Shown here in pieces: positions 1-33,328 of a stretch of DNA of 33,328 nt. The stretch covers positions 1 through 33,328 of IMG/VR virus record IMGVR_UViG_3300042731_009031, one strand, 5' to 3'. Position 1 is the stretch's first letter. Each line of letters opens with the position of its first letter. Source of the DNA: a virus. The notes below the pieces were generated by a model. That model worked only from the letters and a program-made list of their open reading frames with translations, had not been told where the DNA came from and did no database searches. Both the position numbers and the translations under genes were made by a program.

Positions 1-69
1 CTCGCCCTCGCCCTCGCCCTCGCCCTCGCCCTCGCCCTCGCCCTCGCCCTCGCCCTCGCCCTCGCCCTC
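1..69. repeat. CTCGCC hexanucleotide tandem repeat at the window edge
   Basis: More than eleven uninterrupted copies of CTCGCC run from the first base to about 69, where the tract breaks into CTCACC. It stays in frame with the truncated coding end and would encode (Leu-Ala)n. A sequence that starts inside a perfect short tandem repeat is typical of an assembly break, so the copy number is a minimum. Confidence 0.9.
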
Positions 70-198
70 ACCGTTGGGGAGGACCTTAACATTACCCTAA
101 CACCCGCTCACATTGATACTCCTGACCCGACAGTCTCCTATTACTTACTTGCCCGAAAAGGAAAATCCGCTCTTGTTTTTGCTGACAGGAAAGTCTAA
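1..198 (+). CDS. C-terminal end of an unknown protein (5' truncated)
   Basis: Frame 1 is open from the first base and stops with TAA at 196-198. The visible 65 residues start with about eleven Leu-Ala dipeptides encoded by the CTCGCC tract, followed by a mixed-composition tail that includes LTVGEDLNITLTP and ends in LLARKGKSALVFADRKV. The tail has normal codon variety, which argues for a real reading frame rather than chance. I do not recognise the family. A tail-fibre or virion protein end is possible because phage structural genes often carry such beta-rich ends, but this is inference. The hexamer tract may be collapsed or expanded by assembly, so the true length of the Leu-Ala run is uncertain. 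Confidence 0.4.
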   Translation, partial: LALALALALALALALALALALALTVGEDLNITLTPAHIDTPDPTVSYYLLARKGKSALVFADRKV

Positions 199-449
199 AA
201 TTGGGGGGCTGGATTTATTGGCAAAAGTAGCTACTTTATAATACAAAGTGCTCCACTATCATCACAACGCCCTGGCACGCAAAGGGTTATGATGTATGCC
301 AAAAATGGCATATTATAATGAGAATGTTAGGTAGTTGTTTGGTTCTTCCTGGAATATTCCGGTCGTTTCCAGGGGGCCTTTCCATCATGAAATGGCCGAA
401 CGCTCGAGAATTTTGTATTGTTTCCTCTTTTCCACTTTATTACTAATAC

Positions 450-530
450 TTTAGTATATAAAAATATATAGATATAGATATAGATATAGATATATGATAA
501 ATATACAAGTATATATGTGTATATGTAAAA
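450..530. repeat. AT-rich tract with GATATA tandem repeats
   Basis: Four uninterrupted GATATA units at 471-494 sit inside an almost purely A/T stretch of roughly 80 bases, in a genome that is otherwise GC-rich. Easily melted tracts of this kind are known from replication origins (DNA-unwinding elements) and strong promoters. Which applies here cannot be decided from sequence alone. Confidence 0.7.
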
Positions 531-796
531 GGTATAGGTATGAAAACTGGAAAGCTGGAATTTGCATACCCCTCTACAGTATAACCTCTTATTTTCTAAT
601 AGGTTACATCACTTTCCATTTTTTGTATCATTGGGAGAATATCCCCCCAATTTACGCCCTAACCCCCTACCCTCCATGCATTTACACCGTTTCCACCTAC
701 CTTTCCACCGAATACCCCCAATCCTGGAAAAACAAAGGACGAATACTTTTCTGCCAAAAAACCCCCCATTTTCCTGGCTTTTCCGCCGATAAGAGG

Positions 797-802
797 TATA
801 CT
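797..802 (+). promoter_or_regulatory. Candidate -10 box (TATACT)
   Basis: GGTATACTT at 795-803 is identical to the -10 region of the promoter at 3901-3929 and lies about 20 bases before the first small gene. The -35 match at the right distance (near 774-779) is poor, so this is a weak call that rests on the shared -10 box and the position. Confidence 0.35.
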
Positions 803-823
803 TGAGTAACTGGAGGATTAAAA

Positions 824-922
824 ATGAGAAAACTCGACAAAGGATCGGCCCTTGGTTTTGGCCTTTTCATCTTCGCCACTCTGGTAGTTTGGAAACTGAC
901 CGAGATCTTGCCCTATTTATAG
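824..922 (+). CDS. Small single-pass membrane protein (32 aa)
   Basis: The ATG follows GGAGG at 812-816 with a suitable gap. The 32-residue product starts MRKLDKGSALGFGLF and is mostly hydrophobic between residues 9 and 24, with positive residues before the segment, so a single membrane helix is likely. It ends at TAG 920-922. The next gene's ribosome binding site (AGGAG, 921-925) overlaps this stop, which suggests coupled translation. I recognise no family, and the role is unknown. Phages encode many such short membrane proteins, including holin-like and host-interaction proteins, but nothing here assigns one of these roles. Confidence 0.55.
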   Translation: MRKLDKGSALGFGLFIFATLVVWKLTEILPYL

Positions 923-932
923 GAGTCGGCCG

Positions 933-1130
933 ATGGTTTTCCTTACCCTTCTGATCCCCCTCTTCGTCTGGTTCTTCACCCGACCGATCCCCCCTGCTCC
1001 CCAGCCCCTGTCCAGGGAACAGAGGGAATCTGTCCATTTGGCTGTTCTCTATATGAGATCACTTGTTTTAGGAGAAAAAGATGTTAGTATCCCGTATTTA
1101 CCTCGGTCGCAACATCCCCCCCGATCCTAA
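933..1130 (+). CDS. Small protein with N-terminal membrane segment (65 aa)
   Basis: The ATG at 933 is preceded by AGGAG. Residues 1-16 (MVFLTLLIPLFVWFFT) form a strongly hydrophobic segment. It is followed by a Pro-rich stretch (RPIPPAPQPLS) and a soluble tail with little recognisable character. The last 50 bases overlap the next gene in another frame, so the C-terminal part may be poorly constrained. The membrane segment and the tight spacing after the preceding membrane mini-gene suggest the two act together or at the envelope. This is inference; no family is recognised. Confidence 0.5.
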   Translation: MVFLTLLIPLFVWFFTRPIPPAPQPLSREQRESVHLAVLYMRSLVLGEKDVSIPYLPRSQHPPRS

Positions 1131-1452
1131 CCAGGAAATCCACCCGGGTCCGGTCACCTTTCCCCAAGTCCTGGAGGCGAAGCCGGGTCGGCCGCGGCTC
1201 GTGACCGACCCGGAAATCCAGAAGTTTCTGGAGGAGGATGTTTCCCGGTTCTTCCCGGGTTTCACCGCCTATCAAGCGGTGGGATACTGGAAGAGGGAAC
1301 AGGAGAAAACAACCGTCTTGGAGGTCATCCACGATAGGGGAACGGATCGGGTTAAAATCCAGGAAATTGCAGGGATTTATCGGAGGCGGTTCCATCAGGA
1401 ATCCGTTCTCGTAACCACGCAAACCGCCGATGTTGCTTTTGTGGAGGGATGA
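1081..1452 (+). CDS. DUF3574-like protein (123 aa)
   Basis: The start ATG follows AGGAG at 1070-1074. The sequence has the pattern I associate with the DUF3574 family. An early strand contains LYFGR-like IYLGR (residues 6-10). A central segment VTDPEIQKFLEEDVSRFFPG resembles the family's helix before the FPG/FPD turn. The end RRFHQESVLVTT is close to the family's typical RFGQESVLVTT. The biochemical role of DUF3574 is not established. Family members are usually small secreted or envelope proteins of bacteria, but this copy shows no signal peptide. It overlaps the preceding gene by 50 bases. Its stop codon lies at the edge of a terminator that is duplicated after the next gene. Confidence 0.6.
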   Translation: MLVSRIYLGRNIPPDPNQEIHPGPVTFPQVLEAKPGRPRLVTDPEIQKFLEEDVSRFFPGFTAYQAVGYWKREQEKTTVLEVIHDRGTDRVKIQEIAGIYRRRFHQESVLVTTQTADVAFVEG

Positions 1453-1457
1453 AAAAT

Positions 1458-1488
1458 CCGGCCCCTATCCCAGGGGGCCGGCCTTTTT
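1458..1488 (+). terminator. Intrinsic terminator, copy 1
   Basis: CCGGCCCCT pairs with AGGGGGCCGG (one bulged G) across a short ATCCC loop, followed by CCTTTTTGTT. It begins six bases after the stop of the DUF3574-like gene. The same sequence, including the GGATGA stop context, recurs at 1734-1771. Confidence 0.85.
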
Positions 1489-1523
1489 GTTCCTTTTGTC
1501 CCTTTTGCAGGAGAACAAGATAA

Positions 1524-1736
1524 GTGAGTCACTTACATCTATCAATCGAAAAATTCGGAGATCAGGAGTCAGCCGAACCCCTGGAGAATCGTTTGTTCCC
1601 CTTGGTTTCAGACGATCCAGACGATCTGGAAGAACTCTCTTGTGATATTTATCAATCCCTCATTGATACTTTGGCGAGTATCAATTTTACGGAAGAACAG
1701 GAGATAAAAATATCCATAGATCACATTAAGGGATGA
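1524..1736 (+). CDS. Small acidic hypothetical protein (70 aa)
   Basis: The likely start is GTG at 1524, with AGGAG at 1509-1513. No ATG is available in frame. The product is acidic, with DDPDDLEE near the middle and a predicted helical C-terminal half. No family is recognised. The gene is bracketed by two near-identical terminators, so it would form its own short transcription interval unless polymerase reads through. Its start overlaps a perfect 13-base palindrome centred on GTGAGTCAC (1523-1535), which could hide the ribosome site or be a protein-binding site. Codon use looks normal for the region. The existence of the gene is probable, and its start is less sure. Confidence 0.5.
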   Translation: MSHLHLSIEKFGDQESAEPLENRLFPLVSDDPDDLEELSCDIYQSLIDTLASINFTEEQEIKISIDHIKG

Positions 1737-1741
1737 AAAAT

Positions 1742-1771
1742 CCGGCCCCTATCCCAGGGGCCGGCCTTTTT
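1742..1771 (+). terminator. Intrinsic terminator, copy 2
   Basis: A perfect 9-bp stem, CCGGCCCCT (1742-1750) with AGGGGCCGG (1756-1764), has loop ATCCC and is followed by CCTTTTTG. It is a near-exact copy of the terminator at 1458-1488, including the upstream GGGATGAAAAAT. The downstream gene's ribosome site begins only about ten bases after the U-tract. Confidence 0.9.
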
Positions 1772-1790
1772 GTCTCTTTTGGAGAATCCT

Positions 1791-2414
1791 ATGCTTGCCG
1801 AACGTGTGGAATTAGCGGCCCGTCGGGCCCTTGACGATCGCGAAACGGCCCTGTATTACCTTGGATGGTATGACAGAGCTACTACCTTCTGTCGGGCTCA
1901 AGCGGACAGGGTAGGTTGTTCTGTATCCATCGTCGCTGGCATCGTTGCTGCGCTATCCCCCCGCACCTACTGGGAACAACAGATCGAGTCAACACCGGCC
2001 GTCTTGGATTTCCTGGCGGAGTCCTTTCCCTTTGGCCTATCCAATCCAGATGCCAAGGATATTCCCGGCCCGGGAACCGGTGCAAACAAGCAAAAGGCCT
2101 TGAAGATCTGGCAAGGGGCCGATCCGTTGAAAGTCCTTGGGGGAACAAAAGTTCGGGCCTTTTACCGATCCCTGATAGGAAACACAGACTCCGTCTGTAT
2201 CGATGTTTGGGCAAGCCGCGCGGCATATGGCGAAACTCCCAAGTCCTTGACCCCCAAGCGGTTCCGCGAATGCATCGGAGCCTACAAATTGGCAGCGGCC
2301 CGCTTGCAGGTTGTTTTCCCTGATTTGGCGGAAAGACTCAATCCGCGAGACGTCCAGGCGCTTGTCTGGAATTACACGAGAAACCCGGAAAAATTCTATC
2401 CGAGTCTTTTTTAA
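1791..2414 (+). CDS. Phage protein of the DUF7178-like family (207 aa)
   Basis: I chose ATG 1791 because TGGAG (1780-1784) precedes it. A longer frame from TTG 1770 would start inside the terminator U-tract. Conserved-looking blocks are a helix with VSIVAGIVAALSPRTYWEQ (about residues 46-64), an N/K-containing KQKALKIW segment, GGTKVRAFYRSLIG, and VCIDVWASRAAYG near residue 140. This order matches a family common in phages that I associate with DUF7178. The pattern of a helical core followed by KVRAFY and (V/I)D is reminiscent of HhH-GPD DNA glycosylase folds, but that link is an inference. The family label comes from memory and has not been checked. It is followed 11 bases later by the next gene with its own ribosome site. 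Confidence 0.55.
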   Translation: MLAERVELAARRALDDRETALYYLGWYDRATTFCRAQADRVGCSVSIVAGIVAALSPRTYWEQQIESTPAVLDFLAESFPFGLSNPDAKDIPGPGTGANKQKALKIWQGADPLKVLGGTKVRAFYRSLIGNTDSVCIDVWASRAAYGETPKSLTPKRFRECIGAYKLAAARLQVVFPDLAERLNPRDVQALVWNYTRNPEKFYPSLF

Positions 2415-2425
2415 GGGAGAAAAAA

Positions 2426-2764
2426 ATGGATCAATCCGCCCCTGGAAAATTCTGGTCCACGTTGGATCGATACGTTTATCAGGTTTCCCTGGACGGTGGT
2501 CCTGACGAGTCGGTCGGGAGCGTTTCCGAAAATGGAATCTGGTATGGTCTCATGCGGGAAGGCCACACCATTTTCCGCAATCATGATCCCTGTCTTGAAA
2601 CGTTGACTCAGGAAGAAGGGGATTTTCTTCGGTCGGTTGCGGGAGCAATAATTCAGGAAGACGAATATGGATTCGTGACCGTGGATTTTTTCGATCATAA
2701 AAGAGATCTGGATCGGAAATGGAACCAGATCTTGAATACCTTTGAAGGGGAGAATGAAGTATGA
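2426..2764 (+). CDS. Hypothetical protein (112 aa)
   Basis: ATG 2426 follows AAGGGAGAAAAAA, a strong ribosome site. The 112-residue product looks soluble, with no membrane segment. It starts MDQSAPGKFWSTLDRYVYQ and has a mix of acidic and aromatic residues throughout. The end (KRDLDRKWNQILNTFEG) is helical. I do not recognise the family. Its stop TGA (2762-2764) overlaps the ATG of the next gene in an ATGA arrangement, so the two are probably translated as a coupled pair. Overall codon use and good start signals make it a confident gene of unknown role. Confidence 0.65.
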   Translation: MDQSAPGKFWSTLDRYVYQVSLDGGPDESVGSVSENGIWYGLMREGHTIFRNHDPCLETLTQEEGDFLRSVAGAIIQEDEYGFVTVDFFDHKRDLDRKWNQILNTFEGENEV

Positions 2765-2883
2765 AATTCACGCGACGTCTGAAGATCTTCGGGATTTACG
2801 TCGGTTTTGCTCGGGCAAAAGACCACGAACGCAATTATTTCGATTTGTGTTTCGCCTACGATTGGCCGCGTAAACGCCGATAA
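2761..2883 (+). CDS. Small basic protein (40 aa)
   Basis: It starts at the ATGA overlap with the preceding gene and has GGGGAG (2746-2751) upstream, so translation is well supported. The product begins MKFTRRLKIFGIYVGFARAK and ends DWPRKRR. It is strongly basic at both ends, with many aromatic residues and one short hydrophobic stretch. Such composition fits binding to a nucleic acid or to an acidic membrane surface, but no family is recognised. Confidence 0.5.
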   Translation: MKFTRRLKIFGIYVGFARAKDHERNYFDLCFAYDWPRKRR

Positions 2884-2891
2884 TACAACCT

Positions 2892-3020
2892 ATGCAAATC
2901 AAACAATTTCTCCATTCTCCCAAGGCCCGGGCCGGAATTGTTCCGGCCCTGGGCTTGGTCTATTTCATTCTCATTCTAATACAAGAGGTCATTGTCTCAT
3001 GTTTCAACCATCTCTTTTGA
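2892..3020 (+). CDS. Possible small membrane protein (42 aa)
   Basis: This short frame has a basic start (MQIKQFLHSPKARAG) followed by a clear hydrophobic helix (about residues 16-36, IVPALGLVYFILILIQEVIV), as in single-pass membrane mini-proteins. It starts only nine bases after the previous stop but lacks a good ribosome site, and its last 22 bases overlap the next gene. The membrane segment is the main reason to list it. Existence is uncertain. Confidence 0.35.
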   Translation: MQIKQFLHSPKARAGIVPALGLVYFILILIQEVIVSCFNHLF

Positions 3021-3172
3021 CCTCCCGAGAGTTTGATCAGATCTCCCGGGAAACCATTCTCGGCAATCGTTTGGCCCTGGCCTTTCACTTGAACCAGATT
3101 CGAGCCCGATCCCCCCGCGCGGCCCGGGAAGCCCTGGCCAGGATCATCTGGATAGGCTATCCGGCTCGGTAA
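2999..3172 (+). CDS. Small basic helical protein (57 aa)
   Basis: ATG 2999 has AGAGGT at 2984-2989 and lies inside the end of the preceding mini-frame. The product starts MFQPSLLTSREFDQISRET and has an Arg/Ala-rich amphipathic C-terminal half (RARSPRAAREALARIIW). No domain is recognised. A DNA- or RNA-binding helix pair is possible from the charge pattern, but this is speculation. It is the last gene before a 550-base stretch that is mostly non-coding and is followed by terminator-like hairpins. Confidence 0.5.
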   Translation: MFQPSLLTSREFDQISRETILGNRLALAFHLNQIRARSPRAAREALARIIWIGYPAR

Positions 3173-3173
3173 C

Positions 3174-3265
3174 AAAGGCCCGGAATAGAGGCCCTTCAAA
3201 GGCCTTTCCTCTGGTTCTTTGATATGTGAGTCATCTTATCCCCCAAGGCCCCTATCCGGGCCTTT
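3174..3265 (+). terminator. Pair of terminator-like hairpins
   Basis: AAAGGCC (3174-3180) can pair with GGCCTTT (3201-3207). Further on, AAGGCCC (3245-3251) pairs perfectly with GGGCCTT (3258-3264) across CTATCC. The second reuses the GGCCCCTATCC motif of the terminators at 1458 and 1742. The U-tracts are short, so efficiency is uncertain. Confidence 0.4.
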
Positions 3266-3575
3266 ATGGGTGGATATGGGTGGATTTCTGGATACGACCG
3301 GAAAACAGTTTTTCCGTCCTTCTCAGGGGCCTTTATTCAAAGGGTATCCCCAAGACCTATAATCTGGGAAAACCCATGAAATGGGCGGAAAAGACTGAAT
3401 CCGGCCGGATCTGATATTTGATTCTGGAAGAGAGGAGGAAACCATTAAGAGATAATTGTATCATAAGATAACCGGCTCCGATTGTATTTAATTTGAGTCG
3501 AAGGGTTTCGGAGTCGGTTGTCCTTAAAATAAGAGATTTCGGAGTAGTTTGCCTGTATATGTGCGCTTTCGCTCG

Positions 3576-3608
3576 CCTACCGGGCACCCCGTTGGGGTGC
3601 AGGGTAGG
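3576..3608 (+). other. Strong two-part hairpin
   Basis: CCTACC (3576-3581) pairs with GGTAGG (3603-3608). Inside it, GCACCCC (3584-3590) pairs with GGGGTGC (3594-3600) around a GTT loop, with a 2x2 internal bulge between the two stems. There is no U-tract, so a terminator is unlikely. It abuts the 13-bp direct repeats. Confidence 0.7.
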
Positions 3609-3676
3609 GACTGGACTCGCGGACTGGACTCGCGGACTGGACTCGGGAACCAGACGGGACTGGACTCGCGGACTGG
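3608..3676. repeat. 13-bp direct repeats (GGACTGGACTCGC)
   Basis: Copies lie at 3608-3620, 3621-3633, 3634-3646 (last base G) and 3657-3669, with a partial copy at 3670-3676. They touch the hairpin at 3576-3608 and lie about 230 bases before a strong promoter. The arrangement resembles iterons or clustered operator sites, which is an inference. Confidence 0.85.
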
Positions 3677-3724
3677 AAAATGGAACTTGAAAATGGGACT
3701 TTCACACGGAAGGAAATTGTGAAG

Positions 3725-3904
3725 ATGAAAGACGCTTATGAAATTGCTGTAGCGAGAGATATAGGGGAAGATTTGGCAGATACTTATCCTACCCGGACTT
3801 TTGATCAGATTCAGCACCTCGCAAGGGAATATACTTTCTGGCCGGGAGATAATTATTTGTCCGACGCAAAAGAGAGATTCGAAGACCGCAAGAAAGAAAT
3901 TTGA
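3725..3904 (+). CDS. Small acidic protein (59 aa)
   Basis: I prefer ATG 3725 because AAGGA lies at 3710-3714. A longer frame from ATG 3680 would begin inside the direct repeats. The product begins MKDAYEIAVARDIGEDLAD and is acidic and mostly helical, ending with a charged segment (ERFEDRKKEI). No family is recognised. Its stop TGA (3902-3904) lies within the -35 box of the following promoter, so this small gene closes the left block and the main leftmost operon starts right after it. Confidence 0.5.
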   Translation: MKDAYEIAVARDIGEDLADTYPTRTFDQIQHLAREYTFWPGDNYLSDAKERFEDRKKEI

Positions 3905-3929
3905 CTCCCCCCTGATTTCGGGGTATACT
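3901..3929 (+). promoter_or_regulatory. Sigma70-type promoter TTGACT-N17-TATACT
   Basis: TTGACT (3901-3906) and TATACT (3924-3929) are each one base from consensus and are separated by exactly 17 bases. A C-run and a G-run (CCCC/GGGG) flank the spacer and could form an operator. It precedes the ribosome site of the gene at 3968 by about 25 bases and probably drives the small-gene operon. Confidence 0.75.
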
Positions 3930-3967
3930 TCGACCGCAAGCGCGGACTTTTCTTGGAGGAAAAAGAA

Positions 3968-4315
3968 ATGCTCACCCGTAAAGAGCTGGAGGCTCATTTC
4001 ACGCCTAAACAGACGACTGCAATTCTGGACTTGATCGAAGGACGCAAGCACCCCATGGATTACGAGTCCGTCCTGAACTGGGTCCGCCGGTGCTATCACG
4101 AGCCCCGCCATGAGGAGCAGGTCCTGGAGGCAATCAACGAAGTGCTCGAAGGTTTCGGCGTGGAGTCTTTTTCAACGGACTCCGCCGTGGTGTCATACGT
4201 CAACATGGGCGACACCTACGACGCCACCATTCTGCTACACGGCCAGGACTTCGTCGTCTCCTCATGGGGGGACTATTTTGAGGCGCTGGAGCTGGAGGAG
4301 GCAGAGGAGGACTGA
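3968..4315 (+). CDS. Acidic hypothetical protein (115 aa)
   Basis: ATG 3968 follows TTGGAGGAAAAAGAA and is the first gene after the promoter at 3901-3929. The product begins MLTRKELEAHFTPKQTTAIL, resembling a short helix-turn-helix-like or helical lead, then has a beta-rich middle (VVSYVNMGDTYDATILLHG) and a Glu-rich end. The family is not recognised. As the first gene of the operon it could be regulatory, but the sequence gives no clear DNA-binding motif. The stop overlaps the next ATG (TGATG), so translation is coupled. Strong start signals make it a confident gene. Confidence 0.7.
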   Translation: MLTRKELEAHFTPKQTTAILDLIEGRKHPMDYESVLNWVRRCYHEPRHEEQVLEAINEVLEGFGVESFSTDSAVVSYVNMGDTYDATILLHGQDFVVSSWGDYFEALELEEAEED

Positions 4316-4527
4316 TGCAAAAATACGCTCACAACCTGGAGGGGATTTGCCTCCTGGCCTATGACAAGTGGCAGATGAATACCAAGGTTTTGGAATCAGA
4401 ACCCAGTGCAGGACTGCGAGGGCGTTCTAAGGCCTATGCCACTATCGTGAAACACATTACCGACCGGTCCCCGGACTGGCTCCGGGACCGGACGCACCTG
4501 GAACAATTTCTTGGATTGAGGAGGTAG
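4315..4527 (+). CDS. Hypothetical protein (70 aa)
   Basis: It begins in a TGATG overlap with the preceding stop, with GGAGG in the end of the previous gene. The product, MQKYAHNLEGICLLAYDKWQ onward, is soluble and Arg/Lys-rich at the C-terminal half (RDRTHLEQFLGLRR). No domain is recognised. It overlaps its neighbour at the 5' end and is followed after four bases by the next start, as expected for a tightly packed phage early operon. Confidence 0.6.
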   Translation: MQKYAHNLEGICLLAYDKWQMNTKVLESEPSAGLRGRSKAYATIVKHITDRSPDWLRDRTHLEQFLGLRR

Positions 4528-4531
4528 ACTC

Positions 4532-4720
4532 ATGACCCGGAAACACTTTGAAGCAATCGCCCGGACGATCCGGGAGCTGCCGGAGATCTTCGACGCCCCC
4601 CACCGCGTTGACCGCCTTTCGCTCCGGGAGAAAATCGCGACTGAGTTCGCGGACTTGTGCGCCGGATACAATGGCCGGTTCGACCGGGAGCGATTCATGG
4701 AGGCCTGCAGAAACGAGTAA
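4532..4720 (+). CDS. Hypothetical helical protein (62 aa)
   Basis: GAGGAGG lies just before ATG 4532. The product starts MTRKHFEAIARTIRELPEIF and ends FADLCAGYNGRFDRERFMEACRNE. The opening (KHFEAIA, IRELP) and the ending (F...LC...YN.RFDRERF) resemble short phage proteins often found in early regions, but I cannot attach a family name or role. Its last 50 bases overlap a zinc-ribbon frame read one base later. Confidence 0.65.
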   Translation: MTRKHFEAIARTIRELPEIFDAPHRVDRLSLREKIATEFADLCAGYNGRFDRERFMEACRNE

Positions 4721-4955
4721 CACTTGCTTCATCTGCAAGGCGAAAATTCCGCCCAGCAGATCCGTCTGTGATAAGTGCGAATGCAAAGCCCAAATGTATG
4801 GGGCCTTTCCTTGGGAAGCCCTGGAGGATGTGCAGGCCGGTCTTACTCTGGCCCGCCTGGTCATGCAGTGGGCCCGCGAGGCTCGGGACCGCGGCGGCAA
4901 CCCCTACACTTTGGACTTTGCCAAAGAGGCACAAAAGATACTGGGAGATGACTAA
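4671..4955 (+). CDS. Zinc-ribbon protein (about 94 aa)
   Basis: This frame carries a clear CxxC...CxxC zinc-binding pattern (CFIC about ten residues before CDKC). It is followed by a helical C-terminal part with WEALEDVQAGLTLARLVMQW and FAKEAQKILGDD. The start is uncertain. ATG 4671 is the nearest in-frame ATG upstream of the cysteines but has no good ribosome site and lies inside the preceding gene. A +1 frameshift from that gene, or a sequencing frameshift, would join the two frames. The cysteine pairs and normal codon use support a real protein. Small zinc ribbons bind nucleic acids or proteins, and the partner is unknown. Confidence 0.55.
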   Translation: MAGSTGSDSWRPAETSNTCFICKAKIPPSRSVCDKCECKAQMYGAFPWEALEDVQAGLTLARLVMQWAREARDRGGNPYTLDFAKEAQKILGDD

Positions 4956-4980
4956 CCATTCGGACAGTATAGGAGGCACA

Positions 4981-5322
4981 ATGAAAACCCACGACTTCGG
5001 AAACGGACCTGTCCCCGCCCACCGCCATTCAAATGGGGGCGGTTGGGTAGCAGACACCGCCAGAGTTGAAAATTCTGCCTATGTGGGGCCTAACGCCCTG
5101 GTATACGGCAACGCCTGGGTCTCCGGCAACGCCTGGGTCTATGGAGACGCCTGGGTCTATGGTGATACCTGGGTCTCCGGCAACGCTCGAATCTACGGCA
5201 ACGCTCGAATCTACGGCGACGCCCTGGTCTCCGGCAACGCCTGGGTCTTTGGCAACGCCTGGGTCTCCGGCAACGCCCGGGTCTACGGAAATACCCATCT
5301 TAAAGAAGGGGGAAAAGTATGA
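4981..5322 (+). CDS. Left-handed beta-helix hexapeptide-repeat protein, copy 1 (113 aa)
   Basis: ATG 4981 follows TAGGAGG. After a conserved lead (MKTHDFGNGPVPAHRH, then NGGGWVADTA) come about a dozen six-residue repeats of the form GNAWVS/GDAWVY. These build the coils of a left-handed beta helix, as in YdcK-like and hexapeptide acyltransferase proteins. No catalytic His loop or extended arm is visible, so a purely structural or binding role is more likely than transferase activity. The last residues (VYGNTHLKEGGKV) match copy 3. Two paralogues follow at 5319 and 6693. The stop overlaps the start of copy 2 (ATGA), so copies 1 and 2 are translated together. The repeats are 18-base DNA repeats and are prone to length change. 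Confidence 0.8.
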   Translation: MKTHDFGNGPVPAHRHSNGGGWVADTARVENSAYVGPNALVYGNAWVSGNAWVYGDAWVYGDTWVSGNARIYGNARIYGDALVSGNAWVFGNAWVSGNARVYGNTHLKEGGKV

Positions 5323-5786
5323 AAACTCACGACTTCGGAAGCGGACCTGTTCCTGCCTACCACCATCCGAACGGGGGCGGTTGGGTAGCAGACACTGCTA
5401 CAGTGGAGGACTCCGTCTATGTGGGGCCCAACGCCTGGATCTTCGGCAACGCCCTGGTCCAAGGCAACGCCCTGGTCTACGGCAACGCCCGGGTCTCCGG
5501 CAACGCCTGGATCCAAGGCAACGCCCTGGTCTACGGCAACGCCCGGGTCTCCGGCGACGCCTGGATCTTAGGCAACGCCCGGGTCTACGGCGATGCTTGG
5601 GTATACGGCAACGCCCTGGTCCAAGGCAACGCCCGGGTCTCCGGCGATGCCCTGGTCCAAGGCAACGCCCTGGTCCACGACAATGCCCTGGTCCAAGGCA
5701 ACGCCCTGGTCTACGGCGACGCCCGGGTCTACGGAGACGCCCGGGTCTCCGGCAACGCCCGGGTCTCCGGCAACGCCTGGAGTTAG
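5319..5786 (+). CDS. Left-handed beta-helix hexapeptide-repeat protein, copy 2 (155 aa)
   Basis: It starts in an ATGA overlap with copy 1, with GAAGGGGG upstream. The lead (MKTHDFGSGPVPAYHH, NGGGWVADTATVEDSVYVG) is shared with copy 3, and the repeats vary among GNALVQ, GNARVS and GDARVY. It is the longest of the three paralogues and ends abruptly in NARVSGNAWS. It lacks the HLKEG tail of copies 1 and 3, so its 3' end was replaced or lost. Fold and likely role are as for copy 1: a beta-helix scaffold or binding protein, not an evident enzyme. Its long tandem repeats make mis-assembly and in vivo recombination possible. Confidence 0.8.
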   Translation: MKTHDFGSGPVPAYHHPNGGGWVADTATVEDSVYVGPNAWIFGNALVQGNALVYGNARVSGNAWIQGNALVYGNARVSGDAWILGNARVYGDAWVYGNALVQGNARVSGDALVQGNALVHDNALVQGNALVYGDARVYGDARVSGNARVSGNAWS

Positions 5787-5799
5787 GAGAAAATCAAGG

Positions 5800-6015
5800 A
5801 TGACTAACCATCTGGACTTTATCATGGACGCCGAGCAAGGCAACCTCAAAGCTGAGGCAATGGTGCGAGGCACGGCGGCACTTGTCGCCGATGGAACAAT
5901 CTGGCACCTGCAGGGGTGCTGGCAGAGGAGCGCCAGGGCAATGATCGATACCGGACTGATCTCCGAGACCGGCGACGTCGACGAGGATGCCCTGGCGCAG
6001 GCGCTGGAGAGATAA
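5800..6015 (+). CDS. Hypothetical protein (71 aa)
   Basis: ATG 5800 follows AGGAG at 5784-5788 with an 11-base gap. The product starts MTNHLDFIMDAEQGNLKAEA and has an acidic helical C-terminus (GDVDEDALAQALER). A mixed hydrophobic/charged profile suggests a small folded protein, but no family is recognised. Its first 18 bases match, at 16 positions, the sequence at 4948 just before beta-helix copy 1. A gene of this type may once have stood there too. It is followed by two GC-rich hairpins without U-tracts. Confidence 0.55.
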   Translation: MTNHLDFIMDAEQGNLKAEAMVRGTAALVADGTIWHLQGCWQRSARAMIDTGLISETGDVDEDALAQALER

Positions 6016-6021
6016 CGAACC

Positions 6022-6100
6022 CCCAAGCCCCAGGGCTTGGGTCCGCTCCGGACTCCCGGGTCGGACTCAATACCTGGACCGCCCCGCCTGGGGCACTTTT
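6022..6100 (+). other. Two GC-rich hairpins before a gene start
   Basis: CCCAAGCC (6022-6029) pairs with GGCTTGGG (6034-6041). Then GCCCC (6081-6085) pairs with GGGGC (6090-6094), followed by ACTTTT. They lie between two genes. The second could be a weak terminator or could slow ribosome entry at the following GGAGG site. Confidence 0.5.
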
Positions 6101-6113
6101 GGAGGAAAGAAGA

Positions 6114-6329
6114 ATGGCAGACTTCAACTGGACAAAGATCAATTCGAATCTCGAGCGTATCGAACGCAAGCTCGAGACCCTGACCCAGACCCCCGCCAAG
6201 GACCGGACCCCCGCGCAGCGGGGCCAGATCTCACAACTGGTCAAGGAGAAGGTCGCCCTGAAAGTCAAGCGCCAGGAGCGCAGGGTGCGCTGGCTCGAAC
6301 ACCTGGCCCGGATCGGACTGGACGCTTAG
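6114..6329 (+). CDS. Small coiled-coil protein (71 aa)
   Basis: ATG 6114 follows GGAGGAAAGAAGA. The product has a heptad-like pattern of hydrophobic and charged residues from INSNLERIERKLETL through the rest, with KEKVALKVKRQERRVRWLEHL near the end. A dimeric or higher coiled coil is likely, with a basic C-terminal half. No family is recognised. Coiled-coil mini-proteins in phage early operons often modulate host proteins, but no target can be named. Confidence 0.6.
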   Translation: MADFNWTKINSNLERIERKLETLTQTPAKDRTPAQRGQISQLVKEKVALKVKRQERRVRWLEHLARIGLDA

Positions 6330-6334
6330 ACACC

Positions 6335-6400
6335 AGGCCCCCGCATTAGAGAAAGGAGAGAGACTCCTTTATCCACACCTGACCAGGGGGCCTATTTTTC
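6335..6400 (+). terminator. Intrinsic terminator with a nested hairpin
   Basis: AGGCCCCC (6335-6342) pairs perfectly with GGGGGCCT (6386-6393), followed by ATTTTTC. Within the loop, AAAGGAG (6352-6358) pairs with CTCCTTT (6364-6370). The inner arm contains an AGGAG-like sequence and could mask or mimic a ribosome site, so this may be an attenuator rather than a plain terminator. Confidence 0.6.
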
Positions 6401-6412
6401 TTTGGAGGAAAG

Positions 6413-6706
6413 ATGAAAAACCTAATCAAGCGGGTGGTTCGGGCGCTCGAGGACTCGAACCGATACTTGAACGAGTTCCTCCCCCGTCCCCTCCCCAGCG
6501 GGGCGATGCGGCTCCGGGGAGAGATCGACGCCATTCTCGAGGAGCTGGCGAAATTTCCACCGACTGACAACAGGGATGTCGAGGCGCTCGAGTTCGCCAT
6601 GCGCCAAGCGCCGATCACTCATGCCAAGCAAATGCAGGCGGCGCGAGCGTTTCGTGTTGTGCAGATTTTCAACGGACAGTATAGGAGGCACAATGAAAAC
6701 TCATGA
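6413..6706 (+). CDS. Hypothetical helical protein (97 aa)
   Basis: ATG 6413 follows TTGGAGGAAAG, right after the nested terminator. The product starts MKNLIKRVVRALEDSNRYLN and is mostly helical, with mixed charges. A central segment reads SGAMRLRGEIDAILEELAKF, and the end reads QIFNGQYRRHNENS. No family is recognised. Its last 14 bases overlap the start of beta-helix copy 3. The upstream sequence of that copy (CGGACAGTATAGGAGGCACA) is therefore coding in this gene and non-coding at copy 1, which suggests the beta-helix cassette was inserted here. Confidence 0.6.
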   Translation: MKNLIKRVVRALEDSNRYLNEFLPRPLPSGAMRLRGEIDAILEELAKFPPTDNRDVEALEFAMRQAPITHAKQMQAARAFRVVQIFNGQYRRHNENS

Positions 6707-7091
6707 TTTCGGAAACGGACCTGTTCCTGCCCATCGCCATCCAAACGGGGGCGGTTGGGTAGCAGACACTGCTACAGTAGAAGACTCCGTCTATGTGGGG
6801 TCCAACGCCTGGGTCCACGACAACGCCCTGGTCTACGGCAACGCCTGGGTCCACGACAACGCCCGGGTCTATGGCAACGCCCGGGTCTCCGGCGACGCCC
6901 AGGTCTCCGGCAACGCCCGGGTCTCCGGCGACGCCCTGGTCTCCGGCAACGCCCGGGTCTCCGGCAATGCTTGGGTATACGGCGATGCTTGGGTATACGG
7001 CGACGCCCGGGTCTACGGCGACGCCCGGGTCTCCGGCGATGCCCGGGTCTACGGAAATACCCATCTTAAAGAAGGAGCAAGAGTATGTTAG
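6693..7091 (+). CDS. Left-handed beta-helix hexapeptide-repeat protein, copy 3 (132 aa)
   Basis: ATG 6693 follows the same TAGGAGGCACA leader as copy 1. The lead (MKTHDFGNGPVPAHRH, then NGGGWVADTATVEDSVYVG) matches copies 1 and 2. About fifteen hexapeptide units follow, including two with HDN in place of GN. The end VYGNTHLKEG matches copy 1. The protein is thus a mosaic: its VEDSVYVG segment is like copy 2, and its outer ends are like copy 1. The fold should be a left-handed beta helix, and no acyltransferase catalytic loop is visible. The next gene starts inside its 3' end. Confidence 0.8.
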   Translation: MKTHDFGNGPVPAHRHPNGGGWVADTATVEDSVYVGSNAWVHDNALVYGNAWVHDNARVYGNARVSGDAQVSGNARVSGDALVSGNARVSGNAWVYGDAWVYGDARVYGDARVSGDARVYGNTHLKEGARVC

Positions 7092-7600
7092 ATTATGCAA
7101 TCATTGCTGCGGGACTGTTCTGTCTTCTCCTGATTTGCCTGCGCCAGAACGCGCAGGACTGGACACGCTTGATGAAACTCAAGATCCGTAGGCACCGAGG
7201 ACTGGCTCGCCAGATCTGGCGGGAGCGGTGGAAAAAATTCGATGGAGGACTGACAAGCATGACTCTCGGGATGGCTAAGGGATCGCAGCGGTTCGTTGCC
7301 AACCAAGTTTTTCCTCCGGGCCCGGACTTCGGCAGGCCCTGCACATTTTCGTGTGAAGAGCGAGAGATCATGGGTCAGCGCCCCTACTTACATGCGCAGG
7401 ATGTGACCTATCCGGAACCGACTCCTATCGGGGACTCGGAACCGGTTGGACCTCGAGCCCACACTGTAGATCGAGGACTCCTACTCGATCGAGCGTTGCG
7501 GCTGACTCAGGAAACCACGAAGGTCCTGCAGGAGATCTACCGGAGCCCCTGGGACCGACAAGACGCCTACCTTGAATGGTGGTTAGGAAAGAAAAAATGA
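7085..7600 (+). CDS. Membrane-anchored hypothetical protein (171 aa)
   Basis: ATG 7085 follows GAAGGAG and overlaps the end of beta-helix copy 3. Residues 2-19 (LDYAIIAAGLFCLLLICL) form a membrane segment. A very basic juxtamembrane stretch (KLKIRRHRG, then RQIWRERWKK) suggests the C-terminal domain lies in the cytoplasm. The soluble part contains VFPPGPDFGRPCTF and a helical end. The family is not recognised. A second ATG at 7259 has GGAGG (7244-7248) at ten bases and could yield a shorter soluble form of about 113 residues without the membrane anchor. Which form is made is not visible from sequence. Confidence 0.6.
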   Translation: MLDYAIIAAGLFCLLLICLRQNAQDWTRLMKLKIRRHRGLARQIWRERWKKFDGGLTSMTLGMAKGSQRFVANQVFPPGPDFGRPCTFSCEEREIMGQRPYLHAQDVTYPEPTPIGDSEPVGPRAHTVDRGLLLDRALRLTQETTKVLQEIYRSPWDRQDAYLEWWLGKKK

Positions 7601-7893
7601 AGTATGGGGGACTGGTTCTGGACGGGCCCCTGGAGGGCCGGAGTATCTCGAGCGCGACAGACGTTTATCGATACACGACGGCGGACGATCGGCGACCTAC
7701 AGCGCAGATTGAATGCACTCCCAGTCTGAGCCTGGGGGTGCCTCGGGAGAGGCTGCTGCATGCTCGGTATCTCAAAGCAGGGGAAACTTCGTTTTGGTTT
7801 TGGACTCAATACCGGGATATGCTTCCGCTGGAATGGGCGGAGTATGTTGTGCAACGTCTGGTTGCAATGGCGTCGAAGGGGGCCACCGAATGA
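7597..7893 (+). CDS. Hypothetical protein (98 aa)
   Basis: It begins in an ATGA overlap with the preceding stop, with TTAGGAAAG upstream. The product starts MKYGGLVLDGPLEGRSISS, continues with a beta-rich stretch and ends with PLEWAEYVVQRLVAMA. The opening G(L/P)L(D/E)G pattern resembles small phage early proteins of unknown function, but I cannot name a family. An ATGA overlap follows at the 3' end too, making a run of three coupled genes (7085-8255). Confidence 0.6.
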   Translation: MKYGGLVLDGPLEGRSISSATDVYRYTTADDRRPTAQIECTPSLSLGVPRERLLHARYLKAGETSFWFWTQYRDMLPLEWAEYVVQRLVAMASKGATE

Positions 7894-8255
7894 TCCCCCG
7901 ACTCTTCACCTGGCTCTGGCGACTGTTCCGCCGAACACCAAAAGCCCCCTCGGGCACTGAGGGAATATCCAGGGCCGCCCGACTTCTCTATCCTGCCAGA
8001 CTCATGCAGCGCCTGCAGGGCCGGGCCGTCCGGTTCATCAGATCCGTGGATCGATCCCCCGACTTTTTTGTCTGGAAAGGGCAAACCGGGAAAGTTGTCG
8101 GCATGACGTTCGACCCGCAGACGGGGATGGCGGTGCTCCGGGTGCGTCTGGATGAAGAGGTGCCCGGAGCGGAGGCCTTTGGCAACGAGGTGCATTGGAT
8201 GGAAGGTGTGAATTTTAAAGATTTCGAAAAAGATGTTGTGCTCCTTCCTGAGTAA
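7890..8255 (+). CDS. Hypothetical protein (121 aa)
   Basis: The start is an ATGA overlap with the previous gene. The N-terminus is basic and aromatic (MIPRLFTWLWRLFRR), which could be a membrane-surface helix. The C-terminal two thirds look like a small beta-barrel (WKGQTGKVVGMTFDPQTGMA, then VLRVRLDEEVPGAEAFG). No family is recognised. It is the last gene of the small-gene operon and is followed by a promoter for the replication genes. Confidence 0.6.
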   Translation: MIPRLFTWLWRLFRRTPKAPSGTEGISRAARLLYPARLMQRLQGRAVRFIRSVDRSPDFFVWKGQTGKVVGMTFDPQTGMAVLRVRLDEEVPGAEAFGNEVHWMEGVNFKDFEKDVVLLPE

Positions 8256-8263
8256 TATATACT
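8236..8263 (+). promoter_or_regulatory. Candidate promoter TTGTGC-N16-TATACT
   Basis: TTGTGC (8236-8241) and TATACT (8258-8263) are 16 bases apart, just before the primase-helicase gene. The -10 matches the other promoters in the window. The -35 is weaker. The -35 lies inside the preceding gene. Confidence 0.45.
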
Positions 8264-8300
8264 GGTTTTGAGTCGTTGCCACACCGCTCCAGGAGGTTGA

Positions 8301-11021
8301 ATGTATCGAATCGCCTTGACACCGGACAAGAGGATGCCCGGCATCCGAACCTGGCCCACTGAGGACCGGGTCCCCTTGTTCGAGACCTTCCTCTTGCACG
8401 ATGCTCTAAACACCCACTTCACCACCGATGCGCATTTTGTTGCGTATGCTATTCGCGATTCCGAAGGCGTCTTCTACGGGGACCCCAAACTTGAAGACGC
8501 GCCTGAATGGCCGAGGATCAACCGAACTGCTCTTCCTCCACTGCGCAAGGCCGGGGCCGAGGTGTTGTCAACTCTCCTGGTATACGACTACGACCTGAAG
8601 GACAACGTGGAGGACCCTGAAGACAAAGTGCCCTGGGCTGCGGACTACTACCGGATGTTCGTTGACGAGACCCTGCCCCGGCTCCGGAAGACGCTCGGGA
8701 ATCTGTTCGCCACATACGTCTACCTCACCAAACACGGGGCCCGATTCATTCACGTCCTGGCCACCCCCCTCCCGGTCGACGAGGCGGAGGGATACTGGAA
8801 TGCGCTGTTCGAGAAATACGAACAGGCTGGCGTGAAAGTCGATCCTGCCTGTAAAGATTGGGGCCGGATGTTCCGCTTGTCTCAGGTCATTCGTGACGGA
8901 GTCTCTACCTGGACTGGATACATCGAGCAATTCGGGATCGCATTCAACCCGGACAATTTCGTCGTTCCTAAAGCAGACCTGACTCCAGTAGATTGGAAAA
9001 AGACCAGGGACTATTCCGAATACCTCGACCTGAAACTGGAGACCATGGACACACCCATGCCGGAGTTCGAGGTGGCAATGGCTCTGGTGAGGAGCGGCAA
9101 GCGCCAGACTCACGCCTACAAAAAGGCCCGCGAGGTGCTCCAGGGACGGAACTGTTACCGAGTCTTCTTCGAGAACGAGCCTGTCGGGTCGCCGGGCAAT
9201 CGGGACCACCGGCTCACCTCCCTGGTGGGCGAGGCTTGCCGGATGCTATCCGCCTACAACACCCGCACCGGGACCGAGATCTTTCAACCCGAACACGTTT
9301 ACGCCCTGTTTCTCCCGGCACTGGACGACCTGGAGTCCGACTCCGGCACCCCCTCCTGGCACGAATCCGCCTGGGGAAAGATCCTCCGGTTCTGGGCGGC
9401 GGTCAATGCGCAGATCGAGGCGGAGCACAAGCAGACCGAGGAGCGGGCCCGGGACAACGTGCACACCCGCCTGGATGGACTCAGATCTTGGACGGACTGC
9501 CCCCAGATACACGATGCAGACGACGACAGGGCCATCGAGTTCATGACCACGAATCTGATTCTCCCGACTCCCCGCGGGGACTTGATTGTCCTCCAGGAAG
9601 ACGGGCGGTATTCCCGCCCGGTGTCGAAGGCCGTCGTGTATGCTGCGCTGCAGCGATACGGACTGACAGGGGACCTCGTGCAGGATGTGAAGATCGGGAA
9701 CGACGGAGCTGTCAAGGGCCTGGTGCCTGTTCCTGAGCTGTTAAAATACTACGGGTTCGGCACCGCGCTGGTCGAAGTGTGTTCTTCAGTTGCGGAGGAC
9801 CACCCTGTCATCCAGGGCTTCGGAACCGCGGAGGCCCGCGTGGTCTATCCCATGGCCCGTCTCAACTCCCGTATCGCACCGTGCTACATGGAATCCGTGG
9901 AGACGTGGCTCAAATATCTGGTCGGCGGGACAGACCTGCCCCGGCTTAAAAAGTGGCTGGCATACGCCCTAGACTTTCGAGCAGGACCGATTGCGGCTCT
10001 GGCGCTTATTGGCCCTCCGAGCATTGGGAAGAAACTTCTGGTGCAGGGTCTGGCAGAGTGTTTCGAGGATCATACCGTGGTCCCCGGCCAGTGCTTGATC
10101 GAAACCTTCCAGCGAGAAATGACGCGCAGCGTTATCGTCCATATAGATGAGGGCCTGCCCAAAGACGGGCCCGGCGTTCGCATGGCATTCAAAGATAAAA
10201 TACGAAGCCTGACGGCCGGAGATCCCACAATGTGCAACGTCAAATACGGAGATCCCATCTCCGTTCGTGCACCCTTCCGGATTCTCCTCACCGCCAACAA
10301 CGACTCAATTGTGGCCGGACTCGTCGGGCTTCAACTTGAACAACACGACCCGGAGGCGCTCGGCATGCGAGTGCTGCGCATTGAAGGGCGAAGAAAGGCT
10401 GCGGACTATCTGGAGCGACTTGATACCCGAGGAAAGCGGTGGATCACCGGAGACAGTGGAGCCCCCTCAAACTACGTCATCGCCAAGCATTTCCTCTGGC
10501 TCTATGCCAATAAGGAGACCTTTGGCGAGCCTGAGGGGCGCTTCCTGGTGCAGGGGAATACTCACGATGGCATCCGGAAGAGTATCACGGAATCCGCCTC
10601 TGCACAGGCTATGCTTCATGCGCTGGTGAAGATGGTGGAAGAGGTGCCGTCCATGAAACTCATTGGAGACGCGGACAATGCAGCGTCCCTCAACAAAAAG
10701 GTGATCAACTCCATCTTGGACGGCATGAGCTTCAACGACGGCCATGTATGGGTCACCATGCAGGCTGTGCGAGATTTTTGTGAGTTGAGGGATATAGAAA
10801 TACCCCGTAGAGACAAGCAGGCCCGAGCGGCCCTGGTAGCAATGGCTCCACAGGAAGCACAACGGGATAGTGGAGCTGTAAGAGCCTTGAGAATAACGCT
10901 TCGGGGCAAGGAAAGGAACGTCCGGTGGTGGCCGGTGGACTCACGATGGATAATGGACTATGCTTTTGACAGTGGCATCTGTGAGCCGCTGGAATTGATG
11001 GAGAATATCAATGGCAAATAG
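8301..11021 (+). CDS. Primase-helicase: AEP-like primase fused to an SF3 helicase (906 aa)
   Basis: AGGAGG precedes ATG 8301. The N-terminal part has features of archaeo-eukaryotic-type primases: a metal-binding YDYD pair (Asp96 and Asp98), a His in RFIHVLATP (His151), and a third conserved block DPACKDWGRMFR (residues 181-192). The C-terminal half is an SF3 helicase: Walker A GPPSIGKK (571-578), Walker B IDE (Asp616, Glu617), and motif C LLTANND (Asn666). Such fusions make RNA/DNA primers and unwind DNA at phage and plasmid forks. The Walker A ends in GKK where Ser or Thr is usual, while all other motifs look intact. The nuclease gene starts within its last 11 bases. It should act as replicative primase and helicase for this phage. 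Confidence 0.8.
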   Translation: MYRIALTPDKRMPGIRTWPTEDRVPLFETFLLHDALNTHFTTDAHFVAYAIRDSEGVFYGDPKLEDAPEWPRINRTALPPLRKAGAEVLSTLLVYDYDLKDNVEDPEDKVPWAADYYRMFVDETLPRLRKTLGNLFATYVYLTKHGARFIHVLATPLPVDEAEGYWNALFEKYEQAGVKVDPACKDWGRMFRLSQVIRDGVSTWTGYIEQFGIAFNPDNFVVPKADLTPVDWKKTRDYSEYLDLKLETMDTPMPEFEVAMALVRSGKRQTHAYKKAREVLQGRNCYRVFFENEPVGSPGNRDHRLTSLVGEACRMLSAYNTRTGTEIFQPEHVYALFLPALDDLESDSGTPSWHESAWGKILRFWAAVNAQIEAEHKQTEERARDNVHTRLDGLRSWTDCPQIHDADDDRAIEFMTTNLILPTPRGDLIVLQEDGRYSRPVSKAVVYAALQRYGLTGDLVQDVKIGNDGAVKGLVPVPELLKYYGFGTALVEVCSSVAEDHPVIQGFGTAEARVVYPMARLNSRIAPCYMESVETWLKYLVGGTDLPRLKKWLAYALDFRAGPIAALALIGPPSIGKKLLVQGLAECFEDHTVVPGQCLIETFQREMTRSVIVHIDEGLPKDGPGVRMAFKDKIRSLTAGDPTMCNVKYGDPISVRAPFRILLTANNDSIVAGLVGLQLEQHDPEALGMRVLRIEGRRKAADYLERLDTRGKRWITGDSGAPSNYVIAKHFLWLYANKETFGEPEGRFLVQGNTHDGIRKSITESASAQAMLHALVKMVEEVPSMKLIGDADNAASLNKKVINSILDGMSFNDGHVWVTMQAVRDFCELRDIEIPRRDKQARAALVAMAPQEAQRDSGAVRALRITLRGKERNVRWWPVDSRWIMDYAFDSGICEPLELMENINGK

Positions 11022-12657
11022 GGACTGGAGCATTTTTGACTGGAATTTCCCCCTGGTGACGTCGGCCAGCGCGATCACGAAGTATCGATCCTGCCCTCGG
11101 ATGTGGGTCTTCGAGAAAGTGTGGAAGCTTTTCGTCCCCTTCATTGCTGCGGGTCCGTTTGGTGAGGCAGCGCACGATGCGCTCGAGCGGTGGCTGTCTG
11201 CGGATGAACTGGGCCGTGGGCCAGACGGGAAGCCAGTTGAAGTCTGGCCAGAGGGCTGGGACCAAGGCCTCACCCTGGCCGAGTCCGGGCTGGTTCAGGC
11301 GCTGGTTGATGCTTCGATCAAGGCCGGGCTTGTCGTCCGGGCTCCGGGCACGGCGCCAGAGGCCAGTTTCCAGCGCGATGTCTGCGACGGAGTCTCCATC
11401 ATTGGGTTTGGTGACGTGGTGGCCGCAGACGCGTATGAGGACCACAAGACAACCAAGCATTTCCGCTATTGCGAGACCCAGGAGAGCCTGGCAGAGAATG
11501 TGCAGATGCTTATCGGGGCGGCGGAGGTTCTGACTCGGGCGATGGAGCGGGGCGAGAAGCTGGACGTCGTCCGGATCGCGCACAACTACATGCTGAAAGA
11601 TCCGCGAGATCCAGAAGTGAAAAAGGTCGAGGTAGCTCTGACCCCGCAGTATGTGAAGGATTTTTGGTTGGGCGAGATCGTTCCAACGTGCAAGGAGATG
11701 CTCGAGGTAAAACAGAATTTTTCCTGCAAGAGTCCTGAGGACTGGGACCAGGTCGAAGGACCTCGAGAAAAAGGAATTTGCAGTAAGTATCGAGGATGTG
11801 CCTTCCGAGGTATCTGTGGAGGCACGGAAACAGTTCAAGCCTACAAAGAGCGCATGGAAATGGTCAAAGCCATCGAGAGCGCCGAAAGGAGTGACAACAT
11901 GGGAAAGAGTATTTTTGACAAGCTACGCGAACAGCGTGGACAGCAGGAAGAGGCTGCGCCAGCAGAGAAGACCGAAAAGGTCGAAGCAACGTCGGTCGAC
12001 GAGACCCCCGCGGAGCCCAAGGTCATCGAGACTGACCGGGCCCCCTGGTATCAGGATGGGTGCGTGGCGTGCTCGGCGAACGCCGTGCCGGGCTACAATT
12101 CCAAGGGTTTCCCGTGTCGGGCGTGCACGGACAAGGCCGACCTGGACGAGGCCGAGTTCGACAAGTCCATGGAGGACGGGAAGACCATCCTGGTCCTGCG
12201 TTCGACCGGTGACAAGTATGTGTTGCCTGGGTTCAATGAGGTCCAGGCGAAGAAGACCAAGGACCCCGCCCCGCCCAAAGAGTCGAAGCCTACTGAGCCG
12301 AAGAAGGCCAGGGAGCAGATCAAGAAGGATGTGAAGCCGAAGAAGACTGGCCGCCCGAAGGCCGGGTTCACGCTCATCTATGGTTCCGTGAAACGCGGGA
12401 AGCGGAATGTGCAGGATCTGAACCTGGTCCTGAAAGAAGTCGGTGCTGATCTGGCCAAGGCCCTGGGCAAGGAATCCTACTTCGACATCGACTTCGGACG
12501 TCGGCGCGATATGCTCGCGGCCAAGGCGGAGGTCATCGCCCAGTCCTTGGGGGCCGCTTTCGTGGTGGTCTCCAATCTGGAGGATGCAGATGTTCGGGCC
12601 TTTGCTGCAGCCATCGAGCCCTATGCCTCCAGCGTGGTCGTCCCCCACCTGATCTGA
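11011..12657 (+). CDS. Cas4/RecB-like PD-(D/E)XK nuclease with C-terminal extension (548 aa)
   Basis: ATG 11011 overlaps the end of the primase gene. Residues 1-290 form a RecB/Cas4-type nuclease: YRSCPR (Cys28), His55 in GEAAHDALE, GFGDVV (Asp135), and EDHKTT (Asp144, Lys146) as the D...DxK core. Cys257, Cys263 and Cys269, with Cys28, suit a 4Fe-4S cluster as in Cas4 and AddB. The second half has a low-complexity Glu/Lys linker, a zinc ribbon (Cys351, 354, 369, 372), a Lys/Pro-rich stretch and a folded domain with no match I recognise. A strong internal ribosome site and ATG at 11899 could make this half separately. The likely role is DNA end processing in recombination-dependent replication. 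Confidence 0.75.
   Translation: MANRDWSIFDWNFPLVTSASAITKYRSCPRMWVFEKVWKLFVPFIAAGPFGEAAHDALERWLSADELGRGPDGKPVEVWPEGWDQGLTLAESGLVQALVDASIKAGLVVRAPGTAPEASFQRDVCDGVSIIGFGDVVAADAYEDHKTTKHFRYCETQESLAENVQMLIGAAEVLTRAMERGEKLDVVRIAHNYMLKDPRDPEVKKVEVALTPQYVKDFWLGEIVPTCKEMLEVKQNFSCKSPEDWDQVEGPREKGICSKYRGCAFRGICGGTETVQAYKERMEMVKAIESAERSDNMGKSIFDKLREQRGQQEEAAPAEKTEKVEATSVDETPAEPKVIETDRAPWYQDGCVACSANAVPGYNSKGFPCRACTDKADLDEAEFDKSMEDGKTILVLRSTGDKYVLPGFNEVQAKKTKDPAPPKESKPTEPKKAREQIKKDVKPKKTGRPKAGFTLIYGSVKRGKRNVQDLNLVLKEVGADLAKALGKESYFDIDFGRRRDMLAAKAEVIAQSLGAAFVVVSNLEDADVRAFAAAIEPYASSVVVPHLI
11885..11901 (+). promoter_or_regulatory. Internal ribosome site and in-frame ATG in the nuclease gene
   Basis: AAGGAG at 11885-11890 precedes ATG 11899 by eight bases, in the frame of the nuclease gene. 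The predicted 252-residue product would start MGKSIFDKLREQRGQ and contain the zinc ribbon and C-terminal domain without the nuclease. The new N-terminus resembles that of the SNF2-type helicase (MSIFDKRRQIK), which supports a real start. Confidence 0.5.
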
Positions 12658-12896
12658 TGCGGCTTGAAGAACTCAAGCTGATCTATGACCAGGACGCTCC
12701 TCCGCGCCGGGGCGCCCTTGCCTTCTGCAGGCAGGGGCGCCTGGCCATCATCACCGGGTCGGTGTGGATCAAGGGGGAGCAGGTCTGGCGGGGCGTCCCC
12801 GTTGGGCTATCAGCTTCCGTGAACGAGGTTCACAAATCGTGGCAGAGTAAACGGCCGTGGGTGGTTGGATACGTGAATATTGAGGACCTAACATGA
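12657..12896 (+). CDS. Hypothetical protein (79 aa)
   Basis: It begins in a TGATG overlap with the nuclease gene stop. The product begins MRLEELKLIYDQDAPPRRGA and has a beta-rich middle (LAIITGSVWIKGEQVWRGVP) and a short acidic end. No family is recognised. Its position inside a replication operon with coupled starts suggests a role in DNA metabolism. There is no motif to support more. Confidence 0.6.
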   Translation: MRLEELKLIYDQDAPPRRGALAFCRQGRLAIITGSVWIKGEQVWRGVPVGLSASVNEVHKSWQSKRPWVVGYVNIEDLT

Positions 12897-13294
12897 GCAC
12901 AGAAAGACAAATTCGACGCAACATGCAGGAGCGGGAACTCCGGGCCCTGCGCAAGGATAATGCCAGGCTCTCCAACGAGTGCCAGCGGCTGTCCGTTTTG
13001 AACGCGGAGATCATGAAGCAGTCTATGGCGACTCTGTCATGTATGGTGTGGCTCTTTGGGGAGGACGAGAAAAAGCTCCTCAGGAAGACCGGCCAGAAGA
13101 CCCTCACGATTCCCAAGAAGGTTATCTTGGAAGAGGCGCCTCTCCTCAAAATCGCCACGGACAACACGAAGGATGGCGGGAAGAAGTTCTTCGTCCGAAA
13201 GATGACCGAAGAGGAGGTCGAGGAGATCCGCAAGGAGCGCCTGGCCAAGCTCGAGGCCGCAGAAGATTCTGGGCCGAAAATTATCGTCCCATAA
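12893..13294 (+). CDS. Coiled-coil hypothetical protein (133 aa)
   Basis: The start is an ATGA overlap with the previous gene. The first 45 residues form a likely coiled coil (RQIRRNMQERELRALRKDN, then ARLSNECQRLSVLNAE). A beta/helix part follows (LTIPKKVILEEAPLLKI) and the end is charged and helical (FFVRKMTEEEVEEIRKERLA). The family is not recognised. A role as a helicase or nuclease accessory is an inference from the operon only. Confidence 0.6.
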   Translation: MSTERQIRRNMQERELRALRKDNARLSNECQRLSVLNAEIMKQSMATLSCMVWLFGEDEKKLLRKTGQKTLTIPKKVILEEAPLLKIATDNTKDGGKKFFVRKMTEEEVEEIRKERLAKLEAAEDSGPKIIVP

Positions 13295-13355
13295 TTAAAA
13301 ATTGGCCGGGAAATTTTTGGAGGCTTTTTTAGAAGTTAAAAAAGGTAGGAGGAGC

Positions 13356-13550
13356 ATGCAAGTCGTTAACGTATGGATAATAAGGCCTCGAGGACCTGTC
13401 CCTCAAGGATTATGTGATCTTTTTGTAGTCACACCACAGGGATGGACTGAGGAAAGAGTAAAACAAGAATGGATCTCAAAACATCCTGAAACAGCAAAAG
13501 ATTTTGGATACGCTGCGATTGTAGCTCTCGCGGAAGTGATAGGACTTTGA
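13356..13550 (+). CDS. Small AT-rich hypothetical protein (64 aa)
   Basis: ATG 13356 follows GGTAGGAGGAGC. A longer frame from 13302 lacks such a site. The product, starting MQVVNVWIIRPRGPVPQGL, is a small alpha/beta protein with a helical end (ERVKQEWISKHPETAKDFG). The coding sequence is visibly richer in A/T than its neighbours, suggesting later acquisition. Its stop overlaps the TTG start of the helicase gene. Such coupled small genes could regulate or assist the next product, but this is inference. Confidence 0.6.
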   Translation: MQVVNVWIIRPRGPVPQGLCDLFVVTPQGWTEERVKQEWISKHPETAKDFGYAAIVALAEVIGL

Positions 13551-16500
13551 GTATTTTCGACAAGCGCAGACAGATCAAAGCAGCAACCGAGGCTCCGGCC
13601 GAGCCGGTGCCGGTGCGCAAGCTCTCGATGAAGCGCCGGGCCTACACCGAGGACCCGGCCACCGTTGAGATGAATCGCATCCTGGCGCTGCCGGTCGTTG
13701 GCATGCTGGAGAAGGGCTCCGAGGAGTTCGAGGAGGTCTGCTATCGGAACATGCTCGCCGAGGCCTTCGACCGGGGCGAGCGCCTCCTCCCAACCCAGGC
13801 CAGTGCGATCAAGGCCTACGACGAGATCGGAGGTGGGTTCTATCCGATTGGGGTCGGGTGGGGTAAGTGCTCGCGGTATGCAACAGAACTGTATGATATG
13901 AATACCGGACGTCGACTGGTGGGGGAATCTGGACCTTTGACTACACCATCTATGACCCCCCAAGGTCTTATTGTCCGTGCAAGCGCTATATCGTTTCCTT
14001 CTGGAAAAAAAGAATGCGTGCGCGTCTCACTCCGTTCCGGCGAATGGATCGAGGTATCGCTTGATCATCCTATTTTTACAGCTCGTGGATGGGTTGAGGC
14101 AGTCCAGGTCCGGGACGACGATTTGGTAGCATGTCCTCGCTCATTACCTGCGCCCACGAAATATCACAAAGTCCCCGACGATCTTGTAATATTTTTAGCC
14201 TATATGATGGCTGATGGTGGAACCAGTGGAAAAAGACAGCCAGATTTTACTAATATGGAGGATGAAATTTGGACGGAGTTAAATAAAGTGGTTTGTGCTT
14301 TAGGAGGAACTCTTGGAGCGAGCCGGAAAAGTGGTCGGGCAAAAACAAGAACGATTCGTGGACTTAATCCTCTCCTGAGCTTATTAAAACAAAGAGGGAA
14401 ACTTTCTAAAAATAAAAGGCTTCCTGCTGAATGGTATCTACTTCCGGAAGATCAGTGTGCTTTTTTTCTTTCTCGATTTATTGCATGTGATGGGCACATT
14501 GACCCTCTGACCCCAAAAATAGAAATTACTCTGGCTAATGAAGGACTGATCAGAGACCTGAGGCATTTATTGCTTCGTCTTCAAATTATTTGCACTGTGT
14601 ATCCTAAAACTATTGGTGAATTCAAGGCATGGCGTTTGATGGTTACTGGCGAAGAGGCTATTAGGTTGATGAATAAGCTGCCTCAGATTCCTGGAAAGAG
14701 TCGGGTCCAGGAAATCGTTGCAGCGCATCAGACAAGACATAATACCAATATAGATATTGTTCCTATTAGTAGGCGAGAGTTACAAAAAATCTGCGACGAG
14801 ATGGGTATCCCTGGACGGGGAGGTTGTTGGAAAAAGCGCAAACAATATGCTGGCCCTACGCGCACTGAACTTAGAACTTTTATGGGGTGTTCTGCGGACC
14901 AATATGTAGGCCGGGACCAGTTTAGAAAATTTGTGGCTCACTATAATTATTCAGGAAAATACTCTTGGTTAGCGCATTCTAATCTTGTATGGAGGCGGAT
15001 AAAAAACATTGAGTCAATAGGCAAGCACAGAGTCTATGATTTAAATGTTCCGGATACAAAATCTTGGATCGGAAATGGTGTTATTGTTCACAATACCGGC
15101 ATTACTCTTCTGGTGGCGGAACATGCCTACCGGAAGGGCCTGAACCGGATCGTCCTGCTCATCCCTCCCTCTGTCCAGAACCAGCTTGTTCAGGGTAACA
15201 TCCCCTGGTGGCGCCGGCGTATTCCCCTCAGCGTGCCATTCTTCGTGCTCGGGGGCCGGAACATCGGCCAGCGCCGGCTGATCTCCAAGTCGGGCCGGCG
15301 GGGGTGCTACATCCTGCCCTACAGCCTTCTCAGCACGGAGGACTCCGTGGAACTGCTCGAGGCAATCCAGCCAGATTGCTTCATCGCGGACGAGGTGCAC
15401 TGCCTGAAGAATAAGAGGTCGGGGCGGACCAAGCGCCTGATGCACTTCGTCAAGGAACTAAACCCAGAGTTTATCGGAATGAGTGGAACAATCACCTCGA
15501 AGGGGATCGAAGACTACCATCACCTCGCTTTGGCCGCCTTGAAGGAGAACGCCCCCGTGCCTCGGACGGCGAACATGGCCTATGCCTGGGGCCAGGTCAT
15601 CAACACCGATGCGACGGTGGAGTCCTCGGCGAATTACCGGGGGAACCTCATCCCCCTGATTCACTGGGCCCGAGGCCAGAGGCCCAGGGAGCAGTTCCAC
15701 CTGAACGTCTCCGGGTTCCGGAACGCCTTCCAGCTCCGGCTGAACACGGCCCCCGGGGTGGTAGCGACGGGGGACAACGAGATCGGCACCAGCCTGAGCA
15801 TCCTCAACCAGCCTGTCCAGGACCCGGAGAAGTCCCCCGGATGGGACCAGCTCCAGAGCTACATTGAAGGGGTCCAGGAAGCCTATTTAACCCCTGGCGG
15901 GGATGAGATCGAGCATGCGATCCATTGCTTCAAATGGTTGAATGAGCTGACCGCGGGCTTCTTCAACAATCTGGTGTGGCCGGAGCCGGAAGTTCTGGCC
16001 AAGCGCCGGGTGTGCACACTGCAAGAAGCAGAGAAGCTCCTGAAGCAGGCCAAGGCCCACCACACAGCTCAACAGGACTACGCCAAGCTGCTCCGGCGTT
16101 TTCTCCAGGACGCCCCCCTCGGCATGGACACGCCCATGGAGGTGGCGCGAATCATCAACCGGCGTCCCGAGGAGGTATCGGATGATGTGGTGGCAGCTTA
16201 CTGGGAGATGAAGGACAGGGACTTTGAGGGCCGCCCTGAGCGCGATAGAGTCGCAGTGAGGGTCTGCCCTTACAAGATCGATGCGGCCGTCCAGTGGGCC
16301 CGAAACGCCTCTCCTGGGGCGATTCTGTGGGTGTGGCACCGGGAGGTGGCTTACTGGTTGGTGGAAGCCCTCCGGGCGGCCGGCCTGGACCCCCTCCACT
16401 GCCCTGCCGGCAAGGACAAGGAGATCTCCGCGGTGGGAGATCCAGACCAGGGCGGGAAGGGCGACAGGATCGTTGTGGCCTCAATCGGCGCTCACCACGT

Positions 16501-16870
16501 CGGAAAGAACCTCCAGGCCTTCAAACACCAGCGATACGTCCAGTGGCCCAGGGACTCAAAAGTCGCAGAACAGGTCCTCGGAAGGCTCCACAGGGTGGGT
16601 CAGAAGGAGGACCACCTGGACGTTGTGCAGACGAACACCTCGATCTTCGACCACGTCCTTTTCGGAGCCTGCCTGAACGATGCCCTCTACACCCATCAGA
16701 CAACTGGATTGAGACAGAAGTTGATCTTTGCGAACTACGATCCGATGCCGAAGATCTACAGTCCGGAGTTCCTCCGGGAGCGAGGAGCCAACCCCCAAAC
16801 TCTGAACAAAGAGCAGCGGAAAATGATGCAAGAAATGTTTGGATCGGACTGGACAGACAGGCTGAGGTAG
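13547..16870 (+). CDS. SNF2-type SF2 helicase with an intein in the P-loop (1107 aa precursor)
   Basis: The start is TTG 13547, overlapping the previous stop. A later ATG at 13628 is possible, but the first residues, MSIFDKRRQIK, resemble the internal start of the nuclease gene, which favours TTG. The N-extein ends in IGVGWGK and the C-extein begins TGITLL, so splicing restores a Walker A GVGWGKT. Walker B DEVH lies at residues 615-618, SGT at motif III, and motif VI QVLGRLHRVGQ at 1009-1019, as in SNF2/RapA-like ATPases. The spliced enzyme would have about 698 residues. It probably translocates on or remodels DNA during replication or recombination. Exteins are GC-rich and the intein is AT-richer. 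Confidence 0.85.
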   Translation: MSIFDKRRQIKAATEAPAEPVPVRKLSMKRRAYTEDPATVEMNRILALPVVGMLEKGSEEFEEVCYRNMLAEAFDRGERLLPTQASAIKAYDEIGGGFYPIGVGWGKCSRYATELYDMNTGRRLVGESGPLTTPSMTPQGLIVRASAISFPSGKKECVRVSLRSGEWIEVSLDHPIFTARGWVEAVQVRDDDLVACPRSLPAPTKYHKVPDDLVIFLAYMMADGGTSGKRQPDFTNMEDEIWTELNKVVCALGGTLGASRKSGRAKTRTIRGLNPLLSLLKQRGKLSKNKRLPAEWYLLPEDQCAFFLSRFIACDGHIDPLTPKIEITLANEGLIRDLRHLLLRLQIICTVYPKTIGEFKAWRLMVTGEEAIRLMNKLPQIPGKSRVQEIVAAHQTRHNTNIDIVPISRRELQKICDEMGIPGRGGCWKKRKQYAGPTRTELRTFMGCSADQYVGRDQFRKFVAHYNYSGKYSWLAHSNLVWRRIKNIESIGKHRVYDLNVPDTKSWIGNGVIVHNTGITLLVAEHAYRKGLNRIVLLIPPSVQNQLVQGNIPWWRRRIPLSVPFFVLGGRNIGQRRLISKSGRRGCYILPYSLLSTEDSVELLEAIQPDCFIADEVHCLKNKRSGRTKRLMHFVKELNPEFIGMSGTITSKGIEDYHHLALAALKENAPVPRTANMAYAWGQVINTDATVESSANYRGNLIPLIHWARGQRPREQFHLNVSGFRNAFQLRLNTAPGVVATGDNEIGTSLSILNQPVQDPEKSPGWDQLQSYIEGVQEAYLTPGGDEIEHAIHCFKWLNELTAGFFNNLVWPEPEVLAKRRVCTLQEAEKLLKQAKAHHTAQQDYAKLLRRFLQDAPLGMDTPMEVARIINRRPEEVSDDVVAAYWEMKDRDFEGRPERDRVAVRVCPYKIDAAVQWARNASPGAILWVWHREVAYWLVEALRAAGLDPLHCPAGKDKEISAVGDPDQGGKGDRIVVASIGAHHVGKNLQAFKHQRYVQWPRDSKVAEQVLGRLHRVGQKEDHLDVVQTNTSIFDHVLFGACLNDALYTHQTTGLRQKLIFANYDPMPKIYSPEFLRERGANPQTLNKEQRKMMQEMFGSDWTDRLR
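13868..15094 (+). other. Full-length intein with LAGLIDADG homing endonuclease (409 aa)
   Basis: The intein starts at Cys (13868-13870) and ends at VHN (15092-15094), and the C-extein starts with Thr. Block B has SLDHP (His67 of the intein), block F has HRVYDLNVPDTKSW, and the end has His408-Asn409, the canonical splicing residues. Two LAGLIDADG-like motifs are present: FLAYMMADGG (Asp116) and FLSRFIACDGH (Asp208). The endonuclease therefore looks intact. Insertion directly before the Thr of the GK(T) motif is a classic intein site in P-loop proteins. The A/T-rich codons suggest a recent arrival. Confidence 0.9.
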
Positions 16871-16894
16871 GTAGAATTAAGTATCGGAGGAGTT

Positions 16895-16972
16895 ATGAAG
16901 AAAATAGCTGAAGCGGTATTTGTCGGAGCCTTTTTCATGGTTTTGGCGGCATTGCTGATTCACATACTGTAG
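16895..16972 (+). CDS. Very small membrane protein (25 aa)
   Basis: CGGAGG at 16884-16890 precedes ATG 16895. The product MKKIAEAVFVGAFFMVLAAL and so on is a single hydrophobic helix with a basic start. No family can be named at this size. A strong ribosome site and clean composition are the reasons to list it. It lies just before the tRNA-like element. Confidence 0.5.
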   Translation: MKKIAEAVFVGAFFMVLAALLIHIL

Positions 16973-16977
16973 ATGTT

Positions 16978-17104
16978 TCCCGAATCGTCTAAGTCTCCCA
17001 GAGTAGGGAGCCATGCAGTGACCTCTTCAAAGTATTGGGCCTGCGGGGGTAAGATCCTGGTATCATGAAACCAGGGAATGCGAGTTCGAGTCTTGCTTCG
17101 GGGA
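16978..17104 (+). ncRNA. Atypical tRNA-like element (CAT anticodon, enlarged D region)
   Basis: TCCCGAA (16978-16984) can pair with TTCGGGG (17097-17103) as a 7-bp acceptor stem. A T-arm is clear: GCGAG (17080-17084), loop TTCGAGT, CTTGC (17092-17096). A D-stem GTCT (16987-16990) can pair with AGAT (17052-17055), leaving about 60 unpaired bases that contain a small CTCCC/GGGAG hairpin. The anticodon arm CTGGT (17057-17061)/ACCAG (17070-17074) has an 8-base loop ATCATGAA, one longer than normal, with CAT preceded by T. No CCA end is encoded. It could be a decayed or modified tRNA, or a tRNA 3' half retained as an attachment core. Confidence is limited. Confidence 0.35.
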
Positions 17105-17156
17105 ACGCCTTTTTATCCCAAGTCCCATATCCCAAATCTCAGAAAGGAGGCCAACC

Positions 17157-17717
17157 ATGGCCGGAATGTTTGACGGAATCGAGAGTCCTGAGATCAAAGC
17201 ATCCAGAGACAGCAACTATCTTCGCAGGGGTCACTACCTGGTCCGGATCGATCGGGTGAAGTCGGACAAGACGAGGCCCCCCAAGAATCGGCCCTTCGTG
17301 GCGATCGAGACCACAGTCGTCCACACCTTCGCGGACGGCGACGGGCGCGATCTCCAGGGACAGATGGACCAGCTTGACCAGCAGTGGCACAAACCCGGGG
17401 ACACCCCGAGCCAGCTCCTCATGGCCGATATGGATACCTTCCTGCCCAACATCAAGTCCTTCGTGTCGAACGTCATGGCAGTGCCGGAAAGCCAGGTCAC
17501 TGTGGAGGCATGTAATGAGATGTGCTCCGAGGAAAACCCCCTTGGCGGCATGGTTGTCGAGGTCAACAACCGGATGATCAAGACGACGGCCGGCAACGAC
17601 TTCACAAAGATCAACTGGGTGCGCGAGTGGCGGCCCAGCGAGTTCTCGAAGGTCGTGGACGTCGACCTGCTCGAGGCTCTCTTCCCCAACCTCGAAGCGT
17701 TGCTCGAGAACGAATAG
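17157..17717 (+). CDS. Possible ssDNA-binding protein (186 aa)
   Basis: AAAGGAGG precedes ATG 17157. The product has a beta-rich first part (HYLVRIDRVKSDKTRPPKNR, then FVAIETTVVHTF) that fits an OB-type fold. It ends in an acidic tail (LLEALFPNLEALLENE), as seen in many phage single-stranded DNA-binding proteins. This resembles DUF669-like phage proteins, but the match is from memory and loose. It lies in the replication operon before the polymerase and is followed directly by a strong terminator. A role binding DNA at the fork is an inference from fold, tail and position. Confidence 0.45.
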   Translation: MAGMFDGIESPEIKASRDSNYLRRGHYLVRIDRVKSDKTRPPKNRPFVAIETTVVHTFADGDGRDLQGQMDQLDQQWHKPGDTPSQLLMADMDTFLPNIKSFVSNVMAVPESQVTVEACNEMCSEENPLGGMVVEVNNRMIKTTAGNDFTKINWVREWRPSEFSKVVDVDLLEALFPNLEALLENE

Positions 17718-17734
17718 AACTTTTTCCTCCTACT

Positions 17735-17767
17735 GCTTGGGGGCCTTCGGGCCCCTGGGCGGTTTTT
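17735..17767 (+). terminator. Intrinsic terminator with TTCG loop
   Basis: GGGGCC (17740-17745) pairs with GGCCCC (17750-17755) around a stable TTCG tetraloop. The stem can extend with GCTTG and TGGGC, followed by GGTTTTTAGG. It lies right after the possible ssDNA-binding gene. Confidence 0.8.
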
Positions 17768-17778
17768 AGGGGTAGTCA

Positions 17779-18030
17779 ATGAATAATCTTGGAAGCTATC
17801 AAGGATTTGTTCTCCTGATTGATATGGATCTACCTGTGGGACTTTGTCGGTTTGGACCGAGCGGGCCAGAATTTGATATTGACAGACTCTACATAGAAAC
17901 AGCAATGCTCTGTAATCTATGGCATGAACGTGGGATTGAAACTCGAGTAGAGGATTTGATTCCTGTTTTTGTTCATCCAAGCACTGTTCAAAAACATCTT
18001 ATGCCTATGGCTGAATACTTTAATCAATGA
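17779..18030 (+). CDS. Small AT-rich hypothetical protein (83 aa)
   Basis: AGGGGT (17768-17773) precedes ATG 17779, directly after the terminator. The product starts MNNLGSYQGFVLLIDMDLPV and has one hydrophobic stretch followed by a soluble helical rest. The coding sequence is clearly richer in A/T than the flanking genes. The stop overlaps the ATG of the polymerase gene (ATGA). No family is recognised. Its position, between a terminator and the polymerase, means it is transcribed by read-through or by a promoter that I cannot see. Confidence 0.55.
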   Translation: MNNLGSYQGFVLLIDMDLPVGLCRFGPSGPEFDIDRLYIETAMLCNLWHERGIETRVEDLIPVFVHPSTVQKHLMPMAEYFNQ

Positions 18031-20375
18031 AATACATCGCCTTCGATACCGAAACCTACCGCCTTGAACCTGGTCTCCTGGCTCCGCCCGTTGTCTGCGT
18101 CACGATGGCGCTTCCTGACCGCACTGTGCAGGGAGTGTCTACTGGGGACGAGGATTTTCAGGAGTGGGTAGAAGCCCTGTTCGACACGGATGCCGCCCTG
18201 GTCGGGCAGAACGTCAGCTATGATCTCTGCGTCATTGCCAAGGCGTTCCCCCACCTTGTGTCCCGCATCTGGGAGAAGGCTGAAGCAGGGGAGATCATAG
18301 ATATTCGCATCCGGGAGATGCTCCTCAACCTCGGCACTCACGGAAAGATGAAGTGGCTCCATTTCCCGGACGGAGGAAAGGAGCGCATCAAGTATTCCCT
18401 GGCTGCCATGGTGCAGAAGTATCTGGGGCTGGATTTGTCCGACACGAAGGATATGGAGGACGCCTGGCGCCTGCGCTACAATGAGCTGGATGGTATTTCG
18501 TTCTCGCAGTTTCCTTCAGAGGCCCAAGACTATGCCCTGAAGGATGCGCTCTACACGGTGGATATTTTCGAGGCCCAGGAGCTGAGGAATCAGGAGATCC
18601 AGCGGGACCGCGGGCTACAGCTTCTCGACCAGGCTCCTTTCCATTCGGCCGTCGACTTCGCCCTCCAGATGATCACCAACCGGGGCATGGCCGTGGACCC
18701 GGAGCAGGTGCGCAAAGTCGAGGCCATGCTGGCCGAGGAATACCACGACCTCTCGAAGTTTCCCCTCTTGCTCGAGAGCGGAATCCTCCGGCCGCCGGAA
18801 CCTCCTCGAGTGCATGCGCGGCAGATCAAGAAGGCTCAGGAGCTGTTAGAATCAATAGGAGAAACTGATCCCCTGGAGAATCGTGAGTTTCTTCGCAAGG
18901 CAGGCATCAAGTTCACCGCACCCAAGTCGGCCTCGAAGAACAAGAAGGCCCTGGTGGCGCTGGTGGAGCAAGTGTGCAAGGAGACCGAGACCGAGATCAA
19001 GCTGACGAAGAAAAGGCAGACCAGCACGGATGGTGAGGTGCTCCTCAACCTGGCGCCCTACAACAAGACGATTGCAGAATACCAGCGGCGCATGGCGCTC
19101 GATAAGCTGGTCACCACGGAGATGCCCGTCTTTCACTGGAAGGACGAGATCACACCCATTGTCTATTTCAATTACGGCATCCTGAAAGAGACGGGGCGCA
19201 CCTCGAGTTTCGGTGGAGACAAGTCTCCTTACCCGGCCCGGAATGGTCAGCAGGTGGACCCCCGCACGCGCCCATGCTTCCGCCCCCGGGACGGATACTG
19301 GTTGGCCAGCAGTGACTACAACTCCCTGGAGTTGTGTTCGACGGCGCACATCACCAAGCTCCTCTTCGGGCAGTCGGAACATCACAAGCGGGTCTGTGCC
19401 GGCACGAACATGCACGCCTTCCTGGCGGGACAACTGGCGCGGAATCTGCATCCCGAGTTCAGAAGCATCGTCCGAGAGATGGGTATTGAGTCTGACAAAG
19501 ACGAGGTCTACAAGTTCTTCATGAGCTTGAAGAATCACGAAGACGCCCAGCTCCGGAAGTTTTTCAAACGCTGGCGAGGGTTCGCCAAGCCGGTGGGGCT
19601 CGGTTACCCCGGAGGGCTGGGGGCCAAAACTATGGTCACGCTGGCACATGCCGCCTATAAGCTCGACCTGGTCGACGAGGCCTCGAAGATGCCGGCGGAG
19701 TTCTTCGAACCCTTCGAGACCCACCCCACTTTAGTTTTCCACGGCAAGCGCATGAAGTTGGCCGAGGACAACCATATCGTCCAGTGGACCCCCAAGCTCC
19801 GGGCGATTGCCCTGGCGCAGCACCTGAAGGAGATTTGGTTCGAGACCTACCCAGAGATGCGGGAATACTTCGCCTGGGTGAAGGAGCAAAAGGACCAGTT
19901 CAATCTCCGCAAGGTGCGAGACTTCGACACCGACGAGGAGGTCCTCCAGAGCGCTCTGTGTTACACGTCGCCCATGGGAATGCACCGGGCGAACTGCACT
20001 TACACTCAGGCCGCTAACGGCAACGTCATGCAGACCCCCTCGGCCGAAGGCTTCAAGGCCGCGGTGTTCAACGTGACCCGGGCATGCGAGGACCCCTCTC
20101 AGGGTTCGATCCTACACAAGTATGGCTGCCACGTTGTCAATGAAGTGCACGATGAGATCATTACCGAGGTGCCGGCGGACGTGGAGATCGCAAATGAATG
20201 TATCGCTGAGAAAGAGCGCATCATGAGGGAGTCGATGGAGCTGGTGCTCTACACGGTTCCTTGTGGAGTAGAGACCGCGCTTATGAAGCGATGGTATAAA
20301 CTGGCAGATCCTGTATTCAATGAATCAGGGCTCCTGGTGCCCTGGGAACCGGAGGAAGAATCCAATGACAGATGA
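18027..20375 (+). CDS. Family A DNA polymerase with 3'-5' exonuclease domain (782 aa)
   Basis: ATG 18027 overlaps the previous stop. A DnaQ-like proofreading domain opens the protein (AFDTET, then NVSYDL and YALKDALYT). The polymerase part has motif A DYNSLELCS (Asp430), motif B RGFAKPVGLGYPGG (Lys521) and motif C VHDEI (His708, Asp709). No 5'-3' exonuclease domain is present. In ungapped alignment with T7 and E. coli motif B, the residue at Pol I position 762 is Leu525 and at 766 is Gly529, instead of the common Phe/Tyr and Tyr. Leu at 762 has been linked in virus surveys to slower, often temperate or pseudolysogenic lifestyles. It should be the replicative polymerase of this phage. Confidence 0.9.
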   Translation: MKYIAFDTETYRLEPGLLAPPVVCVTMALPDRTVQGVSTGDEDFQEWVEALFDTDAALVGQNVSYDLCVIAKAFPHLVSRIWEKAEAGEIIDIRIREMLLNLGTHGKMKWLHFPDGGKERIKYSLAAMVQKYLGLDLSDTKDMEDAWRLRYNELDGISFSQFPSEAQDYALKDALYTVDIFEAQELRNQEIQRDRGLQLLDQAPFHSAVDFALQMITNRGMAVDPEQVRKVEAMLAEEYHDLSKFPLLLESGILRPPEPPRVHARQIKKAQELLESIGETDPLENREFLRKAGIKFTAPKSASKNKKALVALVEQVCKETETEIKLTKKRQTSTDGEVLLNLAPYNKTIAEYQRRMALDKLVTTEMPVFHWKDEITPIVYFNYGILKETGRTSSFGGDKSPYPARNGQQVDPRTRPCFRPRDGYWLASSDYNSLELCSTAHITKLLFGQSEHHKRVCAGTNMHAFLAGQLARNLHPEFRSIVREMGIESDKDEVYKFFMSLKNHEDAQLRKFFKRWRGFAKPVGLGYPGGLGAKTMVTLAHAAYKLDLVDEASKMPAEFFEPFETHPTLVFHGKRMKLAEDNHIVQWTPKLRAIALAQHLKEIWFETYPEMREYFAWVKEQKDQFNLRKVRDFDTDEEVLQSALCYTSPMGMHRANCTYTQAANGNVMQTPSAEGFKAAVFNVTRACEDPSQGSILHKYGCHVVNEVHDEIITEVPADVEIANECIAEKERIMRESMELVLYTVPCGVETALMKRWYKLADPVFNESGLLVPWEPEEESNDR

Positions 20376-21186
20376 GAACAGTGTCCTGCACGAGGCCATA
20401 GAGATCACCAAGGGTGATCGCAACCGCGACTACGGCCACCCCCTGGACAACCTCGAGAACACCGCAGAGTTCTGGAGCGGTTACATCATGCGGCGTTTCG
20501 GCGTGCGTGTGAAGCTGAACTACCGGGACGTCTCGATGATGATGGTGCTCATGAAAGTCTCCCGGGACGCCAACCGGCCCAAGCGGGACAACCTCGTTGA
20601 TATTTGTGGCTACACCAACATCGTGGAGAAGGCTGAGAAGGAGTTGGGGCGCCGGGCTGTGTTCGAGTCGAAGTCTCGGGCCGCGGACGTCGATCTGTCT
20701 GACTTCTACTACCTGGCCGGCCCAATGCGTGGATACCCGCGGTTTAATTTCGATGCCTTTGAGGAGGCAACCCAAACTCTACGACAGACAGGACTCAAGA
20801 TTGCCAGCCCACATGAACACGACCTTGAGATGGGGCTGGACCCGAACAAGCCTCTTGAAGATCAACCGCATTTCAATGTAGTTGATGCCTTTTACTGGGA
20901 CCTGGATGCTGTCAAGCAGACCCGGGGCACCATCTTCCTCCCGGGCTGGGAGAAGAGTGAGGGCGCCAGGACTGAAGCGAAGGCGGCTTTTTTCTGTGGA
21001 AAGGAGCTTCTGGTGTATGATCCAGATCCCCAAAAGTATAGGGTTGTGCGGAAGATGACCAAGCGCGAAGAGGATAGCATTCTCCACCGACCCAAGAATC
21101 TTGTAGAGGATAACACTCCCAAGAATCTTGTAAAGGAAGACCCTATTGAACATAGCACTCCTTACCCTCACAGGAGGATAGACTAA
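20365..21186 (+). CDS. DUF6378-DUF4406 fusion protein (273 aa)
   Basis: GGAGGA precedes ATG 20365, which overlaps the polymerase stop. The N-terminal part (LHEAIEITKGDRNRDYGHPL, later MMMVLMKVSRDANRPKRDN) matches the pattern of DUF6378, a domain common in phages. The second part (YYLAGPMRGYPRFNFDAFEE, then FLPGWEKSEGAR) matches DUF4406, a relative of nucleoside 2-deoxyribosyltransferases. Both names are from memory. The GPMRGY and LPGWEKSEGAR blocks fit a nucleotide-binding role. A deoxynucleotide-metabolism function next to the polymerase is likely, but substrate and reaction are unknown. The C-terminus has a duplicated PKNLV(E/K) segment, the product of a short tandem duplication. Confidence 0.7.
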   Translation: MTDENSVLHEAIEITKGDRNRDYGHPLDNLENTAEFWSGYIMRRFGVRVKLNYRDVSMMMVLMKVSRDANRPKRDNLVDICGYTNIVEKAEKELGRRAVFESKSRAADVDLSDFYYLAGPMRGYPRFNFDAFEEATQTLRQTGLKIASPHEHDLEMGLDPNKPLEDQPHFNVVDAFYWDLDAVKQTRGTIFLPGWEKSEGARTEAKAAFFCGKELLVYDPDPQKYRVVRKMTKREEDSILHRPKNLVEDNTPKNLVKEDPIEHSTPYPHRRID

Positions 21187-21189
21187 CTG

Positions 21190-21219
21190 TTGACACGGTA
21201 GAGGAGGGTATGGTATACT
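21190..21219 (+). promoter_or_regulatory. Strong promoter TTGACA-N18-TATACT with extended -10
   Basis: TTGACA (21190-21195) is perfect, TATACT (21214-21219) is preceded by TGG (extended -10), and the spacer is 18 bases. An inverted repeat TGTCG/CGACA (21219-21223 and 21228-21232) overlaps the start point and could be an operator. Confidence 0.85.
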
Positions 21220-21225
21220 GTCGCT

Positions 21226-21370
21226 GACGACAGTGGCAGTGGTTGACGGTCGCACCCAAGCCGTGGGAAACGGTAAAGAGCCTCGCGACGTCAGTCTTCC
21301 TCTCGGTGTCTCAGGTGAAGTCGGGCCTGTCCCGACGATAGGGGCAGGAGCAATCTTGCCCTTATTTTTT
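21226..21370 (+). ncRNA. Structured leader with intrinsic terminator (small RNA or attenuator)
   Basis: From the promoter start point, an RNA of about 145 bases would end at a terminator: GGGGCAGG (21341-21348) pairs with CTTGCCCT (21555 not needed; arms end at 21362), followed by TATTTTTT (21363-21370). Upstream are GTCGGG/CCCGAC (21320-21325 and 21331-21336), TCGC/GCGA (21250-21253 and 21285-21288), and CCGT/ACGG (21261-21264 and 21270-21273). The resolvase start lies 19 bases after the U-tract, so the leader may attenuate it or be a free small RNA. No known RNA family is recognised. Confidence 0.5.
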
Positions 21371-21388
21371 ATCCTGAAGGGAATCGTC

Positions 21389-21922
21389 ATGACTCGGATT
21401 ACGATTGGAATCGATCCCGACACGAAAGCCACGGGGATCGGCGTGCTGAAGAATGGGAAGCCGGAGTTCGCCGTCACTGCTGAGGCCTCGGGGCGACTGG
21501 CTTTTGATCGCGTGGAGGAAATGGGGTGTTCGCTACACAAGGTCTTGTTGGCATGCAAGGAGCGAATTGGTTCCCATCTGCTTCTTCGTGCTGAAATAGA
21601 AATAGCTATTGAATGGTTTTCCCTTCGTAAGCAAGATATTCAACAGGGCGTGGGCAAGTGCAACCGCATCATGGCACTTCAGGGTGTTGCAGGTTTAGCT
21701 TTTCAAGCAGCAAAAATAGTATTTCCAATGGTGCGAATCGTCCATGTCTATCCCTGTAATTGGAAAGGCACAGTGCCAAAGAAGATACACCAGAACAGGC
21801 TTCGCACCCATCTGAAGTCTGATCTACTTGACAACATGGAGCGAGATCTCGGTAAGACCAAGTTCTCGCACGTCCTCGACGGCCTGGGCCTTGCCCTGGC
21901 TCTCTACAAACAGAAAATATGA
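21389..21922 (+). CDS. RuvC-like Holliday junction resolvase (177 aa)
   Basis: ATG 21389 has GAAGGG upstream and lies right after the leader terminator. The motif GIDPDTKATGIGVL (Asp9) opens a RuvC/RNase H-like fold. A Glu in IAIEWF (Glu75) and HVLDGLGLALA (His161, Asp164) supply the usual acidic site. Length suits phage RuvC-type resolvases. It would cut branched DNA intermediates before packaging. It is transcribed from its own promoter, separate from the replication operon, suggesting different timing. The next gene starts in an ATGA overlap with its stop. Confidence 0.8.
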   Translation: MTRITIGIDPDTKATGIGVLKNGKPEFAVTAEASGRLAFDRVEEMGCSLHKVLLACKERIGSHLLLRAEIEIAIEWFSLRKQDIQQGVGKCNRIMALQGVAGLAFQAAKIVFPMVRIVHVYPCNWKGTVPKKIHQNRLRTHLKSDLLDNMERDLGKTKFSHVLDGLGLALALYKQKI

Positions 21923-22605
21923 CAATGCGCTCTACGATCCTGACCTGTGGGCTGGTCCTCCTCTTCCTCCTACCCGCTTGCTGCACTTCTTCTCTGCTCA
22001 CCTCCATCGGGATCGTAGAAGCGCCCTTCATTACCACCTCGCAGAACGTCTGGCTCTTGTCCAGTCCTCGCGGGAAAGAGGGGTCCGCGGTCCCCGTGTA
22101 TTGTGAGTGGGACGATACTCTTCAGCAATTCCGGGTGATTTTTCTCACTGCAGGGCATTGCACAAAAGAGTTCAATACCTATTCTGTGTTGGATGCCGCA
22201 GAGAAATGGGACCTCCGAGGAGGTATGATTCTGGAGACCCACGAAAAGCAGGATCTTTCACTTCTGGTTTTCTATGTAGACGTCCCTGTATTACCTTGTT
22301 CCTATACCTCTCGGATTCCTTCGTTCGGTCAGAAGGTCTACATTGCTGGTTACCCCTTGGCTCGTCGACTTCTGCTCACAGAGGGATTTATGGGCATTGC
22401 GGAAGATAAGAGTTCTGCTCTTGCAGTATTTGGAAATTCAGGCGGGGCTATTATGGATTCCCAGGGGCGGGTGTTTGGGATCGTGGTGGGTCTTGCTGGT
22501 TGTCGCTATGGCCCCGTCTACCACATGAGCCGGTTCGAGCCGCTGACTTCAGAAATTCTGGAGTGGATGCACGAGATCATAAACCGACCCGGATTACCCC
22601 TGTAG
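21919..22605 (+). CDS. Trypsin-like serine protease lipoprotein (228 aa)
   Basis: The start is an ATGA overlap with the resolvase gene. The N-terminus is a lipoprotein signal: a hydrophobic stretch ending in LPAC, so the mature protein would begin at Cys21 and be anchored to a membrane. The rest is a chymotrypsin-fold protease with LTAGHC (His80), QDLSLLVF (Asp112) and FGNSGGAI (Ser174) as catalytic triad. It overlaps the opposite-strand gene by 29 bases at its 3' end. A secreted, membrane-anchored protease is rare in phages. Roles in superinfection immunity or host-surface change are possible, all inference. Confidence 0.8.
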   Translation: MTMRSTILTCGLVLLFLLPACCTSSLLTSIGIVEAPFITTSQNVWLLSSPRGKEGSAVPVYCEWDDTLQQFRVIFLTAGHCTKEFNTYSVLDAAEKWDLRGGMILETHEKQDLSLLVFYVDVPVLPCSYTSRIPSFGQKVYIAGYPLARRLLLTEGFMGIAEDKSSALAVFGNSGGAIMDSQGRVFGIVVGLAGCRYGPVYHMSRFEPLTSEILEWMHEIINRPGLPL

Positions 22606-23119
22606 CGGTATCCTCTATATTCAGGGCTCCGTCTTCTCGGAGCCCATCCAAGATCCATTTTTCCAAGGAAGGCACGGCTACCTCCCGGGCCTGGCTGAGG
22701 AATCCCCGCATGCCTTTGGTGAAGAAGTGCTTGCCGGCGGCCGGGCCCACCCTCCGACGAATATGGATTTCGTTCCCTTCCAGGGCAGCATAGAACTGCC
22801 CTCGGGTCAGGCGCCGGGCATCTGCGTAACGCTTTGGGCGCCCCCCTCGGATGCGGGGATCTCGGGAGGGGTTCTTGAAAAACACCAGGCGCTTGGCTTT
22901 TTTGGGGCCGAAGCCCCGTCTTCCATCGTGATAGTAGACCGCCCAGTAGTGAGGAATGTGGACGATCCCAGTGGTAGTCTTGCTGCTGGTGTGTTCGACC
23001 CGCACCTCCAGGGCATCCCGCAAGGTGCGGGATTCAATTACAGACTTGGCCCGGCGCCGGGCCTTTTGCGCCAGGAGGAAGGCTATTTCAGCCCGAAGTT
23101 GAATAGCACTAAGCTGCAT
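22577..23119 (-). CDS. Probable virion protein downstream of the portal gene (180 aa)
   Basis: Its start overlaps the portal gene stop by 11 bases, so it is coupled to it. The product starts MQLSAIQLRAEIAFLLAQKA and has a beta-rich middle with IPHYWAVYYHDGRRGFGPKK and PSRDPRIRGGRPKRYA, both basic. The pattern is reminiscent of small tail-completion or gp10-type neck proteins, but I cannot name a family with confidence. No catalytic motif is seen. The gene ends 29 bases inside the protease gene on the other strand, so the two operons converge without a visible terminator. Confidence 0.55.
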   Translation of the reverse strand: MQLSAIQLRAEIAFLLAQKARRRAKSVIESRTLRDALEVRVEHTSSKTTTGIVHIPHYWAVYYHDGRRGFGPKKAKRLVFFKNPSRDPRIRGGRPKRYADARRLTRGQFYAALEGNEIHIRRRVGPAAGKHFFTKGMRGFLSQAREVAVPSLEKWILDGLREDGALNIEDTATGVIRVGL

Positions 23120-24578
23120 CCCGGAAGATTCCGTCCACCATTTTCACCAGGAACTCAGAGAGGATCTGCTTCTTGATCCCCTCATCCAGATCCCTCTCTT
23201 CCTCGGCCTGTTGAGGGAGCTGCTCCCGAGAGCGGTTGAGAGTATCCATCGGCTTCAACTTCTTCATCTGTTCAGCGATCTCGTCGACGATGGTTTTGAA
23301 TTTGAAGTCGCCCCGCTTGAGCTTGAGCTGGCCATTCAATTTCGTATCGCCCAGGGTATCGTCAAGGATGGCTTCGAGGGTCTCCTGCGCCGGCCCGATT
23401 ACAAGAGCTTGGAATGCAAGGATGGCGTTCGGGGTTTCATTCGTTGCACCAAGCTTTCCAGGAATTAAGATGCCTGCCAGGATTGGGGGGACACGGTGCG
23501 CCGACACGATGTTGAGGGCGAGCGTCTCCATCATACTCTTGAAGTAGTCCCCGTCCTCGGACCTCTCCATCGCCAGCTTTTCGAGCTGCACCGTCAGGTT
23601 GGGGTCGTCCAAGTTGACGGCCATCGACTTGTGAGTGTTGCCCAGACCGATGTTGCGGTCGATGGAGGCCTCGATCTCTGCCCATTCATCGTCGCCTACC
23701 TTTGCTCCAAGAAGAAAGAGCATGAACTCTGGCACGCCCCGGTTCAAGTGGAAGTCAAACTGGTGCTGCATCAGGGCCTGCACCAATTCGATGGAGGCCA
23801 CCGCGGACAGCCACGAGGGGTAACCATAATACCGGGAGAGTGAGGAAGCATCCATGATATGGATCAGTTCCGAGAACGATCTATCGTCGGAGGCATTTCC
23901 TCCTTGGTATCGGTAGGTGTTCCGCAGATCTCGAGCGTCTGACAACTTTGAGTTCGAGGTGGCCGCTTCTCCGGCACGGACCAGACCTCCAGCCCTGTCG
24001 GTTTCTCCGTAGTAGAAGTCCAGGCCATCCCCCCATGCAGCAAACCTCCGGTCGCCCGATTCGGTCGTCTGCTTGTAGTGCTTCTCGTAGAGGGAGTTCT
24101 CGATCACTACCGTGACCGAGTTCCCGGGGAGGAAATGCAATCCGAGGATCTCTGTGCGTGAGCGGTTCCAGACAACCTCGAGATAGCTATTGGCGATCTG
24201 GCAGAAGTCTTCAGCCAGCGCCTGCAGCACGCTCGACCAGCAGACCGAAGTGAGGGGGCCCAGCTCTTCTTTGACCTTGTCATTCTCATGGCCCAGCCCG
24301 ACGATGGCCTGCACTTTGGCCTCGATGCAGGTGCTGTGGTGCACGTTGTGGTTCTTGAAAGCAATCGTGCTGCGCATGTTGAAGGGGTGGTATTTCTCCC
24401 CTGTTTCCACCCGCTGATTGGACGATCCCCCCTCAGGCTCTTCCTTCTTCATCAGCAGCGAGAGATAGCTCGATTGGAAGTCGCCCGTGGAGACTTGGGG
24501 GAAGAGGTCTCGAGATTTTCGCGCAAAGTTTTTGATGTTGACCTGACACTTGCGCTTGGTCGGAGCCTGCACGGCCAT
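23109..24578 (-). CDS. Portal protein (489 aa)
   Basis: Start ATG (24578-24576) follows CAGGAG on the minus strand. The protein has the order of a phage portal: an N-terminal region with FNMRSTIAFKNHNVHHSTCI, a clip and stem part with ELIHIMDASSLSRYYGYPSW (portal-like ILHI...YG.P), and HRVPPILAGI with a helical C-terminus. Length suits portals of siphoviruses. It forms the head vertex ring through which DNA is packaged and to which the tail binds. Unusually, it lies opposite to the protease and capsid genes and is driven by its own arm of the symmetric promoter at 24634-24675. The exact family is not assigned. Confidence 0.75.
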   Translation of the reverse strand: MAVQAPTKRKCQVNIKNFARKSRDLFPQVSTGDFQSSYLSLLMKKEEPEGGSSNQRVETGEKYHPFNMRSTIAFKNHNVHHSTCIEAKVQAIVGLGHENDKVKEELGPLTSVCWSSVLQALAEDFCQIANSYLEVVWNRSRTEILGLHFLPGNSVTVVIENSLYEKHYKQTTESGDRRFAAWGDGLDFYYGETDRAGGLVRAGEAATSNSKLSDARDLRNTYRYQGGNASDDRSFSELIHIMDASSLSRYYGYPSWLSAVASIELVQALMQHQFDFHLNRGVPEFMLFLLGAKVGDDEWAEIEASIDRNIGLGNTHKSMAVNLDDPNLTVQLEKLAMERSEDGDYFKSMMETLALNIVSAHRVPPILAGILIPGKLGATNETPNAILAFQALVIGPAQETLEAILDDTLGDTKLNGQLKLKRGDFKFKTIVDEIAEQMKKLKPMDTLNRSREQLPQQAEEERDLDEGIKKQILSEFLVKMVDGIFRDAA

Positions 24579-24633
24579 ATTTTTTCTCCTGTATTGGATA
24601 CCAGCATCTAAAGGAGTGATTTTTCTGGTTTTT

Positions 24634-24675
24634 ATCATTGGCATTCTACCACCATTGATATAGAATGCCAAAGAT
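24634..24675. promoter_or_regulatory. Symmetric divergent promoter pair in an inverted repeat
   Basis: Two 15-base arms (24634-24648 and 24661-24675), with one mismatch, flank a 12-base spacer. On the plus strand TTGGCA (24638-24643) and TAGAAT (24661-24666) are 17 bases apart. By symmetry the minus strand has TTGGCA (24671-24666) and TAGAAT (24648-24643), also 17 apart. The -35 on one strand is therefore the -10 on the other, and the two start points face outward. It would drive the portal unit and the head operon from the same 34 bases. Both match sigma70 with one substitution per box. Confidence 0.7.
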
Positions 24676-24703
24676 ATTTTGGCCAAAAGCTCGGATACTA
24701 CAC

Positions 24704-25783
24704 ATGCCCAAAAAGCCGAAAGCACGCATTCTCCGTGGTCGGATTACGCACATTTCGCTCGTAGATCGCGGAGCCAACCAGATTGAAACCCTCTACAAGG
24801 CAGAGGATGATGGGTCGTTCGAGATCCACACCCTGATGGCCAAGTCCTCAGAAGAGGGCTTGCTGACTGCCCTGGTCTACCTGCCGGAACAGGTCGATGC
24901 CCATGGACACATTGCGTCCATGGAAGTCATCAAGAGCCTGTGCCATGACTACTTCTCCGAAGGAGGAGGCCAGATCGATGTTATGCACGATCTGGAAGAC
25001 ATCCAGGGGGGTGCTCACATCGCGGAATCCTTTATGGTTCAAAAGGGTGATCCTCGATTCGCAGGTATCAAGGATTACGATGGGAACGTAGTTGATCCCA
25101 CCGGGTCCTGGGGAGTCATCATCAAGCTCCAGGATGAGCGTCTGCGTGCGCTGTATCGCGAAGGACGCTTCAACGGCGTGAGCATGTTTGGAAAAGGCGT
25201 TCTTGCGCCAACCGAGCAGGTCACAAAGCAATTCCAGAACGCCCTGGCCGATCGGCTGGGCAGCCCCTCTCAAGGAGACGATTCGATGAACGAAGAGCAG
25301 ATGACCAAGTTGCTCGAGAAGTTTTTCCAGCCGATCAACAAGCGGCTGGAGAAGCTGGAGAAGCTGGAGAAGCCCGAGCCGAAGCCCGAGCCGGAACCGG
25401 TCCAGAAGTCCGAGCCCGAGATCAAGTTCGAGGGCGATCCGACCAGTGCTGAGGATCTGGCCAAGCACAAGGACAAGGTCTTCCAGGCGTCTTGCGATCT
25501 CAACACTCTCGAGGGCATCGAGAAGTGGGAGAAGTATCAGGCGGCCAAGGCCGAGCCCAAAGAGGTGAAAAAGGTCGAAGAGGTCGAGGAAAGCGAAGAG
25601 ATCAAGAAGGCTCTGGCCGACAAGGCTGGGCTGGAAAAGAAAATCGCCGATCTCCGAAAGGCCAGTTCCCAGAAGGGCGACGAGGTGCAGACCACCCTGT
25701 CCAAGGAAGAGCAGCTTCAGAAGGGCTTCGACCTTGGCAAGAGTATCGGCCAGAATTGGAACAAGAGCCTCGGTCGCGAGTAG
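24704..25783 (+). CDS. XkdF-type head protease with scaffold domain (359 aa)
   Basis: I choose ATG 24704, since the promoter start point (about 24673) lies after the alternative ATG at 24665. Residues 11-27 (RGRITHISLVDRGANQI) match the start of XkdF/S78_2 phage proteases. His95 in VMHD and Ser160 in GVSMFG fit the catalytic pair. Residues after 195 are a charged coiled-coil scaffold (KRLEKLEKLEK, then Lys/Pro/Glu-rich). An internal ATG with AAGGAG at 25272-25277 begins the scaffold alone. The protease trims the prohead and scaffold during capsid maturation. The gene is first in the rightward head operon. Confidence 0.75.
   Translation: MPKKPKARILRGRITHISLVDRGANQIETLYKAEDDGSFEIHTLMAKSSEEGLLTALVYLPEQVDAHGHIASMEVIKSLCHDYFSEGGGQIDVMHDLEDIQGGAHIAESFMVQKGDPRFAGIKDYDGNVVDPTGSWGVIIKLQDERLRALYREGRFNGVSMFGKGVLAPTEQVTKQFQNALADRLGSPSQGDDSMNEEQMTKLLEKFFQPINKRLEKLEKLEKPEPKPEPEPVQKSEPEIKFEGDPTSAEDLAKHKDKVFQASCDLNTLEGIEKWEKYQAAKAEPKEVKKVEEVEESEEIKKALADKAGLEKKIADLRKASSQKGDEVQTTLSKEEQLQKGFDLGKSIGQNWNKSLGRE
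25286..25783 (+). CDS. Nested scaffold protein from an internal start (165 aa)
   Basis: AAGGAG (25272-25277) lies eight bases before ATG 25286, in frame with the protease gene. The product starts MNEEQMTKLLEKFFQPINKR and is a highly charged coiled-coil rod, typical of head scaffold proteins. The arrangement matches the lambda C/Nu3 gene pair, where scaffold is made from a start inside the protease gene. It needs no transcript of its own and ends with the protease frame. Confidence 0.65.
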   Translation: MNEEQMTKLLEKFFQPINKRLEKLEKLEKPEPKPEPEPVQKSEPEIKFEGDPTSAEDLAKHKDKVFQASCDLNTLEGIEKWEKYQAAKAEPKEVKKVEEVEESEEIKKALADKAGLEKKIADLRKASSQKGDEVQTTLSKEEQLQKGFDLGKSIGQNWNKSLGRE

Positions 25784-25835
25784 TTCTTCGACCGCTTCAT
25801 GACAGAAAGAATCTCAAACTCAAAGGAGAATTAAT

Positions 25836-26606
25836 ATGGCGCTCGCCGACAATGAACTGTTCGCTTCCCGGAACTTCGCCGGCAGCATTCGGATGAAGGT
25901 AAAGGACAACAAGCCCGCCAAGTTTGCTGCCTCTGCCGGCGCCGAGCTACTTGTGCCTGGAACCCCCATTGCGTGGAATAGTTCCACGAAACTCTGGGTG
26001 CCCTACACCCAGCCGTCCGATGCGGCTGTTTACACCATTACGGATCAGAATGCCGGGACTGACGGCGGAACCTTCGATCTGTTCATCGACGGCCTGGCCG
26101 TTGTAGACATCGACTGGGATGAGCTGGTCGCCGACGTTCAGACCAAGATCAATGCAGTGCTGGCCGACGCAGGCAAGCCTTACACGGTGGCCTGCACCTG
26201 CACCGAAGTCGGTCTCGGTGTGGCCAGCGCCGTGCTGACCATCACTTTCTCGGAGAATGCTGGTGCTCCGACCGTGGCGATCAACACCGAGAAGATCACC
26301 GATGGCGGCGTGTCTGAGCCGGGCAACCTCGTGCTCGCAGCCTCCAATGCCGGAACCGCGCTGAACGACACGAACGTGATTGCGGCCTTCATCGCGCACG
26401 ATAGTGTGCAGCTCGATGCGGCTGACGAGGTTCTCGGTGTCATTATGTTGACTGGTGAGATTCACCGGGACGATGTGAACACCGCAGCCATTCGGGCTCT
26501 TCTTGCCGGCACCCCGTCCGAGAATGAGCTGGACACGGCCCTCAAGCAGGCCTCCCTGCGTGAGAAGGGTATCATCGTTCGCGGCCTGGCCTCGGTGGCC
26601 GGGTAG
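25836..26606 (+). CDS. Probable head decoration protein (256 aa)
   Basis: AAAGGAG precedes ATG 25836. The product is rich in Ala, Val, Thr and Gly, with many predicted beta strands. It has a C-terminal block AADEVLGVIMLTGEIHRDDV and EKGIIVRGLASV, which resembles phage head decoration or stabilising proteins. It lies between scaffold and major capsid protein, the usual place for decoration genes. No membrane segment is visible. The exact family is not assigned. The beta-rich insert in residues 70-170 is longer than in simple decoration proteins such as gpD. Confidence 0.6.
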   Translation: MALADNELFASRNFAGSIRMKVKDNKPAKFAASAGAELLVPGTPIAWNSSTKLWVPYTQPSDAAVYTITDQNAGTDGGTFDLFIDGLAVVDIDWDELVADVQTKINAVLADAGKPYTVACTCTEVGLGVASAVLTITFSENAGAPTVAINTEKITDGGVSEPGNLVLAASNAGTALNDTNVIAAFIAHDSVQLDAADEVLGVIMLTGEIHRDDVNTAAIRALLAGTPSENELDTALKQASLREKGIIVRGLASVAG

Positions 26607-26614
26607 TTGAGCCT

Positions 26615-26630
26615 GGGGGCCTCGGCCCCC
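26615..26630 (+). terminator. Hairpin without U-tract after the decoration gene
   Basis: GGGGGC (26615-26620) pairs with GCCCCC (26625-26630) around CTCG. No run of T follows, so it may protect the RNA or give partial termination to set the ratio of decoration to capsid protein. Confidence 0.45.
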
Positions 26631-26668
26631 TGCTCTCGCATAAACCTACAATCAAAGGAGAAAGAATC

Positions 26669-27727
26669 GTGGCTCAACTCCCCCAGGTCCTCGAGTATTA
26701 TTCCCTCACCGGCATGGTGAACGAGATGAAGACTCCTCAGGCTTTCCTGAAGAACCTTCTGTTTTCGGACACCGAAGAGCAGGGTGGTGAGAATATCGTT
26801 TACGGCGTTATCGAAGGCGGGCGCAATGTGGCGCCCTTCGTGAAGAAGAACGGCCAGGCCGTCATGAGCGGTGGATACACCGAAAAGGAAATCACCGTTG
26901 GCCCGCCCAATATTCGGATCAAGCGTCCGATCGAAGCAGCCGATGTGATCTTCCGCAGGCACGCAGCCGACACCATTTTCATCAGCTCCGGCAATGCCGA
27001 AGCCGCCCGGGATCGCGAGGTCGCCCGTCAGATGCAGCGTCTGAACGACGAGGTTGCCAATGCCGAGGAGTATCTCTGCTCCATGGCCATCCAGGGCACC
27101 ATTGACTACACGGACGCGGACAACGATCATTTCCAGATCACGTTTCCGAAGTCCGTGGGCAACACCATCACCCTGTCCGATTTCTGGGACCAGACCGGCG
27201 ACTGCGCCGAAACTGTGATGACCGTGCGTATGCGTATGCACGACCAGGTTTCCCTGCAGCCCACCCACTGCATTCTTGGCAGCGAGGCGGCTGTATCCTT
27301 CATCAAGAATGCCAGTGTTCGATCTCTCCTGGACGTCCGGAATCTGAACATTGGTAAGCTGGATCTTACCAGTGGGATTGCCGGCGCGGACAGCATGTTG
27401 CAGGGCGCCATGTATCTCGGCGCCATTTTCGGCATCCAGTTCTGGTCCTATCACCCGCAGGTCACGGTGAATGGTGTGGCGACGGACCTCATTCGTCCGA
27501 AGTATGCCGAGTTTGTGCATGCAAGTCCCATGGCTCAGAACAAGCTCTACTACGGAGCTATTTCTGATCTGGATGCCCTCGACAACAAACTGCTGGCCGC
27601 CAGGCGGTTCTCGAAGTCGAAGGTCCAGTGGGACCCCAGTATCCTGGAGATCCTCATCGCCTCCAGGCCGCTCCCCGTTCCGCGCCGGCCCGACTCCATC
27701 GTGAGCGTGAAAGTGGTCTCCGGATAA
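26669..27727 (+). CDS. Major capsid protein (352 aa)
   Basis: GTG 26669 follows AAAGGAG (26654-26660). The protein resembles lambda gpE-type capsid proteins: an N-terminal region with MKTPQAFLKNLLFSDTEEQ, an acidic/aromatic middle (PNIRIKRPIEAADVIF), and LQGAMYLGAIFGIQFWSYHP. A C-terminal part has KYAEFVHASPMAQNKLYYGA. Length and gene order (protease, decoration, capsid) fit. It forms the head shell. It is followed by a strong hairpin at 27748-27775 and then the first connector gene, so capsid mRNA may be made in excess. I assign it to the lambda-type HK97 fold by pattern, not by a search. Confidence 0.8.
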   Translation: MAQLPQVLEYYSLTGMVNEMKTPQAFLKNLLFSDTEEQGGENIVYGVIEGGRNVAPFVKKNGQAVMSGGYTEKEITVGPPNIRIKRPIEAADVIFRRHAADTIFISSGNAEAARDREVARQMQRLNDEVANAEEYLCSMAIQGTIDYTDADNDHFQITFPKSVGNTITLSDFWDQTGDCAETVMTVRMRMHDQVSLQPTHCILGSEAAVSFIKNASVRSLLDVRNLNIGKLDLTSGIAGADSMLQGAMYLGAIFGIQFWSYHPQVTVNGVATDLIRPKYAEFVHASPMAQNKLYYGAISDLDALDNKLLAARRFSKSKVQWDPSILEILIASRPLPVPRRPDSIVSVKVVSG

Positions 27728-27747
27728 GCCACTTTAAAAACCACCTC

Positions 27748-27775
27748 GAAGGGGGTGCTACCGGGCGCCCCCTTC
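27748..27775 (+). terminator. Stable hairpin after the capsid gene
   Basis: GAAGGGGG (27748-27755) pairs perfectly with CCCCCTTC (27768-27775) across a 12-base loop. No U-run follows, so it may act as a processing or partial termination site after the highly expressed capsid gene. Confidence 0.5.
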
Positions 27776-27810
27776 TGAACCTTAGACACAGAGAAAAAGG
27801 AGAAACACAA

Positions 27811-28296
27811 ATGTATCGAGTAGCAAAAGACTCCCCCACCAGCGTGAATTTCGGTCTCAGAACCTACCGGCCCGGGGAAGAAGTTCCCACGGAGGCCGTC
27901 GAGAAGGTGGACCCAAAAAACATCAAACTTCTCTTGGCCCAAGGCATCCTCGAGCAGGACGGCGTGCAGGTTCCCCAGGTGGTAGAGGCAACGAACCCTC
28001 CGCTGCCCTCCTCCCGGAAAACGGATGCTGGGGACGCCCCGGTCAAAATGCGGCCCAGTGAGTCTCCCGTGAGGCCGGCTGAGCTGGCTCAGGAGCTTAT
28101 CGAGGAGCGTGGCAACGACGGAGCCCCCCTCCGCACTGAAGCAGAGGTTCTCGCGGAGATGGAGGAGAAGATGGGCAAGAAGGCCGTCGAGGTGTTGAAC
28201 GACGAGCCCGAAGACGACGACGATGAAGAGCCAGACGACGAAGAACTCGACGAGCTGGAAGATGACCTCATCGACGATGAGGAAGACGAGGAGTAA
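27811..28296 (+). CDS. Acidic-tailed virion-associated protein (161 aa)
   Basis: AAAAAGGAG precedes ATG 27811. The first 60 residues form a compact domain (MYRVAKDSPTSVNFGLRTYR onward) and the C-terminal third is a long run of Asp and Glu. Such tails occur in phage proteins that mimic DNA or bind basic capsid regions. The place between capsid and connector genes suggests a head or head-tail connection role. I do not recognise a family. A role as head completion factor or DNA-mimic is possible but not shown. Confidence 0.6.
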   Translation: MYRVAKDSPTSVNFGLRTYRPGEEVPTEAVEKVDPKNIKLLLAQGILEQDGVQVPQVVEATNPPLPSSRKTDAGDAPVKMRPSESPVRPAELAQELIEERGNDGAPLRTEAEVLAEMEEKMGKKAVEVLNDEPEDDDDEEPDDEELDELEDDLIDDEEDEE

Positions 28297-28302
28297 TCTC
28301 CT

Positions 28303-28884
28303 ATGGCAGTAGCCCCCTATTTCGTGGCCGACCTGGACACCCTGAAGTCAAGCCTCCGCCTCACGAACCTGGACGGGACCGAGGATTCCTCGGCCATTCT
28401 TGACCGGGCCATCGAGTGGGCGCGAGGATATATCCTCCGCAAGCTGGGTGTCTCCGTCGCAGCTCAGTGGAAGGCCGTGGCCTACTCTGAGAACCCGACC
28501 ACGGAAGAGGGGGCTCTGCGAATGATCGCCAACCTCCTGGAGACCCGCCTGGTCTTGCTCGATCTTATTGACCGACTCCCCCACTTCTTCATGGATGACT
28601 CCGGCGGAACGATGGAGTCCTACAATGAGGACGCCACCTTCCGGAAGAAAAACTCCGAAGAGCGCAAGGAGCTACGCAAGCGCATTCAGGCTGAGGTCGA
28701 AGACTTCTTGGCCTTGCTTTCCGGTTCTCAGGAGCTGGGGAGTTCGTCCAGGATCAAGATCTATGACGGGGCAAACGAGAACGCCAACAGTTTGAAACCA
28801 GCACTGGGCGGATCTACTTTCTATCTGCCCCTGCCTTTCGATGGAAACTTCCGCAGCTCCGGACTGTTCCCTGGCCATGAGTAA
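28303..28884 (+). CDS. Head-tail connector protein (193 aa)
   Basis: ATG 28303 lies six bases after the previous stop, with GAGGAG in the end of that gene. The first half (MAVAPYFVADLDTLKSSLRL, then SSAILDRAIEWARGYILRKL) matches the helical pattern of gp6-like/DUF4054 head-tail connectors. The rest includes EEGALRMIANLLETRLVLLD, helical, and a variable end. Such adaptors attach to the portal and build the neck. Position and helix pattern support this, while the exact family is unverified. It overlaps the next gene by eight bases. Confidence 0.6.
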   Translation: MAVAPYFVADLDTLKSSLRLTNLDGTEDSSAILDRAIEWARGYILRKLGVSVAAQWKAVAYSENPTTEEGALRMIANLLETRLVLLDLIDRLPHFFMDDSGGTMESYNEDATFRKKNSEERKELRKRIQAEVEDFLALLSGSQELGSSSRIKIYDGANENANSLKPALGGSTFYLPLPFDGNFRSSGLFPGHE

Positions 28885-29308
28885 TTATTCTGACGCCATC
28901 CACAATGCCATCATCGCTCGTGTTCGAGCCACGACCTTCTACCAGGTCAGCTACTCGAAAACCTGGGTGCGCACAACCAGTGAGGTGACGACAGCGACCC
29001 CTGGCTCGATCTTTTGTCAGCCAGAAACATCATCGTTTCAGACCGCCGCCGAGGGGCGAAGAGCATACGAACGTGAACGAGGTGACTGGGTATGGATCTT
29101 GGATGTGATCTTCTCGAAGAAGGTCAACCTGGAGCCCCTAGAAGACTCGCTCAAAGACGACCCTATTGTGATTCCGAGGAGCGGAACTCTCACGCATCAG
29201 GTCATCGTGGACCTGGAGGATGCCACGTATGAAGTGCCTCCTCTTGGCCAAGGTGCATCAGGAACCCGGGCGCGGCTAAGGTTGATCGCAGCCCTATCAC
29301 CCAAATAA
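28877..29308 (+). CDS. Probable tail terminator or neck protein (143 aa)
   Basis: ATG 28877 overlaps the connector gene. The product starts MSNYSDAIHNAIIARVRATT and has an alpha/beta pattern with GDWVWILDVIFSKKVNLEPL and LTHQVIVDLEDATYEVPP. This fits small tail terminator (gpU-like) or neck proteins, which sit at the head-proximal end of the tail tube. The position just before the tail tube gene supports it. No distinctive motif is visible, so the call rests on context and length. Confidence 0.5.
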   Translation: MSNYSDAIHNAIIARVRATTFYQVSYSKTWVRTTSEVTTATPGSIFCQPETSSFQTAAEGRRAYERERGDWVWILDVIFSKKVNLEPLEDSLKDDPIVIPRSGTLTHQVIVDLEDATYEVPPLGQGASGTRARLRLIAALSPK

Positions 29309-29320
29309 GGAGCAAAAACT

Positions 29321-30178
29321 ATGTCTGTCGGCATGAAGAACACGACCGGCACGCCCAGTGCTGCCAATTACAACTTGGGCCGCGGTCGCGCTTACATCGC
29401 CCCTCTCGTTTCGGGCCTGCCCTACGAGTTTCGGGATCTCGGCAATGTGCCAGGTTTTTCGTTGAGCGTAGACGTGGAGGAGCTTCTCCACCAATCCAGT
29501 CGTGAAGGTGTGAAGACCACGGATGCTCGTGTGGTAATCAGTCAGGACGTGGGCTTCACCCTGACCCTGGACGAGCTTTCCGCCCAGAACCTCGCGCTGT
29601 TCTTCGCCGGAACCGTCGATGCCGGTGTGACTAACCCCGCGGTGGCTGGCATTACTGAGTATCTGGCCATCCCTGCCCTTGTCGAGACCGGCGGTTTTTA
29701 CCTCCAGATCCAGAATGCCACTGGCGTGCCGGCCCGGGACATCGACGCCTCGGACGTCACTGTCACGCACGACAAGGCCGGCGCCAACGACACACTGGTG
29801 TTGAACACCGACTACACTGTCGACACGACCAACGGGATGATCTTCTTCTTGTCCACGGGGGTAGTGACCACTGTGGGCAAAACAATCCACGTCACCTTGG
29901 CAGCCAAGGCTGGCGCCGTGGCGACCATGGACCAAACCTTGGGGCTGGCCGCTTCTTCGGCAACCTATGCCCTGAAGTTCATCGGCGTGAACCCCCTGGA
30001 CGAGGATAGTGAGATGCAGGTCGAGCTACACAAAATCCGAATCTCTGCAGAGGGTGACTTTGCTCTCATCGGGGATGAGATCACGCAGATGCAAGTAACC
30101 GGCACTGCTGAAAGAAACACAGACTGGGTAGATAGTGATTCTCAGACCATGACGATCACGAAGCACCAGCAGTCGTAA
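29321..30178 (+). CDS. Major tail tube protein (285 aa)
   Basis: AAGGAG precedes ATG 29321. The product starts MSVGMKNTTGTPSAANYNLG and has a long beta-rich body, with a repeated pattern of strands and small residues (SVDVEELLHQSS, then DARVVISQDVGFTLTLDELS). The end EHTQ-like segment includes SEMQVELHKIRISAEGDFAL. It fits tail tube subunits of siphoviruses, with the chaperone pair directly after it, as in lambda V-G-T-H. It forms the tube that carries DNA. The distance to the next gene is 106 bases and includes a small hairpin, GTGGG/CCCAC (near 30213-30229). Confidence 0.75.
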   Translation: MSVGMKNTTGTPSAANYNLGRGRAYIAPLVSGLPYEFRDLGNVPGFSLSVDVEELLHQSSREGVKTTDARVVISQDVGFTLTLDELSAQNLALFFAGTVDAGVTNPAVAGITEYLAIPALVETGGFYLQIQNATGVPARDIDASDVTVTHDKAGANDTLVLNTDYTVDTTNGMIFFLSTGVVTTVGKTIHVTLAAKAGAVATMDQTLGLAASSATYALKFIGVNPLDEDSEMQVELHKIRISAEGDFALIGDEITQMQVTGTAERNTDWVDSDSQTMTITKHQQS

Positions 30179-30284
30179 CTGCGTCGTTTAACGGTATCGA
30201 TAAAACCGTCGAGTGGGTGAAAGGCCCACATGCTTCCTCCCTCTCTTTTAAGACACCTACACCGAAAAGATTGGAGCAATTCCG

Positions 30285-30914
30285 ATGGCAAGCAAAATCA
30301 TGCAGAAGATCGGCGCCTTCAAGCGGAAAGCCGTTCTCCACACCATCAACGACGCCGAGTTTAAGTTTTATCCTGTCCGCATGAGCCTCCTCCTGTCTGG
30401 AGACCTGAAAGAGGCCATCGCGCCCATCGCCAAAGCCATCACCACGCTGATGACGTGTGGAGACCAGGTCAAGGCTGAGCGCCACACCCAGCTCGCAGGA
30501 GACAATGATCCCGATATGCCTCCGGGCAGCGTCTACACCAAAGAGACTGAGGTCTCTGTGCCGCTCGCTGACTGGGCCGTCGCCACCCGGGGCAACGCCA
30601 TGCAGGGTGCCGTCAATGCCCTGTTCGACCAGAAGGTCAAGCTGACCATCGGCCGGGTCCTGGCTGATTCCCTCCGCGACGATTTCGACAAGAACCCAGA
30701 CGATGATGACGTAGCGGAGTTCGTCGACGCCCTGGATATTCGAGATCTCGCCGAGTTCTGCGTAGGCTTCATGAAGGCCAATGCCGAGGTCTTCGGCCTC
30801 GATGCCGACAACCGAGAGAAACTGGGAAACTTGGTAAGGGACCTCCTGAAAAATCTCAAGGCCGGAAACGCCCCAGCACTGCAGGTGGTCCCCGACGAAA
30901 CGACCGAAGAGTAG
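30285..30914 (+). CDS. Tail assembly chaperone, G-type (209 aa)
   Basis: TTGGAG precedes ATG 30285. The product starts MASKIMQKIGAFKRKAVLHT and is helical, with an acidic C-terminal half (DDFDKNPDDDDVAEFVDALD). It is the gpG-like member of the pair that guides tail tube assembly around the tape measure. Near its end lies the heptamer GGGAAAC (30824-30830). A -1 shift there leads into the open frame that continues to 31231, making a GT-type fusion. The stop of the unshifted form is at 30912-30914. Its role is taken from the lambda family, where G is made in excess of GT. Confidence 0.75.
   Translation: MASKIMQKIGAFKRKAVLHTINDAEFKFYPVRMSLLLSGDLKEAIAPIAKAITTLMTCGDQVKAERHTQLAGDNDPDMPPGSVYTKETEVSVPLADWAVATRGNAMQGAVNALFDQKVKLTIGRVLADSLRDDFDKNPDDDDVAEFVDALDIRDLAEFCVGFMKANAEVFGLDADNREKLGNLVRDLLKNLKAGNAPALQVVPDETTEE
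30824..30830 (+). promoter_or_regulatory. -1 programmed frameshift site (GGGAAAC)
   Basis: Read in the G frame, the bases are G GGA AAC, the X XXY YYZ form of slippery heptamers and one base from lambda's GGGAAAG. A slip of one base back at the AAC codon continues at 30830 in a frame with no stop until 31229-31231. Confidence 0.8.
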
Positions 30915-31231
30915 ATGCTGAAACGAGCCTGTTTCAGGTAGAGGAGGAAGTCTTCTTCCTCCTCCACGGCACCGGTCTATCGCTGGAGGAGGTGCTCGAC
31001 ATCGATGTTGTCTCCTTCAACTCTTATGTTCATCACCTGGACAACGTGAGAAAGCTGGAACAAGTCCAGCAAGCTATCGCGGTTCGAGTCGCATTTGGAG
31101 CCGATAAAAAAGACTTCAAAAAATGGATGAACGAAATGCTGAAGGATCAGCAAGGCCTTCCCAGTGACGCTGAATGCCGGCGCGATGGCCTGGCGTTCCT
31201 GAAGCTGGTCGGTAAAAAAGGCGGAATCTAA
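30830..31231 (+). CDS. T-type extension of the tail chaperone by -1 frameshift
   Basis: This frame has no usable start codon with a ribosome site before GTG 30992, whose GGAGGA lies too close. It is open from before the slippery site to TAA 31229-31231. With the shift, the joined protein would have 315 residues (182 from G and 133 here). The extension includes VEEEVFFLLHGTGLSLEEVL and a Lys-rich helical end (FKKWMNEMLKDQQG). In lambda the fusion binds the tape measure and recruits tail tube subunits. The stop overlaps the tape-measure ATG by one base (TAATG). Confidence 0.75.
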   Translation, partial: LGKGPPEKSQGRKRPSTAGGPRRNDRRVDAETSLFQVEEEVFFLLHGTGLSLEEVLDIDVVSFNSYVHHLDNVRKLEQVQQAIAVRVAFGADKKDFKKWMNEMLKDQQGLPSDAECRRDGLAFLKLVGKKGGI

Positions 31232-33328
31232 TGGCAGTGGATAGAGGCGGCCTCAATTACAAAATTGCTGTAGGAGACCAGTTCTCCAGCAACACGAAGA
31301 AGTTCCGCAAGGAGATCGCTGCCGCTCGGCAGGAGTGGTCAAAGTTCCGGGCGGATATGGCAAAACCCGTCTCTACCGGAGCCGCTTCTGAAGCCGCCAA
31401 ACTCCGTCGTGAGCTGCGCCAGACAACGCGGGACCAGACGCAATTCAGCAAAGAGCAGAAAAAATTCTCAAAAGAGGAACTCGCTACCCAAAAGCGCATT
31501 GCCAAAGAGTCGAGGGAGCAACGTGCCCGGGAGCGGGAAGCGATCAAAATCCGGCGCACCCAGGCGTCGGATGCTGCCCGGCAGACCAGGATCGAGGCCC
31601 AGCTCGCCCGCCAGAAAGCGGCCACAGAGCGCCGTAATGCAACCGCAAGACGACAAGCCGTTCGGGAAGCCGAAAGGGAACGAAGAGCCCTGGAAAGAGC
31701 CGTAAACGCCCGAGTGCGAGCTATTCGCGCTACCAAGTCCGGAGTCTCTGCCCAAAGATCCCTCACCTCCAGCGTCCGGGAAACGGAAAGCGCCGTCAAC
31801 CGGGTGAGCTTCACCTTCCGCCGGCTGTTCGGGATTTTGGCTGCATTCGCTGCGGCCCGGGAAGGGTTCCGAGGATTCGTGGGCTTGATCAAGGGGGCCA
31901 TCAACTTCAATCGCCAAGTAGAAGATAGTCAGATTGCTCTGGCAGGGATTATTGCTGCCACTGGTAAAATCTCTGATAATCAAGGTAGGGTTCTCGAAGG
32001 CGCAGAAAAATTCGCTGCTGCCATGGAAGAAGCGAAGATCCAAACCCAAGCCCTTCGTCAAGATTCCCTGCGCACCATCGCCACCTACGGAGAATTGATG
32101 GTGGCTTTGCGTGCCGGCACCGCGGCCGGCCTGGAGACCGGTCAGCTCCAGATGAATCAGATCCGAGAGATCACGATCTGGGTCTCCCAAGCTGCAGCCG
32201 CTATCAACCTGGCCCAGAATCAGTTGACTGAAGAAATTCGATCCCTGCTGCGCGGAACGATCCAGCAGAGGACCTCCCTGGTGGCCGCCACCCTCGGCAT
32301 CACTCCGGAAGATATTAGACGCGCCAAGGAAACCGGCACCCTCTACGAGTTCTTGAAGGCTCGCTTGCAGGGCTTTGCTCTGGCAGCGAAAGAGACTCAA
32401 CAGACCGTCACCGGTATGGCCGCCCGTATCCGAGATGCCTTCCTCTACGTGTCCGGCATCGCAGCGGTGCCTGCCTATAAAGAACTCAAGGGCCTACTCA
32501 AAGACATCTTCGAGTCCCTGGTCAATATTAAGAAAAACGCCAAAGGCGTAATTGAAGAAATTACCCCACGTCCGGAAATCCTCAAAGCCTTCCGTCAATT
32601 GTTCAACGGTCTTAAATCTCTCATTGTCGACTTCCGAGCCGGTCTGGCTTCTGTTGATATTGAACCTCTAATGGCATCTCTTGGACGAATTTTCTCGGGG
32701 CTCTCCTCTGTGAATCTGGGGGATACCTTAGACCAAGCTGTCCGTCTTGCTGCTGTTTTCATCGACCTACTGGCCGCAGCACTTAAAACAGGTGCAGCTA
32801 TTGTGGGGGCTCTTCTTCCCTTTGCAAACGTGCTTAAAGTCTTAGGTCCTATTCTGTCAATTGTCATTCAGGTGCGTGTTGTTATGGGAGCTATTCGCTT
32901 CATTTCCAAGGAGCTGGTAGGCCTCTTCGCACTATTCCCCATCCATCTGACTCGGGCCCAGGCTGCTGCAGCTCGAATGAACACCCAGCTCACTTTATCT
33001 CAGAAAGCCTCCAGAGCTTTAGGACTCGGGCTCGGGCTGGCCGCCTTACTCTCTCAGTCCCTTCTATCAATCTTTGGTGATATTCACGTTTCTATTCAGG
33101 ATTCTATCGACCTTCTCTTCACCAGCTTTGCTGACGCTTTAGACAGCCTAATTACTAAAACACAAGTTTTAGCACTTAGAGTGGCAGAGGCTGGAGGCCT
33201 GTCCCCTGAGGTCCAAAAAGAAAAGGGAACACTCAAAGCATGGTATGATTTTGGAATGCGCTGGAACGCTGCTTTCTGGACCGGGATGGTTGGAGGCCTG
33301 ATCAGTGAAAAGTGGGGCAAAAAGATGC
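31231..33328 (+). CDS. Tape-measure protein, N-terminal part (truncated)
   Basis: ATG 31231 overlaps the previous stop (TAATG). The frame is open to the window end, giving at least 699 codons. The first 200 residues are strongly coiled and basic (KESREQRAREREAIKIRRTQ and so on). A region typical of tape measures follows, with short hydrophobic helices (LLAAALKTGAAIVGALLPF near residue 512, and LGLGLGLAALLSQSLLS near 590). The length of the whole protein sets tail length in siphoviruses, so a long gene indicates a long tail. No peptidase or lysozyme domain is visible in the present part. Confidence 0.85.
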   Translation, partial: MAVDRGGLNYKIAVGDQFSSNTKKFRKEIAAARQEWSKFRADMAKPVSTGAASEAAKLRRELRQTTRDQTQFSKEQKKFSKEELATQKRIAKESREQRAREREAIKIRRTQASDAARQTRIEAQLARQKAATERRNATARRQAVREAERERRALERAVNARVRAIRATKSGVSAQRSLTSSVRETESAVNRVSFTFRRLFGILAAFAAAREGFRGFVGLIKGAINFNRQVEDSQIALAGIIAATGKISDNQGRVLEGAEKFAAAMEEAKIQTQALRQDSLRTIATYGELMVALRAGTAAGLETGQLQMNQIREITIWVSQAAAAINLAQNQLTEEIRSLLRGTIQQRTSLVAATLGITPEDIRRAKETGTLYEFLKARLQGFALAAKETQQTVTGMAARIRDAFLYVSGIAAVPAYKELKGLLKDIFESLVNIKKNAKGVIEEITPRPEILKAFRQLFNGLKSLIVDFRAGLASVDIEPLMASLGRIFSGLSSVNLGDTLDQAVRLAAVFIDLLAAALKTGAAIVGALLPFANVLKVLGPILSIVIQVRVVMGAIRFISKELVGLFALFPIHLTRAQAAAARMNTQLTLSQKASRALGLGLGLAALLSQSLLSIFGDIHVSIQDSIDLLFTSFADALDSLITKTQVLALRVAEAGGLSPEVQKEKGTLKAWYDFGMRWNAAFWTGMVGGLISEKWGKKM

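Follow-up and report, generated by a model that had tools for sequence, protein, structure and literature searches.

In the window, as the 33,328-base IMG/VR virus record analyzed here will be called, the portal (-) and XkdF-type protease/capsid (+) genes diverge from a 125-bp gap (24579-24703). This gap contains a 44-bp inverted repeat, which is probably (at a rough probability of 0.65) a symmetric, mutually exclusive divergent pair of sigma70-type promoters. The direct observations behind this reading are the sequence of the repeat, its statistics, the layout of the genes around it, and the conservation of the divergent layout among relatives.

Because the portal and protease genes diverge, each operon needs a promoter in or beside the gap. 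To the left, the portal gene (23109-24578, - strand; phrog_12, E 5e-14; PF04860, E 6e-10) is the first of a two-gene operon, the second gene of which (22577-23119, - strand) encodes a 180-aa protein without a family match. To the right, the head operon begins with the gene for an XkdF-type prohead protease (Peptidase_S78_2; 24704-25783, + strand; PF14550, E 3e-18; phrog_3017, E 2e-23), followed by those for a 256-aa protein without a family match and the major capsid protein E (26669-27727, + strand; PF03864, E 1e-47), and by further genes. The ribosome-binding site of the portal gene is good (AGGAG, in the leader); that of the protease gene is weak.

The repeat occupies positions 24633-24676 and reads TATCATTGGCATTCTA-CCACCATTGATA-TAGAATGCCAAAGATA. 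Its extended left (24633-24648) and right (24661-24676) arms are complementary at 15 of 16 positions, and include a perfect 11-bp core: TTGGCATTCTA (24638-24648) on the left and TAGAATGCCAA (24661-24671) on the right, separated by the 12-bp inter-arm spacer CCACCATTGATA (24649-24660). A search of the window for the same repeat returned this copy as its single match, with none in 100 shuffles, and no copy was found when the repeat was sought in viral contigs.

Both strands of the repeat read TTGGCA-17-TAGAAT, for a match to the sigma70 consensus of 10/12 in each direction. The putative rightward (protease/capsid) promoter has its -35 box at 24638-24643 (+ strand; P 0.01 vs. shuffles) and its -10 box at 24661-24666 (+ strand), and from the spacing would start transcripts at a G near 24673. 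The putative leftward (portal) promoter has a -35 sequence match at 24666-24671 (- strand) and a -10 box, extended by an upstream TGG, at 24643-24648 (- strand), and by the same reckoning would start them at a G near 24636. The arrangement is that of an overlapping divergent sigma70 pair, with -35 and -10 boxes at 16-18 bp spacing on each strand and overlapping footprints. An earlier note on this DNA had placed the starts at 24636 and 24673, and a re-check of the sequence found these estimates and the note's coordinates to be correct. It had also described two complete outward promoters, serving the portal and head operons, whose footprints overlap fully and whose -35 and -10 boxes are the same base pairs. 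The promoters and their footprints are as it described, but the identity of the boxes was an error: they abut, with only 1 bp per arm in common (24643 and 24666). Each arm consists of the -35 box of one promoter adjoining the -10 box of the other, and full overlap is confined to the polymerase footprints.

The gap was compared with 20,000 dinucleotide shuffles of its own 125 bp. A promoter matching the consensus at 10/12 or better was found on the + strand in 3.8% of these, on the - strand in 2.8%, and on both strands in 0.15% (0.0015); a perfect 11-bp repeat with a spacer of 3-20 bp was found in 0.05% (0.0005). The mirror relation of the arms also means that the promoter matches on the two strands count as one observation, not two independent ones. 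A single perfect 11-bp repeat somewhere in the 33 kb would not stand out, shuffles of the window having 0-3 each; the significance is carried by the repeat, the promoter match, and the location together. In a weight-matrix scan, with a simple matrix built from the consensus and not fitted to this phage's host, both promoters rank best on their own strand, each above ~99% of gap shuffles. The window as a whole has seven promoters matching at 10/12 or better, vs. 1.4 +/- 1.1 expected (12 shuffles), which suggests that this phage makes use of the classical sigma70 consensus. The strongest of the window's promoters, TTGACA-18-TATACT with an extended -10 (21190-21219), is located just upstream of a gene with a weak match to Holliday junction resolvases.

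As a mechanism, host RNA polymerase could bind the repeat facing right or, in mirror image, facing left. Facing right, it would read TTGGCA (24638) and TAGAAT (24661), and transcribe the protease/capsid operon from ~24673; facing left, it would read the mirrored boxes, and transcribe the portal operon from ~24636. The footprint of RNA polymerase spans roughly -55 to +20 relative to each start. The two polymerases would both cover the same ~75 bp, and would not be able to occupy it simultaneously. Such exclusion, which the earlier note had also predicted, is expected from the geometry, because each arm pairs the -35 box of one promoter with the -10 box of the other and the footprints, which by coordinates overlap completely, cover the same DNA. 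We infer that both promoters would fire, from the starts given above, and would exclude each other in vivo, possibly with some effect on the portal-to-capsid ratio; a coupling or balancing of portal against capsid supply by the predicted mirror promoter is possible but unproven. Each phage head combines a single portal ring with a capsid of hundreds of subunits; the setting of this ratio at the level of transcription has seldom been examined. A mirror-image promoter would be a very compact way of coupling two operons, and, with nearly identical boxes in both directions, a clean natural construct for the study of polymerase competition. Late phage genes often rely on phage factors, not on bare sigma70 promoters, which counts against the promoter reading. 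How much exclusion matters may depend on promoter strength, by analogy with five bidirectional promoters of E. coli that had too little basal activity to compete and did so on (strong) activation only (PMC12825309).

The mirror element is best read as a variant of known overlapping or bidirectional promoters, analogous to PP/PO of the P2-like phages, and not as a new kind of system. The overlapping divergent promoters of tetA/tetR in Tn10 and PR/PRM in lambda are likewise close or overlapping and fire in opposite directions, with polymerase interference, but these are asymmetric and repressor-controlled; the window's promoters are close and opposing as well, but are near mirror images of each other, with no repressor site known there. 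In the bacterial bidirectional promoters described by Warman, Grainger and colleagues, one -10 element is common to both directions, and the starts are mostly 10, 18, or 23 bp apart (PMC12825309, PMC10268837). The likeness to the window's repeat is considerable: these too are pseudo-symmetric DNA, often between divergent genes, which polymerase can engage either way, one binding excluding the other. The window's -10 boxes, however, are separate, 12 bp apart, and each abuts the -35 box of the other promoter, and its predicted (unmapped) starts are ~37 bp apart instead of 10, 18, or 23. With no common -10 (24643-24648 vs. 24661-24666) and a different start spacing, the repeat falls outside the definition of a bidirectional promoter used by these authors. 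The PP/PO late promoters of P2-like phages resemble the window's in serving divergent portal-side and capsid-side operons and in having a dyad in the gap; PP' and PO' of Smp131 have been assigned to a single 18-bp stretch, read both ways (PMC3931495). There, however, the dyad (TGT-N12-ACA) is tied to an Ogr-type activator. The window's gap contains no TGT-N12-ACA, no Ogr-type gene was seen among the families scanned, and the window's protease and capsid belong to families, Peptidase_S78_2 and Phage_cap_E, that set it apart from the P2-like phages.

No DNA-level relatives of the window were found in phage records, and no relatives in bacterial or archaeal genomes; the nearest relatives are ~47% identical in portal protein. 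A portal profile search of viral contigs yielded 38 loci. In ~28 distinct IMG/VR contigs besides the window, portal and protease are on opposite strands with adjoining starts, which makes the divergent layout an old, stable trait; one distant relative, L041, has both genes on the same strand. The comparison of arms among related phages proposed in the earlier note would need closer relatives than these, in which the layout is kept, but the repeat sequence is not. Among 21 gaps compared, with start codons called by hand, the window's is alone in having this sequence, and L009 alone has a comparable mirror pair. The lack of conservation of the repeat, and the different arrangement of most relatives, count against the symmetric-promoter reading. 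In its favor, L009 (portal 47% identical) has an independent outward promoter pair inside one repeat with 12-bp arms, AATTTTATCACA-11-TGTGATACAATT, whose letters differ from those of the window; its -10 boxes, TAAAAT (-) and TACAAT (+), each overlap the -35 box of the other promoter (P 0.01 for the repeat; below 0.005 and 0.01 for the promoters). The promoters assigned in the relatives are predicted with varying strength, and many score no better than shuffles: putative promoters are facing in L011, L013, L021, L031, L005, and L006, and outward and spaced in L003. L011, L021, and L031 each have two look-alike extended -10 boxes facing one another (TGNTAGACT ... ATTCTACCACATG); the arms are conserved and the spacer varies in both length and sequence. 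A scan for facing pairs of this kind returned the same three contigs only. In L056, L059, and L061, which came from a protease-profile scan, the window's repeat was not seen by eye.

The two -10 regions resemble each other more within a locus than between loci (7.1 vs. 5.7 of 14 positions; P 0.0002 with near-duplicates removed). Leaving out L014, which is AT-rich, weakens this to P 0.002, and a count limited to non-core positions gives P 0.03-0.07. These figures are a hint only that the two -10 regions evolve as a pair. It is decidedly improbable that in this phage lineage selection keeps two matched and mutually interfering promoters of the gap as mirror images, with arm changes compensated and an exclusive choice of direction setting the portal-to-capsid ratio; the window and L009 would then have answered one constraint independently, each in its own letters.

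A tentative but quite possible alternative is that both promoters are real but symmetric only by accident, two copies of one consensus having come to lie in mirror register, with any exclusion unselected. This agrees with the preferred explanation on the promoters, and differs from it on whether the mirror matters. Look-alike pairs may arise easily, since the putative -10 boxes of several relatives share approximately TGTGNTAGAMT on both strands (L003, L009, L011, L021, L031), and the geometry of the relatives' pairs ranges from facing to spaced. Against this, the window's arm match extends well past the hexamers, its best-pair score is the highest of the 21 loci, and the within-locus likeness of the -10 regions points, if faintly, to paired evolution.

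Symmetry of this extent, which at 15/16 bp reaches the predicted starts, exceeds the strict needs of two promoters, and might instead mean that the repeat is mainly an operator, where a dimeric phage or host regulator bound to both arms would switch both promoters (an early-phase repressor site, for example). The divergent late operons of P2-like phages do have a common activator dyad (PMC3931495), but, as noted, this dyad is not in the window's gap. Further arm copies in the window are not above chance level (11 vs. 7 +/- 2.6, with two mismatches allowed), which argues against a multi-site operator; a regulator was recognized in none of the approximately two dozen window proteins scanned, many of them without a family match; and relatives have not kept the repeat. 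On balance an operator is unlikely. That the repeat works as RNA, whether as a hairpin or as a bidirectional terminator, is hardly credible: the region folds well if transcribed through (z -4.2), but a transcript begun at 24636 or 24673 would not hold both arms, neither strand has a U run following the stem, the diverging genes leave a terminator nothing to stop, and the predicted leaders fold no better than shuffles. An intrinsic terminator or RNA hairpin was accordingly rejected as a class for this feature, the layout being wrong and the GC-rich stem with a U run downstream of a gene not being found.

Apart from the window's mirror repeat, many of the relatives' gaps contain a small palindrome, GATA-N4-TATC (or GCTA-N4-TAGC), just 5' of the portal start, which may be an operator or a leader element. 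It is present in 9 of the 21 gaps (L006, L010, L014, L016, L019, L026, L028, L029, and L030), where ~1.5 would be expected, the motif having been defined after viewing these same gaps; it is also found in L061. The window has an imperfect copy in a portal-leader element with GATACCAGCATC (24594-24611), which is close to GATACGGGCATC in L061. A regulon based on this palindrome was not apparent, as there was no excess elsewhere, and close matches in L010 and L026 were confined to the portal leader.

Some relatives have promoter-like sequences very near the protease start. In L011, L021, and L031, GATTCTACCACATG is kept up to the protease ATG, and is carried by these three contigs alone; its leftward reading gives the portal gene an extended -10 (TGTGGTAGAAT), so that the predicted portal promoter abuts the protease start codon. 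In L016, L018, L019, L020, and L026, the best protease -10-like box ends a few bases before the ATG, which suggests leaderless or nearly leaderless protease mRNAs.

Elsewhere in the window, a gene for a trypsin-like protease with a hydrophobic N-terminus is found at 21919-22605, between the replication and head genes. Two near-identical hairpins, CCGGCCCCTATCCCAGGGGCCGG (1458-1481 and 1742-1764), have T-rich tails on both sides, and are likely duplicated bidirectional terminators.
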